Below, in pieces: positions 1 through 57,035 of a DNA stretch of 57,035 nucleotides. A program made the position numbers and the translations under genes. Location of the stretch: the NCBI GenBank assembly GCA_946188165.1, contig CAMHTW010000020.1, positions 1 through 57,035 on the forward strand. The letters are read 5' to 3'. The notes beneath the pieces were generated by a model. That model made no database searches. It worked only from the letters and a program-made list of their open reading frames with translations, and was not told where the DNA came from. The stretch is from an uncultured Prevotella sp. Lineage in GTDB: Bacteria > Bacteroidota > Bacteroidia > Bacteroidales > Bacteroidaceae. The first letter of the stretch is position 1. Each line of letters starts with the position of its first letter.

Positions 1-73
1 ACTACATCTGGGCAGGGCGTTGTCCGACTTTGTCCGACAGGCGGGAAATATTTTTAAGATCAATGCCCCTGAG

Positions 74-140
74 GAAGCCTCCCCCTCATATCTAAGTCCC
101 CCCTTATAGGGGGACAGATATAAGAGGGGGCAGAGGCTTC
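74..140. repeat. Imperfect inverted repeat, copy 1
   Basis: A stem-forming element. The outer arms (74-93 and 116-140) are complementary with few mismatches, and a nested inner palindrome at 96-115 has C-run and G-run arms. A second, closely related copy lies at 231-298. It may be a REP- or MITE-like intergenic element or a strong hairpin downstream of glf. No coding potential was seen. The rest of 1-349 shows no gene I can support. Confidence 0.6.
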
Positions 141-230
141 TTTGACCTAAAGGTGCAAAGTGTGGTACGCAATCAGAAGGGCCGGAACAGAATAACTCAT
201 TCCATTGTCATAACTTCTCACTTCCCTGAA

Positions 231-298
231 AAAGCCCTCCCCTTATATTGGAGTCCCCCTTATAGGGGGACGGAAATATAAAGGGGGCGAGGGGCTTT
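231..298. repeat. Imperfect inverted repeat, copy 2
   Basis: Second copy of the element at 74-140. It has the same nested architecture: outer arms 231-249 and 274-298, and an inner palindrome at about 251-271 around a TTATA centre. The outer arms differ in sequence from copy 1 but keep their pairing, which suggests that the structure is what is kept. It lies 51 bp past the glf stop codon and could act as a terminator for the minus-strand operon. Confidence 0.6.
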
Positions 299-349
299 AG
301 AAGGGTCCACAATACTGATACAGTTCTGTCTAAATGGGTGCTTTAGGCC

Positions 350-1486
350 TTAGGGCATATTAAATCCCATCACTTTCTCGATGATGGGCGCCATGTCGTA
401 GTATTTGTATTCGGCCAGTCGTCCACCAAAGGTGACGTGCTGCTCTTGATCTGCTAACGCTTTGTATTTCTGATAGAGTAGGTTGTTGCGCTCGTCATTG
501 ACCGTATAGAACGGCTCTATGCCAGGACGCCACTCTGATGAGTACTCACGAGAGATAACCGTCTTGGGGCATTTGTAAACCTCGTCACCGAACATCTCGA
601 AGTGTTTGTGCTCAATGATGCGAGTGTACGGCACTTCAGCATCCGTAAAGTTCATGACGGCATTGCCCTGGTAGTTGGGCATGTCGAGCGTCTCTTGCTC
701 GAAGCGAACGCTTCGCCACTCCAATTGGCCGAACTGATAATCAAAATACTCATCAATCTTACCAGTAAAAAGAATGTGGTCGGCAATGCCTTCCCAATAT
801 GGTCGGTCATCAAAGAAGTTGACATTCACTCGAGTCTCTATGCCGTCCAAGAGTCCGCCAATCAGTTTATTGAAGCCTCCCATGGGAATCCCTTGGGAAC
901 GGTCGCTGAAGTAGTTGTTGTCATGAACGAAACGGACGGGTAGTCGTTTGATGATAAAGGCTGGCAAATCCGTACATTTCCGTCCCCATTGTTTCTCAGT
1001 ATAGCCCTTAATCAATGTTTCGTAAATATCTTTACCTATTAACAAGAGAGCTTGTTCCTCCAAATTCCTTGGTTCCGTGATCCCGTCTTCCTGCATTCTA
1101 GCCAGTGCCTCTTGGCGCTGTTCATCAATCTTTTGGCGAGCCTCCTCTGGTGTCAATACCCCCCACATCTGATAGAATGTGTTCATATTGAAGGGTAGGT
1201 TATACTGCTTGCCTTTGTAGTTGGCGATAGGGGAGTTTGTATAGCGATTGAACTCCACGATGCTATTCACAAACTCCCATACCTTCTTATTATTGGTATG
1301 GAAAATGTGTGCCCCGTATTTGTGCACATTGATGCCTTCCACATTCTCGCAATAGATATTGCCACCCAGATGTGGACGAACGTCAATGACCAGGCATTTC
1401 TTCCCCTCTTGCTTCGCCTTATAAGCTGCTGTTGCACCATAAATGCCTGCACTAACTATCAGTAAATCGTATTCCTTCTTATTCAT
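350..1486 (-). CDS. glf: UDP-galactopyranose mutase
   Basis: An FAD flavoenzyme that interconverts UDP-galactopyranose and UDP-galactofuranose, giving galactofuranose for surface polysaccharide. The 378-residue length fits bacterial Glf (about 370-390). The N-terminus has the Rossmann FAD-binding segment (residues 6-25), followed by the conserved glycine/histidine-rich region (HKYGAHIFHT) and the C-terminal TFGGRLAEYKYYDM block typical of the family. I chose the ATG at 1486 because the protein then begins MNKKEYDLLIV; an upstream in-frame start at 1513 would add nine residues. Oddity: the first glycine of the GxGxxG motif is Ser12 (SAGIYG), whereas the truncated copy near 3359 has GAGIYG. It is the last gene of the minus-strand polysaccharide run. 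Function is confident; full activity is uncertain because of Ser12. Confidence 0.9.
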   Translation of the reverse strand: MNKKEYDLLIVSAGIYGATAAYKAKQEGKKCLVIDVRPHLGGNIYCENVEGINVHKYGAHIFHTNNKKVWEFVNSIVEFNRYTNSPIANYKGKQYNLPFNMNTFYQMWGVLTPEEARQKIDEQRQEALARMQEDGITEPRNLEEQALLLIGKDIYETLIKGYTEKQWGRKCTDLPAFIIKRLPVRFVHDNNYFSDRSQGIPMGGFNKLIGGLLDGIETRVNVNFFDDRPYWEGIADHILFTGKIDEYFDYQFGQLEWRSVRFEQETLDMPNYQGNAVMNFTDAEVPYTRIIEHKHFEMFGDEVYKCPKTVISREYSSEWRPGIEPFYTVNDERNNLLYQKYKALADQEQHVTFGGRLAEYKYYDMAPIIEKVMGFNMP

Positions 1487-1537
1487 GAAAAACTTCTTTC
1501 TTGCAAATGTCATTAGTGGGTACTAATGATTTTGATT
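1434..1537. repeat. 104-bp direct repeat, copy A
   Basis: Covers the first codons of intact glf and its upstream spacer. Aligned without gaps to 3307-3410 it matches at 98 of 104 positions by my count. The two copies bracket hipBA. One of the six mismatches changes a glycine codon (copy B) to the Ser12 codon of glf (copy A). Confidence 0.9.
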
Positions 1538-1544
1538 TATTATA

Positions 1545-1583
1545 CACAGGAGGTATGCCCGATGTCAGTATCGCAATCTTCAT
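1545..1583 (-). pseudogene. 5' remnant of a GT4-type glycosyltransferase
   Basis: Reading leftward from an ATG at 1583 the sequence encodes MKIAILTSGIPPV. This matches the first ten residues of the intact glycosyltransferase starting at 4581 (MKIAILTSGI), with about six mostly synonymous differences in 30 nt. The similarity then ends and the frame runs into the glf spacer, stopping at about 1479. It is therefore a broken 5' end directly upstream of glf, the mirror situation of the glf fragment upstream of hipB. The silent divergence suggests that it came from a paralogous glycosyltransferase and not from a very recent copy of the neighbour. Confidence 0.7.
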
Positions 1584-1603
1584 ATGGATGATATGTTATA
1601 GAT

Positions 1604-2854
1604 TTATATTTTGCTATCGAATCGTTTCGCAAATCGACTTTGTTCAGATTCTGGTATCTGCAAAGTGTTGGCAACCTTTCTCCAGTCTTTAACTGCTATT
1701 TTAATAAGGTCAATAATACGTGAGGCTTTGGCTTTCGTGATATAATAATCATCACATGCATCTTGTAACCTTTCAAGACTGGCTTCATTTGAATTTACAT
1801 CAACTAGCAGACTTTGATACTCGTTATTGGTGGGATTTATATCATAAGCAGGGGCAAGTGTCCATCCCTTTTTTGTCAGTAAAAAACCATGATTGCGAAA
1901 ATGATCATCACTATTACCTACGCAGATGTTGAAAGCTACACGTCGATACAGCTCTTCCAGATTGTCATCTACATCAATACAATTTTTAATAATAAAATCA
2001 ACAATATCCAGGTATCCATATCCTGTTTCATAGTTATCTCCATCATTCAGTCCCGTCATAGACATTGCTGACGCAAAATGGATGCGTTTATTTGTGTTAG
2101 TCCTATCGAAACGTTTAGAGAGCAATGCGTGATAACCATTATCGGTAGCTAGTAGTTGAGTTTCTGCAGAATTGATAAAGGCATTTCTTGCTAGTATATG
2201 GCAGAAATGTTCCCATAAAGCTACATCATAGTTGTCATTGCGAGAAGGAAATTTAGCAATCCACAAATTATTGGCTTCATCTGTCACGTTTGCTTTTGGA
2301 CGGGCGCCACCTAATGATGTTCCAGGATGCTCCAATTGCCGGATCCATTTTATTTCTGGTAGTTCGTTTTTCTCATCCGCCTCTTCATATTCTTGGGAGA
2401 TGCGAGCGAGTTCTCTGACAGATGTCAAAGGTGGAATGGAAAGTTGCGTATGTAAATTAATATAGTCGCCATTTTCAGTTTCTTTAAAGCGTAAGGCTCC
2501 CATACGAGTGAAGTCGTCTACACCTCTTAGATAATCATAAGAATACAACGTATGAGCATTTCTTCCCTGCTCCTTTGCCTCAACCTGCTCTTTTCTATTT
2601 AACAATCGAGTTCCCCACCTGTCGGGTAAAGTATCTGATATGAATCCAAAGACATGTTCCTCTTTTGAGTACTGAAAGCCAAAGAAATTACTGATGTCTT
2701 CACTAAGAATGATGTCGCTATGATTCTTTAACCATATTTTATCGAAACAGAAATCATAGGTTCCATTCCCTCGTAGTCGTTCGTATGTTAATCGACCTAC
2801 CAACTCTGGTTCTTCAAGCCAGTCAAAATCAGCATATATATATAACTCCCGCAT
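1604..2854 (-). CDS. hipA: HipA-family serine/threonine kinase toxin
   Basis: HipA kinases phosphorylate a cellular target (glutamyl-tRNA synthetase in the E. coli prototype), causing growth arrest or persistence, and are neutralised by HipB. This 416-residue protein has the N-terminal HipA domain (about 1-130), a glycine-rich nucleotide loop (LGGARPK, 181-187), the catalytic segment NSDDHFRN (314-321) and the metal-binding DINP (338-341). All key kinase motifs look intact. The ATG at 2854 follows the hipB stop codon by 3 bp, so the two are translationally linked, antitoxin first as in classical hipBA. The pair is inserted in a polysaccharide locus between the two 104-bp direct repeats and is likely an acquired module. 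The target here is unknown. Confidence 0.92.
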   Translation of the reverse strand: MRELYIYADFDWLEEPELVGRLTYERLRGNGTYDFCFDKIWLKNHSDIILSEDISNFFGFQYSKEEHVFGFISDTLPDRWGTRLLNRKEQVEAKEQGRNAHTLYSYDYLRGVDDFTRMGALRFKETENGDYINLHTQLSIPPLTSVRELARISQEYEEADEKNELPEIKWIRQLEHPGTSLGGARPKANVTDEANNLWIAKFPSRNDNYDVALWEHFCHILARNAFINSAETQLLATDNGYHALLSKRFDRTNTNKRIHFASAMSMTGLNDGDNYETGYGYLDIVDFIIKNCIDVDDNLEELYRRVAFNICVGNSDDHFRNHGFLLTKKGWTLAPAYDINPTNNEYQSLLVDVNSNEASLERLQDACDDYYITKAKASRIIDLIKIAVKDWRKVANTLQIPESEQSRFAKRFDSKI

Positions 2855-2857
2855 ACT

Positions 2858-3178
2858 TTATCCTTTTTTAGATGCCCGTTCACGATGCTTTAATCCTAAG
2901 TCTTGGAGAGTTCTTCCTAAAGGATCATCCTTGGCGATAAGCATAATATCGTCATCTAATTGCAGAGCGTATAATATTCGTAAGTAGATGCCGATGGCAA
3001 CTGTTGGTGCCCCTTTTTCTACCCGCATCACTGTCAGTTCGGAGCATGTGGCTCTTTCTGCAATTTGGCTAATACTCAGATTCCGACGTAGGCGAGCCAG
3101 ACGAATCTGCTCACCAACAATCTGCATTTTCTGTTCCAATTTCCTAGGCAGTTTAGTGCCACGAGTAGCCTTGGTCAT
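2858..3178 (-). CDS. hipB: HipB-like XRE-family antitoxin
   Basis: A 106-residue DNA-binding protein with an N-terminal basic stretch and a Cro/CI-type helix-turn-helix (about residues 25-80; ISQIAERATCSELTVMRVEKG). It is expected to bind HipA and repress the hipBA promoter. The start at 3178 gives a leader of roughly 15-20 nt from a TAnnTTTG box at 3203-3210. A perfect inverted repeat overlapping that box is a natural operator candidate. The C-terminus is short and basic (RERASKKG), without the long flexible tail of E. coli HipB. Confidence 0.9.
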   Translation of the reverse strand: MTKATRGTKLPRKLEQKMQIVGEQIRLARLRRNLSISQIAERATCSELTVMRVEKGAPTVAIGIYLRILYALQLDDDIMLIAKDDPLGRTLQDLGLKHRERASKKG

Positions 3179-3192
3179 ATCTTAAACCATTA

Positions 3193-3215
3193 TTTAGTAC
3201 TGCAAAATTACTAAA
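3193..3215 (-). promoter_or_regulatory. hipBA promoter with candidate HipB operator
   Basis: On the minus strand TAATTTTG (complement of 3203-3210) fits the Bacteroidota -7 consensus. It lies inside a perfect inverted repeat, TTTAGTA (3193-3199) and TACTAAA (3209-3215), with a 9-bp spacer. A dyad over the -7 element is what autorepression by the HTH antitoxin would need. The operator role is inferred. Confidence 0.55.
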
Positions 3216-3278
3216 AAAATTTATTATATGATAGTTTGCTAGAAAAATTTCGCTTTATTTAACGGATAATGGATGTGA

Positions 3279-3359
3279 TTATACGCGTCGCCCTAGGTCA
3301 TCACTGGCACCATAGATGCCAGCACCAACTATCAGTAAATCGTATTCTTTCTTATTCAT
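3279..3359 (-). pseudogene. 5' fragment of glf
   Basis: Starting at an ATG at 3359 the sequence encodes MNKKEYDLLIVGAGIYGA, matching the N-terminus of intact glf. It then diverges after about 18 codons and stops at 3279-3281. The fragment keeps the canonical GAGIYG dinucleotide-binding motif. It sits immediately downstream of the intact GT4 gene, at the distance at which the real glf follows its own spacer. This suggests that GT4-glf was the original gene order and that the junction was broken when hipBA arrived or when two loci recombined. Confidence 0.8.
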
Positions 3360-3410
3360 GAATAACTTCTTTCTTGCAAATGTCATTAGTGGGTACTAAT
3401 AATTTTGATT
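3307..3410. repeat. 104-bp direct repeat, copy B
   Basis: Same orientation as copy A (1434-1537) and 1873 bp from it. It includes the glf fragment start, the spacer and the last two bases of the GT4 stop codon. The two copies flank hipBA, so homologous recombination between them would delete hipBA and restore an uninterrupted GT4-glf junction. Confidence 0.9.
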
Positions 3411-4581
3411 AAATATCTTCCAGTGCAGCAAAAAAATTCTTAGCGTAAGTTTCTTTGTCGAAAAGCTTAGAACGCTCAAGACCGGCTGCAGCCATCTGCT
3501 GTCGCTTCTCAGGGTGTTCGTAGAGGTCAAGTATGGCTTGGGCAAGATTGTTGACGATGTCATCACGCTCTACAATAGTGGCCACGCCCTCGCAGATTTC
3601 GGGAATCCCACCACTACGGGTGGTAACCAGAGGCAGTCCGGCTGCCATGGCCTCCACGACAGTCAACCCGAATGGCTCCTCCCACATGGATGGTACCACT
3701 GCAATATCTGCCATTTTGAGATAAGAAGGAAGCTCTGCATAATTGATAAAACCAGTAAAAATCACCTTGTCCTTGATCGATTCAGATTCCTTTTCAAGTT
3801 GTATAGTAAAAGGAGTGTGATATTTATCCTTGCCATAGTTACTGGCACCAATGATGAGCAGTTTTAAATTAGGGATACTGTTTAACGTTTTGATGGCTTG
3901 AATGAGATGAAGAATCCCTTTTTCTTTGTTTAATCTTCCACTATATACGATGACAATTTCGCTCTCTGAAATACTAAACACATTTCTCTTTATGGCTATA
4001 GCTTCATAAAACTTCTGATTGTCAATGGCATTGTATACAGTTACTCCTTTATGACTGTTGGGGTCAATTTTGTTAACTCTATTCGTGATATACTTTGATA
4101 TGCTAATAATGCGATTAGTTTTCTCATATATTTCTTGCGCAGATTTTATACCAATGTGGAGAAAGTCGTTATGAAGATGTAGTATACAGTAAGTGTTTAC
4201 TACTCTTTTTAATCTCAAAATAAACCCTGGACGATTTTCAACAATAATCAGATCTATGTTTTTTTTTCTGATATCCCTAATCGCTTCATGCAAGAAGTAT
4301 TCAATGGAACGGTGATAATAGTATTCACCATGTAGTATCGAAAAAAAAACTTTTTTAATTTTCCCCCCAAAACTAATAGTATCAATATAATGGAAGTGGT
4401 TGACTTCTGATTTTAGTGCTTTATGATTCTTTACATCTGGATGCCAAATACTATAAATGATAATCTCATGAAGACGATATTTATCGTTGTACGCTAAATA
4501 GTAGTCAATGAGATTTTCTACCGCACCTCCTTGTATAGCAGGTACAGTTCTGATGCCAGATGTCAGAATTGCTATTTTCAT
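3409..4581 (-). CDS. Glycosyltransferase family 4
   Basis: A 390-residue GT-B fold retaining glycosyltransferase. The C-terminal half has the glycosyltransferase group 1 signature: a nucleotide-sugar loop (SGRLNKEKG, 214-222) and the E-x7-E pair (E302 and E310 in EEPFGLTVVE). A variable acceptor domain (1-200) begins MKIAILTSGI, followed by the GGAVENL loop. It is likely cytoplasmic and adds a sugar to the lipid-linked repeat unit; donor and acceptor are not predictable. The start overlaps the upstream GT2 stop codon by 4 bp, so the two are translationally coupled. Downstream lies the glf fragment, and a broken homologue of its 5' end is at 1545-1583. Confidence 0.9.
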   Translation of the reverse strand: MKIAILTSGIRTVPAIQGGAVENLIDYYLAYNDKYRLHEIIIYSIWHPDVKNHKALKSEVNHFHYIDTISFGGKIKKVFFSILHGEYYYHRSIEYFLHEAIRDIRKKNIDLIIVENRPGFILRLKRVVNTYCILHLHNDFLHIGIKSAQEIYEKTNRIISISKYITNRVNKIDPNSHKGVTVYNAIDNQKFYEAIAIKRNVFSISESEIVIVYSGRLNKEKGILHLIQAIKTLNSIPNLKLLIIGASNYGKDKYHTPFTIQLEKESESIKDKVIFTGFINYAELPSYLKMADIAVVPSMWEEPFGLTVVEAMAAGLPLVTTRSGGIPEICEGVATIVERDDIVNNLAQAILDLYEHPEKRQQMAAAGLERSKLFDKETYAKNFFAALEDI

Positions 4582-5534
4582 TCAATTAAAAACAATTTTA
4601 TTAGAAATGGAAGTTTGTGCTCAGCTAAAAAGAATAGTATCTTTTGCTTCTTGCTATAGTTATATAATCTGTAACAATGATTGGATTCTGGAAATGTGTT
4701 GATGTATTTGTCGACATCCCTTATTTTTTTGTTAAGGAGAAAATGTTGTTTACTTGTAAACATAAGACGAAGTAGTTGTTCTTTGTATAAGTGCAGAATT
4801 CCTTTGTCAGTTAGAAACTCCTCAATCTTCTTTACTGCCAATATCGAGTGCGAACGGAATGTATGCTCTTGATGTGTGATGCTGAGTTCATTGTCTAAAC
4901 GGTAGTTGTATAGTGTTTCAGGGATGTCTACAACTCTATTTGTGTAGTAAAATAGCTTTACAGTCATAAGGAAATCTTCGCTACCATTTATATTCTCTGG
5001 GAATGTGAGGTGATTCTCTGTAATGATTTCCCTTCGTATGAATAAAAAACAGAGTGACTCCATCCCATAGTCATTTGCTATGCTGCGGGCAAGCCTTTCT
5101 TCTTTCGTATAATTCAAATTCCTAATGACGGGATCGGAGTGTCCATTATAGTATTTGGAATAATTACACCTGACTATATCTGCATTTTCCGTTTGAGCAG
5201 TGTTTACAAATGTCTCAATCGTGTTTTGTTCTATAAAATCATCACTGTCAACAAAGTAGATGAAGTCACCCGTGGCATTGCTTATCAGAACATTGCGAGT
5301 GTAGGCGACACCTTTATTTCCCTTGTTTTCTATAATTTTAATACGAGGTTCTCTTTTGGGGTATGACTTTATGGTTTGTTTGAGAATGTCAATACAGTTA
5401 TCTGGGCTGGCATCATTAACAAAAACATATTCAATATTATCATAAGATTGAGAAAAGATGGAGTCAAGGCACTCTTTAAAATAACATTCTGCCTTATATA
5501 CAGGAATTAATATGGAAACTTTTAAATGATTCAT
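4578..5534 (-). CDS. Glycosyltransferase family 2
   Basis: A 318-residue GT-A fold enzyme of the WcaA type. It has the N-terminal nucleotide-binding strand VSILIPVYK, the first acidic motif VNDAS (D41) and the metal-binding DSDD (96-99). The C-terminal third is variable and presumably binds the acceptor. No membrane segments are evident, so it should act at the cytoplasmic face on a lipid-linked sugar. It is the middle gene of a tight minus-strand trio (fucosyltransferase-like, GT2, GT4) and ends in a 4-bp overlap with the GT4 start. Sugar specificity is unknown. Confidence 0.9.
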   Translation of the reverse strand: MNHLKVSILIPVYKAECYFKECLDSIFSQSYDNIEYVFVNDASPDNCIDILKQTIKSYPKREPRIKIIENKGNKGVAYTRNVLISNATGDFIYFVDSDDFIEQNTIETFVNTAQTENADIVRCNYSKYYNGHSDPVIRNLNYTKEERLARSIANDYGMESLCFLFIRREIITENHLTFPENINGSEDFLMTVKLFYYTNRVVDIPETLYNYRLDNELSITHQEHTFRSHSILAVKKIEEFLTDKGILHLYKEQLLRLMFTSKQHFLLNKKIRDVDKYINTFPESNHCYRLYNYSKKQKILFFLAEHKLPFLIKLFLIE

Positions 5535-5549
5535 TTTACTTGAAATTTT

Positions 5550-6401
5550 TCAAAGACCTTTTACCCAATATTCGACAGTGTTTTCACCTGATTCGAAATG
5601 AAAGAAATCTACGATTCTTGAGAAACTATCGTCAGTGAAGTCTTGTTCTTTATTCTTGATATAGCAAAGCGGAACTTCTCCAATAAATGAAGCCCAACGA
5701 CTATACGAACTCCAAGGCCCTAAAATTCGGTCGCATAATGATAGTGTATATAAATCTAAAATGTCGGCAGAATTTTCTTTCTCAAAACGATAGCATTTAC
5801 AACCCACAAAAGAGTCGACAGGAAATTCCACATTGCTACTGATAAAGAATGATACGCGTTTGTCGGAATACAATTGTTTTAATCGTAACATGAATTGATG
5901 ATATTCATCTAATGTGTAGAAATATCGGCCTCCGTGAAAATCTTTATAATCACCGTGGCGGATGTGTATTCCAATAATCAAATCGGAAGACTCTCTCATA
6001 TGAGAGATTATAGCTTGGGATTTTTCTACAATTTCTTTTTTAGGGCGAAATATATGTTGCAAGCTCTTCTTGGTTTGCTCTAGATAGCGTGAGTCATGTG
6101 TCAAGTCCCATCCCTTCTTAAATCCTAGAATATTGAATATTTTGTTGCAAAATTGATTATGTGTCACTACCCATGTCAGATGTTTGTACCATCCCCAGCC
6201 TTTGGGCATTTTTAAGAACCAGGGCTGCCAAAGTGGGAAATAGATGAATGGGGCGTGTAATAGGTTTGGGAAATCTTCTATAGTCCAATCATAGAATAGT
6301 ATAACCATCCGTTTTTGTTCGGCTATACATTGGGCGACACTAGTAACATATGTCCAAAGTCGATTACATGTCTGACCAGGTGCATCACAAATAACTCTCA
6401 T
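5550..6401 (-). CDS. Fucosyltransferase-like glycosyltransferase (GT11-like)
   Basis: 283 residues. The segment HIRHGDY (146-152) resembles the HxRRxDY motif of alpha-1,2- and alpha-1,6-fucosyltransferases (GT11/GT23/NodZ), which binds GDP-fucose. A later block, DLYTLSLCDRILGPWSSYSRWASF, resembles the GT11 region containing conserved serines near the donor site. The N-terminal GxxxN-type loop (PGQTCNRLW) differs from the classical GLGNQLFQY, so the exact family is uncertain. It is the first gene behind the minus-strand promoter at 6416-6447 and probably starts an mRNA through GT2 and GT4. A role in capping the polysaccharide with a deoxysugar is plausible but inferred. Confidence 0.7.
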   Translation of the reverse strand: MRVICDAPGQTCNRLWTYVTSVAQCIAEQKRMVILFYDWTIEDFPNLLHAPFIYFPLWQPWFLKMPKGWGWYKHLTWVVTHNQFCNKIFNILGFKKGWDLTHDSRYLEQTKKSLQHIFRPKKEIVEKSQAIISHMRESSDLIIGIHIRHGDYKDFHGGRYFYTLDEYHQFMLRLKQLYSDKRVSFFISSNVEFPVDSFVGCKCYRFEKENSADILDLYTLSLCDRILGPWSSYSRWASFIGEVPLCYIKNKEQDFTDDSFSRIVDFFHFESGENTVEYWVKGL

Positions 6402-6415
6402 AGATTATTTTTTTG

Positions 6416-6447
6416 CAAAGATACATCATTATTCTCAAAATAACAAA
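6416..6447 (-). promoter_or_regulatory. Promoter for the fucosyltransferase-like operon
   Basis: The minus strand has TTTG (complement of 6444-6447), 20 bp, then TATCTTTG (complement of 6416-6423), 14 bp before the ATG at 6401. This is a full match to the Bacteroidota -33/-7 pattern. It is back-to-back with the plus-strand promoter at 6475-6504. Confidence 0.75.
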
Positions 6448-6474
6448 CTGTTCAAAGATTTTTTAGTGTTTATT

Positions 6475-6504
6475 TTGTCGATATGAAAAAAAGTATTAAT
6501 TTTG
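6475..6504 (+). promoter_or_regulatory. Promoter for the plus-strand acyltransferase
   Basis: TTG at 6475-6477, a 19-bp spacer, then TAATTTTG at 6497-6504. The ATG at 6512 is only 7 bp past the -7 box, so the transcript would be leaderless or nearly so. Confidence 0.7.
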
Positions 6505-6511
6505 CAGATGA

Positions 6512-7483
6512 ATGATGACTAGAAATTTGAATAGCGAAAGACTCTTATGGCTCGATTGGATGAAGGTATTGGCTATCTTCTCTATTATCTGGGGACATTT
6601 CTTTTCAGAAGGCCATTTGTATCTGTATGTCTTTAATGTTCAGGTGTTTTGTGTGATTTCGGGATTCTTATATAAAAAAGCATCAAATTGGAAAACTTGT
6701 GTTAAAAAATGCTTTTGGCAGTTGTTTGTGCCTACAGTGATAATGAGTATCATCATGCAGTTAGAAGCCTATCTGCGCTGTTTGGCATTTGGTATGACAT
6801 ACGACATTTCATGGCTTTGGTTCTTTGAGTGGCTGTTGTTAGGACATCGTTGGTGTATGGGGCCTTGTTGGTATTTCTACTCCCTTATTATAATGAGGCT
6901 AATTATGCAATTGCTTCCAGAAAAGAACTGGATGTATTTTCTGTTGTTTCTTTTCCTTTCCTGTGGGGCGATAAGTTATCAGTATTCTGGATATGCTATA
7001 AGTAATGCAAATTTGAGTGTACTGGTTTGTATGCCATTCTTTCTGATTGGTGTTTATCTTAAAAAAATTAAACAACAATTATGTAATTTACATAATTGTT
7101 GTTTTGAGGTCGGACTTTTAATCTGTGCATTTTTATTGTTAATGATATGTGGCAATTATAATGGTTATGTATGGATGTATCTGTGTGACTATGGAAATAA
7201 TTATGCACTTTTTATTATTGGTGGTATGGCAGGGACATGTATGTTGTATGTTTTATCCTTATGGTTGAGTCGCTTGCCTTATCGCAAAACTATAGAAGCA
7301 TTATCAAAAGGCTCTATCCTGATTATCGGACTCCATATCATTATTGTACGAAGATTGATAGAGTTGCCAGATCGGTCGTTAATAGAAGATTTGTTTTTGT
7401 CGTTATTTATTCTTCTCTGTTTCGTGCCCTTAATACGTATAACGGAGCTGTTTTTTCCTATTTTATTAGGTAAACACAAATGA
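6512..7483 (+). CDS. Acyltransferase 3 family membrane protein
   Basis: 323 residues, highly hydrophobic, with about ten predicted membrane segments. The opening (RLLWLDWMKVLAIFSIIWGHFF) carries the acyltransferase-3 signature of a helix with a conserved His (WGH). Family members O-acetylate or O-acylate surface sugars, usually from acetyl-CoA. It is the only plus-strand gene of the polysaccharide locus and has its own promoter, pointing against its neighbours, so it may be regulated separately to modify the finished polymer. Start choice: tandem ATGs at 6512 and 6515 both suit; an ATG at 6508 is out of frame and stops at once. Low G+C and no close overlap with neighbours fit a horizontally exchanged cargo gene. 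Confidence 0.85.
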   Translation: MMTRNLNSERLLWLDWMKVLAIFSIIWGHFFSEGHLYLYVFNVQVFCVISGFLYKKASNWKTCVKKCFWQLFVPTVIMSIIMQLEAYLRCLAFGMTYDISWLWFFEWLLLGHRWCMGPCWYFYSLIIMRLIMQLLPEKNWMYFLLFLFLSCGAISYQYSGYAISNANLSVLVCMPFFLIGVYLKKIKQQLCNLHNCCFEVGLLICAFLLLMICGNYNGYVWMYLCDYGNNYALFIIGGMAGTCMLYVLSLWLSRLPYRKTIEALSKGSILIIGLHIIIVRRLIELPDRSLIEDLFLSLFILLCFVPLIRITELFFPILLGKHK

Positions 7484-7485
7484 TA

Positions 7486-8283
7486 TCAGATGAATTTTGT
7501 AATGATTTTAATGCAGGTAATAAGTATCTTCCTTTTTTTATCGTTTTCACAAATATTAAACAGTCGATAAAGACTTGTCCGATCTAATTTTGACAAAGTG
7601 GAATAGTCATCGTAAACGCCAGAAGGGAGTAGCTTGTGAAGATAGTCATTAATTTCTTTTCTATTTATTTCATGTTGTTGTTCTGAACGGCCACCTTCTT
7701 CTCTACGACATATAATATCAGAAATAAACTGTACCTTCTTTTTTTCCTTGATAATCTTTTCTACATAGAATATCCAGTCGGATACAAGTCTGTGGCTTTC
7801 GTCATAAGGAGAATTCTCAAAAAGTGACCTTTTGATAAAGGAACTCTGATGATCTAGTGTTGCCACAAAAAAGTGAATCATTGTTATTCGTTGTGGTAGG
7901 ACGGAAGCATGGCCTTTTTGGATTATTTCATTATAATGGTAGTCACGGCCCACAATGAAGTCTGTATTATAGTTGTAGCTAGCTACCTTCTCTAATATAT
8001 CTGAAGAGTAAAAGCAATCTCCTGAGTTCATGAAATTGAGATATTCCCCTTTAGCATGTGCAATTCCTTTGTTCATGGCATTGTAGATGCCTTTATCTGG
8101 TTCAGATATCCAATAGTCTATCTGAGCGTCGTATTCTTTTAAAACTTCAGCACTACCGTCGGTAGAACCTCCATCAATGATAATGTATTCAAAGTCATGG
8201 AAGCTCTGATGAATCACACTCTCAATGGTCTTGCGAAGTCCGTCCTTGTTGTTGTAGTTGACAGTTATGATAGAATATTTCAT
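7486..8283 (-). CDS. Glycosyltransferase family 2
   Basis: 265 residues with the GT-A start YSIITVNYNNKDGL, the IDGGSTDGS nucleotide-binding loop (36-44) and NSGDCF (86-91) at the usual DxD position. That NxGD variant is common in WcaE-like and other colanic-acid-type transferases. It is presumably a soluble, membrane-associated enzyme of repeat-unit assembly. Its ATG overlaps the flippase stop codon by 4 bp, so the two are probably coupled. It ends 2 bp from the stop codon of the convergent acyltransferase, leaving no room for a terminator between them. Confidence 0.9.
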   Translation of the reverse strand: MKYSIITVNYNNKDGLRKTIESVIHQSFHDFEYIIIDGGSTDGSAEVLKEYDAQIDYWISEPDKGIYNAMNKGIAHAKGEYLNFMNSGDCFYSSDILEKVASYNYNTDFIVGRDYHYNEIIQKGHASVLPQRITMIHFFVATLDHQSSFIKRSLFENSPYDESHRLVSDWIFYVEKIIKEKKKVQFISDIICRREEGGRSEQQHEINRKEINDYLHKLLPSGVYDDYSTLSKLDRTSLYRLFNICENDKKRKILITCIKIITKFI

Positions 8284-9812
8284 CGTTTTCTTATGTTTTT
8301 AATTCGGTTGAAACAGTCTTTAGCGCCTTTGGCAAAAAGTAAGGTTGCTGACAAATCGATTGTAAGGAAAATAATTATGCTAACAGCACTATAGGTTATC
8401 CAGTCCCAGAAAGTACGATAGGGGTTAATGGGAACTAATTGGATTAAATAGATGGAAAAACCTATCGCAAAGGCTGAAATGGCGTAGTTACGTACGACGT
8501 TTTGCCAATAATGGCGTACTGATATTTTAAAACCTGAAGTAAATAGATAATAGGGCTTCCAAATAACCACAATGGGAATTAGACTTGCTAACTTGCCTAT
8601 TAAGATACCAATAATGCCCCATTGAAGACCGCAAATGATGGTAACGCCAACATTGATAATCAGTTCTGCCCAAGCAGACCAGACATCAGCATATAGTCCA
8701 TGGGCATAATTAAAAGAATCGACGGAATTGCGGGAATTGGTAATGTAAATATAGGCAACCAAGAGAATGAGAATGTGGTTGTCCATGATGTAATCGAAGC
8801 CTAACCAATGTGAAACAAAAGGCTCCAAAAAAGCATAGAGCGAGAATGTCAATGTCGCTGCAATGGTATGTTGGATGGTAGTATATTCCCAAAAGACCTT
8901 TAGCATGTGCTCTTTGTTCCCCTCAGCAACAAGGTTCCCTACACTGGCACCCACGCTGCCAGTGACAGCAGAGAACATAGATATTAATTTTGAAATAATA
9001 ATCATGTAGTTGCCGTAATATGCAACCATTTTTAATGATACAAAGAGGAAAATGAATAATTCATCACTTTTGACCAATACAAAATCTTTAATTTTATGAA
9101 TAAAGACCTGTTTCGTTTTAGTGATGATTTCGGGATAATGCTTGAGTAAGAGCCTTCCTCGTGATTTGTCGACTTTTAACCACGGATATTCTTTATTTAT
9201 TTTCCAATTGAGAATAATGCAACCTATAATGCCGAAAAGGAACTCAATGGCTACCCATACATACAAGTTCTTGTAGTTGTATGCAAGATAAATCTGGAGA
9301 ATCAGTTTGACGAGTCTTGCAGATTGATAATATATGGCTACTAAATAGTTCTTTTGGTCGGCACCAAGAAGTATTTGACGATAATTAATAAAGTAGCCAA
9401 TGAGCGATGAGCCTAGAAATGAATAAAAGGCAAAATAGATGATGTCAAGCTCAAGTGCTGCATTTGAGAATATAAGTGGGAAAAACAAACTGATGATAAA
9501 GGCACCTGTAAAGATAATGCAGCCAATCCAATTGTATAAATAGCCTAAAACAGAAAGAATGTCCTGAATCTCTTGTCGATTGTTACATTGTATAGGTTTA
9601 AAAAGAAAATAACCGATACAGGCTGAAATACCTAACTCTGACAGATTGAGATAGCCAAGGATATTGTTTAGTGTTCCCGTAAGTCCAATAAATTCAGCTC
9701 CCAAATTGTTAAGAAAAATTTTACGCGAGAAGAAGGTCAAAAAAAGTGATAGGAAGTAAAAAATTAGATTTACTTCTGCATTGAGTATGCTTTTATGAAC
9801 TCGTCCTCCCAT
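8280..9812 (-). CDS. wzx: Polysaccharide flippase (Wzx/PST family)
   Basis: 510 residues with roughly 12-14 predicted membrane segments and the typical opening of O-antigen/PST flippases: a short basic N-terminus, a helix ending FFSRKIFLNNLG, then GLTGTLNNILGYLNLSELGIS. It should move undecaprenyl-pyrophosphate-linked repeat units across the inner membrane for the Wzy-like polymerase encoded at 15087-16640. A promoter-like pair upstream (9840-9869) suggests that transcription can restart here inside the long operon. No truncation is visible. The gene symbol is by role; sequence conservation in the family is low. Confidence 0.88.
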   Translation of the reverse strand: MGGRVHKSILNAEVNLIFYFLSLFLTFFSRKIFLNNLGAEFIGLTGTLNNILGYLNLSELGISACIGYFLFKPIQCNNRQEIQDILSVLGYLYNWIGCIIFTGAFIISLFFPLIFSNAALELDIIYFAFYSFLGSSLIGYFINYRQILLGADQKNYLVAIYYQSARLVKLILQIYLAYNYKNLYVWVAIEFLFGIIGCIILNWKINKEYPWLKVDKSRGRLLLKHYPEIITKTKQVFIHKIKDFVLVKSDELFIFLFVSLKMVAYYGNYMIIISKLISMFSAVTGSVGASVGNLVAEGNKEHMLKVFWEYTTIQHTIAATLTFSLYAFLEPFVSHWLGFDYIMDNHILILLVAYIYITNSRNSVDSFNYAHGLYADVWSAWAELIINVGVTIICGLQWGIIGILIGKLASLIPIVVIWKPYYLFTSGFKISVRHYWQNVVRNYAISAFAIGFSIYLIQLVPINPYRTFWDWITYSAVSIIIFLTIDLSATLLFAKGAKDCFNRIKNIRKR

Positions 9813-9839
9813 GAACTGGTCTTTCGGTTATTCTTTCTG

Positions 9840-9869
9840 CAAAAGTACAAAAAAAAAATGTGAAACAAA
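9840..9869 (-). promoter_or_regulatory. Possible internal promoter before the flippase
   Basis: Minus strand TTTG (complement of 9866-9869), an 18-bp spacer rich in T, then TACTTTTG (complement of 9840-9847). The spacer is slightly short for the consensus. It lies in the 66-bp gap after the SGNH hydrolase gene. Confidence 0.5.
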
Positions 9870-9878
9870 AGAAAAAAC

Positions 9879-10691
9879 TTATTTTTGATCCACATTCATA
9901 CCATTTTTCGCAAAGTAATCTTTTGAGATGGCTTGTATTATATAATAATCTAAGATTTTATAGCCCTTATGGTTCAGATGTATCCCATCTTCTTGATAGA
10001 GTTGGCGTGAATCTTTAAAACCTGTAGGGTTCCATTTCTTTTCTTCGATAACTATAACTTTCTCTTTGTAACCGTTTAGCTCAAGCATTGACTGAAGAGC
10101 TTGTCGGTATTCCTTCCGACAATCTAAACTACTGCCGGTGACTAACATAGAAAATCTTCTGAGAAGTTTTTGCTTGAATGACGATTTGTTATATACATAT
10201 TGAATGTCATAATCTGGTATTTCTAAAATAACTGGAACAATATGATTCTGAAGAAGGAAATCAATAATAAGATGGATGTGGTGTTGATAGAAATTTTGTC
10301 CAATTTTTAAATTTGCGTCATTGATTCCTGCCGATATTATACAATAGTCAGGAACTCCATCTTTGAGAGTTTTATGTATAGAATTAGTTGTGGAGATAGC
10401 GGTACATATTTTTTTACTCGTTGCACCAAGTATTCCTGCAGACATCACTTTAACAGGTCGTTGAAGGTTAGAAGATAAGTTTGATTCGATAGTACATGGA
10501 TGCTGGTGATGATAATAAGCCCAACTATCTCCAATAAAAGCGATTTTGAGAGTATCATTTTGGTAATGATCTATCTTATAGGTATGGATTCCTTTGGATA
10601 TGGAGAAATAATTATGGACTGTAATAGAAATCCATACAAGAGATACAAGTATACCCATTATTGTGATAAGCCATTTCCAATGCTTCTTCAT
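9879..10691 (-). CDS. Membrane-anchored SGNH/GDSL hydrolase
   Basis: 270 residues. One N-terminal membrane segment (about 7-25) would leave the domain in the periplasm. The catalytic blocks are visible: GDSW (54-57, nucleophile Ser56), GIND (122-125, Asn124) and DGIHLNHKGY with Asp235 and His238. Such enzymes next to acyltransferase-3 genes often remove or transfer acetyl groups on polysaccharides. The adjacent acyltransferase (10700-11788) ends 8 bp upstream of this start, so the two likely form an acylation/deacylation pair. The substrate is inferred from context only. Confidence 0.85.
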   Translation of the reverse strand: MKKHWKWLITIMGILVSLVWISITVHNYFSISKGIHTYKIDHYQNDTLKIAFIGDSWAYYHHQHPCTIESNLSSNLQRPVKVMSAGILGATSKKICTAISTTNSIHKTLKDGVPDYCIISAGINDANLKIGQNFYQHHIHLIIDFLLQNHIVPVILEIPDYDIQYVYNKSSFKQKLLRRFSMLVTGSSLDCRKEYRQALQSMLELNGYKEKVIVIEEKKWNPTGFKDSRQLYQEDGIHLNHKGYKILDYYIIQAISKDYFAKNGMNVDQK

Positions 10692-10699
10692 ATTTTGTC

Positions 10700-11788
10700 T
10701 TAATCTCTATTGCCTGTGGCAATTTTTAAGAAGTAAGGCCATGTCCTTTTGGCCATGTTGTAGATACAGATGGTGATGAGGGTAACGGCTATGACACTTA
10801 TGAAGTACAAGCATATATGGGTTAAGTCTGAAAATCCTGAATGCAGGAGGACAGGTTTGCGGAATAATGCAACAATAGGCAGGTGTATACAATAGATAAA
10901 GAATGCCATATTAGATAATGACTTCCTAAATAGGTGATGTCTAATAAGAAAAATGCCAATAATGGGAATGCATATGATATTTGTAAGGATCGCTAGGCGA
11001 TGAATTTGTAAATTAAAAAAGACGGGGTAGATTGTGTTCGTGAGAATATCAGCTATCCCTAACATGAAGAATAGTATTACAAAGATGGTTTTGTGTTTAT
11101 CTATAATTTTCATTAAATTTGTGTTTGTTATAGGAAAGTAGGCTCCAAAACAAAAGGCCATGACAGATTCAATAGCCAACCAAAACCCAGGATATAGTAT
11201 CCATAAAAGACAAACGGCTAACGGCAGACTAAATTTGGTGTAATATATAATTACCTTGATGATAGGGCTTATAAGACATAGTAGAAAAAGGTTTCGAACG
11301 AACCACATTGGAGGATATACAGGTTTGCCATTACCATACCCCCAGTCGCCACAGTCCCAATATGCTCTGACATAATCAAGAAGGCCATATTCTGCTATGC
11401 TTTTTACCTGATTAATCATTAAGTCGTAACCGAGGGAAAAGGCAAAAATGAATGCCAAAAGCATAATGGTATTCCATAGGAAATAGGGGATGAGCAATGT
11501 CTGGATTCTACTTCTAATCTTTTCAGCGTATGTCTTGGAACTATAAAAGAACCATAGACCCGCAATGAAGAAGAATGCTGGGACACCGGTTTCTCCTATC
11601 CAAAGAGAAAAAGGATATATGCACTCAAAATATAGCTGATGATTCGGAATCGAAACAATTGTATGAGAATGATAGAAGATAATCGTTATGGCAAGTGGAA
11701 ATCTCATACATGCAACGGAGGATGACAGACGCTTGAAACTATCGTCGCATGTCTCCTTTTGGGTATTCTTGTCCGTTGTGGTTTCCAT
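10700..11788 (-). CDS. Acyltransferase 3 family membrane protein
   Basis: About 362 residues and ten membrane segments. The family opening RFPLAITIIFYHSHT includes the conserved Arg and His, and a PPMWFVRNLFLLCLISP block follows in the middle. It is predicted to O-acylate the polysaccharide or its lipid-linked unit at the inner membrane. Starts: I chose the ATG at 11788, which begins 4 bp after the upstream stop codon (11793) and has a GAGAAA stretch upstream; ATGs at 11803 and 11839 would overlap the glycosyltransferase gene. It pairs with the SGNH hydrolase next door and is only distantly related to the plus-strand acyltransferase at 6512. Confidence 0.85.
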   Translation of the reverse strand: METTTDKNTQKETCDDSFKRLSSSVACMRFPLAITIIFYHSHTIVSIPNHQLYFECIYPFSLWIGETGVPAFFFIAGLWFFYSSKTYAEKIRSRIQTLLIPYFLWNTIMLLAFIFAFSLGYDLMINQVKSIAEYGLLDYVRAYWDCGDWGYGNGKPVYPPMWFVRNLFLLCLISPIIKVIIYYTKFSLPLAVCLLWILYPGFWLAIESVMAFCFGAYFPITNTNLMKIIDKHKTIFVILFFMLGIADILTNTIYPVFFNLQIHRLAILTNIICIPIIGIFLIRHHLFRKSLSNMAFFIYCIHLPIVALFRKPVLLHSGFSDLTHICLYFISVIAVTLITICIYNMAKRTWPYFLKIATGNRD

Positions 11789-11792
11789 AATG

Positions 11793-13001
11793 CTATTTCT
11801 CATGAGTCGTATGTATGAATTCTGTATTCTTACGATCAATTTTCAGAATATTTAAAATCATTCTCCAAACAAGTTTAGGAAGGGATAATAACTTTCCGAA
11901 TACGGAATGACTGCGCAATTGCTTGGGTGTGGCGACGTATAGGGCAATGCAAATAGTGATGAACAAGCACCACCACTTAATATACCATGAGAGAGAAAAC
12001 AACAATGAGAATGCTGTCACCAAAAGGGACATGCCAAAAGCGCCAACCACAAGCATGGAGCGTGGTATTAATGCCTGTTGGATAGTCTTGTCAATATAAT
12101 CGATATTTGCAGCCAAAATGGCCTGTGGAATATAGGGTAATAGATTGAAAAGACTTTGTATTTGAACTGTCATCCAACGTAGACGTTGCTTCTGAAAATT
12201 GTCCTTATTTGAAACTTTTTCATCATAAACATGGATGCTTGGCTCGTATTTGATAAAAATACTGTCCTTAAGCAGAAGAGCTTCCAATTCTCGGTCCTCA
12301 CCTGCGGTGCTGAGTTTATAGACATTCTCCTTGAACCAATGGAAATCAAAACACATGCCAGAGCCAATCAGAGCTGACGATAAGCCAATACGGTTATGGG
12401 CCTTTCGGAAAATAGTGTTGTTGATTTCTTCACTGACACCGTCAAGCACAGCGATATCATTGTCCTTGTTCTTGGCACAACGGTGACACTGAATGGCTCG
12501 ATAGCCATGGGCGCAAGAGTCGTTCAGCTTCTGAAGAAAATCAGAGTTGACTACATTGTCGGCATCCATAATGATGATATAGTCGTAGTTTTCCTTAATC
12601 TGATCCATAGCATATTGCATAGCTTTGGCCTTGCTGCTTTTTTTGAATACGGGTTGCAACAGGGTGATGGGAAGTTCGCTCAAAGCCTGATTGGTTTCGG
12701 GCTTCATGTGATCGGAAATGACAGCGACATGGAAAGCATTGTAGGGGTAGTATTGTCCTAAAAATGTGCGAACAGAGGGGACTATAACGCGGTCTTCGTT
12801 ATAGGCTGGGTAGAGTACTAAAAAGGTGGAATACTCCTTGTCGCGCATTGCCAACTTTTGGCCTATTAAGAATTGCGTGAATTCATTGACACGTTTCTTC
12901 CATAAAGTAGAGACTAGCGCAAAGAAAAGGATATAGAGCGTGGAGGCTACTAATAACAGCCATAAAAGTATGTCGATGATATGTATGAAATGCCAAATCA
13001 T
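11793..13001 (-). CDS. Membrane-anchored processive-type glycosyltransferase 2
   Basis: 402 residues: an N-terminal membrane helix (about 8-32), a cytoplasmic GT2 domain, and a C-terminal hydrophobic region (about 310-360). Catalytic features of the cellulose-synthase-like clan are all present: DAD (146-148), the general-base ED (E235, D236) and QRLRW (272-276). It should transfer sugars from a nucleotide donor at the inner face of the membrane; true processivity cannot be judged. It is a tandem paralogue of the next gene (13010-14176), sharing the EEINNTIFRKAHNRIGLSSA-like block. Gap to that gene: 8 bp. Confidence 0.88.
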   Translation of the reverse strand: MIWHFIHIIDILLWLLLVASTLYILFFALVSTLWKKRVNEFTQFLIGQKLAMRDKEYSTFLVLYPAYNEDRVIVPSVRTFLGQYYPYNAFHVAVISDHMKPETNQALSELPITLLQPVFKKSSKAKAMQYAMDQIKENYDYIIIMDADNVVNSDFLQKLNDSCAHGYRAIQCHRCAKNKDNDIAVLDGVSEEINNTIFRKAHNRIGLSSALIGSGMCFDFHWFKENVYKLSTAGEDRELEALLLKDSIFIKYEPSIHVYDEKVSNKDNFQKQRLRWMTVQIQSLFNLLPYIPQAILAANIDYIDKTIQQALIPRSMLVVGAFGMSLLVTAFSLLFSLSWYIKWWCLFITICIALYVATPKQLRSHSVFGKLLSLPKLVWRMILNILKIDRKNTEFIHTTHEK

Positions 13002-13009
13002 AATGAAAG

Positions 13010-14176
13010 TTATTGTTTAAGATTGACAGCTTCGGTGATTTTTCTGCCCCATTTGAACTTATGCAGGATTGAACTTAATAATACAACAGGGATTTTGAAG
13101 AAGGTACTATTCCATTTTTCGTCAACTAGGTAGTTGGGAGTGGCCATAGCGAATATAAAGAGTACGATGGCGAAAAGCGCCCACCACTTGACGGCTAATG
13201 TAAAATAGATAAATGGCATGATGATACACATGAAAAGAATGATTGCCATCATGACCATGCGGGGAAGTATTATCCATTGTAATAATTTGTCAATCATGTC
13301 GTAATGTTTTTGAATGATGGCTTTCGGCAGATAGTGAAGATTATATAGTACAGCGCGCCACTGTTTTATAATCCAATTACGATGCTGCCGATTAAACTCC
13401 TCAGCTTGACGAACCTTTTCGCCATATACAACGATTTTGTCGAAATAGTCAATATAGATATGATGGCGAATAAGCAGAGCTTCTAATTCTTTATCGGCCC
13501 AATTGATTTTTGCAGTAAGTATCTGTTGTTTGAACCATTCAAAATTGAAGACCATACCTGAACTGGCCATAGCAGCTGAGAGACCTATGCTGATATGACC
13601 ACGACGGAAGATGGAATTGTTGATTTCTTCGAAAATTGCGGAGAGACGGGCAGACACCGTATCGCGATTAAATGACAGTTTATGAGCCTGGATGGCCTTT
13701 GTGCCTGCTGATTCGTATGCATCATTCATTTGTTCCAAAAATTCTGGTTCTACCACATCGCCAGCGTCCAGAATAATCACTGCGTCATATATTTTAAACT
13801 GTGGTAAGTTGTTAATGGCTAATTGCAAAGATTTTGTCCTGGTGCTCTTTGCAAAGTTAGGGGTAAGCAAGGTAACTGGTTGTTGAGCCAAATGGAACAT
13901 CGTGATTTCGTCTTCATGATCAGCAATGACCGTTACGTCAAATAAGCGTTGTGGATAGGTTTGTCCTAATATGGAGTTAACCGTCATCTCTATACTTTTA
14001 CCATTCTTGTATGATGGTATGAGAATGATAAAACGGTTCTGGTTCTTCGCCTTGGGCGTTTCACTATGCCGAGCAAACATAGAGGTAAACGCAAATACCC
14101 CAAGATATAGCACGGTTAATGCTACTAATATAAATATGATTAAATCGGTGTATGTCAATATAGTCCAGAAATCCAT
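13010..14176 (-). CDS. GT2 paralogue with altered catalytic motifs
   Basis: 388 residues with the same layout as the 11793-13001 gene: an N-terminal helix, a GT2 domain and C-terminal helices (about 290-340). The key motifs differ, however. DAD becomes DAGD (137-140), the ED pair becomes AD (227-228), and QxxRW becomes QHRNW (264-268). It may be an inactive or specialised partner of its neighbour, or may use other residues. Start: the ATG at 14176 is preferred; the in-frame TTG at 14185 would overlap the previous gene. The upstream neighbour's stop codon (14182-14184) lies in a heptanucleotide array directly before this start. Confidence 0.82.
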   Translation of the reverse strand: MDFWTILTYTDLIIFILVALTVLYLGVFAFTSMFARHSETPKAKNQNRFIILIPSYKNGKSIEMTVNSILGQTYPQRLFDVTVIADHEDEITMFHLAQQPVTLLTPNFAKSTRTKSLQLAINNLPQFKIYDAVIILDAGDVVEPEFLEQMNDAYESAGTKAIQAHKLSFNRDTVSARLSAIFEEINNSIFRRGHISIGLSAAMASSGMVFNFEWFKQQILTAKINWADKELEALLIRHHIYIDYFDKIVVYGEKVRQAEEFNRQHRNWIIKQWRAVLYNLHYLPKAIIQKHYDMIDKLLQWIILPRMVMMAIILFMCIIMPFIYFTLAVKWWALFAIVLFIFAMATPNYLVDEKWNSTFFKIPVVLLSSILHKFKWGRKITEAVNLKQ

Positions 14177-14181
14177 GCTTG

Positions 14182-15117
14182 TCAAATTGAGAATTGAGAA
14201 TTGAGAATTGAGAATTGAGAATTAATAAAATCACAAATACCTCTGCTGACTGCCTTGACTAAATCGAAGCGGCGTTGAAGCGTATATTTGAGGATGTCTC
14301 TGCAGACAACCACGCATATCTGATAGAGATAGGATAGGTATCGGGAGACTGTCTTATTATTGCGTTTGACGAACAACAGACGATTGCGCGTGATATAGTA
14401 GGTACGCAAAGGACTTTGTTGGCCAGTCGTCTGACTCTCTTTGTGATAAACCGTCATGGCCGGTTCATACCAAATGTCATAGCCAGCACGGCGCATCATC
14501 ATAGACCAGTCTAACTCTTCGTAGTATAGGAAGTAGCATTCAGGCATGAGCCCTGCCTTCTCAATGACTTCCCGTTTAACCATCATGGCTGCACCATGAG
14601 CGTATGGCGTCGGATGGGCTGTGTCATACTGTCCATGATCTGGTTCTCCACAGCCAATGGCTCGATTGCGTAATGTAATCTTGGATAATGGAGTATAGCC
14701 AGCGTATTGTATAGGATTGGCACCCCAAGAAAATCGAATTTTAGGAGATACCATTCCTATCTTTGGGGAACTTTCTAATCGATCAATCAATGGCTGAAAC
14801 ATCTTACATCTTACATCTTCCTTCTTACATCGCAGTAGCGTATCATTGTTTAGAAAGAAAAGGTATTTGCCGTGAGCGGCTTGAATGCCGAGATTATTGC
14901 CACCAGCAAAACCAAAATTCTCTTTGGAACGTATGACCTTTACTTGTGGATAACGTTGCTCAATGATTGTTGCTTCGTCTTCTTTGGATGCATTATCTAC
15001 CACGATTACCTCTAAGGACTCATCCTCTATAGGTAATGTGTCTATCAATTCACAGGTGTCTTTTAAACCGTTATAATTGACTGTGATTATAGATATTTGT
15101 ATATCCAACTGTACCAT
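14182..15117 (-). CDS. Glycosyltransferase family 2 (rhamnosyltransferase-like)
   Basis: 311 residues. Features of WbbL/RfbF-type enzymes: ISIITVNYNG, VVDNASKED, ENFGFAGGNN and the metal site NND (90-92), followed by the YYEELDWSMMMRRAGY block with the acidic catalytic pair. Two stretches look repeat-derived. Residues 96-106 come from a (TAAGATG)-like run in the loop after NND, and the last dozen residues (NSQFSIL repeated) are encoded by the AATTGAG array at 14185-14223. The start at 15117 overlaps the previous gene by 31 bp, which is unusually long, but no later ATG keeps the GT2 start. Confidence 0.88.
   Translation of the reverse strand: MVQLDIQISIITVNYNGLKDTCELIDTLPIEDESLEVIVVDNASKEDEATIIEQRYPQVKVIRSKENFGFAGGNNLGIQAAHGKYLFFLNNDTLLRCKKEDVRCKMFQPLIDRLESSPKIGMVSPKIRFSWGANPIQYAGYTPLSKITLRNRAIGCGEPDHGQYDTAHPTPYAHGAAMMVKREVIEKAGLMPECYFLYYEELDWSMMMRRAGYDIWYEPAMTVYHKESQTTGQQSPLRTYYITRNRLLFVKRNNKTVSRYLSYLYQICVVVCRDILKYTLQRRFDLVKAVSRGICDFINSQFSILNSQFSI
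14185..14223. repeat. Heptanucleotide array (AATTGAG)5
   Basis: Five full 7-bp units plus AATT. On the minus strand it is translated as the C-terminus of the GT2 gene, with the stop codon at its edge. Copy-number change would shift frame and alter the tail and the spacing to the next start. Confidence 0.9.
14799..14831. repeat. Heptanucleotide run inside a GT2 gene
   Basis: Four imperfect ATCTTAC-type units lie in the coding sequence of the GT2 gene at residues 96-106, giving the basic insert CKKEDVRCKM after the NND motif. Confidence 0.7.
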
Positions 15118-16640
15118 GGCTTTACTCTCATCTTTTCTATTTTCTCAAGTCGTAGTCGTTTTTTCTCTGCTTGTTCTGCTAATATCTTTGTTTCGTAAGA
15201 GATCCATTCCTTTTCGATATGCGGAAGAATGTATACAATTGTAAGTCCTCCGTAAAACGTTAATCCATTAGGAAATTGTGTGAGTACGCCATTGCCGTAG
15301 GCGCCTAACTGCATAGATACCATAGCACAACAGAAGCCCGCTCCAATACCTCGTAGTGATGGACTTTTTAATGTAAAAAAGACAATCCAACAAGCTCCCA
15401 AAAGCATAATACCCGTACATATTAAGAATATTGTAATACCAATAATGCCTGTATGAATCCATATGTACACATATTCAGAATCTGGAGGAACTGTCGCCAT
15501 AAAGGTATATTTGTTATTTGCGGGAACATTTCTAAAACCTACTGCTAATCCAATACCCCATGGCGCCTCTTTCATATATTTTTTCATGGCTTCTTGATTT
15601 ATTGAGCGTTGTGCTCTAGATGCATCATTCTTGTCGAATGCAGTACGCATACGACGAATGGATTGATTTCCGTTACCTATTGTTGTAAAAGCAAGAATAA
15701 AAACAAATAGACCAAATAGGATGGTAAATGGTATGGCAATTTTGAATGATTTAGATAAGAAAATATATGCCATAAAACCTGCCATTAAACAGGCAATTGC
15801 AGTTCGCGTTCCAGAGGGAAACATTGCCCATGCACAAGCGGCTCCGACAATCAAGAAGTAGTACTTGTATTTTTTAATTTTAGCTGTAATGCCAAATATA
15901 ATGAATGCCACAGCTGTTGAGGCAATTCCGATGCCAAAGGTTGCAGCATCACTATAAATAGAAAAATATCTTATGAGGGAACCTCCTTGCAATAAATGTG
16001 TCGACCGTCCACGACCTTGTAAGAAACCATTTTCTGCAGGAGTAAAGCCTATATGTTGTTGCTTCCATACCCAAAATACAGCAAATAAGGCTAATCCTCC
16101 CCATACATAAAGATATTGTGTCAGTAGTTTAGGACTTGATAGATATATTGTAAATACTATAAAGGCATACAGGAGTTGGAATGCCATCATTCGAGCTCCA
16201 GTATACCATCCGCCTATATCAATACCAATGTCACAGGTATCATTAAGAACCTCAAGTGTACAAAAACCGCACCAAATTATTAGTGTAAATAACATAGAAT
16301 TGGCACATCGTTCAAATTTTGCTTCTTTTACATCTATGATAGCTAGTGCGATGAGAATTATCTCAAACATTTCGTTATACATAGACATTGGGATACCTGT
16401 TGATGGAAAACTTTTCCATTGGACAAAATAGTTGATAATAATTAATGCCCAAAAGCATAACATTCTATAGTGAAATGCAGCTATAACAAGTAGAGCTAAT
16501 ATAGGGAGTGTACAAATAATTGCAAAGGGTGCAAAACCTGCATGAATGAACTGATAGATTGCCAGCAAAAACAGGAGGAGGAGTAATAATACTCTTCCTC
16601 CATGTTCGTTTGCGTATGTCTTAAACGCTGTGTTTGCCAT
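15087..16640 (-). CDS. O-antigen polymerase/ligase-like membrane protein
   Basis: 517 residues with about 11-12 predicted membrane segments, a large loop between late helices (around residues 325-390) and a charged C-terminal tail, the layout of Wzy polymerases and WaaL ligases. A GTRTAIACLMAGF segment in the middle is typical of the O-antigen ligase domain. Next to a Wzz/Wzc-like gene and a flippase, a polymerase role is most likely. Its ATG (16638-16640) abuts the co-polymerase stop codon without a gap, and its 3' end overlaps the GT2 start by 31 bp, so this part of the operon is tightly packed. Polymerase versus ligase cannot be separated from sequence alone. Confidence 0.82.
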   Translation of the reverse strand: MANTAFKTYANEHGGRVLLLLLLFLLAIYQFIHAGFAPFAIICTLPILALLVIAAFHYRMLCFWALIIINYFVQWKSFPSTGIPMSMYNEMFEIILIALAIIDVKEAKFERCANSMLFTLIIWCGFCTLEVLNDTCDIGIDIGGWYTGARMMAFQLLYAFIVFTIYLSSPKLLTQYLYVWGGLALFAVFWVWKQQHIGFTPAENGFLQGRGRSTHLLQGGSLIRYFSIYSDAATFGIGIASTAVAFIIFGITAKIKKYKYYFLIVGAACAWAMFPSGTRTAIACLMAGFMAYIFLSKSFKIAIPFTILFGLFVFILAFTTIGNGNQSIRRMRTAFDKNDASRAQRSINQEAMKKYMKEAPWGIGLAVGFRNVPANNKYTFMATVPPDSEYVYIWIHTGIIGITIFLICTGIMLLGACWIVFFTLKSPSLRGIGAGFCCAMVSMQLGAYGNGVLTQFPNGLTFYGGLTIVYILPHIEKEWISYETKILAEQAEKKRLRLEKIEKMRVKPWYSWIYKYL

Positions 16641-18824
16641 TTATCTTGCGTGTTCGTTTTCTACAGCGGTCAGACCTAATTGTGACATACGATAGACAAA
16701 GTTATTAAACTTTGAATAAGGAGGTAATTGACCAACAAATTCTTCTACGGCATAACGTTGAGCTTCTGTGAGATACATGAAGAGACTGTTCTTATGCTCT
16801 TCGTCTAACATGTCCTCAACTTCTTTAAGAGCTTTTTGATCTACGTCTTTCCAGGTACGGTTAGCACGAGTGACCATCAAGTTGATAGTTGCCATATTCA
16901 GGAGAGAAGGTGAGATGGAATTGTCATCGAGGTTAGGATATTCGATGATGGCAATTTCGTCAGGGAGAATGTCTGGGCAGAGATCCCTGATGTCTCTTGC
17001 CATAATAAATTTGCTGTCTTCAGCTAAGAAGTCCTCGTCGTAGGTGAGACGACGGACTTGTAGACCGATAGAAATCCAATAATTCTCTAATTCCTGAGCC
17101 AAATAACTTCTGCCATTGCCAGCATCGGTAGAGAGCAGGTTAAGCACATTTTGCTGACCTTCCTTGAAATGGGGAAGTAGCGCTTTGCTAAGTTGTCTAA
17201 GAGCCATGTCAGCAATAGTCTTATTGAAACGACGATAGCGCAAATTGCTTTCCTTGGGGAAACAACCCATAACTGGAACCTGAGTAATACGCTCTGAACG
17301 CATACGGTCGCGAAGGGTACGATCGAGCAATTCGATGAGGAAGAAATAGAGCGCTGTGAATAGAAAGGCCAGCATAAAGGCACCCAACAGTATCATCATG
17401 CGATTGGTTGGTTGGGCATTGAGTGGGAACATAGGTGGATTGAGCACACGCAAAGATGCAGTAGACATTTGGAGGTTGCGCTGGCGGAGTCGGGCAGCAT
17501 TTAAGGCTTTTAGCATCTCCATATAGTTACCTTCTATGAAACCAATATGGCGAGCCTTCCGATCCAATGTGGCACCAATGGGTGCGTAAAAGAGATATTG
17601 ACGGTCCAAATTTTGCTTCATGATGTCTGTTGCTGTCATTTGAGCCTTTGTTTTCTCAAGAAGTAATAATTGCTCTAACCAACGATCAATCATTTCATTG
17701 GCTTTGACACCCGTTTCTGTGCTATAGGTGGATGCTTCGATATCTTTCGTGAGTTGAGTGACGCGACCTGTTGCAACTTGAAGGTCTCGTTGAGCTTTTG
17801 CCAATTCCTGCTGAGATTCAGCATTATTCCCACCGCCTTCGCTGCTCATCAGGCGAAGATTGGAAATACGTGATTGTATGCGAGAGATATCCTTAACTTG
17901 ATTGGTAAATTCTTTGTTGGAGCGAATGACTTGGGCACGATTACCCAGTTGACGTTCTAAATAGTCCATCAAAGCTTTAGCAGTGGTGTAGTTCATTAGC
18001 TGATCATTGCGGAAATTTTGTTGTTGCGCTTCCAAATCTGCTACTTGTTTAGTTTGTTCTCCATAATTAATGATGCGTTTAGAAATATTATAGCGAATCA
18101 AATCGTCCTCAGCATTAGTTAAAATGCGATAAAGACGAGCTACTTCACGTTCGAAAAACTTGATGACATTGTTGGTTTCACCATAGCGTAACTGCTGGTA
18201 TTGGCGTGCAAACACTTCATTGAGGATGTCCAATGTGTTAAAGGCAATACCTGCATCGTTGCAAGAATAACCAATATCAATAATGTCACTCTTGTTAAGT
18301 TGAAGTACTTTCAATCGAGAAGTAATACTATTGATGCCAAACCATTGGTGATAATTTAACAAAGAAAACAGGTAATTATTAATGGATGGTTTTTCGTAAG
18401 CCTTCAGATTGGCATAAGTTGCCGATTCACTGTTGTGATTGATGAGAGCTTTCACGTCAGCAGGTACTGTCGCACTTAATTCCCGGAAATGTTGTGCAGA
18501 TATATAGTTGTTGTCCTTGTTCGGGTTACCATACATCATACAACGACCAAACAAACGGAGGGCCACCTCGTGAATCGTATTATCAGTGGTGATAATTAGC
18601 ATTAGGTTGGTTATGTTGGTTTGAGAATTGCCACCAACTGCACCAGAGCCACCTTCCAAATTGTAGCCTGTAATCATACCTGTATAGATGGTTGTATTGG
18701 CATCATAGATGCGTTCCATGTCGCGGGTCATAAACCAAGCGACAATCAATGCAATAAGTGGGAGAATCACTAAATACCAACGAATCTTATATAGAAATCG
18801 AACGAGATATCTGAATATATCCAT
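16641..18824 (-). CDS. Polysaccharide co-polymerase (Wzz/Wzc-like) with degenerate kinase-like domain
   Basis: 727 residues. A first membrane helix (about 17-32), a large periplasmic region with coiled-coil segments (about 200-390), a second helix (about 475-498) and a cytoplasmic C-terminal domain match Wzc-type co-polymerases, which set chain length and link to export. The C-terminal domain resembles a BY-kinase P-loop (STDAGNGRSY, 565-574), but the canonical GK[ST] lysine is Arg, and there is no tyrosine cluster at the end. It is probably not an active tyrosine kinase in the classical way. It lies between the TolC-like gene and the polymerase, as co-polymerases usually do. Confidence 0.85.
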   Translation of the reverse strand: MDIFRYLVRFLYKIRWYLVILPLIALIVAWFMTRDMERIYDANTTIYTGMITGYNLEGGSGAVGGNSQTNITNLMLIITTDNTIHEVALRLFGRCMMYGNPNKDNNYISAQHFRELSATVPADVKALINHNSESATYANLKAYEKPSINNYLFSLLNYHQWFGINSITSRLKVLQLNKSDIIDIGYSCNDAGIAFNTLDILNEVFARQYQQLRYGETNNVIKFFEREVARLYRILTNAEDDLIRYNISKRIINYGEQTKQVADLEAQQQNFRNDQLMNYTTAKALMDYLERQLGNRAQVIRSNKEFTNQVKDISRIQSRISNLRLMSSEGGGNNAESQQELAKAQRDLQVATGRVTQLTKDIEASTYSTETGVKANEMIDRWLEQLLLLEKTKAQMTATDIMKQNLDRQYLFYAPIGATLDRKARHIGFIEGNYMEMLKALNAARLRQRNLQMSTASLRVLNPPMFPLNAQPTNRMMILLGAFMLAFLFTALYFFLIELLDRTLRDRMRSERITQVPVMGCFPKESNLRYRRFNKTIADMALRQLSKALLPHFKEGQQNVLNLLSTDAGNGRSYLAQELENYWISIGLQVRRLTYDEDFLAEDSKFIMARDIRDLCPDILPDEIAIIEYPNLDDNSISPSLLNMATINLMVTRANRTWKDVDQKALKEVEDMLDEEHKNSLFMYLTEAQRYAVEEFVGQLPPYSKFNNFVYRMSQLGLTAVENEHAR

Positions 18825-18839
18825 ATTTGTCAGAATGTT

Positions 18840-19823
18840 TTAATTATTGCTCTTTTGGGCTGCTTTTGCCGCTTTCTTTTGAGCAGCTTTGTCAGCTCGC
18901 TCCATCTTGCGGAATTTTTTTTCTTCGGCGGCAGCAGTTTTGCGAATTTGCTTTTCTATTGCCTTGTTTTCTTTGCGAATCTGTTTGTCAGTTTTATCCA
19001 TACCACTATTGAGCGTAATATCAGTCGTGGTGTTAGTAAGAATAGGGGTGTGCGTTAATATTTCCAAAGTAATGATGTCTGTAGTTATGTCAGTTTGCAT
19101 GGCTTGATAGGTTGAGACCGCACCTTGCTCCCAGCGTTTGGTATCTGCAAATGCTTCGATAGACATGTTTCCTTGATGGAAATCTTCTAAGTTTAACGCT
19201 CCAGCCCCTTGATAAATGGCAGCATTTTCACTAGCTGTCTTTAATGCTACTAAATTATTTGTAATTTTAATAAATAAAGTGGCAATTTGAAGTTTCAATT
19301 GATCGTATGCCTGGTCTTTGGCGATAATGGCTTGCTCTACTTCCAATTTTTTACGGCGAACAGATGCCTTGAGGTCCAAAATGTCCTCCAAAGGTACAGC
19401 CAAATTGACACCAACGTTCCAATAGCTTTGCTCACTGCCTTGATATTGTTGCAGTACCATATTGTAGGCACTGGAACTTTGCCCCCACATATCAGTCTTA
19501 CCATAGCTGTAGCTGGCATGGCCTGTGACATACGAGAAAATATGGCGTTTTTGTTTGGCCACCTCTGCCTGAGCAATCTCCTGGGCTTTTTCTAATGTGA
19601 GAATCTGTGGGTTTTGTTTGGCATTTTCAAAAAGTACTGCCAATGGTGGTAAATGGAAATCTGAGAAATTAATCGTGCTATTCTCGCTGGAGTCAAAGAA
19701 ACCTGCACTGATACCACTGTTGTTGTATTGTGCACAAATAGATAAAGGTAAAAAGGTAAAAAGGTAAAAAGGTAAAAACTTCTTTACCACTCCAATTACC
19801 TTGCTAACTTCATGGAATATCAT
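18840..19823 (-). CDS. Short TolC-like outer-membrane protein
   Basis: 327 residues with a signal peptide, then helical segments typical of the outer-membrane efflux family (ILTLEKAQEIAQAEVAKQKR, NVGVNLAVPLEDILDLKASV, KLQIATLFIKITNNLVALKT). TolC monomers usually have two repeats and 420-480 residues. This one has about one repeat and then a Lys/Ala-rich tail (about 270-327), which would have to face the periplasm or bind a partner. No Wza-type polysaccharide exporter is in the window, so this may be its stand-in. The signal-peptide core (FLPFYLFTFLPL) is encoded by an octanucleotide array at 19747-19778. Starts: the ATG at 19823 is given; a GTG near 19791 would give a more typical signal peptide (VVKKFLPF). 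Confidence 0.75.
   Translation of the reverse strand: MIFHEVSKVIGVVKKFLPFYLFTFLPLSICAQYNNSGISAGFFDSSENSTINFSDFHLPPLAVLFENAKQNPQILTLEKAQEIAQAEVAKQKRHIFSYVTGHASYSYGKTDMWGQSSSAYNMVLQQYQGSEQSYWNVGVNLAVPLEDILDLKASVRRKKLEVEQAIIAKDQAYDQLKLQIATLFIKITNNLVALKTASENAAIYQGAGALNLEDFHQGNMSIEAFADTKRWEQGAVSTYQAMQTDITTDIITLEILTHTPILTNTTTDITLNSGMDKTDKQIRKENKAIEKQIRKTAAAEEKKFRKMERADKAAQKKAAKAAQKSNN
19747..19778. repeat. Octanucleotide array (GGTAAAAA)4
   Basis: Four perfect 8-bp units. Read on the minus strand as TTTTTACC, they encode the hydrophobic core of the TolC-like signal peptide. Because 8 is not a multiple of 3, the array is read through all three frames, each giving hydrophobic codons. The same unit recurs at 42941-42988 and, inverted, at 43041-43072. 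Confidence 0.95.
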
Positions 19824-19854
19824 ATTTTACTTTTTTACTATTCTGCCTATTAAA

Positions 19855-21054
19855 CTATACGTTCTCTTTCTGCTTGAAGGCAAAGAAAGTACGAAGAATG
19901 ATCTTCATGTCGAGCATGAAATTATAGGTCTGACCGTATGTGATGTCAAGCTGCTTGCGCTCCTCGGCACTCATAGTGCCACCCTTGCCGCGCTCCTCAA
20001 CCTGCCACAAGCCAGTAAGACCGGCTGGAGCCATAAAGCGGTCGATGCTCTTATCGGCAGTGAGTTTCTCGGCCTCGTAGAGTGGGAGAGGACGGTTGCC
20101 GACAACAGACATGTCGCCTTTGAGGATATTGAACAGCTGCGGGAGCTCGTCGATGCTGTATTTGCGGATGAAGCGTCCCACCTTGGTGACACGTGGGTCG
20201 TTCTCGATCTTGATAAACGCATTGTTGATTTCTTCTTCCTTCTGTTTGCTGAAATCGCTTTCGGCAACAACGAAATCGTCACCAACCAACATGATTTCCT
20301 CGTCGCTGATCATCATTTCGGACTCCATCCCCATATCAAACATGGCTTGTTCTGCCTGGTCTCCTAAAGGAGCAACAATGGTTTTGTGTTCCTCTTGTTC
20401 GTGAGCAGTGTACTGATTATGATCCTTGCTCAACTCCTGTAAGCGCTGTTCTGCGTCAACATACATGCTACGGAATTTCAGGAAGTCGAAGATGGTGTAG
20501 TTGGTGCCAACACGCTTGGACTTGAACACAATTGGTCCCTTACTCTCTAATCTGATAGCGATAGCCGTTAGGATAAAGATGGGCGAAGTAATAATAATAG
20601 CCAATATCGAGAACACGATATCAAACATACGCTTCCATACCGGAATCTTGAATTTCAGCATGTGATATCTTGGGCGCTCATCATCAAAAAGAATGCTCTC
20701 ACGGTCGGAGATGAACTGAATTTTCTTGTTCAACTCAGTAACAGTTGCCCCACGACCTATCGTGTCGTTGATGCCACACTTCATATAAACATCACGCTCC
20801 TCGTCGGTCATGGGATCGGTCATGAGAATGACATAAACACCGGGGGACTTCTTCTTCAGATAGGTGATAGCAGTAATGTCCTCAGAGCGTACGTTGCGTT
20901 CAAAGAACACGATGAAGTGCTCATTGGCGACATGAGGCGTACAAATCTGGGCGGCATCCTTGTAAGCACTGGTCATACGAACCAGCTGACCTGGGATGTA
21001 CTTAAGTCGTTCCTGCGTCTTGGGGTTACTACCTAAATATACAACACCTATCAT
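19855..21054 (-). CDS. Initiating sugar-phosphate transferase with pseudo-receiver N-terminus
   Basis: 399 residues. The C-terminal half is a bacterial sugar transferase (WbaP/WcaJ type) that moves sugar-1-phosphate from a nucleotide sugar to undecaprenyl phosphate, starting the repeat unit. Visible features are one membrane segment (about 143-166), the KFRSM motif (203-207) and the [26 protein letters not shown] block (284-309). Unusually, residues 1-115 have the alternating strand/helix pattern of a response-regulator receiver, but the acidic pocket is lost: the phospho-Asp position reads E52 and the usual Lys is replaced by Arg. A very acidic insert (about 213-280) splits the catalytic domain. 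It lies 32 bp downstream of a true receiver-only protein, suggesting that the two interact. Confidence 0.88.
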
Positions 21055-21086
21055 ACTATTTATTAATAATGTACGTTAGATTATGA

Positions 21087-21455
21087 TTAATTGGGAAGAA
21101 TCTTTTTAACACGAATCTTGAGCTCCATTGGATTGAAGGGCTTCACGATGTAGTCGACGGCACCAATCTCCAGCAAGCGGATACGTTCACTGGTGGAATC
21201 CTCACTGCTCAGCATAATGACAGGGATGTGACGGAAAAGCTCGTTCTGCTTAATCCATTCCAGAAAATCGTCGCCACGCATGCCCGGCATACGGATGTCG
21301 GAAATAATCAAATCGGGGGTGTTGCCTGCCTGAAGCCACTTTACACCTTGCAACCCGTCAGGGAGCCACTGAACGTCGTAATCACTCATCAAATAGATGG
21401 AGAGCACCTTTGCGATGGTCTCTTTGTCGTCAAGTATAAGTATTTTCTTTTTCAT
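21087..21455 (-). CDS. CheY-like single-domain response regulator
   Basis: 122 residues, one receiver domain and no output domain. All phosphorylation residues are visible: the acidic pair in ILDD (9-10), the phospho-Asp in IISDIRMPG (about 53), the Ser/Thr switch in IMLSSED and the Lys in VKPFNP. It is the first gene of the long minus-strand polysaccharide operon, behind its own promoter (21502-21534). With no DNA-binding domain it must work by protein contact; the pseudo-receiver transferase next door is the obvious partner. No histidine kinase is in the window. Confidence 0.92.
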   Translation of the reverse strand: MKKKILILDDKETIAKVLSIYLMSDYDVQWLPDGLQGVKWLQAGNTPDLIISDIRMPGMRGDDFLEWIKQNELFRHIPVIMLSSEDSTSERIRLLEIGAVDYIVKPFNPMELKIRVKKILPN

Positions 21456-21501
21456 ATATGAAATATATCTTAGTCAGTAGATTTTTATCTCCATTTGGAT
21501 G

Positions 21502-21534
21502 CAAAGGTAAAAAAATATTTTTAATTGTAGCCAA
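21502..21534 (-). promoter_or_regulatory. Promoter of the polysaccharide operon
   Basis: Minus strand TACCTTTG (complement of 21502-21509) matches the -7 consensus. A TTGG (complement of 21531-21534) about 21 bp upstream may be the -33 element. The leader to the ATG at 21455 is about 40 nt. The 190-bp divergent gap is very A/T-rich on the xylB side, where I see no clear -7 box. Confidence 0.6.
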
Positions 21535-21645
21535 TAAATGATAAAAAAATCATCAAAAAGTGCAAAAAAGTTTGTTTTTAAAAATATTTTAGGGAAATTT
21601 GTTGGCTAAAACGTACTATTTATAGATACAATTAATATTTATATT

Positions 21646-23136
21646 ATGGCAAACAGATATTTATTAGGTTTTGATGTCGGCAGCTCTTCAGTGAAGGCAT
21701 CATTGGTAAATGCAGACAGTGGTAAGTGTGTGGCAACAGCTTTCTTCCCTGAAAAGGAAGCGCCCATTATGGCCGTAAAGGCCGGTTGGGCTGAACAGGA
21801 TCCCCAGATGTGGTGGGACAATGCTAAATTGAGTCTGAAGAAGATTATGGCTGAGGCTGGAGCCACTGGTGAGGAAATCAAAGCCATTGGTATCTCTTAT
21901 CAGATGCATGGCTTAGTATGTGTGGACAAGAATCTGAAGGCACTTCGTCCTTCGATTATCTGGTGTGATTCGCGTGCTGTACCTTATGGCGAGAAAGCTT
22001 TCAAGGATTTAGGTGGTGATCAGTGCCTGAGTCATCTGCTGAATTCTCCTGGTAACTTTACGGCTGCCAAGTTGGCATGGGTTAAGGAGAATGAGCCGGA
22101 GTTGTATAGTCAGATCTATAAGGTCATGTTGCCTGGCGACTATATTGCCATGCGTCTTTCTGGTGTTGCTAATACAACGGTAAGTGGTCTGTCTGAGGGT
22201 ATGTTCTGGGACTTTAAGAACAATCAGGTGGCAGACTTCCTAATGAAATACTATGGATTCGATGCATCTTTGATTGCAGATATCGTGCCTACTTTCGCTG
22301 AGCAGAGTGTGGTCAGTGCAGAGGCTGCGGCAGAACTGGGTTTGAAGGCTGGTACACCGATTACCTATCGTGGTGGTGACCAACCAAACAATGCCCTGTC
22401 GCTGAATGTGCTGAATCCTGGTGAGATTGCAGCTACAGCTGGTACTTCAGGTGTGGTGTATGGCGTGCTGGGTGAAGTCAATTACGACAAGCAAAGTCGA
22501 GTAAATACCTTTGCACATGTGAATCATACCGCTGACCAGACTCGTCTGGGTGTGCTGCTCTGTATCAATGGTACAGGTATCTTGAATGCATGGACGCATC
22601 GTAACATCACGCCTGAGATTGGCTATGCCGAGATGAATGATTTGGCTGCTCAAGCTCCTATCGGCAGTGAGGGCGTTACGATTATCCCATTCGGCAATGG
22701 TGCAGAACGTGTACTTGGGAATAAGGAAATTGGTTGCTCCATCAACGGTGTTAACTTCAATAAGCACTCGAAGGCTCATTTGGTGCGTGCTGCCCAAGAG
22801 GGTATCGTCTTCTCATTCTGCTATGGTATGGAAATTATGCAGCAGATGGGTATGGATATCAAGAAAATTCATGCTGGTAAAGCCAACATGTTCTTGAGCC
22901 CACTGTTCCGTGATACGTTAGCGGGCGTGAGTGGTGCAACCATCGAGTTGTATGATACGGATGGTTCTGTTGGTGCAGCCAAGGGTGCTGGAATTGGCGC
23001 TGGCATCTATGCTAATGCTGATGAAGCCTTTGCTTCTTTGGAGAAGTTGCAGGTGATTGAGCCGAAGGCTGCTGACCAAGCTGCATACGCTGAGGCCTAT
23101 GCACGCTGGAAGGAAGTACTGAAAGCAAAGTTGTAA
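21646..23136 (+). CDS. xylB: Xylulokinase (FGGY family)
   Basis: Phosphorylates D-xylulose to xylulose 5-phosphate, feeding xylose into the pentose phosphate pathway. The 496 residues match the family length. Visible features are the N-terminal phosphate loop FDVGSSSVK (9-17), the substrate-binding ISYQMHGLV segment, the catalytic Asp region PITYRGGDQPNNA and the C-terminal GSVGAAKGAGIGAG loop. It stands alone on the plus strand, with no xylA or transporter beside it. It ends 6 bp from the convergent butyrate kinase gene. Confidence 0.93.
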   Translation: MANRYLLGFDVGSSSVKASLVNADSGKCVATAFFPEKEAPIMAVKAGWAEQDPQMWWDNAKLSLKKIMAEAGATGEEIKAIGISYQMHGLVCVDKNLKALRPSIIWCDSRAVPYGEKAFKDLGGDQCLSHLLNSPGNFTAAKLAWVKENEPELYSQIYKVMLPGDYIAMRLSGVANTTVSGLSEGMFWDFKNNQVADFLMKYYGFDASLIADIVPTFAEQSVVSAEAAAELGLKAGTPITYRGGDQPNNALSLNVLNPGEIAATAGTSGVVYGVLGEVNYDKQSRVNTFAHVNHTADQTRLGVLLCINGTGILNAWTHRNITPEIGYAEMNDLAAQAPIGSEGVTIIPFGNGAERVLGNKEIGCSINGVNFNKHSKAHLVRAAQEGIVFSFCYGMEIMQQMGMDIKKIHAGKANMFLSPLFRDTLAGVSGATIELYDTDGSVGAAKGAGIGAGIYANADEAFASLEKLQVIEPKAADQAAYAEAYARWKEVLKAKL

Positions 23137-23142
23137 AAACTT

Positions 23143-24210
23143 TTATTTGTATATTTTGGCTTGGCGCTTGCCCTGAAGCACTGCTAGTGCATTGAGGGCA
23201 AGCGCTTCCATTTCGTCTTCGCCTGGAAAAGTATAGACTGGTGCCAAGAACCCAATGCGACGACGTAATTCGCTAACAATATAATCGGAGTGTGCCATGC
23301 CACCCGTTAGCAGAATGGCGTCAATCTGACCGCATAGCACGGCAGCCTCGGAGGCAATCTGTTTGGCAGTATGATATAACATAGCATCGACTAAAAGTTG
23401 GGCATGTTCGTCACCGTCTTTGATGCGTTGTAGAATCTCACGCATATTATTCGTGCCCAAATGTGCTGTCAGACCAGCCTGGCCTGCAATTCGCTTGAGC
23501 AATTGTTTCTCGGTATATTTGCCACTGTAGCATAAACGGATCAAATCAGCAGCAGGCAGGGACCCTGCACGTTCGGGAGAAAACGGCCCCTCGCCATCAA
23601 GTGCGTTGTTGGCATCAATGGCACGTCCGTGTTCGTGGGCTGCTACACTGATGCCACCTCCCAAATGACAGATAATCAGATTGAGGTCTTCGTATTCACG
23701 ACCTATGCCACGGGCGTACCGACGTGCAATGGCCCGTTGGTTGAGTGCATGCCAGATGCAAATGCGTGGCATCAGGGGACTGCCACTGATACGGGCCAAA
23801 GGTGTCAACTCGTCTACAACGCCAGGGTCAGCGATGAAAGCACGGCATCCAGGTATGGTAGCAGCAATCTCATGGGCTATCAGACAGCCTAAGTTGCAGG
23901 CGTGGTTGTGCATAACACAGCCATGCAGCGTGTCTTCAACCATTTGGTTGTTGATCTCGTAAACGCCGCCTGCAATAGGTTTTACAAGCCCTCCGCGACC
24001 AATGACAGCGTCAAATTCCAAAGGAATATCAGAACGTTGCAGCTCGTCGAGTACCAACTGACGACGGAAATCCTGCTGTTCGATGATGGCATCAAAAGGT
24101 GCCAGTTCTTCTGCAGTATGGGTGATGTTGCGGAGCAGTATGGGTTTCTCGTCATCATAAACAGCCATCTTGGTGGATGTCGAACCTGGATTGACAACTA
24201 ATATTTTCAT
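23143..24210 (-). CDS. buk: Butyrate kinase
   Basis: Transfers phosphate between butyryl-phosphate and ADP, giving ATP and butyrate (or the branched-chain analogues in some members). 355 residues, ASKHA fold: N-terminal NPGSTSTKMAVY, the ICHLGGGISVAAH phosphate-binding block and LLTGGMAHSDYI near the end. The start at 24210 is chosen because it forms an ATGA overlap with the ptb stop codon; an ATG two codons earlier is also possible. It is cotranscribed with ptb from the promoter at 25065-25096. Confidence 0.93.
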   Translation of the reverse strand: MKILVVNPGSTSTKMAVYDDEKPILLRNITHTAEELAPFDAIIEQQDFRRQLVLDELQRSDIPLEFDAVIGRGGLVKPIAGGVYEINNQMVEDTLHGCVMHNHACNLGCLIAHEIAATIPGCRAFIADPGVVDELTPLARISGSPLMPRICIWHALNQRAIARRYARGIGREYEDLNLIICHLGGGISVAAHEHGRAIDANNALDGEGPFSPERAGSLPAADLIRLCYSGKYTEKQLLKRIAGQAGLTAHLGTNNMREILQRIKDGDEHAQLLVDAMLYHTAKQIASEAAVLCGQIDAILLTGGMAHSDYIVSELRRRIGFLAPVYTFPGEDEMEALALNALAVLQGKRQAKIYK

Positions 24211-25046
24211 AGGCATGCTAAGGCAAAAATGATACTATTGAATTTGGCTTCTGCATTGTCGCCTCGTGAAGGAACGACAACAGGACATTGTGTGCCCCAT
24301 AATATGCCTGCCGTACGGGCTTGGGCAAAGAGAGTCATGGCCTTATAAAAGGCGTTGCCAGCCTCTATGTCAGGCATGATAAGTACGTCGGACTCGCCGT
24401 CCAGTGGCGATTCAATACCTTTGGCTTTTAGTGCTTGTAGTGAACAGGCAGACTTGACATCTATCGGGCCGTCCACAATGCATCGCCCGAAATCGCCTGC
24501 AGCGGCCATTTTCTTGATATCTTGATAACCATCTACGAAAGGAAACTGTCTGCCTCCGTGTTCGGCGCAATGGATAAGTGCGATGCGTGGCTCGTGAATA
24601 CCCATTTGATGACATACGTAAGTCGTGTATTGAATCTGGGCAATGCGCTGCTTCTGGGTAGGGTATGGAATGACTGCAACATCAGTGAAAAACAGCAGCT
24701 TCGGATAGGTGGGGATTTCTGCAACAGACAGGTGAGTGAGTACCTTTCCTTCGGGTAAGAGGCCGGAAACCTTATTCAGGATGGCGCGTAGAAGGATGTC
24801 AGTACCTATCAAGCCTTTCATCAGTACGTCGGCATCACCTCGACGGATGAGGGCAACAGCCTTCTCCGCCGCTCTTTCCGGCAATTCATCGTAAATACGG
24901 ATGATATCGGCCAGTCCTTCTTCCTCGGCCATACGAAGTGCTTCGCATGTGGCTTCGTCTTCAGGCTTTACCGCAACTATGCGTCGGCGCTTTCCGCTTG
25001 CACTGACAAGTTGGCGTAGTTCTTCAAAAGTTTGGATGGTTTTCAT
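24207..25046 (-). CDS. ptb: Phosphate butyryltransferase
   Basis: Converts butyryl-CoA plus phosphate to butyryl-phosphate, the substrate of Buk, so the two genes form an acyl-CoA to acid plus ATP branch. The protein of about 279 residues is collinear with the Ptb/Pta family: an N-terminal EDEATCEALRMAEEEG region, GDADVLMKGLIGT (about 73-85), and the C-terminal DNAEAKFNSIIFAL block. Start: the ATG at 25046. An in-frame TTG at 25067 would fall inside the -7 promoter box and is ruled out. No butyryl-CoA synthesis genes are in the window, so the physiological substrate (butyrate or branched-chain acyl groups) is open. Confidence 0.92.
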   Translation of the reverse strand: MKTIQTFEELRQLVSASGKRRRIVAVKPEDEATCEALRMAEEEGLADIIRIYDELPERAAEKAVALIRRGDADVLMKGLIGTDILLRAILNKVSGLLPEGKVLTHLSVAEIPTYPKLLFFTDVAVIPYPTQKQRIAQIQYTTYVCHQMGIHEPRIALIHCAEHGGRQFPFVDGYQDIKKMAAAGDFGRCIVDGPIDVKSACSLQALKAKGIESPLDGESDVLIMPDIEAGNAFYKAMTLFAQARTAGILWGTQCPVVVPSRGDNAEAKFNSIIFALACL

Positions 25047-25064
25047 AGTTATTCCATTTTTATG

Positions 25065-25096
25065 CAAAGATAGTGAAAAAAGTTTGTACCACCAAA
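25065..25096 (-). promoter_or_regulatory. ptb-buk promoter
   Basis: Minus strand TTTG (complement of 25093-25096), 20 bp, then TATCTTTG (complement of 25065-25072). An exact fit to the Bacteroidota consensus, 18 bp before the ptb ATG. Confidence 0.8.
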
Positions 25097-25122
25097 TGAT
25101 TTGCTGTTTTTTTCTTCATTAA

Positions 25123-25154
25123 TTTGGTGGACTCATTTTTTTTTCTTATCTTTG
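25123..25154 (+). promoter_or_regulatory. lepA promoter
   Basis: TTTG at 25123-25126, 20 bp, then TATCTTTG at 25147-25154, 24 bp before the lepA ATG. It is divergent from the ptb promoter, with 26 bp between the two -33 elements. Confidence 0.8.
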
Positions 25155-25178
25155 CACCTTAAAATGATAATATAATAA

Positions 25179-26960
25179 ATGGACCATATAAGAAACTTTT
25201 GCATCATTGCACATATTGACCATGGAAAGTCGACGTTGGCCGACCGTCTGCTGGAATTTACAAAGACCATCCAAGTGACGGAAGGACAGATGTTGGACGA
25301 CATGGATCTGGAGCGTGAACGTGGTATCACGATTAAAAGTCACGCCATTCAGATGGAATATATGTACAAAGGTGAGAAATATATACTCAATTTAATTGAT
25401 ACGCCGGGACACGTTGACTTTTCGTATGAGGTGTCTCGTTCTATTGCGGCCTGTGAAGGCGCTCTGTTGGTGGTAGATGCCACACAGGGGGTGCAGGCGC
25501 AGACTATCTCGAACCTTTATTTGGCTATTGATAATGATTTGGAGATTATTCCTGTTATCAATAAAATCGATATGCCGTCGGCTATGCCTGATGAAGTGGA
25601 GGATGAAATCGTTGACCTTATTGGTTGTGATCCAGAGGATATTATCCGTGCCAGTGGAAAGACTGGTGAGGGTGTAGAGGATATTCTGAATGCAGTGGTA
25701 GAACGCATTCCTCATCCGAAGGGTGATGAACAGGCTCCTTTGCAGGCATTGATTTTTGATTCTGTCTTCAATTCGTTCCGAGGCATTATTGCCTACTTCA
25801 AGATTGTCAACGGTTCTATCCGTCCTGGTGACAAGGTGAAGTTCTTTAATACGGGCATGGAATATGATGCCGATGAAGTGGGCGTGCTGAAGATGGATAT
25901 GATTCCCCGTAAAGAGATGCATACGGGTGAAGTGGGCTATATCATTTCGGGCATCAAGAATGCCAAAGAGGTAAAGGTGGGTGATACCATTACACATGTA
26001 GCCCGTCCTTGTGACAAGGCTATTGAGGGATTCCAGGAGGTCAAACCGATGGTGTTTGCCGGTGTGTATCCGATTGATCCTACAGACTATGAAAACTTGC
26101 GTGCATCTTTGGAGAAGTTGCAATTAAACGACGCTTCACTGACTTTCGTCCCTGAAACCTCTGTGGCGTTGGGCTTTGGTTTCCGCTGCGGCTTCCTTGG
26201 TCTGTTACACATGGAGATTGTGCAAGAACGCTTGGATCGTGAGTTCGATATGGATGTTATTACCACTGTACCTAACGTTACCTATATGTGCTATACTAAG
26301 CAACATGAGGAAAAAGAGGTGCACAATCCCTCTGGACTTCCTGACCAGACGATGATTGACCATATTGAAGAGCCGTATATCAAAGCCAGCATTATTACAG
26401 CTGCCGACTATATTGGCCCTATCATGACGTTGTGTCTCGATAAGCGTGGTGAGTTGATTGATCAGCAATATGTATCTGGTGGACGTGTGGAATTGCGATT
26501 TATGCTGCCTTTAGGTGAAATCGTGATAGATTTCTACGATAAGCTAAAATCCATATCGAAAGGCTATGCCTCCTTCGACTATCATATCGACTCGTTCCGT
26601 CCTTCAAAACTGATAAAGCTCGATATCTTGCTCAACGGAGAACCTGTTGATGCTTTGTCTACGCTGACCCATGCAGATAATGCCGTTACCTTTGGGCGTC
26701 GCATGTGCGAGAAGCTGAAGGAACTGATTCCGCGCCAGCAGTTTGATATTGCCATTCAGGCGGCAATCGGAGCCAAGATTATTGCCCGTGAAACTGTCAA
26801 GCAGGTGCGTAAAGATGTGACTGCCAAGTGTTATGGCGGTGATGTAAGTCGAAAACGCAAACTGTTGGAGAAACAGAAACGAGGCAAGAAACGTATGAAG
26901 CAAATTGGTAATGTGGAAGTGCCTCAAAAAGCATTCCTCGCAGTGTTGAAACTTGATTAG
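25179..26960 (+). CDS. lepA: Elongation factor 4 (LepA) GTPase
   Basis: A ribosome-associated translational GTPase. 593 residues, a normal length. The G domain shows [14 protein letters not shown] (G1), the ERGITIKSH effector region (G2), DTPGHVDF (G3) and NKIDMP (G4). It is followed by domain II, EF-G-like domains and the LepA-specific C-terminal domain, with [34 protein letters not shown] in the basic C-terminal segment. A Crp-family regulator follows 43 bp downstream on the same strand. Confidence 0.97.
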
Positions 26961-27003
26961 AAATTATTTAAGAACTGAAAATCTATATAACAAAGAATTA
27001 TTT

Positions 27004-27603
27004 ATGACGACAATTGGACTGACAACAAGAGATGTGGCACGTGAACTGGCCAGACGTTACAGCACGATGACGCACGATGAACTGGATGTGCTGGAAAGTA
27101 TTTTGGTGCCTATGAAGTTCCAAAAGGGTGAAATCATCCTTAAGGAAGGTGAAATCTGTGATCGTATATATTGGGTTACCAAGGGATTGGTACGCCAGTT
27201 CTATTATAAGAATGGCAAGGAATTAACCGAGTATATGACGACGGAGAATAACATTGTTATGAGCATTGAAAGTCTCTTTAGGGAAGAACCTAGTCGTCAG
27301 CAGATTCAGGCCTTAGAGCCAACCATCTTGTTCGCACTCCCAAAGAATGCGTTGGAGCGTGAAGCTGTTCGCAATGTCAATATTCAGATGTTATATCGTA
27401 AAATACTGGAAGAATCGCTGATTATCTCGCAGATTCATGCAGATATGCTGCGTTTCGAGTCAGCCCAGGAGCGTTATGCCAAATTGGTAAAGCGTTCTCC
27501 GCAGTTGGTGTTGAGAGCGCCTCTGGTGTATATTGCCAGCTACTTGCAGATGACACCCGAAACATTGTCGCGTGTTCGTACGTCAGCTCTTTTGGAGGGA
27601 TGA
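27004..27603 (+). CDS. Crp/Fnr-family transcription regulator
   Basis: 199 residues. A cyclic-nucleotide-binding-type beta roll (about 20-110; KGEIILKEGEICDRIYWVTKG) is followed by the long dimer helix and a C-terminal helix-turn-helix (about 160-195; YIASYLQMTPETLSRVRTS). The effector is unknown; there are no Cys residues suggestive of an Fnr iron-sulfur cluster. Start: the ATG at 27004 is used. A TTG at 26953 would extend the protein into the lepA end and is less likely. Likely cotranscribed with lepA; many Bacteroidota carry such regulators of unknown role. Confidence 0.85.
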   Translation: MTTIGLTTRDVARELARRYSTMTHDELDVLESILVPMKFQKGEIILKEGEICDRIYWVTKGLVRQFYYKNGKELTEYMTTENNIVMSIESLFREEPSRQQIQALEPTILFALPKNALEREAVRNVNIQMLYRKILEESLIISQIHADMLRFESAQERYAKLVKRSPQLVLRAPLVYIASYLQMTPETLSRVRTSALLEG

Positions 27604-27631
27604 TGCGGAGATGTTAAAGGAGTTAAAGACG

Positions 27632-28465
27632 TTAGAGAATACTACTGAAAGTAAACATATTGGGAAACTCCTGACTCAAGGAGTCAGGTTGTTCCTTGAA
27701 CAGTCCAAATAGGGCGCTACCAGAGCCAGACATGGCTGCATAGGTGGCGCCCATGTCATATAGTTGTTGTTTAATATTGCCAATCTCTGAATGCAGGGCA
27801 AAGACACTTTCCTCAAAATCATTGATGAGTGTATCGCGCCATGTTTCTACAGGCTGCATCACGGTTTCACGACAGTTCTGTGCTGGATAGTGTGGGCGGA
27901 TGCGTGAGAAAGCTTCTTTGGTGGGAACAGGAATGTCGGGACGTACTACGGCAATATAGTATCCGCTTAATGACAAATCGATAGGTTGCAGCTTCTCGCC
28001 AATACCTTCTGCATAACAAGGACGTGAAAGTATGAAGAATGCACAGTCAGCACCTAACTTCGCGGCATATTCTATCAGCTGCTCATCAGTGAGTCCTAAC
28101 CGGAATTGTTGATTCAGTAACAACATCATGTAGGCGCAGTCGCTACTGCCGCCGCCCATACCTGCTTGGGTGGGAATGCCTTTCCATAGATGTGAGTGGA
28201 TGCGGGGCAGGGTGGGGAAGTCTTGCTTTAATAGCTGATAAGCCCTTACCACGAGGTTGCGCTGTTCATCGCCTTCAATCGTAATGTTAGTAACCTTCAG
28301 GTCACAATCATAGTCGGAAGGGAATGTTTCGTCCATCACATGTACTTCCAATGCGTCCTTTATAGGAACAGGATAGAACACTGTTTGCAGATTATGATAA
28401 CCGTCCGGGCGCTTCTCTACTACGTTCAGCCCCAGATTAATCTTTGCTATCGGGAAATTAATCAT
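27632..28465 (-). CDS. ispE: 4-diphosphocytidyl-2-C-methyl-D-erythritol kinase
   Basis: Fourth step of the MEP isoprenoid pathway: it phosphorylates CDP-methylerythritol with ATP. 277 residues of GHMP-kinase fold: N-terminal AKINLGLNVVEKRPDGYHNL, the ATP loop PTQAGMGGGSSDCAYM (about 94-109) and the C-terminal ATYAAMSGSGSALFGLF motif. It ends 28 bp from the convergent Crp-family gene. A 21-bp tandem duplication separates its start from the upstream gene. Confidence 0.95.
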   Translation of the reverse strand: MINFPIAKINLGLNVVEKRPDGYHNLQTVFYPVPIKDALEVHVMDETFPSDYDCDLKVTNITIEGDEQRNLVVRAYQLLKQDFPTLPRIHSHLWKGIPTQAGMGGGSSDCAYMMLLLNQQFRLGLTDEQLIEYAAKLGADCAFFILSRPCYAEGIGEKLQPIDLSLSGYYIAVVRPDIPVPTKEAFSRIRPHYPAQNCRETVMQPVETWRDTLINDFEESVFALHSEIGNIKQQLYDMGATYAAMSGSGSALFGLFKEQPDSLSQEFPNMFTFSSIL

Positions 28466-28466
28466 C

Positions 28467-28508
28467 TTTCTGAATACTTACCTCTTATTTCTGAATACTT
28501 ACCTCTTA
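28467..28508. repeat. 21-bp tandem duplication (2 copies)
   Basis: Two exact 21-bp copies, 28467-28487 and 28488-28508. The right one encodes the last codons and stop of the upstream secreted protein; the left one fills the gap to the ispE start. A recent duplication. Confidence 0.9.
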
Positions 28509-28942
28509 TTTCTTACATCTCTTTTAAACTCCAGTGTCTTGGGCAACTTTTGCCATTTCCCATTGTTGGGTACCTTGATGGTGCTTCCAGCGCCTTGTTT
28601 AAGTACGTAAATAGAATCGTTTTCGCGGGTCAGCGTTGCATTTAGGTCTTCACTGCCAAAATCGTTAATTAATTGCAGTTCAGCTCTCTTTTCGCTTTTA
28701 ATGTCGCATGATGTAATAACCCAGCAGAACGAGTTATGGAGTTTGCCTAAATAGCCCGGCAACCGTCCGTAGAGCTCCTGTCCAGGAACCGTTACATCCT
28801 GATCGTAGAAGTTGATGCGAAGATATACATTATATGTATTATTATATAAGTACGCGCGAAAAGACTCCCCTTGCTTCTGCGCCCATATCAAGGTAGGTAG
28901 CAGTAGTAGCAGTGCGCTGAATATGACTTTGTTTGGCGTCAT
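28499..28942 (-). CDS. Secreted hypothetical protein
   Basis: 147 residues. A clear Sec signal peptide (MTPNKVIFSALLLLLPTLIWAQ, cleavage about 22) is followed by about 125 residues of mixed beta-rich sequence with no motif that I recognise (two Cys, at about 74 and 80, could form a disulfide). Likely periplasmic or outer-membrane associated. It precedes ispE on the same strand and has a TAACTTTG -7 box upstream (complement of 28982-28989). No function is assigned. Confidence 0.7.
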   Translation of the reverse strand: MTPNKVIFSALLLLLPTLIWAQKQGESFRAYLYNNTYNVYLRINFYDQDVTVPGQELYGRLPGYLGKLHNSFCWVITSCDIKSEKRAELQLINDFGSEDLNATLTRENDSIYVLKQGAGSTIKVPNNGKWQKLPKTLEFKRDVRNKR

Positions 28943-28981
28943 GAGATTACTTTTTCGTTAGAATTTGCTTTTTTATCGACG

Positions 28982-29073
28982 CAAAGTTACTAAATCTATA
29001 TCAATAAAACTGCATTTTAACAAAAAATATATTCAAAAAAATAGTGGTTTTTTATTTTTTTTAAGTAACTTTG
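28982..29073. promoter_or_regulatory. Divergent -7 boxes between secreted protein and glycogen synthase
   Basis: Minus-strand TAACTTTG at 28982-28989 faces the secreted-protein gene, and plus-strand TAACTTTG at 29066-29073 faces the glycogen synthase gene (ATG 22 bp later). Neither has a clear -33 TTTG at 19-21 bp. The segment between is strongly A/T-rich. Confidence 0.55.
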
Positions 29074-29095
29074 CCCCCACAATACATGTATTAGT

Positions 29096-30796
29096 ATGGG
29101 AAAAGAACTTATGAAGCCTGATTTTATCTTTGAATCGAGCTGGGAAGTATGTAATAAGGTAGGTGGTATATACACTGTACTTTCTTCGCGTGCAAAGACA
29201 CTACAGGAAGAAATGAAGGATAGGATCATCTTTATTGGTCCTGACTTCTGGAAGGAAAATGATGATGATCCCAGCAAGACAGTTGGGGAAAGTCCGTATT
29301 TCAAAGAGGACAAGTCGCTTTTTGCCCAGTGGCAATGGGAGGCTAAGGAACAGGGACTCTCTGTAAGGATTGGTCGTTGGACTGTTCCTGGTGAGCCTAT
29401 AGCCATTTTAGTGGACTTTAAGCCTTTCTTTGAAAAGAAGAATGAGATTTATGGCTGGTTGTGGGAGCATTACAGGGTAGATTCACTCCATGCTTATGGC
29501 GACTATGACGAGGCCTCTATGTTTTCGTACGCTGCTGCTTTGGTGGTAGAGAGCTTCTACAAATATGCTGTAGAAGGCAAGACCTTCGACCTTAGTACGA
29601 AAGTGATTTACCACGCCAACGAGTGGATGTGTGGCCTTGGGGCTTTGTATATCAACAATAAACTGCCCCAGATTGGTACCATATTTACGACACATGCTAC
29701 CAGTATCGGACGTTCGATTGCAGGTAACCAAAAGCCGCTCTACGATTATCTTTTCGCCTATAATGGCGACCAGATGGCAGGCGAGTTGAACATGGAGTCA
29801 AAGCACTCGATTGAGAAACAGACCGCCTGGTTCGTAGATTGCTTTACTACCGTCAGTGATATTACAGCCAAGGAATGTTTGGAGTTGCTTGACAAGCCCG
29901 TTGATGTGGTATTGCCTAATGGCTTTGATGACAGCTTTGTGCCAAAGGGTGCTCAGTTCACACGTAAGCGCAAGGCAGCACGCAAGAGACTGCTTGAAGT
30001 GGCTAACGCCCTGTTAGGTGAACAACTGGATGACGATACGCTTATTGTATCTACCAGTGGTCGCTATGAGTTCCGCAACAAGGGTATCGATGTTTTTGTT
30101 GAGGCGATGAATCGTCTGTTGCGCGATCGCGACTTGAAGAAGAAAGTGGTTGCCTTTATTGAGGTGCCCGGTTGGGTAGGCGAACCCCGTAAGGATCTGC
30201 AGGAGCGTCTGAACAGCAAGCATACCTATGATACGCCATTGGATGTACCTCAGATTACCCATTGGCTTCACAATATGAGTCATGACAACGTGCTCAGTAT
30301 GATGAAATACTACGATATGCACAATCGTAAGGATGAGAATGTCAAGGTTATATTCCTGCCCTGTTATCTGGATGGTAAGGATGGCATTGTCAATATGACC
30401 TATTACGACATCGTGCTGGGCAATGATCTCTGTGTCTATCCTTCTTATTACGAGCCATGGGGCTATACACCGTTGGAGGCTATAGCTTTTAAGGTGCCAT
30501 GCATTACTACCGATTTGGCAGGCTTTGGTCTCTGGGCTAACAAAGAGTTCGGCCATGTAGGCGAGATAGAGGATGGCGTGAAGGTTATTCATCGTACTGA
30601 TTATAACTACTCTGAGGTAGCTGATGCCATTAAGGATACGATAGCTCAGTTCTCTGCTATGTCGCAGAAGCAGATTAATGCTTGTCGAAAGAAAGCCGAC
30701 GCCCTGTCGAAGAAAGCCCTTTGGAGTGAGTTTATCCAATACTATCACGAAGCCTACGATATAGCACTGCGCAAGGCAGAGGCCCGTAAGGCTTAA
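29096..30796 (+). CDS. Glycogen synthase, eukaryotic (GT3) type
   Basis: Extends alpha-1,4-glucan chains; the eukaryotic-type family uses UDP-glucose. 566 residues, beginning FIFESSWEVCNKVGGIYTVL as in GYS-like enzymes, with IYHANEWMCGLGALY, THATSIGRSIAG, the NGFDDSFVP loop and the C-terminal PSYYEPWGYTPLEAIAFKVP block holding the E-x-G-type active site. This differs from the GT5 GlgA of most bacteria; GT3-type synthases are known in Bacteroidota. A phosphorylase follows 46 bp downstream, so synthesis and breakdown are in one unit. Confidence 0.92.
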   Translation: MGKELMKPDFIFESSWEVCNKVGGIYTVLSSRAKTLQEEMKDRIIFIGPDFWKENDDDPSKTVGESPYFKEDKSLFAQWQWEAKEQGLSVRIGRWTVPGEPIAILVDFKPFFEKKNEIYGWLWEHYRVDSLHAYGDYDEASMFSYAAALVVESFYKYAVEGKTFDLSTKVIYHANEWMCGLGALYINNKLPQIGTIFTTHATSIGRSIAGNQKPLYDYLFAYNGDQMAGELNMESKHSIEKQTAWFVDCFTTVSDITAKECLELLDKPVDVVLPNGFDDSFVPKGAQFTRKRKAARKRLLEVANALLGEQLDDDTLIVSTSGRYEFRNKGIDVFVEAMNRLLRDRDLKKKVVAFIEVPGWVGEPRKDLQERLNSKHTYDTPLDVPQITHWLHNMSHDNVLSMMKYYDMHNRKDENVKVIFLPCYLDGKDGIVNMTYYDIVLGNDLCVYPSYYEPWGYTPLEAIAFKVPCITTDLAGFGLWANKEFGHVGEIEDGVKVIHRTDYNYSEVADAIKDTIAQFSAMSQKQINACRKKADALSKKALWSEFIQYYHEAYDIALRKAEARKA

Positions 30797-30842
30797 TAAC
30801 GAGAGAATAAAAACAAAGCAAACCCTATAAAAAACAAATAGT

Positions 30843-33422
30843 ATGAAAATTAAAGCAGATTACACAAATGCCCCTGTTTGGAAGATGTTGACCGTTAAGG
30901 CCACACTTCCCGAGGAATTGAAGTGCTTGGACGAGATTGCCCACAATATGTGGTGGGTGTGGAACTTTGAGGCTCGTGACCTGTTCCGTGACCTCGATCC
31001 TGAACTCTACCATGATGTGAAGCATAACCCTGTGACGCTCCTCGAGCGTCTGAGTTTTGCACGCAAGGAGGAGATTATCAAGGATAAAGCACTTATGAAA
31101 CGTGTGAATGACGTCTATGCCTTGTTCCGTAAGTACATGGATGTCAAGCCTGATACAAAGCGTCCCTCTGTAGCCTACTTCTGCATGGAGTATGGTATTC
31201 ACTCAGCGCTGAAGATTTATTCTGGTGGTCTTGGCATGTTGGCTGGTGATTACGTGAAAGAGGCTTCTGATTCTAATGTTGATATGTGCGCTGTTGGTTT
31301 CCTCTATCGTTTCGGCTACTTCACACAGTCGCTGTCGATGGATGGTCAGCAGATTGCCAATTATGATATGCAGAACTTCGGTTCTCTGCCTATTGAGCGT
31401 CAGCTTGATAAGGACGGCAATCTCTTGGTGGTTGATGTGCCTTATACCAACTATATGGTTCATGCATACGTATGGCGCGTGAATGTTGGTCGCGTGAAAC
31501 TCTATCTGCTTGATACCGATAATGATATGAACTCTGACTTTGACAAACCCATCACCCACAGTCTTTATGGCGGTGACTGGGAGAACCGCTTGAAACAGGA
31601 AATCCTGTTGGGTATCGGTGGTATGCTGTTGCTGAAGAAGTTAGGCATCAAGAAAGATATCTATCACTGCAACGAAGGTCACGCTGCACTGTGCAATCTG
31701 CAGCGCTTGTGCGACTATATTGAGGAAGACGGTCTGACATTCAATCAGGCACTTGAGCTGGTTCGTGCCAGTGGCCTGTACACCGTTCATACGCCAGTAC
31801 CTGCTGGTCACGACTACTTCGACGAGGGCCTGTTCGGCAAGTATATGGGCGCTTATCCTCAGAAGTTGGGCATCACCTGGGACGAGTTCATCGGTATGGG
31901 TCGTACCAATCCTGAGGACAAGAGTGAGAAGTTCTGTATGTCAACCTTTGCCTGCAATACTTGTCAGGAGGTAAACGGTGTATCTTGGCTGCATGGTGAG
32001 GTATCGAAGAAGATGTTCGCACCTATCTGGAAGGGTTACTATCCTGAAGAGAACCATGTGGGTTATGTGACAAATGGTGTTCACTTCCCAACATGGGCTG
32101 CTGCAGAGTGGCGTGCTGTGTATGCTAAATATTTTGATCCCAAGTTCATGAGCGATCAGTCGAACGAGGAAATCTGGCATGGTATCTACAACTGTCCAGA
32201 TGAGGAAATTTGGGCTACACGTAAAGCTTTGAAGGCAAAGCTGTTTGATTATATTAAGGTACAGTTCCGCGAGACATGGCTCAAGAACCAGGGTGATCCT
32301 TCACGTGTGGTGAAGTTGCTCGAGGGCTTCAACCCCAATGCTCTGGTTATAGGATTCTGCCGTCGCTTCGCTACTTACAAGCGTGCTCATCTGCTGTTTA
32401 CCGACTTGGATCGTCTCAGCAAGATTGTCAATAATCCCGAACGTCCTGTTATCTTCCTTTTTGCTGGTAAGGCTCATCCTGCCGATGGTGCTGGTCAGGG
32501 ACTTATTAAGAAGATATTCGAAATCAGCCAGATGCCTCAGTTCCAAGGTAAAGTTATCTTCCTCGAAGACTATGACTTCCTGCTGGCTCGTCGTTTGATA
32601 TCTGGTGTTGATATCTGGATGAATACGCCTACACGTCCGCTCGAGGCTTCTGGTACATCAGGCGAAAAGGCCGAAATGAACGGTGTTGTCAACCTGTCTG
32701 TCAAGGACGGTTGGTGGCTTGAGGGCTATCGTGAGGGTGCTGGATGGGCACTTACCGAGAAGCGTACTTATCAGAATCAGGGCTATCAGGACCAGCTCGA
32801 TGCCGCCACAATCTATAGCCTGCTTGAGAACGAGATTATTCCTCTCTACTATGATATGGACAAGAAGGGCATTTCCAAGGGTTGGATTAAAGTCGTCAAG
32901 AACTCTATCGCCAAGATTGCTCCTCACTACACTATGAAGCGTCAGCTCGACGACTATTATTCTAAGTTCTATGTGAAGCAGGCTAAGCGTTTCAAGGAAC
33001 TCTCTAAGAATAATAATCAGTTGGCTAAGGATATTGCACTGTGGAAAGAGACGGTTGCTGAGCGTTGGGATGCTATCAGCGTGGTAAGCGCTGAGTCAAC
33101 AGCTCCTGCTTCTGGCTTGCACGAAACAGGTGTGAAGTACACCCTCCGTTATGTCATCAATGAGCAGGGCCTTGACGATGCCGTTGCATTAGAGAAGGTT
33201 AATGTTGCTGTTGACAAGGATGGTAACGAGCGCGTGTTCTCTGTTGAGCCGTTGAAGATGGTGAAGAAAGAGGGTAACCTCTATACTTTCGAAGTTGAGC
33301 ATTCGCCTAAGCAGGCTGGTCAGTACAAGAGTGCTGTCCGCATGTATCCCTGCAATAAGAACCTGCCTCACCGTCAGGACTTCTGCTATGTGAAGTGGTT
33401 TGAGCTGCCTGTTGGTAGCTAA
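30843..33422 (+). CDS. glgP: Alpha-glucan phosphorylase
   Basis: Phosphorolytic release of glucose 1-phosphate from glycogen, PLP-dependent, GT35. 859 residues: an N-terminal DUF3417-like region ([20 protein letters not shown]), a catalytic core, and the PLP-lysine region [13 protein letters not shown] (the Lys aligns with the canonical GNMKF lysine). The C-terminal 130 residues are an added beta-rich domain. This longer, Thermotoga/archaeal-like form is usual in Bacteroidota. It is coupled with the GT3 synthase upstream and followed by a strong terminator at 33454-33490. Confidence 0.93.
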
Positions 33423-33453
33423 TATCTTAGAGGAAGATTATATCCTATAAAAA

Positions 33454-33490
33454 TAGGTGGCAACCATTCGTGATTGCCACCTAATTTTTA
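33454..33490 (+). terminator. Terminator after glgP
   Basis: A perfect 10-bp stem (TAGGTGGCAA / TTGCCACCTA), a 10-nt loop, then a run of T. It should stop the glycogen operon before the convergent gene cluster. Confidence 0.85.
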
Positions 33491-33532
33491 TTTGCGTATT
33501 AACAAAATTAGTGATTTGCTGATTTGTGGATT

Positions 33533-34633
33533 TTATTTCAGCTGGTCAACTACGAATTCTTCCAGCTTCTCACTACGTAGGCCACGCTTCAGGATTTTGC
33601 CCTGCTGGTCGACGACAATGGTATGAGGAATGCTGTTCACACAGAAATGCTTGGCTATAACATTCTCCCAACCTTTTAGGTCGCTCATCTGTACCCATGG
33701 GATGTTGAGCTGTTGGGTTGCTGCTTTCCAGGCGTCGCTGTCTTCGTCAAGCGATATACCTATGATGTTTAGCCCTTTATCCTTATACTTGTCGTATAAC
33801 TCCACCATGAATGGCATCTCCTGACGACAGGGACCACACCATGATGCCCAGAAATCGATAACCGTTATCTTGCTCTTGGAAACTTCACCTAACAGGCTCA
33901 CAGGCGTTCCGTCTAATCCCGGTTGTGTGAAGTCCTTGATGGTCATGCCTTCTGCACTTTCAGAAGCCTGTTTCAGATTGGCCAGCATTTTCTGGATGGC
34001 AGGACGCTTCTGCTTTTCATCTGGGAGTTTGTCAATCAGCTTCATACGGGTCTGATTGTCAATCAGTTCTTCCGGATAGTAGGTCAGCAGGAAGTAACCG
34101 AACTCGTTCTTGATATTCTTTTCGGTTGTCTTTACGACAATGGCAGAGAAGCGTTGATTCAGCTTTTCAATCTGGTCCATACCCTTTTGCTGCTCCATTT
34201 CGTCAACTGTATTGCCGTAGATATGTTCTGCAATACGGTTGATTTCCTTGCCGATGGTCATCACTGAGTCGTTCAGTTCCTGCCATTGTTCGTTACATTT
34301 TGTGCCACCAACGCGTGAAGCTCCTGGGGTTTCCACCAACTTAATGCTGATATTGCCTGGCTCAATAAAGAATGGAGCATTCAACTCATTGCGCTTTTCA
34401 CTGTAGACCATACAAAGATAGGTAGAGTCGGTTTCGCCGCTCAATTCAAACTTACCATCCTTCACTATGAGCGTATCCGTTGGGATGCCTGTTTGCAAAT
34501 CATTGGTAATAAACAAGGTATCACCATCATTCAGTCCCTCCACAGCACCGCTGATTTTATAAGTATTGGAGTGGCAAGCTGTTAGTGCAAGTACTGCTGC
34601 ACTAAACAATATACTGGCTTGAAATGCTTTCAT
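33533..34633 (-). CDS. TlpA/ResA-like thioredoxin-fold lipoprotein (DUF4369)
   Basis: 366 residues. A lipoprotein signal (MKAFQASILFSAAVLALTAC, lipobox LTAC, Cys20) is followed by a DUF4369 N-terminal domain (about 23-110) and a C-terminal thioredoxin domain with the redox pair in WASWCGPCRQ. It is probably anchored in the envelope and handles periplasmic disulfides or thiols. Start: the ATG at 34633 fits the signal peptide exactly. It overlaps the end of prs by 32 bp, an unusual overlap between unrelated genes. It is the last gene of the pheS - thiE-like - prs run. Confidence 0.9.
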   Translation of the reverse strand: MKAFQASILFSAAVLALTACHSNTYKISGAVEGLNDGDTLFITNDLQTGIPTDTLIVKDGKFELSGETDSTYLCMVYSEKRNELNAPFFIEPGNISIKLVETPGASRVGGTKCNEQWQELNDSVMTIGKEINRIAEHIYGNTVDEMEQQKGMDQIEKLNQRFSAIVVKTTEKNIKNEFGYFLLTYYPEELIDNQTRMKLIDKLPDEKQKRPAIQKMLANLKQASESAEGMTIKDFTQPGLDGTPVSLLGEVSKSKITVIDFWASWCGPCRQEMPFMVELYDKYKDKGLNIIGISLDEDSDAWKAATQQLNIPWVQMSDLKGWENVIAKHFCVNSIPHTIVVDQQGKILKRGLRSEKLEEFVVDQLK

Positions 34634-35540
34634 TATTGATGACTCTGCGAATCGTTTCTGCGAATAAATCTGCAACGCTGAGTTGTTTAACCTTGGCACA
34701 GCGCTGGGTATAGGGAATAGAGTCTGTGAACACAATCTCCTCAAGGGCCGAGTTCTGTACACGATCGCTGGCAGGACCGCTCATCACACAATGCGAAGCA
34801 CAGGCACGCACCGTCTTTGCACCGGCAGCTTTCATCAGGTCGGCAGCCTTTGTAATAGTGCCTGCTGTATCCACCATGTCGTCGATAATCACCACATTCT
34901 TGCCTTCCACCTCACCGATAATCTGCATGGAGGCTACCACATTGGCACGGGCACGTGTCTTGTTGCACAATACCAGCGGACAGCCCAGATACTTGGCATA
35001 GGTGTTGGCACGCTTCGAACCGCCGACATCGGGTGATGCAATGACCAGATTGTCGAGATTCAGCGACTGCAAATAGGGCAGTATCACGTTCGATGCATAC
35101 AGATGATCGACGGGAACATCGAAGAAGCCCTGAATCTGGTCAGCATGAAGATCCATCGTAATGACGCGGTTGACGCCTGCTGCCGACAGCAAGTCAGCCA
35201 CCAATTTGGCACCAATGCTTACACGAGGCTTGTCCTTGCGGTCCTGACGAGCCCATCCGAAGTAGGGAATGACTGCATTGATGGTGTGTGCTGAGGCACG
35301 TTTGGCTGCATCAATCATGAGCAGCAACTCCATCAGATTGTCACTATTGGGGAAGGTGCTCTGCACCAGGAAGATGTCGCGTCCGCGAATACTTTCCTCG
35401 TATGACACGGCAAACTCACCGTCCGAGAACTTTGTGATTTGCAGTTCTCCGAGTGGACAGCCTAAACTTTGGCAGATTTTCTCTGCGAGGTACGTTGTGG
35501 CAGTACCTGAAAACACCATGTAGTTTTTGTTAGTGCTCAT
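34602..35540 (-). CDS. prs: Ribose-phosphate pyrophosphokinase
   Basis: Makes PRPP from ribose 5-phosphate and ATP for nucleotide, histidine and NAD synthesis. 312 residues: the ATP site FSDGEFAVSYEESIRGRDIFLVQS, the PRPP-family DLHADQIQGFFDVP, and the PRPP-binding VVIIDDMVDTAGTITKAA. The 3' end overlaps the TlpA-like gene by 32 bp. It lies 16 bp after the thiE-like gene in a minus-strand run probably started at pheS. Confidence 0.96.
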   Translation of the reverse strand: MSTNKNYMVFSGTATTYLAEKICQSLGCPLGELQITKFSDGEFAVSYEESIRGRDIFLVQSTFPNSDNLMELLLMIDAAKRASAHTINAVIPYFGWARQDRKDKPRVSIGAKLVADLLSAAGVNRVITMDLHADQIQGFFDVPVDHLYASNVILPYLQSLNLDNLVIASPDVGGSKRANTYAKYLGCPLVLCNKTRARANVVASMQIIGEVEGKNVVIIDDMVDTAGTITKAADLMKAAGAKTVRACASHCVMSGPASDRVQNSALEEIVFTDSIPYTQRCAKVKQLSVADLFAETIRRVINNESISSQYIV

Positions 35541-35556
35541 CTCTTATGATTTGTTT

Positions 35557-36171
35557 TTATCCTATTGCTTTTCGTATTTTGGCAAAGTGGTCTATCAGTG
35601 CTTGATAGTCCAGCTCCTGATGGATGTTGAAACGGTTCCATAGGTCGCCACTAATTACAACACCTCCGAACCCCAAATCTTTGGCCATACGCACATTGTC
35701 GAGATTCATTCCTCCCAAGGCATATACATGTTTGTCAATCAGCCCTTTGCGTGAAGCCTCTTTCAACTCGTCCATAGTGAACGTAGCCTTCTGGTCAGGT
35801 TCTGTCTGACTGTCGAAGATGTATTTCAGCAGTACATAGTCAGCATTCTTCTTGGTAGCCTTGAGCAGGTCCAGATGCGTACATGTACGGCTGATATGCC
35901 CCTTGTAGCCACTGGGCGGAGGTGTCGTCTCGTTGTCGATGTGTATGCCGTGTAACTTATATTCTTCTTTTAGATAGAAGTTGTCGTGTACGGTAATCTT
36001 CGAGTAGTATTCGTCTGGCAGCAGTGTGAGCAGTCGTTCCGAATACATGGGTTCAGAATCAGGCTTATACAGATGCAGGTTGTCCAGTCCGACTTCGAAT
36101 AGTGAAGTCAGGATTTTGTCTTCTTCCACGAAGAAGGTGGGCTGCGTCATGATAGCGAGTTTCATACTCAT
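35557..36171 (-). CDS. Thiamine-phosphate synthase-like TIM-barrel protein
   Basis: 204 residues with the pattern of the ThiE/TenI superfamily: an early LHLYKP strand, the KITVHDNFYL and GIHIDNET phosphate-binding strands, and a C-terminal YALGGMNLDNVRMAKDLGFGGVVISGDLW that matches the barrel end. Bacteroidota have several such single-domain homologues, not all of which make thiamine phosphate, so catalysis is uncertain. Start: the ATGs at 36171 and 36165 are both possible. It is 4 bp after pheS and 16 bp before prs. Confidence 0.7.
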   Translation of the reverse strand: MSMKLAIMTQPTFFVEEDKILTSLFEVGLDNLHLYKPDSEPMYSERLLTLLPDEYYSKITVHDNFYLKEEYKLHGIHIDNETTPPPSGYKGHISRTCTHLDLLKATKKNADYVLLKYIFDSQTEPDQKATFTMDELKEASRKGLIDKHVYALGGMNLDNVRMAKDLGFGGVVISGDLWNRFNIHQELDYQALIDHFAKIRKAIG

Positions 36172-36175
36172 CTTT

Positions 36176-37234
36176 TTAGTTTGCTGCTTCGAATTCTTTA
36201 AGGAATCTTACATCGTTCTCCGAGAACATACGGAGGTCGCTGACGCGATACTTCAGGTTGGTAATACGTTCAACACCCATACCGAAGGCATAGCCCGAAT
36301 AAATCTTAGAGTCAATGCCGCACTGCTCCAGTACGTTGGGGTCAACCATGCCGCAACCAAGAATCTCTACCCAGCCTGTGTGCTTGCAGAATCCACAGCC
36401 CTCGCCGCCACAGATGAAGCACGAGATGTCCATCTCGGCAGAAGGCTCTGTGAATGGGAAATACGAGGGACGCAGACGAATCTCTGTGTCAGGTCCGAAC
36501 ATCTCGCGTGCAAACGACAGCAAGACCTGCTTCAGGTCTGTGAAGCTCACGTTCTTATCTATATATAGTCCCTCCACCTGGTGGAAGAAACAATGCGCAC
36601 GGGCTGTAATAGCTTCATTGCGGTATACACGTCCTGGGCAAATAACGCGAATTGGGGCGGTCAACTTGCCGTCTTCCGTATGCATGTTTTCCATCACGCG
36701 GGCCTGAACGCTCGACGTATGCGAACGTAACAGGATATTCTTGGTGACGTCGTTGGGATGCTGCGATACGAAGAACGTGTCCTGCATATCACGGGCAGGG
36801 TGGTCGGCAGCAAAGTTCATCTTCGTGAACACATGCAGGTCGTCTTCCACTTCAGGACCGTCGGCCAAAACAAAGCCCATACGCGAGAAGATGTCTATAA
36901 TCTCGTTGGTCACGATGGTCAGCGGATGGCGTGAACCCAGTTGGATGGGGTAGGGTGTACGCGTCAGGTCAATGGCTTCTTCGCCAGTATCCTGTGTCTC
37001 TACCTCTTCGCGTAGTTGGTTGATGCGCTCTGTTGCCAGCGTCTTCAACTCATTAATCTTCATTCCAACGGTTTTTTTCTGGTCGACAGCGACCTCACGG
37101 AAGTCGTTCATCAAAGCTGTAATCTCACCTTTCTTGCTCAGGTATTTCAGTCTGAGCTGTTCCACTTCTTCCGCATTCTTTGCACTCAGTGTTTGTACTT
37201 CTTTCAGAAGTTCGTCTATCTTATCAAGTATCAT
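36176..37234 (-). CDS. pheS: Phenylalanyl-tRNA synthetase alpha subunit
   Basis: Charges tRNA-Phe together with PheT (not in this window). 352 residues: an N-terminal coiled coil (about 1-90), then class II motifs: the motif 2 region VRVICPGRVYRNEAITARAHCFFHQVEGLYID (fRxe-type) and motif 3 GMGVERITNLKY (G..GieR). A Zn-like CFICGGEGCGFC cluster (about 272-283) is seen, as in many homologues. First gene of the minus-strand run, with a TACCTTTG -7 box just upstream (37264-37271). Confidence 0.97.
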   Translation of the reverse strand: MILDKIDELLKEVQTLSAKNAEEVEQLRLKYLSKKGEITALMNDFREVAVDQKKTVGMKINELKTLATERINQLREEVETQDTGEEAIDLTRTPYPIQLGSRHPLTIVTNEIIDIFSRMGFVLADGPEVEDDLHVFTKMNFAADHPARDMQDTFFVSQHPNDVTKNILLRSHTSSVQARVMENMHTEDGKLTAPIRVICPGRVYRNEAITARAHCFFHQVEGLYIDKNVSFTDLKQVLLSFAREMFGPDTEIRLRPSYFPFTEPSAEMDISCFICGGEGCGFCKHTGWVEILGCGMVDPNVLEQCGIDSKIYSGYAFGMGVERITNLKYRVSDLRMFSENDVRFLKEFEAAN

Positions 37235-37263
37235 AATCTTGGTGTAAAACGTAAATTTTGATG

Positions 37264-37323
37264 CAAAGGTACAAAAAAATTAAAGATTAGAGACGAAAGA
37301 TTAAAAATTATTTTGTAATTTTG
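37264..37323. promoter_or_regulatory. Divergent -7 boxes between pheS and the DUF4348-like lipoprotein
   Basis: Minus-strand TACCTTTG (complement of 37264-37271) faces pheS, and plus-strand TAATTTTG (37316-37323) faces the lipoprotein gene, 37 bp before its ATG. A good -33 TTTG is not evident for either. Confidence 0.6.
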
Positions 37324-37360
37324 CACAAAATTTGAGAGAAGTCAGTTAATTAGTCGATTC

Positions 37361-38203
37361 ATGAGACATTATTTCTTTCTGCTGGCGGTCTTTCTCCTCA
37401 TATTTGTTTCGTGTGGAGGAAGCAAGACTGGTACAGCAACCGATGAGGAGGTAGCTGATAGTGTTGTGGCTCGCGACACCATGTCGGCTGTCGATTCGTT
37501 GTTGGCCGAATTGGACAATCTTCCTATGCCCAAAGCAGCTGATGAGTTGTTCGACGACTTTGTGTTCAACTTCGCAGCCAACCGTAAACTCCAAATGGAA
37601 CGTATTCTCTTTCCTCTACGTATGGTAACCAATGGCAAAGTTGAGTCTGTTGACCGTCAGAAATGGAAGATGGAGCGTTTCTTCATGCATCAAGGCTATT
37701 ATACCGAGCTCTTTGACAATGAAAGTCACATGGAGGTGGTAAAGGATACGTCAGTTAGCCAGGCTGTTGTTGAGAAGATATTCTTTGAGTCACAGACGGT
37801 CAGCCAGTATTGTTTCCGTCGCCTGAAAGGTGCCTGGATGTTGGTTGAGGTTCGTACGATTCCTATTGCCCAGTCTAACAACGCCTCGTTCCTGCCTTTC
37901 TACCATCAGTTTGCCAGCAGTTCAGACTATCAGTTGCAGCATATAGGCAATGAGGTGACTTTTATTGGTCCTGATCCTGACGATGATTTTGCTACGATGG
38001 AAGGTGTCATTACTCCCGATACATGGGAGGCTTTTGCCCCGCAGTTGCCCAAGAAGATGATATACAATATTATTTATGGCGAGCCTCGTAAGGAGGGCAA
38101 TAGTAAACTCTTTGTGTTGCGTGGTATTGCCAATGGTCTGGAACTTCAAATGACTTTCCATCGCCATAATGGCAACTGGCGTCTCACCAAACTCTCTACT
38201 TGA
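37361..38203 (+). CDS. DUF4348-like lipoprotein
   Basis: 280 residues. A lipoprotein signal with lipobox VSCGG (Cys18) is followed by a low-complexity acidic linker and a globular domain (about 65-280) resembling the Bacteroidales DUF4348 proteins (ELFDDFVFNFAANRKLQMERILFPL). Function unknown; probably facing the periplasm or the outer-membrane inner leaflet. The murB ATG follows the stop codon without any gap, so the two genes are translationally coupled and possibly linked to envelope growth. Confidence 0.75.
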   Translation: MRHYFFLLAVFLLIFVSCGGSKTGTATDEEVADSVVARDTMSAVDSLLAELDNLPMPKAADELFDDFVFNFAANRKLQMERILFPLRMVTNGKVESVDRQKWKMERFFMHQGYYTELFDNESHMEVVKDTSVSQAVVEKIFFESQTVSQYCFRRLKGAWMLVEVRTIPIAQSNNASFLPFYHQFASSSDYQLQHIGNEVTFIGPDPDDDFATMEGVITPDTWEAFAPQLPKKMIYNIIYGEPRKEGNSKLFVLRGIANGLELQMTFHRHNGNWRLTKLST

Positions 38204-39205
38204 ATGAAAGACCTACGAGATTATAGTCTGTTGGCTCACAATACGTTTGGTATTGATGCCCGTTGTTCCCGTTTCCTTGAGTATGAGACGGCAGTTGAGG
38301 CCCAGCAGGTGGCCAACATTTTGCGAGAAACATCAATACCATATATTATTATAGGTGGTGGCAGCAATCTGTTGCTGACGCGCGACTTCCCTGGCATCGT
38401 CGTACACTCGGCAATTAAGGGTTGGGATATTGCCGGCTGTCGCATGGCATGTGGTAGTGGAGAAACGTGGGATGATATCGTAGCCATTAGCCTGCAAAAC
38501 GGCCTCTATGGCGCTGAGAACTTGTCACTCATTCCTGGCGATGTGGGAGCTTCTGCTGTTCAGAACATTGGAGCCTATGGCGCTGAGGCAAAGGACTTTA
38601 TTCGTGAGGTTCATGCCATTGAGATAGCCACAGGACGCCTGTGCGTCATTGACCGTGAAGCCTGTCAATATGGTTATCGGCAGAGTCGCTTTAAGCAGGA
38701 GTGGAAGAATCGTTTCCTGATTACGATGGTTGTCTATGAGTTTTCCGATAGCTTTCAACCACGTCTCGATTACGGCAACATCCGTAGCGAACTTGAGCGT
38801 CGGGGTATCGTAGAACCGACACCCCAGCAGTTGCGCCAGGTCATCATCGATATCCGTAATGCCAAACTGCCCGATCCTAAGGTGCAGGGCAATGCAGGCA
38901 GTTTCTTTATGAATCCGGTAGTCAGCCGTCAGAAGTATGAGGAACTGGCTGCTCAGTATCCGCAGATGCCTCATTATACGGTCGATGCCCAGCATGAAAA
39001 GATTCCTGCAGGCTGGATGATTGAACAGTGTGGTTGGAAAGGCAAGTCGCTCGGACGTGCCGGTGTTCACGATAAGCAGGCACTTGTCCTTGTTAATCTT
39101 GGCGGCGCCACAGGTCAGGAGGTTGTCGGCCTCTGCGAGACTATCCGAAAGGATGTGTCAGATAAGTTCGGCATTGATATCCATCCCGAAGTCAACGTCA
39201 TTTAA
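38204..39205 (+). CDS. murB: UDP-N-acetylenolpyruvoylglucosamine reductase
   Basis: Second committed step of peptidoglycan precursor synthesis: FAD/NADPH-dependent reduction of enolpyruvyl-UDP-GlcNAc to UDP-MurNAc. 333 residues: IIGGGSNLLLT (FAD loop), NLSLIPGDVGASAVQNIGAYG, QGNAGSFFMNPVV with the catalytic Ser/Asn region, and the IHPEVNVI C-terminus (catalytic Glu). It is the type I MurB length and order. The start directly abuts the stop codon of the lipoprotein gene. Confidence 0.97.
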   Translation: MKDLRDYSLLAHNTFGIDARCSRFLEYETAVEAQQVANILRETSIPYIIIGGGSNLLLTRDFPGIVVHSAIKGWDIAGCRMACGSGETWDDIVAISLQNGLYGAENLSLIPGDVGASAVQNIGAYGAEAKDFIREVHAIEIATGRLCVIDREACQYGYRQSRFKQEWKNRFLITMVVYEFSDSFQPRLDYGNIRSELERRGIVEPTPQQLRQVIIDIRNAKLPDPKVQGNAGSFFMNPVVSRQKYEELAAQYPQMPHYTVDAQHEKIPAGWMIEQCGWKGKSLGRAGVHDKQALVLVNLGGATGQEVVGLCETIRKDVSDKFGIDIHPEVNVI

Positions 39206-39238
39206 TTCCTCATTCTCTCATTTCCTCATTTTCTCAAT
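39206..39238. repeat. Short C/T-rich degenerate repeat in the murB-hydrolase gap
   Basis: Runs of CTCATTT/CTCATTC type fill the 33-bp gap between murB and the hydrolase ATG. Period is about 9 and imperfect; the same class as the other border arrays. Confidence 0.5.
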
Positions 39239-40102
39239 ATGAAACTGACTTTTCTTGGAACCGGAACATCCTGTGGCGTCCCAACCATTGGCTGTCAGTG
39301 CCACACATGCACCAGCCCAGACCCTCACGATAAGCGTCTGCGCTGCTCTGCTCTCATCGAGACGGAACGTACCAGGCTGCTCATCGATTGTGGACCTGAT
39401 TTCCGAGAGCAGATTATGCCACACCCTTTCCGTCGTATCGATGGCATACTCATCACGCACGCACACTACGACCACATGGGTGGTATGGATGATATCCGGC
39501 CCTATTGCCAATTTGGCGAAATCAACGTTTATGCTGACCCTATTGCCCGTGAGGGGATGCTCCAGATGTTGCCATATTGCTTTGCTGAACACCGTTATCC
39601 TGGTGTGCCAGCTATTCAACTTCATGAGATTCATCCTCACGAACCTTTTACCATTGGCGACTTCCGCATCACGCCTTTTCAGGTCATGCACCACGCTCTA
39701 CCCATCCTCGGCTATCGCATTGAAGAAGTCGGATGTCAGAAGTCTGAAGTAGGCACTCTGCCATCATCCCTCAGCCATCATCCATCATTAGTCTATATCA
39801 CCGACATGAAGTCCATAGCTCCTGAAGAGGTGCCTTATGCCGAACATTGTGATGTGTTGGTGGTCAATGCTTTGCGTCCGTTACCGCACCACTCTCATCA
39901 GACCCTTGACGAGGCCGTTAGTTTCGCTCAGCACATTGCAGCCCCGCAGACTTGGCTCATTCACAGTAGTCACGATATGCCCCGCCATGCCGACGTCAAC
40001 AAACAGCTGCCGTCAAACATCCAAATGGCGTATGACGGTCAGGTCGTAGAAATCCCCCACTCATTTCCTTATACCTTGCCTGTTACATTCAGATTGCAAT
40101 AG
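39239..40102 (+). CDS. Metallo-beta-lactamase-fold hydrolase (PhnP-like)
   Basis: 287 residues. N-terminal LGTGTSCGVPTIGCQCHTC (a Cys cluster as in PhnP-type phosphodiesterases), then the metal-binding THAHYDHMGG (about 82-91), further His at FQVMHHALP, Asp in YITDMK and His in LIHSSHD. Cyclic phosphodiester or similar hydrolysis is likely; the precise substrate is unknown. Residues 162-184 (QKSEVGTLPSSLSHHPS area) are an insert in front of the YITDMK strand, encoded by a repeat-like stretch, and probably form a surface loop. Confidence 0.85.
   Translation: MKLTFLGTGTSCGVPTIGCQCHTCTSPDPHDKRLRCSALIETERTRLLIDCGPDFREQIMPHPFRRIDGILITHAHYDHMGGMDDIRPYCQFGEINVYADPIAREGMLQMLPYCFAEHRYPGVPAIQLHEIHPHEPFTIGDFRITPFQVMHHALPILGYRIEEVGCQKSEVGTLPSSLSHHPSLVYITDMKSIAPEEVPYAEHCDVLVVNALRPLPHHSHQTLDEAVSFAQHIAAPQTWLIHSSHDMPRHADVNKQLPSNIQMAYDGQVVEIPHSFPYTLPVTFRLQ
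39723..39790. repeat. Repeat-derived insert in the hydrolase gene
   Basis: Degenerate GAAGTC/GATGTC and CATCATCC units in coding frame, giving the low-complexity insert at residues 162-184. It looks like intergenic-type microsatellite sequence within an ORF. Confidence 0.55.
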
Positions 40103-40345
40103 AATAGCAAGTGAAAGACAGGAGCGACATTGGACATCGTGGATGGAACGTTGCCTTACGGTTGTTAGAATATCGGATGCAGGGGGAAAGTGACTCGCTT
40201 ACAGGGAGTAAATGCCGTTGGGACAGGGAGAGAGACAGCCTCTTGCGAGTCAGCAGCGGGCGCGTCTTTTATCAGCAGCGGCCGCTGCTGATATCGTCGG
40301 CGGGCGTGTCTGAAGCCGGCAGCGTTCGCTGCGTACCTGTTTTAT
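40103..40345. other. G+C-rich structured gap between convergent genes
   Basis: 243 bp without a supported gene. It contains a perfect 22-bp palindrome (40271-40292, centre GGCC), an 8-bp inverted repeat TGACTCGC (40191-40198) with GCGAGTCA (40245-40252), and a GCAGCGTTCGCTGC hairpin (about 40319-40332). No T-run follows the palindrome, so it is not a simple terminator. A weak plus-strand ORF here lacks any recognisable features. Confidence 0.55.
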
Positions 40346-40591
40346 TCATTTGCGCTTCTTCCGTCCGAAGATGTGGCCGTAGGTTTTCATGAGTTTGCGC
40401 ATCAATAGAAAGCCGTCGATTGCGGTGATACTGTTAGAAACCAGATGCGCAACGATTTCCCCTTTGCTACTGGATTCTTGAGGAGCCGTCAAAGCGTGCC
40501 ATAGTGTATTGATTTGCCCTGACTGCTGGTGGATTTCCTCCTTCAGCTCGTCCTTGCGTGCCTGTATTTCTGTGAGAGAACTGTATGCCAT
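40346..40591 (-). CDS. Small hypothetical protein (YtxH/holin operon)
   Basis: 81 residues, no signal peptide. A helical N-terminus (SLTEIQARKDELKEEIHQQ, possible coiled coil) is followed by a second helix and a basic end (HIFGRKKRK). No membrane helix is clear. It is the third gene of a compact minus-strand trio with the holin-like and YtxH genes, an arrangement often seen in Bacteroidota envelope-stress regions. Function unknown. Confidence 0.7.
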   Translation of the reverse strand: MAYSSLTEIQARKDELKEEIHQQSGQINTLWHALTAPQESSSKGEIVAHLVSNSITAIDGFLLMRKLMKTYGHIFGRKKRK

Positions 40592-40630
40592 TGAGAAATT
40601 GAGAGAATGAGAAAATGAGGAATTGAGAAA
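40591..40630. repeat. Degenerate TTGAGAA/ATGAGAA array
   Basis: Imperfect 7-9 bp units fill the gap between the holin-like gene and the small hypothetical gene; same class as the arrays at 14185 and 42351. Confidence 0.6.
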
Positions 40631-40978
40631 TTAATTGAGTAGCACGTCAGCCAGGAAACTGACAAGTGGACGTTCAATCCACGCTTTGCGATTGAAGTAG
40701 ACGAGAATGAGAAGCGCCAGGAAAAAGAGGGCTACGAGGAAAAAGGCAAACGCAGTGCCCGTCAGCGGTTCGAGCCAATAGACGCAGGCAAAGGAGAGAT
40801 AAAATAAAAAGGCAATGCCTAATAGAAGCAGTACGATGGTAAGCGTAAGCGCTGTAACCAAACGAACTATCTTCTGGATGACGTCAAGCTTCAGGTACTC
40901 GCCCTGAAGCCCGACGTAGTTCTTGACAGACTCCACCAATTGTGCGATGGACTCTACATTCTTGTCACTTGACAACAT
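40631..40978 (-). CDS. Holin-X-like (phage_holin_3_6) membrane protein
   Basis: 115 residues: an amphipathic N-terminus (about 1-38), two membrane helices (about 40-65 and 72-95) and a short tail. This matches the Phage_holin_3_6/Actinobacterial holin-X family, which in Bacteroidota is chromosomal and not prophage-borne. It lies between a YtxH gene and a small hypothetical gene, so a membrane-stress role is more plausible than lysis. No phage genes are nearby. Confidence 0.8.
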   Translation of the reverse strand: MLSSDKNVESIAQLVESVKNYVGLQGEYLKLDVIQKIVRLVTALTLTIVLLLLGIAFLFYLSFACVYWLEPLTGTAFAFFLVALFFLALLILVYFNRKAWIERPLVSFLADVLLN

Positions 40979-41002
40979 CTTGTTTCTTGAGTATTACAAT
41001 CG

Positions 41003-41221
41003 TTATGCTTCAACTTCGGGAGCTGCCTCGGCAATATCGTCGACGAGATCGCTCACCTGTTTACGACTTAACTTGATGTTGTGCTTCTTCATGAAGTCAT
41101 CGACAGCATCTGTAATCTTAACACGGGTGTCTGCACCCTTTTCAGGGGCTAACAAAAGTCCAAGCACTGCTCCTGCTAATGCTCCGCCTAAAAAAGCGCC
41201 TAAATAACCTAAACTTCTCAT
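41003..41221 (-). CDS. YtxH-domain small membrane protein
   Basis: 72 residues. A glycine/alanine-rich helix (GYLGAFLGGALAGAVLGLLLAPEKG) is the YtxH signature, followed by a charged helical tail (about 30-72). YtxH proteins are general-stress or envelope proteins of unknown mechanism. The ATG at 41221 is chosen because the domain begins at once and a promoter (41263-41294) lies upstream; a longer start at 41293 would overlap that promoter. First gene of the trio. Confidence 0.85.
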   Translation of the reverse strand: MRSLGYLGAFLGGALAGAVLGLLLAPEKGADTRVKITDAVDDFMKKHNIKLSRKQVSDLVDDIAEAAPEVEA

Positions 41222-41262
41222 AATATTTAATAATTTTAATAAGTAAAACAAGTTTCCGCAGG

Positions 41263-41294
41263 CAAATATACGGAAAGTTTTCGAAATTAACAAA
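41263..41294 (-). promoter_or_regulatory. Promoter of the YtxH-holin trio
   Basis: Minus strand TTTG (complement of 41291-41294), 20 bp, then TATATTTG (complement of 41263-41270). Good fit to the consensus; leader about 35-40 nt. Confidence 0.75.
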
Positions 41295-41333
41295 CTTTAC
41301 GCACCTTTTTTTCTCAATTTGATGTATATTTCG

Positions 41334-41341
41334 TATCTTTG
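41334..41341 (+). promoter_or_regulatory. -7 box for the SPOR lipoprotein gene
   Basis: TATCTTTG at 41334-41341, 56 bp before the ATG. No TTTG at the expected upstream spacing, so the -33 element is weak or absent. Confidence 0.55.
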
Positions 41342-41397
41342 CGCTGTTTTTTAGGAACAACAAATAATTTCATAGTATAAAAGAATAAAACAAAAGT

Positions 41398-41928
41398 ATG
41401 AAAAAGTACACCTTAATTTGCGCAGCAGTATGCGCAGCAATGGCTTTCACAAGTTGTAAATCGAGCGAGAGTGCCTACAAACAGGCATATCTGAAGGCTA
41501 AACAGCAAGAGGAATTGCAGCAGCGCCAGCAGGCTGAACAGCAGGCTCAACAGCAGGCTGCAGTGGTAGAGCAGAAAGAGGCCGCCGTGGTCACTCCGTT
41601 GCAGGAGAAAGCCGCTGATAATACTCAGGTTATGGATAATGGTGATAACGTACAGGTTCGTCAGGAGGCTGTATCGGTTGTCAACGGTGACGGTCTGAAC
41701 AACTTCAGCGTTGTGGTAGGTTCCTTCTCTTTGAAAGCTAATGCCGAGGGACTGCAGCAGACGTTGAAGCAGCAGGGTTATAACGCCCAGGTTGTGGTCA
41801 ACAATAATGTGTCACCTGCCATGTATCGTGTTATTGCTACGACATTTGCCACGAAGAGTGAGGCTGCTGCAAGCCGAGCTTCGCTGCAGGAGAAGTACCC
41901 CGGTGCTTGGTTGCTCTATGCCAAATAA
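41398..41928 (+). CDS. SPOR-domain lipoprotein
   Basis: 176 residues. A lipoprotein signal with lipobox TSC (Cys20) is followed by a Gln/Ala-rich linker (about 33-60) and a C-terminal SPOR domain (about 100-176; FSVVVGSFSLKANAEGLQQTL, then MYRVIATTFATKSEA). SPOR domains bind denuded septal peptidoglycan, so a cell-division or cell-wall role is likely. Followed by ruvX after 3 bp, with def next. Confidence 0.88.
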   Translation: MKKYTLICAAVCAAMAFTSCKSSESAYKQAYLKAKQQEELQQRQQAEQQAQQQAAVVEQKEAAVVTPLQEKAADNTQVMDNGDNVQVRQEAVSVVNGDGLNNFSVVVGSFSLKANAEGLQQTLKQQGYNAQVVVNNNVSPAMYRVIATTFATKSEAAASRASLQEKYPGAWLLYAK

Positions 41929-41931
41929 GCA

Positions 41932-42345
41932 GTGGCACGTATATTATCAATAGATTACGGAAAGAAACGAACGGGTCTGGCTGTATCCGACCCGCTACAA
42001 TTGATTGCAGGCGGGTTGGGTACGGTAGCTACTCATGAATTATACGACTATCTGACGCAGTATGTGGCCCGTGAACAGGTTGAGCGTATCGTCATTGGCG
42101 AGCCTCGTCAACCCAACGGACAGCCCAGTGAGAATCTGGCACGCGTCCAGCAGTTCGTGAACCGTTGGCGCAAGCAACGTCCTGATATCCCCATCGAATA
42201 TTACGACGAGCGTTTTACCTCCGTGTTGGCCCATCAGGCCATGTTGGACGCTGGCCTGAAGAAAAAGGCCCGTCAGGACAAAGCGCTGGTCGATGAGGTC
42301 TCCGCCACAATTATTCTGGAGGACTACCTCCGCTCTCGTAAGTAA
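41932..42345 (+). CDS. ruvX: Putative Holliday junction resolvase/pre-16S rRNA nuclease
   Basis: 137 residues of the YqgF/RuvX RNase H-like family: SIDYGKKRTGLAVSD (catalytic Asp), VIGEPRQPNGQPSE, YYDERFTSVLA and a C-terminal KALVDEVSATIILEDYL with the final acidic residue. Implicated in 16S rRNA 5' maturation. It starts with GTG (41932), 3 bp after the SPOR gene stop codon. An AATTCTC-type array separates it from def. Confidence 0.93.
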   Translation: MARILSIDYGKKRTGLAVSDPLQLIAGGLGTVATHELYDYLTQYVAREQVERIVIGEPRQPNGQPSENLARVQQFVNRWRKQRPDIPIEYYDERFTSVLAHQAMLDAGLKKKARQDKALVDEVSATIILEDYLRSRK

Positions 42346-42350
42346 TCATA

Positions 42351-42381
42351 ATTCTCAATTCTCAATTTTCAATTCTCAATT
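42351..42381. repeat. Heptanucleotide array (ATTCTCA)4
   Basis: Four units of 7 bp, one with a C-to-T change, plus ATT. It fills most of the 39-bp ruvX-def gap, reverse complement of the motif at 14185-14223. Confidence 0.85.
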
Positions 42382-42384
42382 AGA

Positions 42385-42945
42385 ATGATCTTACCTATTT
42401 ATATATATGGTCAGCCAGTCTTGAGAAAGGTGGCTGAAGACATTACACCCGACTATCCCGAATTGAAGCAACTGATAGCCGATATGTGGGAGACGCTGGC
42501 TGAAAGCGAAGGCATCGGACTGGCTGCACCGCAGATTGGTCGTGCCATCCGCCTGTCGGTCATCGACCTTGACGTGCTTTCTGAGGATATGCCTGAATAT
42601 AAGGGATTCAAGCAGGTGTTCATCAACCCGCACATCATCGAGGCCGACGACTCGAATACCGATACCAGTGAGGAGGGTTGCCTGTCGTTGCCAGCCATCC
42701 ACGAGAAGGTCGTGCGCCCCACGCGCATCCATGTGGAGTGGGATGACGAACAGTTCCAGCATCACGACGAATGGATTGAGGGCTACTTAGCCCGTGTGAT
42801 GCAACACGAGTTCGACCATTTGGACGGGAAGATGTTTATTGACCACATCTCGGCCCTGCGTAAACAACTCATCAAGAGCAAGCTGAAGGCATTGACTTTG
42901 GGTCGTTACCGCTGTGGCTACAAGACTAAACCGGTCAGGAGGTAA
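42385..42945 (+). CDS. def: Peptide deformylase
   Basis: Removes the N-formyl group from new proteins; metalloenzyme. 186 residues with the three family motifs: [10 protein letters not shown] (motif 1), EEGCLSLP (motif 2, Cys metal ligand) and QHEFDHLDG (motif 3, HEFDH). The stop codon TAA (42943-42945) is the start of the octanucleotide array before the TPR gene. Confidence 0.96.
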
Positions 42946-42988
42946 AAAAGTAAAAAAGTAAAAAGGTAAAAAAGTAAAAAGGTAAAAA
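42941..42988. repeat. Octanucleotide array ([G/A]GTAAAAA)6
   Basis: Six 8-bp units, three GGTAAAAA and three AGTAAAAA. It begins at the def stop codon and ends one base before the TPR gene's ATG. It is complementary to the array at 43041-43072. Confidence 0.95.
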
Positions 42989-42989
42989 G

Positions 42990-44819
42990 ATGAGTGAAAA
43001 GGATGGTCTTGGTAGGTTTGAAGGTGGGAGGCTGATAGGTCTTTTACTTTTTTACCTTTTTACCTTTTTACCTTTAAAAGCTCAGTTCAACACCGACCGA
43101 CTGGTGATGATAGGACGTTCGGCGCTTTATTACGAAGATTATGTGCTGAGCATCCAATACTTTAATCAGGCTATTTCCGCCAAGCCCTATCTCTACGAAC
43201 CTTGGTTCTATAGGGCTGTGGCTAAATATTATCTCGACGACTATGCAGGAGCCGAACGTGACTGCTCTGAAGCCATCGAGCGCAATCCCTATATCGTAGG
43301 CAGCTATGAGCTGCGTGGACTTTGTCGCATTCAGCAGAAGAACTTTGAGTCAGCTATCAGCGATTATAACACAGCGCTACGCTATGACCCTGAGGCACAG
43401 GGACTGTGGCACAATCGCGCGCTGTGTCGTATTCAGCAGAAGGACTACGAGGGCGCTTTGAAGGATTTGGACTCTATGGCAATCCATTGGAGCAAGAATG
43501 CACGTGTTCCCGCCATGCAGGCAGAAGCCTATCTGCAGTTGAAGGATACCGCTAAGGCCATCAGTGCCCTCGACAAGAGTGTAGAGCTCGATGCCTATAA
43601 CGGTGGTGTATGGGCACAACGTGCCAGTATTGCGTTGGCTCGTTCGGAATGGAAGGAGGCTGAGGGATTCCTTGACAAGGCCATCCATCTGTTGCCTAAG
43701 GAGGCAGGCTTGTATATCAATCGCGCTATGGCCCGCTTTAACCAAAGCAATCTGCGTGGTGCGATGGCCGACTATGATTCTGCACTCGATTTCGATCCTA
43801 ACAACTTCCTCGGCCATTACAACCGAGGCCTGTTACGTGCTCAGGTGGGCGATGATAACCGAGCCATTACCGACTTCGATTTCGTACTGAAGCTGGAACC
43901 CGACAACCTCATGGCGCTCTATAACCGCGCATTGCTGTTGGAACAGACTGGCAACCCGCGTGCGGCTATTCGTGACTATTCCAAGGTTATCGACGAGTAT
44001 CCGAACTTCTGGACAGGTTTGCACCAGCGTGCGCAATGTTATCGTAAACTGGGTATGACGAAGCAGGCCGAACTCGACGAGTTCCGTATCCTGAAAGCAC
44101 AAATCGACAAGCGTTTCGGTAAACAGCCGCGCCTGTCGAAAAAACAGATGCGTAAGCGTAGTGACGAGGATATCGAGAAATACAACCAGTTGGCGATGGC
44201 CGACGAGGAAGAATCTCAGCAGGAGTATCAGAGTGCCTATCGCGGAAAGGTTCAGAACCGGAAGGTCGGCATGGACTATCAGCCCATGTATGTACTGTCT
44301 ACACAACGTCAGCAGAGTGCTGTCAAGCAATACATCGCCTACGACCGTCAGGTGGACTCGTTGAATCGTGTGTTGCCCCCCGACCAGCAACTTTACATCG
44401 TCTGTGGCGAGAGCACTATCAAGGATGCCACGCCTTATATCCAGCGCGATCCTACATCCGTCATCTCCCTATGGTTGAAAGCCATTATCCAGGCTCATCA
44501 GGATAGTACAGATGTTCCGCTGATGACGGCACACCTGCTGGAAAACCTGACGCAAGCCATCAATCTGGCACCAGCCAATGCCTACCTGCATTACAACCGA
44601 GGCAACGCCTACGTTCGTTGCATCGAGTTCCAGCATGCTATCGAGGACTATACGCGTGCCATCCAGCTCGACCCGCATCTGGCTGAGGCCTACTATAATC
44701 GCGGATTGGCTCGATTGGCTCTGAAACAACAAGACGAGGCCATCAGCGACCTCTCGAAAGCTGGCGAATTGGGTCTCTATGCTGCCTACAGCATTTTGAA
44801 GCGCCAAAGGAAAAACTGA
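42990..44819 (+). CDS. TPR-repeat secreted/envelope protein
   Basis: 609 residues. The putative signal peptide has an unusual long hydrophilic start (MSEKDGLGRFEGGRL) and a core LLLFYLFTFLPLKAQ encoded by an octanucleotide array (43041-43072). About nine TPR-like repeats follow (about 35-360), then a basic linker (about 370-410) and a C-terminal TPR pair (about 515-595). TPR arrays bind partner proteins; the periplasmic or outer-membrane partner is unknown. Alternative starts downstream would lose the signal peptide. It is flanked by def and thrS; cotranscription with def is likely. Confidence 0.85.
   Translation: MSEKDGLGRFEGGRLIGLLLFYLFTFLPLKAQFNTDRLVMIGRSALYYEDYVLSIQYFNQAISAKPYLYEPWFYRAVAKYYLDDYAGAERDCSEAIERNPYIVGSYELRGLCRIQQKNFESAISDYNTALRYDPEAQGLWHNRALCRIQQKDYEGALKDLDSMAIHWSKNARVPAMQAEAYLQLKDTAKAISALDKSVELDAYNGGVWAQRASIALARSEWKEAEGFLDKAIHLLPKEAGLYINRAMARFNQSNLRGAMADYDSALDFDPNNFLGHYNRGLLRAQVGDDNRAITDFDFVLKLEPDNLMALYNRALLLEQTGNPRAAIRDYSKVIDEYPNFWTGLHQRAQCYRKLGMTKQAELDEFRILKAQIDKRFGKQPRLSKKQMRKRSDEDIEKYNQLAMADEEESQQEYQSAYRGKVQNRKVGMDYQPMYVLSTQRQQSAVKQYIAYDRQVDSLNRVLPPDQQLYIVCGESTIKDATPYIQRDPTSVISLWLKAIIQAHQDSTDVPLMTAHLLENLTQAINLAPANAYLHYNRGNAYVRCIEFQHAIEDYTRAIQLDPHLAEAYYNRGLARLALKQQDEAISDLSKAGELGLYAAYSILKRQRKN
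43041..43072. repeat. Octanucleotide array (TTTTTACC)4 in the TPR signal peptide
   Basis: Three perfect TTTTTACC units preceded by one degenerate unit, in coding sequence. They give FYLFTFLPL, the signal-peptide core. Same unit as 19747-19778, and inverted relative to 42941-42988, 52 bp away. Confidence 0.95.
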
Positions 44820-44866
44820 GGAATGGCTAAAAACACTTGTCCTTGCTTGAAAAAAGTCCAAATTTA

Positions 44867-44898
44867 TTTGGCTTTTTACTCACTTATTTGTACCTTTG
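44867..44898 (+). promoter_or_regulatory. thrS promoter
   Basis: TTTG at 44867-44870, 20 bp, then TACCTTTG at 44891-44898; leader about 30 nt to the ATG at 44932. Good consensus match. Confidence 0.8.
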
Positions 44899-44931
44899 CA
44901 GCCGATTTAAATTTAAACATATCTCGTATTT

Positions 44932-46878
44932 ATGGAAATTAAGATTACTTTCCCTGACGGATCTGTTCGCTCGTATGAACAGGGCGTCACAGGATTTCAG
45001 ATTGCCGAGAGCATTTCTCCTGCTCTGGCACGCAGCGTTGTCAGCTGTGGCGTGAATGGAGAAACTGTTGAGTTGAACCGTCCTATTATGGAGGACGCAT
45101 CGATTGCCCTCTATAAGTTCGACGACGAGCAGGGTAAGCATACCTTCTGGCACACTTCAGCCCACCTGTTGGCCGAGGCTCTGCAGGAATTATATCCTGG
45201 CATCCAGTTCGGTTTCGGACCTGCTGTCGAAAACGGATTCTTCTATGACGTCCTGCTGCCTAACGGCGAGATGATCAAGGAGAGCGACTTCCCAACGATT
45301 GAAGCAAAGATGAAGGAACTGGCTGGCAAGAAGGAGCCCGTGGTTCGCAAGGAGGTGGCTAAGGCCGATGCCCTGAAGCAGTTTGCTGCCGACGGACAGA
45401 CCTACAAGTGCGAGCACATTGAGCAGGACTTGGAAGACGGTTCCATCACAACCTATACGCAGGGCGCATTCACCGACCTCTGCCGTGGTCCGCACCTCGT
45501 GGACACGGGCGAAATCAAGGCCGTCAAGCTGACCTCTGTAGCTGGCGCCTTCTGGCGTGGCGATGCCAACCGTGAGCAGATGCAGCGTCTCTACGGTATC
45601 TCGTTCCCCAAGAAGAAGATGCTCGACGAGTATCTCGAAATGTTGGAGGAGGCTAAGAAGCGCGACCACCGCAAGATTGGCAAAGAGATGGAGCTGTTCA
45701 TGTTCTCCGACAAGGTTGGCAAGGGCCTGCCCATCTGGTTGCCCAAGGGTACCGAACTGCGTCTGCGCCTGCAGGACCACCTGCGCAAGGTTCAGAAGCG
45801 CTTCGGCTATCAGGAGGTCATCACCCCGCATATCGGTTCCAAGAACCTCTACGTCACCTCAGGTCACTATGCCCACTACGGTAAGGACTCGTTCCAGCCC
45901 ATCCATACCCCCGAGGAGGACGAAGAGTACATGCTGAAGCCCATGAACTGTCCGCACCACTGCGAAATCTTCGCTTGGAAACCCCGTTCATATCGCGACC
46001 TGCCTCTGCGTATCGCTGAGTTCGGTACGGTGTATCGTTACGAGCAGTCGGGCGAGCTGCACGGCTTGACGCGTGTACGTTCGTTCACGCAGGACGATGC
46101 CCACCTGTTCTGCCGTCCCGACCAGGTCAAGCAGGAGTTCCTGAACGTCATGGATATCATCGGCATCGTGCTGACCGCCTTCGGCTTCAACTTCGAGGCT
46201 CAGATTTCGCTGCGCGATCCTAACGACCACGACAAGTATGTAGGTACCGACGAAGACTGGGCACTGGCCGAGAAGGCTATCGTCGAGGCTTGTCAGGAGA
46301 AGGGCCTGCCCGCCAAGGTTGAATACGGCGAGGCCGCCTTCTATGGCCCTAAGCTCGACTTTATGATTAAGGACGCCATTGGCCGTCGCTGGCAGCTGGG
46401 TACCATTCAGGTAGACTACAACCTGCCCAAGCGCTTCCAACTGGAATATACCGACGAGGACAACCAGAAGAAGACACCCGTCATGATTCACCGTGCACCG
46501 TTCGGTTCTATGGAGCGTTTCTGCGCCGTACTCATCGAGCACACCAGCGGTCACTTCCCCCTGTGGCTGACACCCGACCAGGTCGCTATTCTGCCGCTGT
46601 CCGAGAAGTACAACGACTACGCCCGTGAGGTTGCCAAGAAGTTCGATATGGGTGGCGTTCGTCCTACCATCGACCTGCGCAACGAGAAGTTGGGCCGTAA
46701 GATTCGCGACAACGAGCTGAAACGCATTCCTTACATGGTCATTGTTGGCGAGAAGGAAGCTGCCGACGGCACTGTTGCCGTACGTCCTCAGGGCGGTGGC
46801 GAGCAGACCGTGATGACCATCCAGCAGTTCATCGACCACATCAATGCTGAAGTCAAGGAAATGACCAAGGACTTCTAA
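44932..46878 (+). CDS. thrS: Threonyl-tRNA synthetase
   Basis: Class II aminoacyl-tRNA synthetase for threonine. 648 residues: an N-terminal TGS domain (1-62), the editing domain with [11 protein letters not shown] (HxxxH) and YKCEH, the catalytic core with [10 protein letters not shown] (Zn Cys), [15 protein letters not shown] and the motif 3 [11 protein letters not shown], then a C-terminal anticodon-binding domain. Complete. It is followed by a terminator (46902-46939); the infC-rpmI-rplT cluster that often follows thrS in other bacteria is absent here. Confidence 0.97.
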
Positions 46879-46901
46879 TAGGGAACTCTGTTTGATACAT
46901 A

Positions 46902-46939
46902 AAAAGAGGGTATGCCTGCGTTTAGGCATATCCTCTTTT
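46902..46939 (+). terminator. Terminator after thrS
   Basis: Stem AAAAGAGGGTATGCC pairs with GGCATATCCTCTTTT (one mismatch, GU-compatible) around an 8-nt loop, with a T-run on the 3' side. Starts 24 bp after the thrS stop codon. Confidence 0.85.
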
Positions 46940-46979
46940 CGGATTACGGGAACACTTTGTCTTCACAGCCTAACAAAAT

Positions 46980-47004
46980 CCTGGGCAACTTTTTGTTGCC
47001 CAGG
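46980..47004. terminator. Second strong hairpin downstream of thrS
   Basis: A perfect 10-bp stem, CCTGGGCAAC / GTTGCCCAGG, with a TTTTT loop. There is no T-tract after it on the plus strand, so the function is uncertain. Confidence 0.5.
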
Positions 47005-47061
47005 AACTTATAAAAGCTATTAAACTAAAGTGCTGCGGAATTTAGGTATGACAAAAATAGG

Positions 47062-47097
47062 GTTACACCTCTAACACCTCTAACACCTCTAACACCC
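47062..47097. repeat. Nonamer array, CTAACACCT type
   Basis: Four 9-bp units, two exact. It is complementary to the array at 47338-47364, so the two could pair around the 21-bp array. Confidence 0.85.
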
Positions 47098-47157
47098 CAA
47101 ATGTATAGTAAGAAAATGCGCAAAACACGAGGTAAGTTTTCGCGTACCGGATTGACT

Positions 47158-47346
47158 GTTAAGTTTTTGGTCTCTTTTACCACCTTTTTCATGAGCCTTG
47201 ACACCTTTTTCACGAATTAGGGCGCCGTTCATCTGAACGGAGGCGCCGTTTGAAAATTTAGAGGCGCCATTTTTACGTATAGGGCCGCCATTTTTCCAAA
47301 CGGGGCCTCCGTTTTTCCGAGTTTGGGCGCCATTTTTGGGTGTTAG
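47158..47346. repeat. Degenerate 21-bp tandem array
   Basis: Units start at exact 21-bp steps: 47179, 47200, 47221, 47242, 47263, 47284, 47305 and 47326, with a weaker one at 47158. The core is GGCGCC (or GCCGCC, GCCTCC, GACACC) followed by A/G and a T-run; the last 9 bp vary. On the minus strand a frame open from 47373 to 47092 (94 codons) reads as heptapeptides ending in KNGG/KNGA, but it has no ATG before 47232. It is either a decayed coding repeat or a set of helically phased sites. Confidence 0.8.
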
Positions 47347-47364
47347 AGGTGTTAGAGGTGTTGG
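47338..47364. repeat. Nonamer array, AGGTGTTAG type (inverted)
   Basis: Three 9-bp units in inverted orientation to 47062-47097. Overlaps the last bases of the 21-bp array. Confidence 0.85.
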
Positions 47365-47551
47365 CCTTTTTTCTTATCCCCAGGTTGTCAGTTGGTCTGC
47401 GCGTGTGTTATTATATGGCAAATTATTCTTTACCATACATTTTAACGCTTAAGATTTTTATTGTCTGTATAGACATGCCTTTCATTGTCTTGTGCATGTG
47501 CATCCGCTTCATGTAGCAGTCGTGTAGCAGGTAATTGTTTCTTCTTTTTTG

Positions 47552-47559
47552 TATTTTTG
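47552..47559 (+). promoter_or_regulatory. Promoter-like -7 box before the small ORF
   Basis: TATTTTTG, 25 bp before an ATG at 47585. The upstream TTG is 14 bp away, which is short, so the promoter is only suggestive. Confidence 0.4.
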
Positions 47560-47584
47560 CCGTCGGAAACTTGAATATCGGTAT

Positions 47585-47671
47585 ATGAAAAAGGGTAAGG
47601 AAACAGCTTCGTCAGGCATTGTGGGTGGTGACTTGTGGGTGTACTTCTCCACCCAGTACACCCTGAGTTGA
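47585..47671 (+). CDS. Candidate 28-residue protein
   Basis: A short ORF, MKKGKETASSGIVGGDLW then VYFSTQYTLS, with a basic start and an aromatic C-terminal half; not a membrane helix and no recognised family. Support: a TATTTTTG box upstream, an ATG followed at once by AAA AAG codons, and an otherwise gene-free gap. Against: no clear ribosome binding site, and an 8-bp hairpin (47637-47663) overlaps its 3' end. It could equally be a leader peptide or part of a non-coding RNA ending near 47760. Confidence 0.35.
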   Translation: MKKGKETASSGIVGGDLWVYFSTQYTLS

Positions 47672-47727
47672 AAGTTGAAAGGCACGAGCGATAAGCAAGC
47701 CTGTTGCCAACGATTAACCACCAATAC

Positions 47728-47763
47728 AAAAATTGAGGCTACCCGACAGGGCAACCTCAATTT
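47728..47763 (-). terminator. Terminator after rpsA
   Basis: A stem with arms AAATTGAGG and CCTCAATTT and an inner CCC/GGG, followed on the minus strand by a T-run. Also looks able to stop plus-strand transcripts from the small ORF side. Confidence 0.8.
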
Positions 47764-47789
47764 ATTTTGAAGCGTGGAGTAGTGGGGGA

Positions 47790-49568
47790 TTACTCGCCCT
47801 TCTCCATCTGAGCCTTCAGCTGAGCGAGTACGTCGATGTCGCCGAGCGTTGTGCTGGCTGCAACGTTCTCAATCTTCGGAGTATCGTTCTTCGGAGCGCG
47901 GGTCTTCTTGGCAGCAGCACGCTTCTCCTCGCGAGCGGGATCCTCGAAGGTGCGGCTGTGGCTGAGGATGATGCGCTTGCTGTCCTTGTTGAACTCGATA
48001 ACCTTGAAGGGCAGAACCTCACCCTGAACGGCCTGTGAGCCGTCCTCCTTCTGGAGGTGCTTAGGCGTAGCGAAACCTTCAACATTCTCGTCCAACTTGA
48101 CAACGGCGCCCTTCTCGAGCAGTTCGGTAATGGTACCCTCGTGGATAGAACCAACGGTGTACTTCTCCTCGAAGACATCCCAAGGATTCTCCTCAAGCTG
48201 CTTGTGACCGAGAGAGAGACGGCGGTTTTCCTTGTCGATGTCGAGTACGATCACGTCAATCTGGGCACCAACCTGTGTGAACTCTGAAGGATGCTTAACC
48301 TTCTTGGTCCAGCTGAGGTCGCTGATGTGGATCAGACCGTCGACACCCTCCTCGAGTTCAACGAACACACCGAAGTTGGTGAAGTTGCGAACCTTGGCGG
48401 TGTGCTTGCTGCCAACAGGATACTTAACCTCGATAGCCTCCCAGGGATCTTCCTTGAGCTGCTTGATACCGAGTGACATCTTACGCTCGTCGCGGTCGAG
48501 AGTCAGGATAACAGCCTCTACTTCGTCGCCAACCTTCAGGAACTCCTGAGCTGAGCGCAGATGCTGGCTCCAAGACATCTCGGAAACGTGGATCAGACCC
48601 TCAACACCGGGCTGGATTTCAACGAATGCACCGTAGTCGGCAATGACAACAACCTTACCCTTGACGTGGTCACCAACCTTGAGGTTAGCATCCAGAGCAT
48701 CCCAAGGATGAGGAGTGAGCTGCTTCAGACCGAGAGCGATACGACGCTTCTCGTCGTCGAAGTCGAGGATAACAACGTTGATCTTCTGGTCGAGCTCGAC
48801 AACCTTGTGAGGATCGTCAACACGACCCCAGCTGAGATCGGTGATGTGGATGAGTCCGTCAACACCGCCAAGGTCAACGAATACACCGTAAGAAGTGATG
48901 TTCTTAACAACACCCTCCAGGATCTGACCCTTCTCGAGCTTACCGATGATTTCCTTCTTCTGTGCCTCAAGCTCGGCCTCGATGAGAGCCTTGTGAGAGA
49001 CAACAACATTGCGGAACTCCTGATTGATCTTCACGATCTTGAACTCCATAGTCTTGCCCACGAACTGGTCGTAGTCGCGTATGGGGTGAACGTCGATTTG
49101 CGAACCGGGCAGGAAGGCCTCGATACCGAATACGTCGACAATCATACCACCCTTTGTGCGGCACTTGATGTAACCCTGGATAACCTCCTCGGACTCGAGG
49201 GCTGCATTGACACGGTCCCAGCTCTTTGACATGCGGGCCTTCTTGTGAGACAGCACCAGCTGACCCTTCTTGTCCTCAGCGTTCTCAACATACACCTCAA
49301 CAGTGTCGCCGGCCTTCAGGTCGGGGTTGTAACGGAACTCTGAAGCAGGAATAATACCGTCACTCTTGTAGCCGATGTTTACGACTACTTCCTTCTTGTC
49401 GACGCTGATGACGGTACCATCGACAACCTGATGCTCGCTGACCTTGTTCAGCGTCTCATCATAAGCCTTGTCAAGCTCTTCCTTGCTGACATTCGCCACA
49501 GTACCATTCTCGAACTCTTCCCAATTGAAGTCCTCTAATGGCTGGACGTTCTTAGTTAAATTTGACAT
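47790..49568 (-). CDS. rpsA: 30S ribosomal protein S1
   Basis: Binds mRNA to the small subunit. 592 residues with about six S1 (OB-fold) domains. The best are GQILEGVVKNITSYGVFVDLGGVDGLIHITDLSW (about 210-245) and GDHVKGKVVVIADYGAFVEIQPGVEGLIHVSEMSW, then similar repeats to about residue 540. An acidic N-terminus and a basic Lys/Ala stretch near the C-terminus (EEKRAAAKKTRAPKN) are as in other Bacteroidota. Its mRNA has a leader of about 140 nt with possible hairpins. Confidence 0.96.
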   Translation of the reverse strand: MSNLTKNVQPLEDFNWEEFENGTVANVSKEELDKAYDETLNKVSEHQVVDGTVISVDKKEVVVNIGYKSDGIIPASEFRYNPDLKAGDTVEVYVENAEDKKGQLVLSHKKARMSKSWDRVNAALESEEVIQGYIKCRTKGGMIVDVFGIEAFLPGSQIDVHPIRDYDQFVGKTMEFKIVKINQEFRNVVVSHKALIEAELEAQKKEIIGKLEKGQILEGVVKNITSYGVFVDLGGVDGLIHITDLSWGRVDDPHKVVELDQKINVVILDFDDEKRRIALGLKQLTPHPWDALDANLKVGDHVKGKVVVIADYGAFVEIQPGVEGLIHVSEMSWSQHLRSAQEFLKVGDEVEAVILTLDRDERKMSLGIKQLKEDPWEAIEVKYPVGSKHTAKVRNFTNFGVFVELEEGVDGLIHISDLSWTKKVKHPSEFTQVGAQIDVIVLDIDKENRRLSLGHKQLEENPWDVFEEKYTVGSIHEGTITELLEKGAVVKLDENVEGFATPKHLQKEDGSQAVQGEVLPFKVIEFNKDSKRIILSHSRTFEDPAREEKRAAAKKTRAPKNDTPKIENVAASTTLGDIDVLAQLKAQMEKGE

Positions 49569-49584
49569 AAATAAAATAATGTGT

Positions 49585-49721
49585 GCCCCTCGTTTGTGTG
49601 TCGGGGCGGGGTCTGAACAGACGTTTACCAGACCATCTTTAAAGGGTTAATAATTGATAGGAGACAGCGCCTGTTCCGGCCCCCAGCTTTCCCGTTTTGG
49701 TAAAAAGCGGGTGCAAAGGTA
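49585..49721 (-). promoter_or_regulatory. rpsA -7 box and structured leader
   Basis: The -7 box TACCTTTG is the complement of 49714-49721. The leader of about 140 nt contains GGTCTG/CAGACC (49610-49634) and GCCCC/GGGGC (49585-49607) stems near the start codon. S1 autoregulates its own mRNA in E. coli; a similar role here is an inference. The (GTGAAAA)4 array lies where the -33 element should be. Confidence 0.45.
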
Positions 49722-49731
49722 GTACAAATAA

Positions 49732-49759
49732 GTGAAAAGTGAAAAGTGAAAAGTGAAAA
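49732..49759. repeat. Heptanucleotide array (GTGAAAA)4
   Basis: Four exact 7-bp units 10 bp upstream of the rpsA -7 box, occupying the place of the -33 element. Copy-number changes could alter promoter strength. Confidence 0.9.
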
Positions 49760-49825
49760 AGTGGCTCGCGCGCGTGCATTTTTATATATTATTAACTAAA
49801 AACGCCCTCTCGCCTGCTCGCCCTC

Positions 49826-52800
49826 TCACTTTTTCACCTTCTTTTTAATGCCAAACAGGTCGTTGAAGCCATTAAAGTCCTTCTTCATAATGATGCCGAT
49901 GCCCTGCGTGTTCAGCGACGAACGGGTGAAGTAGCGGTCGTTGGTCTGATTATACACTTTCATGGCCAAGTTACCGTTAGGCAGAAGCAGGTAGCGGATG
50001 TCGAAATCGCCGATGAACGACGAGGTGGCGGTATTGACATTGTCGCGATAGCCGAACTGGCCGTTTACCAGTAGGCGGTTGTTGAGCATGCGTCCGCTGA
50101 CAAGTCCTTCGTATTCAGCATTGTTCCAACCTTCGTCGCCCGTCGATATGTTGGCACCGAAACTCCAGTCGTTGCTCTTGATAATTTGGCCGAGCATGGA
50201 GTTGATTTGTCCGCTGAGAGTACCTGACAACAGGCTCTGCATGGCCAGCGACGTCTTGCTGGGGCCTTGCTGTTCCTCGTCGGCGTTGTTGGCCTGCTGT
50301 GGATAGAAACGCCCTACGGCCAAGAGATAGATGACCTGCTGATTCATCTCGTCCTCGCTGTTGATGACGGACTTTACCATCTGTTTTTCGTCTGTGTTGA
50401 CGTTGGGGAGGTCGAGGTCGAAGTCAACCTGTGGGGCACGTGGCTGGCCAGTGATGTTCATGAGGCAGTTCACACGTACCGTATTAGAGAATGAGCGACC
50501 AACGTTCAGGTCGGAGAGCGAAACGCCATTGACCGTGTGCTGCGCCTGCAGGTTGAGGGCAGCGTCGTAGGGATCGCCACCAAATACCACCGTACCACCT
50601 TCGAGGAATACGAAGTTCTTCTTGATGATTTCTTGAATGGTAATACCGTATGTGCCGTCGGCGACGCGATAGGTGCCGAACATGCTGAAACCGCCTTTGT
50701 TGTAGAAATGAGCCTGTATGTCGCCTGAGCCGTGTAGGGTGATATAGTCGTTGGTGCGCGCATCCATCAGCAGGCGTATAGTGGCCTGCGGCGTACAGTT
50801 GACTTTCATGTGCAGGTTCAGGTCGCTGCGGAAATCGTCCTCATCTGGATCATGGGGACGGTTCGGCTGATCCGTCATCGCATGGCGACTGTGATCATCA
50901 GAACCGTCCCCGTGATCCACGCCCCACTCAATGAATTCCTGGCTGGAAATAGCATCGGGCGAGGCCACATTATAGACGAAGGTTGAGCCTTCGAGAGGTG
51001 TCACGTCGATGTCGATGACCACGCTGCCGTCGCGTCCGTGAATACCGACATGGCCGTTGGCATATACCGTACCGTAGAAGGTGTCTTCGCCAAAGTCCTT
51101 GAAGTCATAGGCCAACAGGTTTTCGGTGTCGGCATAGATGTCGTAGGTAAGATTGGTCAGATTCTTATGGTGGATGCCACCCGTCAGCATGCCCTTGCGT
51201 CCGTCCTTGTCGTAGATGGGGCAGTGGGCGAACTCAATCTCGTCAGGCACGATTTTCAGCGTGTCGTTGCGCATCTCGTACCAGCAGTTGGTACTGGTCA
51301 CATGAACATTGCCGTTGATGACCAGCTGTCCTGTCAGGTTGATGGCGTCGAGCGGACCAATGAGGCGTACGGCACCGTTGGTATGACCCTCAACCTGGTC
51401 GAGGAAACTGGAAGTGAACGAGCGTGCAAAATCGAGGTAAGTACCGCGTGCTTCAATGCCCAAATTGATGCTGTCACGCTTGGGCGTTACGTAGCCGTTA
51501 ATGAATGTTTTTGCGTTTTCTCCGTCGTCGCTAATAGCGTGAATATCAATTTGTTCTAAGTCTTCGTTCCACTCAACGTTTGCATTGAGCGTACCCATCC
51601 GTCCGTCTTCGAACAAGAAGTCTTTGACCACCAGATGCCCCCCAGCCTGGATGTCGCCGAAGATGCCGCTTAGCACGGCCTGACCTGTAGCCTGTCCCTT
51701 GAAGCTGACGGCATCGAAATCGACCAGTGAGAGTACGTAGTCAATGTCGATGTCCTGCAGCTCGACATTCAGCGAATCACGGTTGTTGGCTGTTGCGAGT
51801 CCGCTGACCTTGAGGTGTTGCTGCTGGTGACTGATTTCGAAGTCACTGACGTCGAGCTGCTTGTCGGTATAACTCATGAAACAAGGCTTGATATGCCATT
51901 CTGTATTGTTGACATTCAAGCGCGAAGGCTGGATTTTGATATGGGCTGTAGCCTTACCGTCAAGCGAAGTATCGAAGTTGGCAATAGCATTCAGTTGCCC
52001 GCTCATGCGCTGCAGGGCGTGATTGTCCCAGCTGAAGGTATTGATAAGCTGGTTGGCGTGTGCAGTGCCTTGTGCCCTCAGTTCCATGTTCTCGCCGTCT
52101 TCTTCGAGTTTGGTAATGCTGATATCGTAGCGTAGCGAGTCATTGGGCGATGTCAGTGTGATGACGCCATTCTCGTAACCGCTGTTGTTATAGTAGAATT
52201 TGGGTATCTGGCATTCGATATTCACCTGTGACAGATGGTCGTTGACCATTCCATGCAAGGTCATAGGCTTGCTGAGGTGCAGGGGAACCTGGACAAGTTG
52301 TTGCAGCCAGTCGCTTTTTGTGATATTGGCATTGATGGTAAAGTCGTTGTGTGTGGCAGAATTTACCTTTGGTAGTCCTGGAAGAGTGGGGAGGTGGCTG
52401 GCCACGATGTTCGTCATGCTTTGTGCCAGCGTCTCGTAGTCGAAGTCGCCAGTTACCTCAACCTCGCCAAAGTCACTATGAATGGTCATGAAATGGATGT
52501 CGTCGTTATAGCCCGACTCAATGTGCAGCTCGTTCATCTCGTAGTTGGCCGTCGGCGATAGCATGGAGAAGTCGTTGAGGTCGAGCATACCCACGGCATC
52601 GTTGATGTTGTTGCCTTGGAAGTTGGCCGTCAGTTCGCCGAAGAAGCGTGCATCGCCCCATTTGTCGCTGAGATTGGTGGCCTTTGGCGAGAAGTTGAGC
52701 AGCGAGGCTGTGATGTTCACTACGTTAGTCTTGCCTTCGGGTTTGACCTGTCCTTCTATGTCGAATCCTAAATTGGGGTCGTTAATGGTCAGACGGCCCG

Positions 52801-54247
52801 AGATGTTGTTGGGACTGTAAGTGCCGTTGAGGTCGATGTTCTGGTATTGATATCCCTGATAGTCGAATCTGTTGACAACACCCTTGGCGGTCACGGAAGG
52901 CCCGTGCTGTGCCAGCTGTCCGTCCATCTCGATATTGGCGGCAAGGTTGCCGAACTTGTCGTTGTCCAACAGCCGCTTCAGGTTCAGATTGCTGGTGGAG
53001 ATGTTGCCCGTAAAGCGGCGCTGTCCGTCGAGTGTGAAGCTAATGGCAGCGTCGCCGGCTGTCGTGCTCAACTGGTTGCGCGTACGGATTTCCTTTAGGC
53101 CAACACCGCTGACATTGCCGTTCATGTGGATGTCGCCCAGTCGTACCAGTTCCTCGGGAACGTTGGCTTTCTCGCCTTTCAGATTCTCAGAGATGAAGTT
53201 GATGGTATGTGCCGACAGGTTCAGGTCGTTGATGTCGGCCATCCAAACGGGGTCTTGCTGTGACAGCTGTTGCAGTATGCCGCTAACGTTCATGCTGATA
53301 TCGCCCGTATTCGAGTCTACCTTCAGCTTGGTTACCTGCACCTCGTCGCCATTGGCGTTGAAATTCGCCTGCATCGACAGTGTGCTGGTAAAGTTTTTGA
53401 GGGCAGGCACCAGACAATGCAGGTCGGACAGCGTTATTTCCGATGGTTTTATGCTACCTGTCAACCTAAGCGACGGTGTCACGAAGTGGTCGTCACGGAA
53501 ACGATAGCGGGCTTCGATTTCGCCCAGTTGGAAATGTGTACCAGGCATACGCAGCTGGAAGTCCTGCAACAGGCTGTAGTGGCGCCCGCCTTCGTATCTC
53601 ATGGACAAACGATCCAGCTGGAGGCCCGAGTGTTCGCGGAAAGCCAGACGTTTCACGTTGACGTTCAGCGAGTCTTCGCTCAGTGCCTTGAGCAGGATGT
53701 GCGCACTGATATCCGTCAGTTTCAAGTGTTTCGGATTCAGTCGTTCAGGAGTCTGCGGGGCATCCAACACGTCGAAACTCACGCTGGAATGGCGAATGAT
53801 GAGCGAGTTGATGCGCAGGTCGAGTGGCGTCGTGTTGGTCGTGTCTTTCGAGGCCAGCGAGTCGATGACAAACTGGAAGTTTGGCTTGCTCTGCGCATCA
53901 GCCTGATACAGTTTGGCGTGAGTACTGAAGATTTGGGCCGATGAAATGGATATTTTACCGTTTACCAGGGGTAACAGGTCCACCGTTGCCGACAGTCGTC
54001 TGGCAGTCAGCATGTCCTTGCCCTGCTGGTCGAGAATCTTCACATTGTCGAGCGTCAGACGGTTGAAGAGCCCGATGTCCACACGTTCAATGCTCACGCT
54101 GGTTCCCAGCTGGCTGGCCAGAAACCGTGACGCATGGCGGCCAAGATATGCCTGAACGGCAGGGATGCTGACAAGACCCATGAGCAAAAGATATAAGCCT
54201 AAAATGACCCATATCGTGATGTTGAATATGTGCTTCAGTATCTTCAA
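49826..54247 (-). CDS. tamB: TamB-like envelope protein
   Basis: 1473 residues. An N-terminal membrane anchor (about 7-30) is followed by a very long periplasmic beta-rich region with repeating motifs (AsmA/TamB type), and a C-terminal DUF490/TamB domain (about 1100-1470; IQEIIKKNFVFLEGGTVVFGGDPYDAALNLQA, then YLLAVGRFYP). In Proteobacteria TamB aids phospholipid transport or outer-membrane protein assembly; in Bacteroidota its partner is often a BamA/TamA-like protein, not in this window. Complete. -7 box TAATTTTG upstream (complement of 54298-54305). Confidence 0.9.
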   Translation of the reverse strand: MKILKHIFNITIWVILGLYLLLMGLVSIPAVQAYLGRHASRFLASQLGTSVSIERVDIGLFNRLTLDNVKILDQQGKDMLTARRLSATVDLLPLVNGKISISSAQIFSTHAKLYQADAQSKPNFQFVIDSLASKDTTNTTPLDLRINSLIIRHSSVSFDVLDAPQTPERLNPKHLKLTDISAHILLKALSEDSLNVNVKRLAFREHSGLQLDRLSMRYEGGRHYSLLQDFQLRMPGTHFQLGEIEARYRFRDDHFVTPSLRLTGSIKPSEITLSDLHCLVPALKNFTSTLSMQANFNANGDEVQVTKLKVDSNTGDISMNVSGILQQLSQQDPVWMADINDLNLSAHTINFISENLKGEKANVPEELVRLGDIHMNGNVSGVGLKEIRTRNQLSTTAGDAAISFTLDGQRRFTGNISTSNLNLKRLLDNDKFGNLAANIEMDGQLAQHGPSVTAKGVVNRFDYQGYQYQNIDLNGTYSPNNISGRLTINDPNLGFDIEGQVKPEGKTNVVNITASLLNFSPKATNLSDKWGDARFFGELTANFQGNNINDAVGMLDLNDFSMLSPTANYEMNELHIESGYNDDIHFMTIHSDFGEVEVTGDFDYETLAQSMTNIVASHLPTLPGLPKVNSATHNDFTINANITKSDWLQQLVQVPLHLSKPMTLHGMVNDHLSQVNIECQIPKFYYNNSGYENGVITLTSPNDSLRYDISITKLEEDGENMELRAQGTAHANQLINTFSWDNHALQRMSGQLNAIANFDTSLDGKATAHIKIQPSRLNVNNTEWHIKPCFMSYTDKQLDVSDFEISHQQQHLKVSGLATANNRDSLNVELQDIDIDYVLSLVDFDAVSFKGQATGQAVLSGIFGDIQAGGHLVVKDFLFEDGRMGTLNANVEWNEDLEQIDIHAISDDGENAKTFINGYVTPKRDSINLGIEARGTYLDFARSFTSSFLDQVEGHTNGAVRLIGPLDAINLTGQLVINGNVHVTSTNCWYEMRNDTLKIVPDEIEFAHCPIYDKDGRKGMLTGGIHHKNLTNLTYDIYADTENLLAYDFKDFGEDTFYGTVYANGHVGIHGRDGSVVIDIDVTPLEGSTFVYNVASPDAISSQEFIEWGVDHGDGSDDHSRHAMTDQPNRPHDPDEDDFRSDLNLHMKVNCTPQATIRLLMDARTNDYITLHGSGDIQAHFYNKGGFSMFGTYRVADGTYGITIQEIIKKNFVFLEGGTVVFGGDPYDAALNLQAQHTVNGVSLSDLNVGRSFSNTVRVNCLMNITGQPRAPQVDFDLDLPNVNTDEKQMVKSVINSEDEMNQQVIYLLAVGRFYPQQANNADEEQQGPSKTSLAMQSLLSGTLSGQINSMLGQIIKSNDWSFGANISTGDEGWNNAEYEGLVSGRMLNNRLLVNGQFGYRDNVNTATSSFIGDFDIRYLLLPNGNLAMKVYNQTNDRYFTRSSLNTQGIGIIMKKDFNGFNDLFGIKKKVKK

Positions 54248-54297
54248 AACTGATAAATCGAGATAGCAAAACTTTTTGTCCTGCTTGAAATTTGCTA

Positions 54298-54378
54298 CAA
54301 AATTACACTAAAAAGTTCGTATGAAGGAATTTTTCGTGGCTTTTTTGCGTTCCTTATGCTTATTTTTTATTAATTTTG
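54298..54378. promoter_or_regulatory. Divergent -7 boxes between tamB and nqrA
   Basis: Minus-strand TAATTTTG (complement of 54298-54305) faces tamB, and plus-strand TAATTTTG (54371-54378) faces nqrA, whose ATG follows 48 bp later. A TTTG at 54344-54347 lies 23 bp upstream of the nqrA box, slightly wide for a -33 element. Confidence 0.6.
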
Positions 54379-54426
54379 CACCATTCATTGAGAGAAAGCT
54401 ATTCAAAATTCATTTTAGTTATATTC

Positions 54427-55770
54427 ATGGCAAATGTAATCAAGTTACACAAAGGCTTGGACATTCAACTTCAAGGACGAGCAGAGGAGAAGCTGATTCA
54501 GTTGAAGTCGAACGGCAAGTATGCACTTGCTCCAGACGATTTTGAGGGAGTCACTCCGAAGGTGGTCGTCAAAGAAGGCGATAAGGTCAAAGCCGGGGAT
54601 GCGCTGTTTGTCAATAAACAGTATCCCGAAGTGAAGTTTGCCTCGCCAGTAAGCGGAACGGTCCGCGAGGTGGTGCGTGGCGAACGCAGAAAGGTGCTTT
54701 GCGTCAAGGTAGATGCTGACGCTCAGCAGGAGTTCGTTGACTTCGGCAAAAAGAATGTCGGCAGTTTTAATGGCGAACAGGTTATCAATGCATTGTTGGA
54801 GGCAGGTATCTTCGGATACATCAATCAGTTGCCTTATGCTGTGTCAACAAATCCAAGTGTCCAGCCTAAGGCAATTTTTGTGTCTGCCTTGCGCGACAAG
54901 CCGCTGGCCGCTGACTTCGACTATGAAGTAAAGGGACAGGAACAAGACTTCCAGACGGGTCTGACAGCCCTCTCGAAGATAGCCAAAACCTATCTTGGCA
55001 TCGGCGTTCACTCCAGTCTTGAGAACTATCAGAACGTAGAGGTGAACATCTTCGAAGGCAAGTGTCCTGCAGGTAACGTCGGTGTTCAGGTGAATCATCT
55101 TGATCCAGTGAACAAGGGCGAGGTGGTATGGACCATCGGCGACCCGACTGTAGTGCTGTTTATCGGACGTCTGTTCAATACGGGTAAGGTCAACCTGACC
55201 CGTCGTGTGGCACTATGCGGTAGTGAGGTAACCAATCCTGCATACGTGGATATGCTGGTAGGCGAGGAGCTTTCAACCCTGCTCAGCAACAGCTACGATG
55301 CCAGCAAGAGTGTTCGTATTATCAATGGTAACGTGCTGACAGGAAAGCCTACCACCAAGGACGGATTCCTTGGCGCACACGCGTCGGAGATTACCGTGAT
55401 TCCAGAGGGTAACGATGCCGACGAGATGCTGGGTTGGATTCTGCCCCGTTTCAAGCAATTCTCTGTTAGTCGCAGCTACTTCTCTTGGCTGTGTGGCAAG
55501 AAACAGTATGTGCTTGATGCCCGTGTGAAGGGTGGCGAGCGCCACATGATTATGAGTGGCGAGTACGACAAGGTGCTGCCTATGGATATCTATGGCGAAT
55601 ACCTCATCAAGGCCATCATCGCCGGTGATATCGACCGTCAGGAAGCGCTGGGTATCTACGAGGTAAGTCCTGAGGACTTCGCCCTCGCAGAGTTCGTGGA
55701 TAGCTCTAAGCTAGAGCTGCAACGCATTGTACGTGAAGGTCTTAACATCCTCCGCAAGGAGAATGCGTAA
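54427..55770 (+). CDS. nqrA: Na+-translocating NADH:quinone reductase subunit A
   Basis: Cytoplasmic subunit of the six-subunit sodium-pumping NADH:quinone oxidoreductase. 447 residues starting MANVIKLHKGLDIQLQG, the normal NqrA start; an ORF reaching back to 54376 is not used. Family landmarks: the lipoyl-like N-terminal fold with PKVVVKEGDKVKAGDALF (about 40-57), and ISRQ-type quinone region blocks later (GEVVWTIGDPTVVLFIGRLF). First gene of nqrABC..., followed by nqrB after 33 bp. Confidence 0.96.
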   Translation: MANVIKLHKGLDIQLQGRAEEKLIQLKSNGKYALAPDDFEGVTPKVVVKEGDKVKAGDALFVNKQYPEVKFASPVSGTVREVVRGERRKVLCVKVDADAQQEFVDFGKKNVGSFNGEQVINALLEAGIFGYINQLPYAVSTNPSVQPKAIFVSALRDKPLAADFDYEVKGQEQDFQTGLTALSKIAKTYLGIGVHSSLENYQNVEVNIFEGKCPAGNVGVQVNHLDPVNKGEVVWTIGDPTVVLFIGRLFNTGKVNLTRRVALCGSEVTNPAYVDMLVGEELSTLLSNSYDASKSVRIINGNVLTGKPTTKDGFLGAHASEITVIPEGNDADEMLGWILPRFKQFSVSRSYFSWLCGKKQYVLDARVKGGERHMIMSGEYDKVLPMDIYGEYLIKAIIAGDIDRQEALGIYEVSPEDFALAEFVDSSKLELQRIVREGLNILRKENA

Positions 55771-55803
55771 ATTATTATTTTTAATCTTTAATGTTTAATT
55801 TAA

Positions 55804-56964
55804 ATGAAAGCATTAAGAAATTATCTCAATAAAATAAAGCCGAACTTCGAGGAGGGTGGCAAACTGCATGCTTTCCGTTCGGTGTTCGACGGCTTCGAGA
55901 CCTTCCTTTACGTGCCCAACGACACAGCGAAGGTTGGAGGCGTGAATATTCACGACTCTATCGACTCGAAGCGTATTATGAGTATGGTGGTTATCGCCCT
56001 GATGCCCGCCATGCTGTTTGGTATGTATAACATCGGTTACCAGAACTATGCTGCTGCCGGAACGTTGGCAACCGCTTCGTTCTTCGAGATTTTCTGTTAT
56101 GGCTTCCTGGCCGTATTACCTAAGATTCTGGTCAGCTACATCGTAGGTCTGGGCATCGAGTTTGCCTGGGCACAGTGGAAGGGCGAGGAGATTCAGGAGG
56201 GTTATCTCGTTTCTGGTATCATCATTCCGCTGATTATCCCCATTGGCTGTCCGCTGTGGATGCTGGCGCTGGCCTGTGCATTCTCGGTTATTTTCTGTAA
56301 GGAGATATTCGGAGGTACGGGCATGAACATCTTCAACCCTGCCATCGCAGCACGTATGTTCCTGTTCTTCGCCTATCCTTCAAAGATGACGGGTGATACC
56401 GTTTGGGTGGCACAGAACTCTATCTTCGGCCTGGGTAACGACCTGCCTGATGGCTTCACAGCTGCCACACCTCTGGGTGAGATTGCACAGAACATTACGC
56501 CTGATGCATCTATGATGGATATGGTGCTGGGCTTTATTCCTGGTTCTATCGGCGAGACCTCGCTCATCGCCATAGCCATTGGCGCTGCCATGCTGCTATG
56601 GATGGGCATCGCCTCCTGGCGCACCATGCTCAGTGTGTTTGTAGGTGGTGCTATCATGGCATGCATCTTCGAGCAGACGGGGCAGTCTATGATCTGGTGG
56701 CACCACTTCGTGATGGGTGGCTTCGCCTTCGGTGCTGTGTTTATGGCTACTGACCCTGTCACATCATGCCGTACAACCACAGGACAGTACATCTACGGAT
56801 TCCTGATTGGCGCTATGGCCATCATCATCCGCGTATTGAATGCCGGTTATCCTGAGGGTATGATGCTGGCCATCTTCTTTGGTAATATGTTTGCTCCCAC
56901 CATCGACCATTTCGTTGTGGAGCGCAATATCTCGAAACGTTTAAAGAGAGGAGGTACCAAATGA
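55804..56964 (+). CDS. nqrB: Na+-translocating NADH:quinone reductase subunit B
   Basis: A membrane subunit with about ten helices and covalently bound FMN. 386 residues. The FMN threonine probably lies in DGFTAATPLG (about 219-228), matching the SGAT region of Vibrio NqrB. GGTGMNIFNPAIAARMF and VFMATDPVTSCRTTTGQYIYG are conserved family blocks. The stop codon overlaps the nqrC ATG (ATGA), showing translational coupling. Confidence 0.96.
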   Translation: MKALRNYLNKIKPNFEEGGKLHAFRSVFDGFETFLYVPNDTAKVGGVNIHDSIDSKRIMSMVVIALMPAMLFGMYNIGYQNYAAAGTLATASFFEIFCYGFLAVLPKILVSYIVGLGIEFAWAQWKGEEIQEGYLVSGIIIPLIIPIGCPLWMLALACAFSVIFCKEIFGGTGMNIFNPAIAARMFLFFAYPSKMTGDTVWVAQNSIFGLGNDLPDGFTAATPLGEIAQNITPDASMMDMVLGFIPGSIGETSLIAIAIGAAMLLWMGIASWRTMLSVFVGGAIMACIFEQTGQSMIWWHHFVMGGFAFGAVFMATDPVTSCRTTTGQYIYGFLIGAMAIIIRVLNAGYPEGMMLAIFFGNMFAPTIDHFVVERNISKRLKRGGTK

Positions 56965-57035
56965 AACTGAATACAAACTCTAACGCGTACATTATTATAT
57001 ATAGCGCGATCATGGTGGTTATCGTTGCCTTCCTG
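56961..57035 (+). CDS. nqrC: Na+-translocating NADH:quinone reductase subunit C (partial)
   Basis: Only the first 25 codons are in the window. MKLNTNSNAYIIIYSAIM begins with the short soluble start and single membrane helix typical of NqrC. It overlaps nqrB by 4 bp. The window edge truncates it; this is not a natural truncation. Confidence 0.9.
   Translation, partial: MKLNTNSNAYIIIYSAIMVVIVAFL

Follow-up and report, generated by a model that had tools for sequence, protein, structure and literature searches.

In the window analysed here, a stretch of 57,035 nucleotides from an uncultured Prevotella sp. (assembly GCA_946188165.1, contig CAMHTW010000020.1), the gene of a stand-alone receiver (REC) lies directly before that of a monotopic phosphoglycosyl transferase (PGT) with an N-terminal pseudo-receiver (pREC). 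By analogy with a Myxococcus system we propose, with a probability of roughly 0.6, that phosphorylated REC binds the pseudo-receiver PGT and switches on the first step of polysaccharide synthesis. We infer this mechanism from the asymmetry between the two receiver-type domains, the phosphorylation site being kept in REC and lost in the pseudo-receiver, and from the Myxococcus precedent.

The receiver, the transferase and its additional domains

The minus-strand gene run begins at 21455 and encodes REC, the transferase, a protein resembling outer-membrane efflux proteins (OEP), a chain-length protein, a Wzy-like polymerase, glycosyltransferases and an acyltransferase, in this order (Table 1). 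A divergent gene at 21646-23136, 190 bp upstream of REC, appears sugar-kinase-like on reading by eye. Toward the far end of the same-strand run lies a HipA-like gene (1604-2854, HipA_C 2.9e-49). The C-terminus of the chain-length protein (16641-18824) has a Walker-A-like GNGRS lacking the Lys and gives no Pfam kinase match; its sequence, read by eye, suggests a decayed tyrosine-kinase domain.

Table 1. Features of the receiver-transferase locus and of the genes that follow it, in positions of the window
Feature	Position	Strand	Basis
REC, stand-alone receiver, 122 aa, complete phosphorylation site	21087..21455	-	Response_reg 2.1e-26; D9, D10, D53, S83, K105
D53 codon of REC (phospho-acceptor)	21297..21299	-	sequence; D in 178/185 paired RECs
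REC-transferase gap, 32 bp	21055..21086	-	sequence
Monotopic PGT with N-terminal pseudo-receiver, 399 aa	19855..21054	-	Bac_transf 7.4e-60; D145-x12-P158, D302-E303
Pseudo-receiver (pREC) domain, residues 1-125	20680..21054	-	AlphaFold2 pLDDT 91.7; profile and fold matches to receivers
E52 codon, phospho-Asp position of pseudo-receiver	20899..20901	-	alignment: E in 156/185, D in 11
Catalytic-domain start with re-entrant-helix motif, residues 139-165	20560..20640	-	DX12P motif D145/P158
Acidic insert in catalytic domain, residues 213-279	20218..20418	-	sequence, charge and spacing comparison
Catalytic dyad D302-E303	20146..20151	-	DELPQL at 302; dyad role as for PglC in PMC12802240
GNRP family signature (GPRP in ordinary PGTs)	20089..20100	-	184/185 paired members
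OEP-like protein, 327 aa	18840..19823	-	OEP 2.9e-11; homologue after pair in at least 103/185
Wzc/Wzz-like chain-length protein, 727 aa	16641..18824	-	pepcterm_ChnLen 5.8e-15, under its cut-off; Wzz 0.052
Wzy/O-antigen-ligase-like polymerase	15087..16640	-	Wzy_C 6.5e-13
Three family-2-type glycosyltransferases	11793..15117	-	domain search
Acyltransferase, same gene run	10700..11839	-	Acyl_transf_3 1.1e-23

REC belongs to the receiver family, matching PF00072 over residues 5-116 with 92.7 bits (cut-off 30.2), and in the alignment the acidic pair, the phospho-Asp, the Ser/Thr and the Lys are all in place. A Pfam search found no output domain in it. Together with the Response_reg match, the full set of phosphorylation residues bears out the preliminary description of this gene as a complete receiver without an output domain. 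The source genome has 13 places that match REC at E <= 0.001, REC itself included. Across the 185 REC-PGT pairs described below, D53 is kept in 178 and S/T83 and K105 in all, while the other seven show no Asp at position 53. REC is conserved far more tightly than its PGT partner: among 30 Prevotella-like pairs its median pairwise identity is 97.5%, against 83.9% for the catalytic domain, 63.3% for the N-domain and 53.7% for the insert; the OEP, available for 27 of the 30, has a median of 61.8%. The REC frame is shortened in three of the 185 pairs (L071, L233 and L235), the genomes of L233 and L235 having an in-frame TGA inside REC. In L071 (1128-1424) the frame is just 99 aa long and adjoins an IS66 transposase, so that this REC may have been broken by insertion.

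The transferase scores 202 bits against PF02397 (cut-off 27) and, having the DX12P motif and the DE dyad as well, is a member of the monotopic PGTs. Its sequence predicts the transfer of a sugar-1-phosphate to undecaprenyl phosphate. It remains under the cut-off of all ten listed NCBIfam transferase models (TIGR03025, 240 of 295.6, and TIGR03023, 205 of 411, for example), and its top named match, at 78% identity, comes from a Prevotella sp. assembly from dairy-cattle reticulum (L117). GPRP, found in 59 of 64 ordinary PGTs, is replaced by GNRP in all but one of the paired ones. Judged by the family scores and the predicted fold, the enzyme does not have the build of a large monoPGT, with an N-terminal membrane bundle and a DUF; the residues before the catalytic domain were modelled as a single receiver-like fold.

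For this N-domain AlphaFold2 predicts a (beta-alpha)5 receiver fold, and the fold matches of the model agree. The family profile of the domain matches a CheY homologue at 1.7e-13, which establishes sequence kinship to receivers, and Response_reg is matched by the N-domain in 24 of 67 members, the window's own domain alone giving no match. With E52, G8-S9 and R101 at the positions of the phospho-Asp, the acidic pair and the Lys, it is not a phosphorylatable receiver; its predicted fold and replaced phospho-Asp place it among the aspartate-less receivers as defined in PMC4395418. Across the 185 pairs, the position corresponding to D9 is occupied by Gly in 171 and the Lys position by Lys in 13. 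The earlier claims that the transferase N-terminus is receiver-like and that it lacks the acidic pocket and the phospho-Asp both hold, the first on the confidently predicted fold and profile matches, the second on the alignment. A remnant of the DUF of large PGTs was also considered as the origin of the N-domain; this is disfavoured because the profile, Pfam and fold matches all point to receivers.

The acidic insert that had been said to interrupt the catalytic domain is likewise present, at residues 213-279. Between FRSM and DPR the paired PGTs have a median of 74 residues (measured in 162 of 185, with L136 visibly mis-measured), versus 26 in ordinary PGTs (measured in 29 of 64). The insert is not universal, since the spacing is below 40, like that of ordinary PGTs, in 15 of the 162 (L133, L135, L139-L144 and L289-L295). 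From NQY to A279 the net charge is negative in 165 of the 185, with a median of -8. A CxxC...C...C arrangement occurs in the insert in at least 30 of the 162 measured paired PGTs and at least 11 of 22 measured among 29 short PGTs without the N-domain, both counts being lower bounds, and in none of the 29 measured ordinary PGTs. Its carriers include L075, L087, L090, L101, L128 and L274; in Prevotella- and Bacteroides-like members this place is taken by an acidic stretch. On inspection of the sequences, the Cys and the acidic form seem to align with each other over the second half of the insert, up to a closing (C/S/A)E and aromatic residue; metal binding by the Cys4 form is a guess. Seven short PGT paralogues of 267-270 aa (L278-L284, in genomes G388, G395, G407, G412, G496 and G508) stand alongside a paired full-length PGT; they have no N-domain and no REC seen upstream, and six of them carry the Cys4 insert, the seventh being unmeasured.

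Conservation of the gene pair and the search for kinases

A REC gene lies directly upstream of 185 of 188 non-identical full-length PGT homologues, 184 of them by rule and one (L237) whose start was set too early. Full-length was taken as at least 255 bits on the A1 profile and at least 350 aa, identical proteins were counted once, and five located places (G068, G572:C85, G1003, G917 and G844) were left out of the set. In a first homologue set the count was 97 of 99. The two genes are separated by a median of 13 bp, and by 60 bp or less in 171 of 184. REC is missing upstream of all 64 ordinary PGT genes, although for four of these the available upstream sequence was shorter than 60 bp. The three exceptions to the pairing are L081, whose sequence ends 272 bp upstream, L254, with no REC in 1488 bp, and L097, with a kinase gene instead. 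In L097 (2831-3865) this gene encodes a histidine kinase and is followed immediately, without an intervening REC, by a pseudo-receiver PGT whose phospho position is occupied by Asp.

Among 298 genomes of the family, the PGT profile matches 86 and the REC profile 89, with one copy each, and all of the 86 are within the 89 (Fisher p 3.8e-72, uncorrected for kinship among the genomes). The preliminary description had asked for a search for the same gene pair across genomes, and these counts show the pair to be conserved. The three genomes with REC only are L296, L297 and L298 (G041, G106 and G231). In L296 and L298, REC has no adjoining PGT and it looks as if the PGT was lost; the REC of L297 is absent from the list of open reading frames owing to a filter. 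At E <= 1e-60, short forms included, the PGT profile matches 59 of 344 order-level and 40 of 392 phylum-level genomes, hence the system is widespread but patchy. An OEP homologue follows the pair in at least 103 of the 185 loci, and the pairing of REC and PGT seems to outlast operon changes. In Bacteroides fragilis L122 (10001-12716) the frames after the pair, read by eye, are unlike the OEP and the chain-length protein; the pair is thus not tied to one operon type.

In most pairs no kinase gene was seen nearby, within flanks of mostly 1.5 kb. A histidine-kinase-type gene lies on the same strand within about 1.6 kb upstream in six of the 185 (L128, L072, L073, L271, L125 and L127), a count that is too low because of these short flanks; in L125 an opposite-strand gene separates kinase and pair. 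The kinase gene is farther away in L130 and L123, HATPase-receiver-Hpt proteins are encoded upstream of two short PGTs with REC (L103 and L105), and L126 has an NtrC-like regulator. Of the 33 HATPase_c matches in the source genome, 32 exceed the cut-off and not all are necessarily kinases; none lies on the contig of the window.

Proposed control of the transferase and its alternatives

Schwabe et al. (2025, PMC12802240) reported that in Myxococcus xanthus the phosphorylated EpsW stimulates EpsZ. According to that paper, proximity labelling places EpsW-P beside EpsZ, co-expression with EpsW in Salmonella raises EpsZ activity, and modelling points to promotion of the EpsZ dimer by EpsW. In the mechanism proposed here, a histidine kinase, probably encoded elsewhere, would phosphorylate REC, which we infer to be the phosphorylated partner. 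Phosphorylated REC would then dock on the PGT, most likely on the fused pseudo-receiver. The latter, not normally phosphorylatable, could be the constant half of the assembly, there for docking or dimerisation, and its Glu might keep it in an active-like state. Contact of phosphorylated REC with the pseudo-receiver and/or the catalytic domain would stabilise the active PGT, as has been proposed for EpsW-P and EpsZ, and the active enzyme would start surface-polysaccharide synthesis, loading undecaprenyl phosphate with a sugar-phosphate as its sequence predicts. Activation, not inhibition, is assumed because of the EpsW precedent. The preliminary description had suggested direct, phosphorylation-dependent control of this first step; of its conditions, the receiver fold of the N-domain (by prediction and profile) and the conservation of the pair both hold, and the EpsW-EpsZ precedent makes such control plausible.

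Several computations addressed an interface between the two proteins, and none located one. A model of the REC and PGT of L119, linked by 10 residues of intergenic read-through and built on a 76-row alignment, reached a pTM of 0.60 and gives no interface score. PleD carries tandem receivers, one phosphorylated and one serving as adaptor, the active and the inactive one working together. The fold matches of the N-domain include PleD, and the present pair resembles it in having one active and one inactive receiver; unlike in PleD, these are on two polypeptides, and a PleD-like placement of the two was not seen in the linked model (rmsd 13.9 over 249 residues). Conservation is no higher on the alpha4-beta5-alpha5 face than elsewhere: its value is reached by 30 of 115 circular shifts in the 185 pairs and, among the 30 Prevotella-like pairs, by 37 of 115.

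Mean-field DCA on the 185 pairs gave scattered inter-protein scores; some of the top within-domain pairs join neighbouring strands, as judged by eye without coordinates. The REC-pREC couplings are stronger than after re-pairing within clades (reached by none of 25 nulls). Those of REC and of pREC with the control gene OEP (103 loci) are so too; the signal is therefore taken as shared history, and residue coupling was dropped as evidence for a REC-pREC contact. REC and PGT are joined in at least five proteins among 120 listed of 2513 matches. P0124, P0125 and P0126 are near-identical joined proteins with different junctions, P0122 has a cut REC, each cluster of joined proteins consists of a single member on a single contig, and both receivers are whole only in P0124 and P0180. 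Such natural fusions were rejected as evidence, being mostly junction slips or rare alleles.

It is possible, if unlikely, that REC acts directly on the catalytic domain or the insert. The pseudo-receiver would then serve only for homodimerisation or stability, in the place that the DUF occupies in large PGTs. REC genes stand upstream of nine of the 29 short PGTs, three of these being damaged or of unclear start; the other six (L103, L105, L109, L111, L129 and L137) speak for direct action, since a PGT evidently does not need the pseudo-receiver to keep its REC partner. The published modelling (PMC12802240), in which EpsW contacts the catalytic domain of EpsZ as well as its DUF, also fits this view, as does the top-20 mean of the REC-catalytic couplings, which lies above re-pairing (reached by none of 25 nulls) while their maximum does not (9 of 25). 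However, the couplings are unspecific, and nine of 29 short forms compare with 185 of 188 PGTs that have the N-domain. We prefer docking on the pseudo-receiver; the same six proteins show that contact with the catalytic part may also be important.

There is only a slim chance that phosphorylated REC inhibits the PGT, as a brake and not an accelerator. In favour of this, REC is kept in three genomes without a PGT match. On the other side, its presence in all 86 genomes with the PGT is what would be expected of a needed activator, and EpsW is an activator according to PMC12802240.

Receiver-like parts of TadZ/CpaE probably serve localisation. That REC merely shares the operon and regulates something else (transcription, the chain-length protein or another enzyme), the pseudo-receiver being such an unrelated localisation domain, is improbable, since REC adjoins the PGT more constantly than the OEP does and is beside none of the ordinary PGTs.

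A broader form of activation through the pseudo-receiver, to which we give somewhat less than even odds, is a two-receiver switch found throughout the Bacteroidota. A phosphorylatable REC and a Glu-locked pseudo-receiver on a GNRP-type PGT would heterodimerise, so that two-component signals would directly gate the commitment of undecaprenyl phosphate, and the insert, in its Cys4 form in some relatives or its acidic form in Bacteroides and Prevotella, would be a second input. How bacteria share scarce undecaprenyl phosphate among competing glycan pathways is a question raised in PMC12802240. If the proposal is true, Bacteroidota, including gut Bacteroides and Prevotella, would set the use of this carrier at the enzyme level via two-component signalling and not by transcription alone. 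REC, the kinase and the fused domain form a small, directly testable system.

Comparison with known systems

No description of the Bacteroidota pair of REC and pseudo-receiver PGT, its Glu signature, the GNRP mark or the Cys4/acidic insert was found in searches of an open-access library that does not include O'Toole et al. (2021). A paper on Bacteroidota O-glycosylation (PMC12871550) has no wording on receivers, response regulators or phosphotransferases and no word formed on initiat-, and the main text of PMC12802240 has no word beginning with "bacteroid". Small monoPGTs with added regulatory domains are said to include receivers (O'Toole et al. 2021, PNAS, as cited in PMC12802240), and the protein described here is like these in joining a small monoPGT to a receiver-type domain.

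As in the aspartate-less receivers surveyed in PMC4395418, the N-domain combines a receiver fold with the loss of the phospho-Asp and has Glu in its place, the commonest replacement there (26%). The first acidic residue is kept in 65% of the aspartate-less receivers of that survey, whereas here Gly predominates at this position. The passages of PMC4395418 on aspartate-less receivers name no phosphoglycosyl transferase output; here the output is a PGT. The catalytic domain differs from those of PglC and WbaP in its GNRP in place of GPRP, its mostly long insert and the N-terminal pseudo-receiver.

The general principle, a single-domain receiver controlling an initiating PGT, is already published for EpsW and EpsZ (PMC12802240). 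REC and the PGT stay below the NCBIfam cut-offs for EpsW and EpsZ (59.8 of 200 and 162.9 of 800 bits), and by score the two proteins are not members of these families. If the present proposal is true, the Myxococcus idea would reach another phylum with a different, simpler architecture. In both systems a pathway of the Wzx/Wzy type would start with a monotopic PGT, and this enzyme is proposed to be bound and activated by a single-domain response regulator in its phosphorylated form. As described in PMC12802240, EpsZ is a large PGT with a four-helix membrane bundle and a cytoplasmic DUF; the enzyme described here, in contrast, has a pseudo-receiver and a small-type catalytic domain with an insert.
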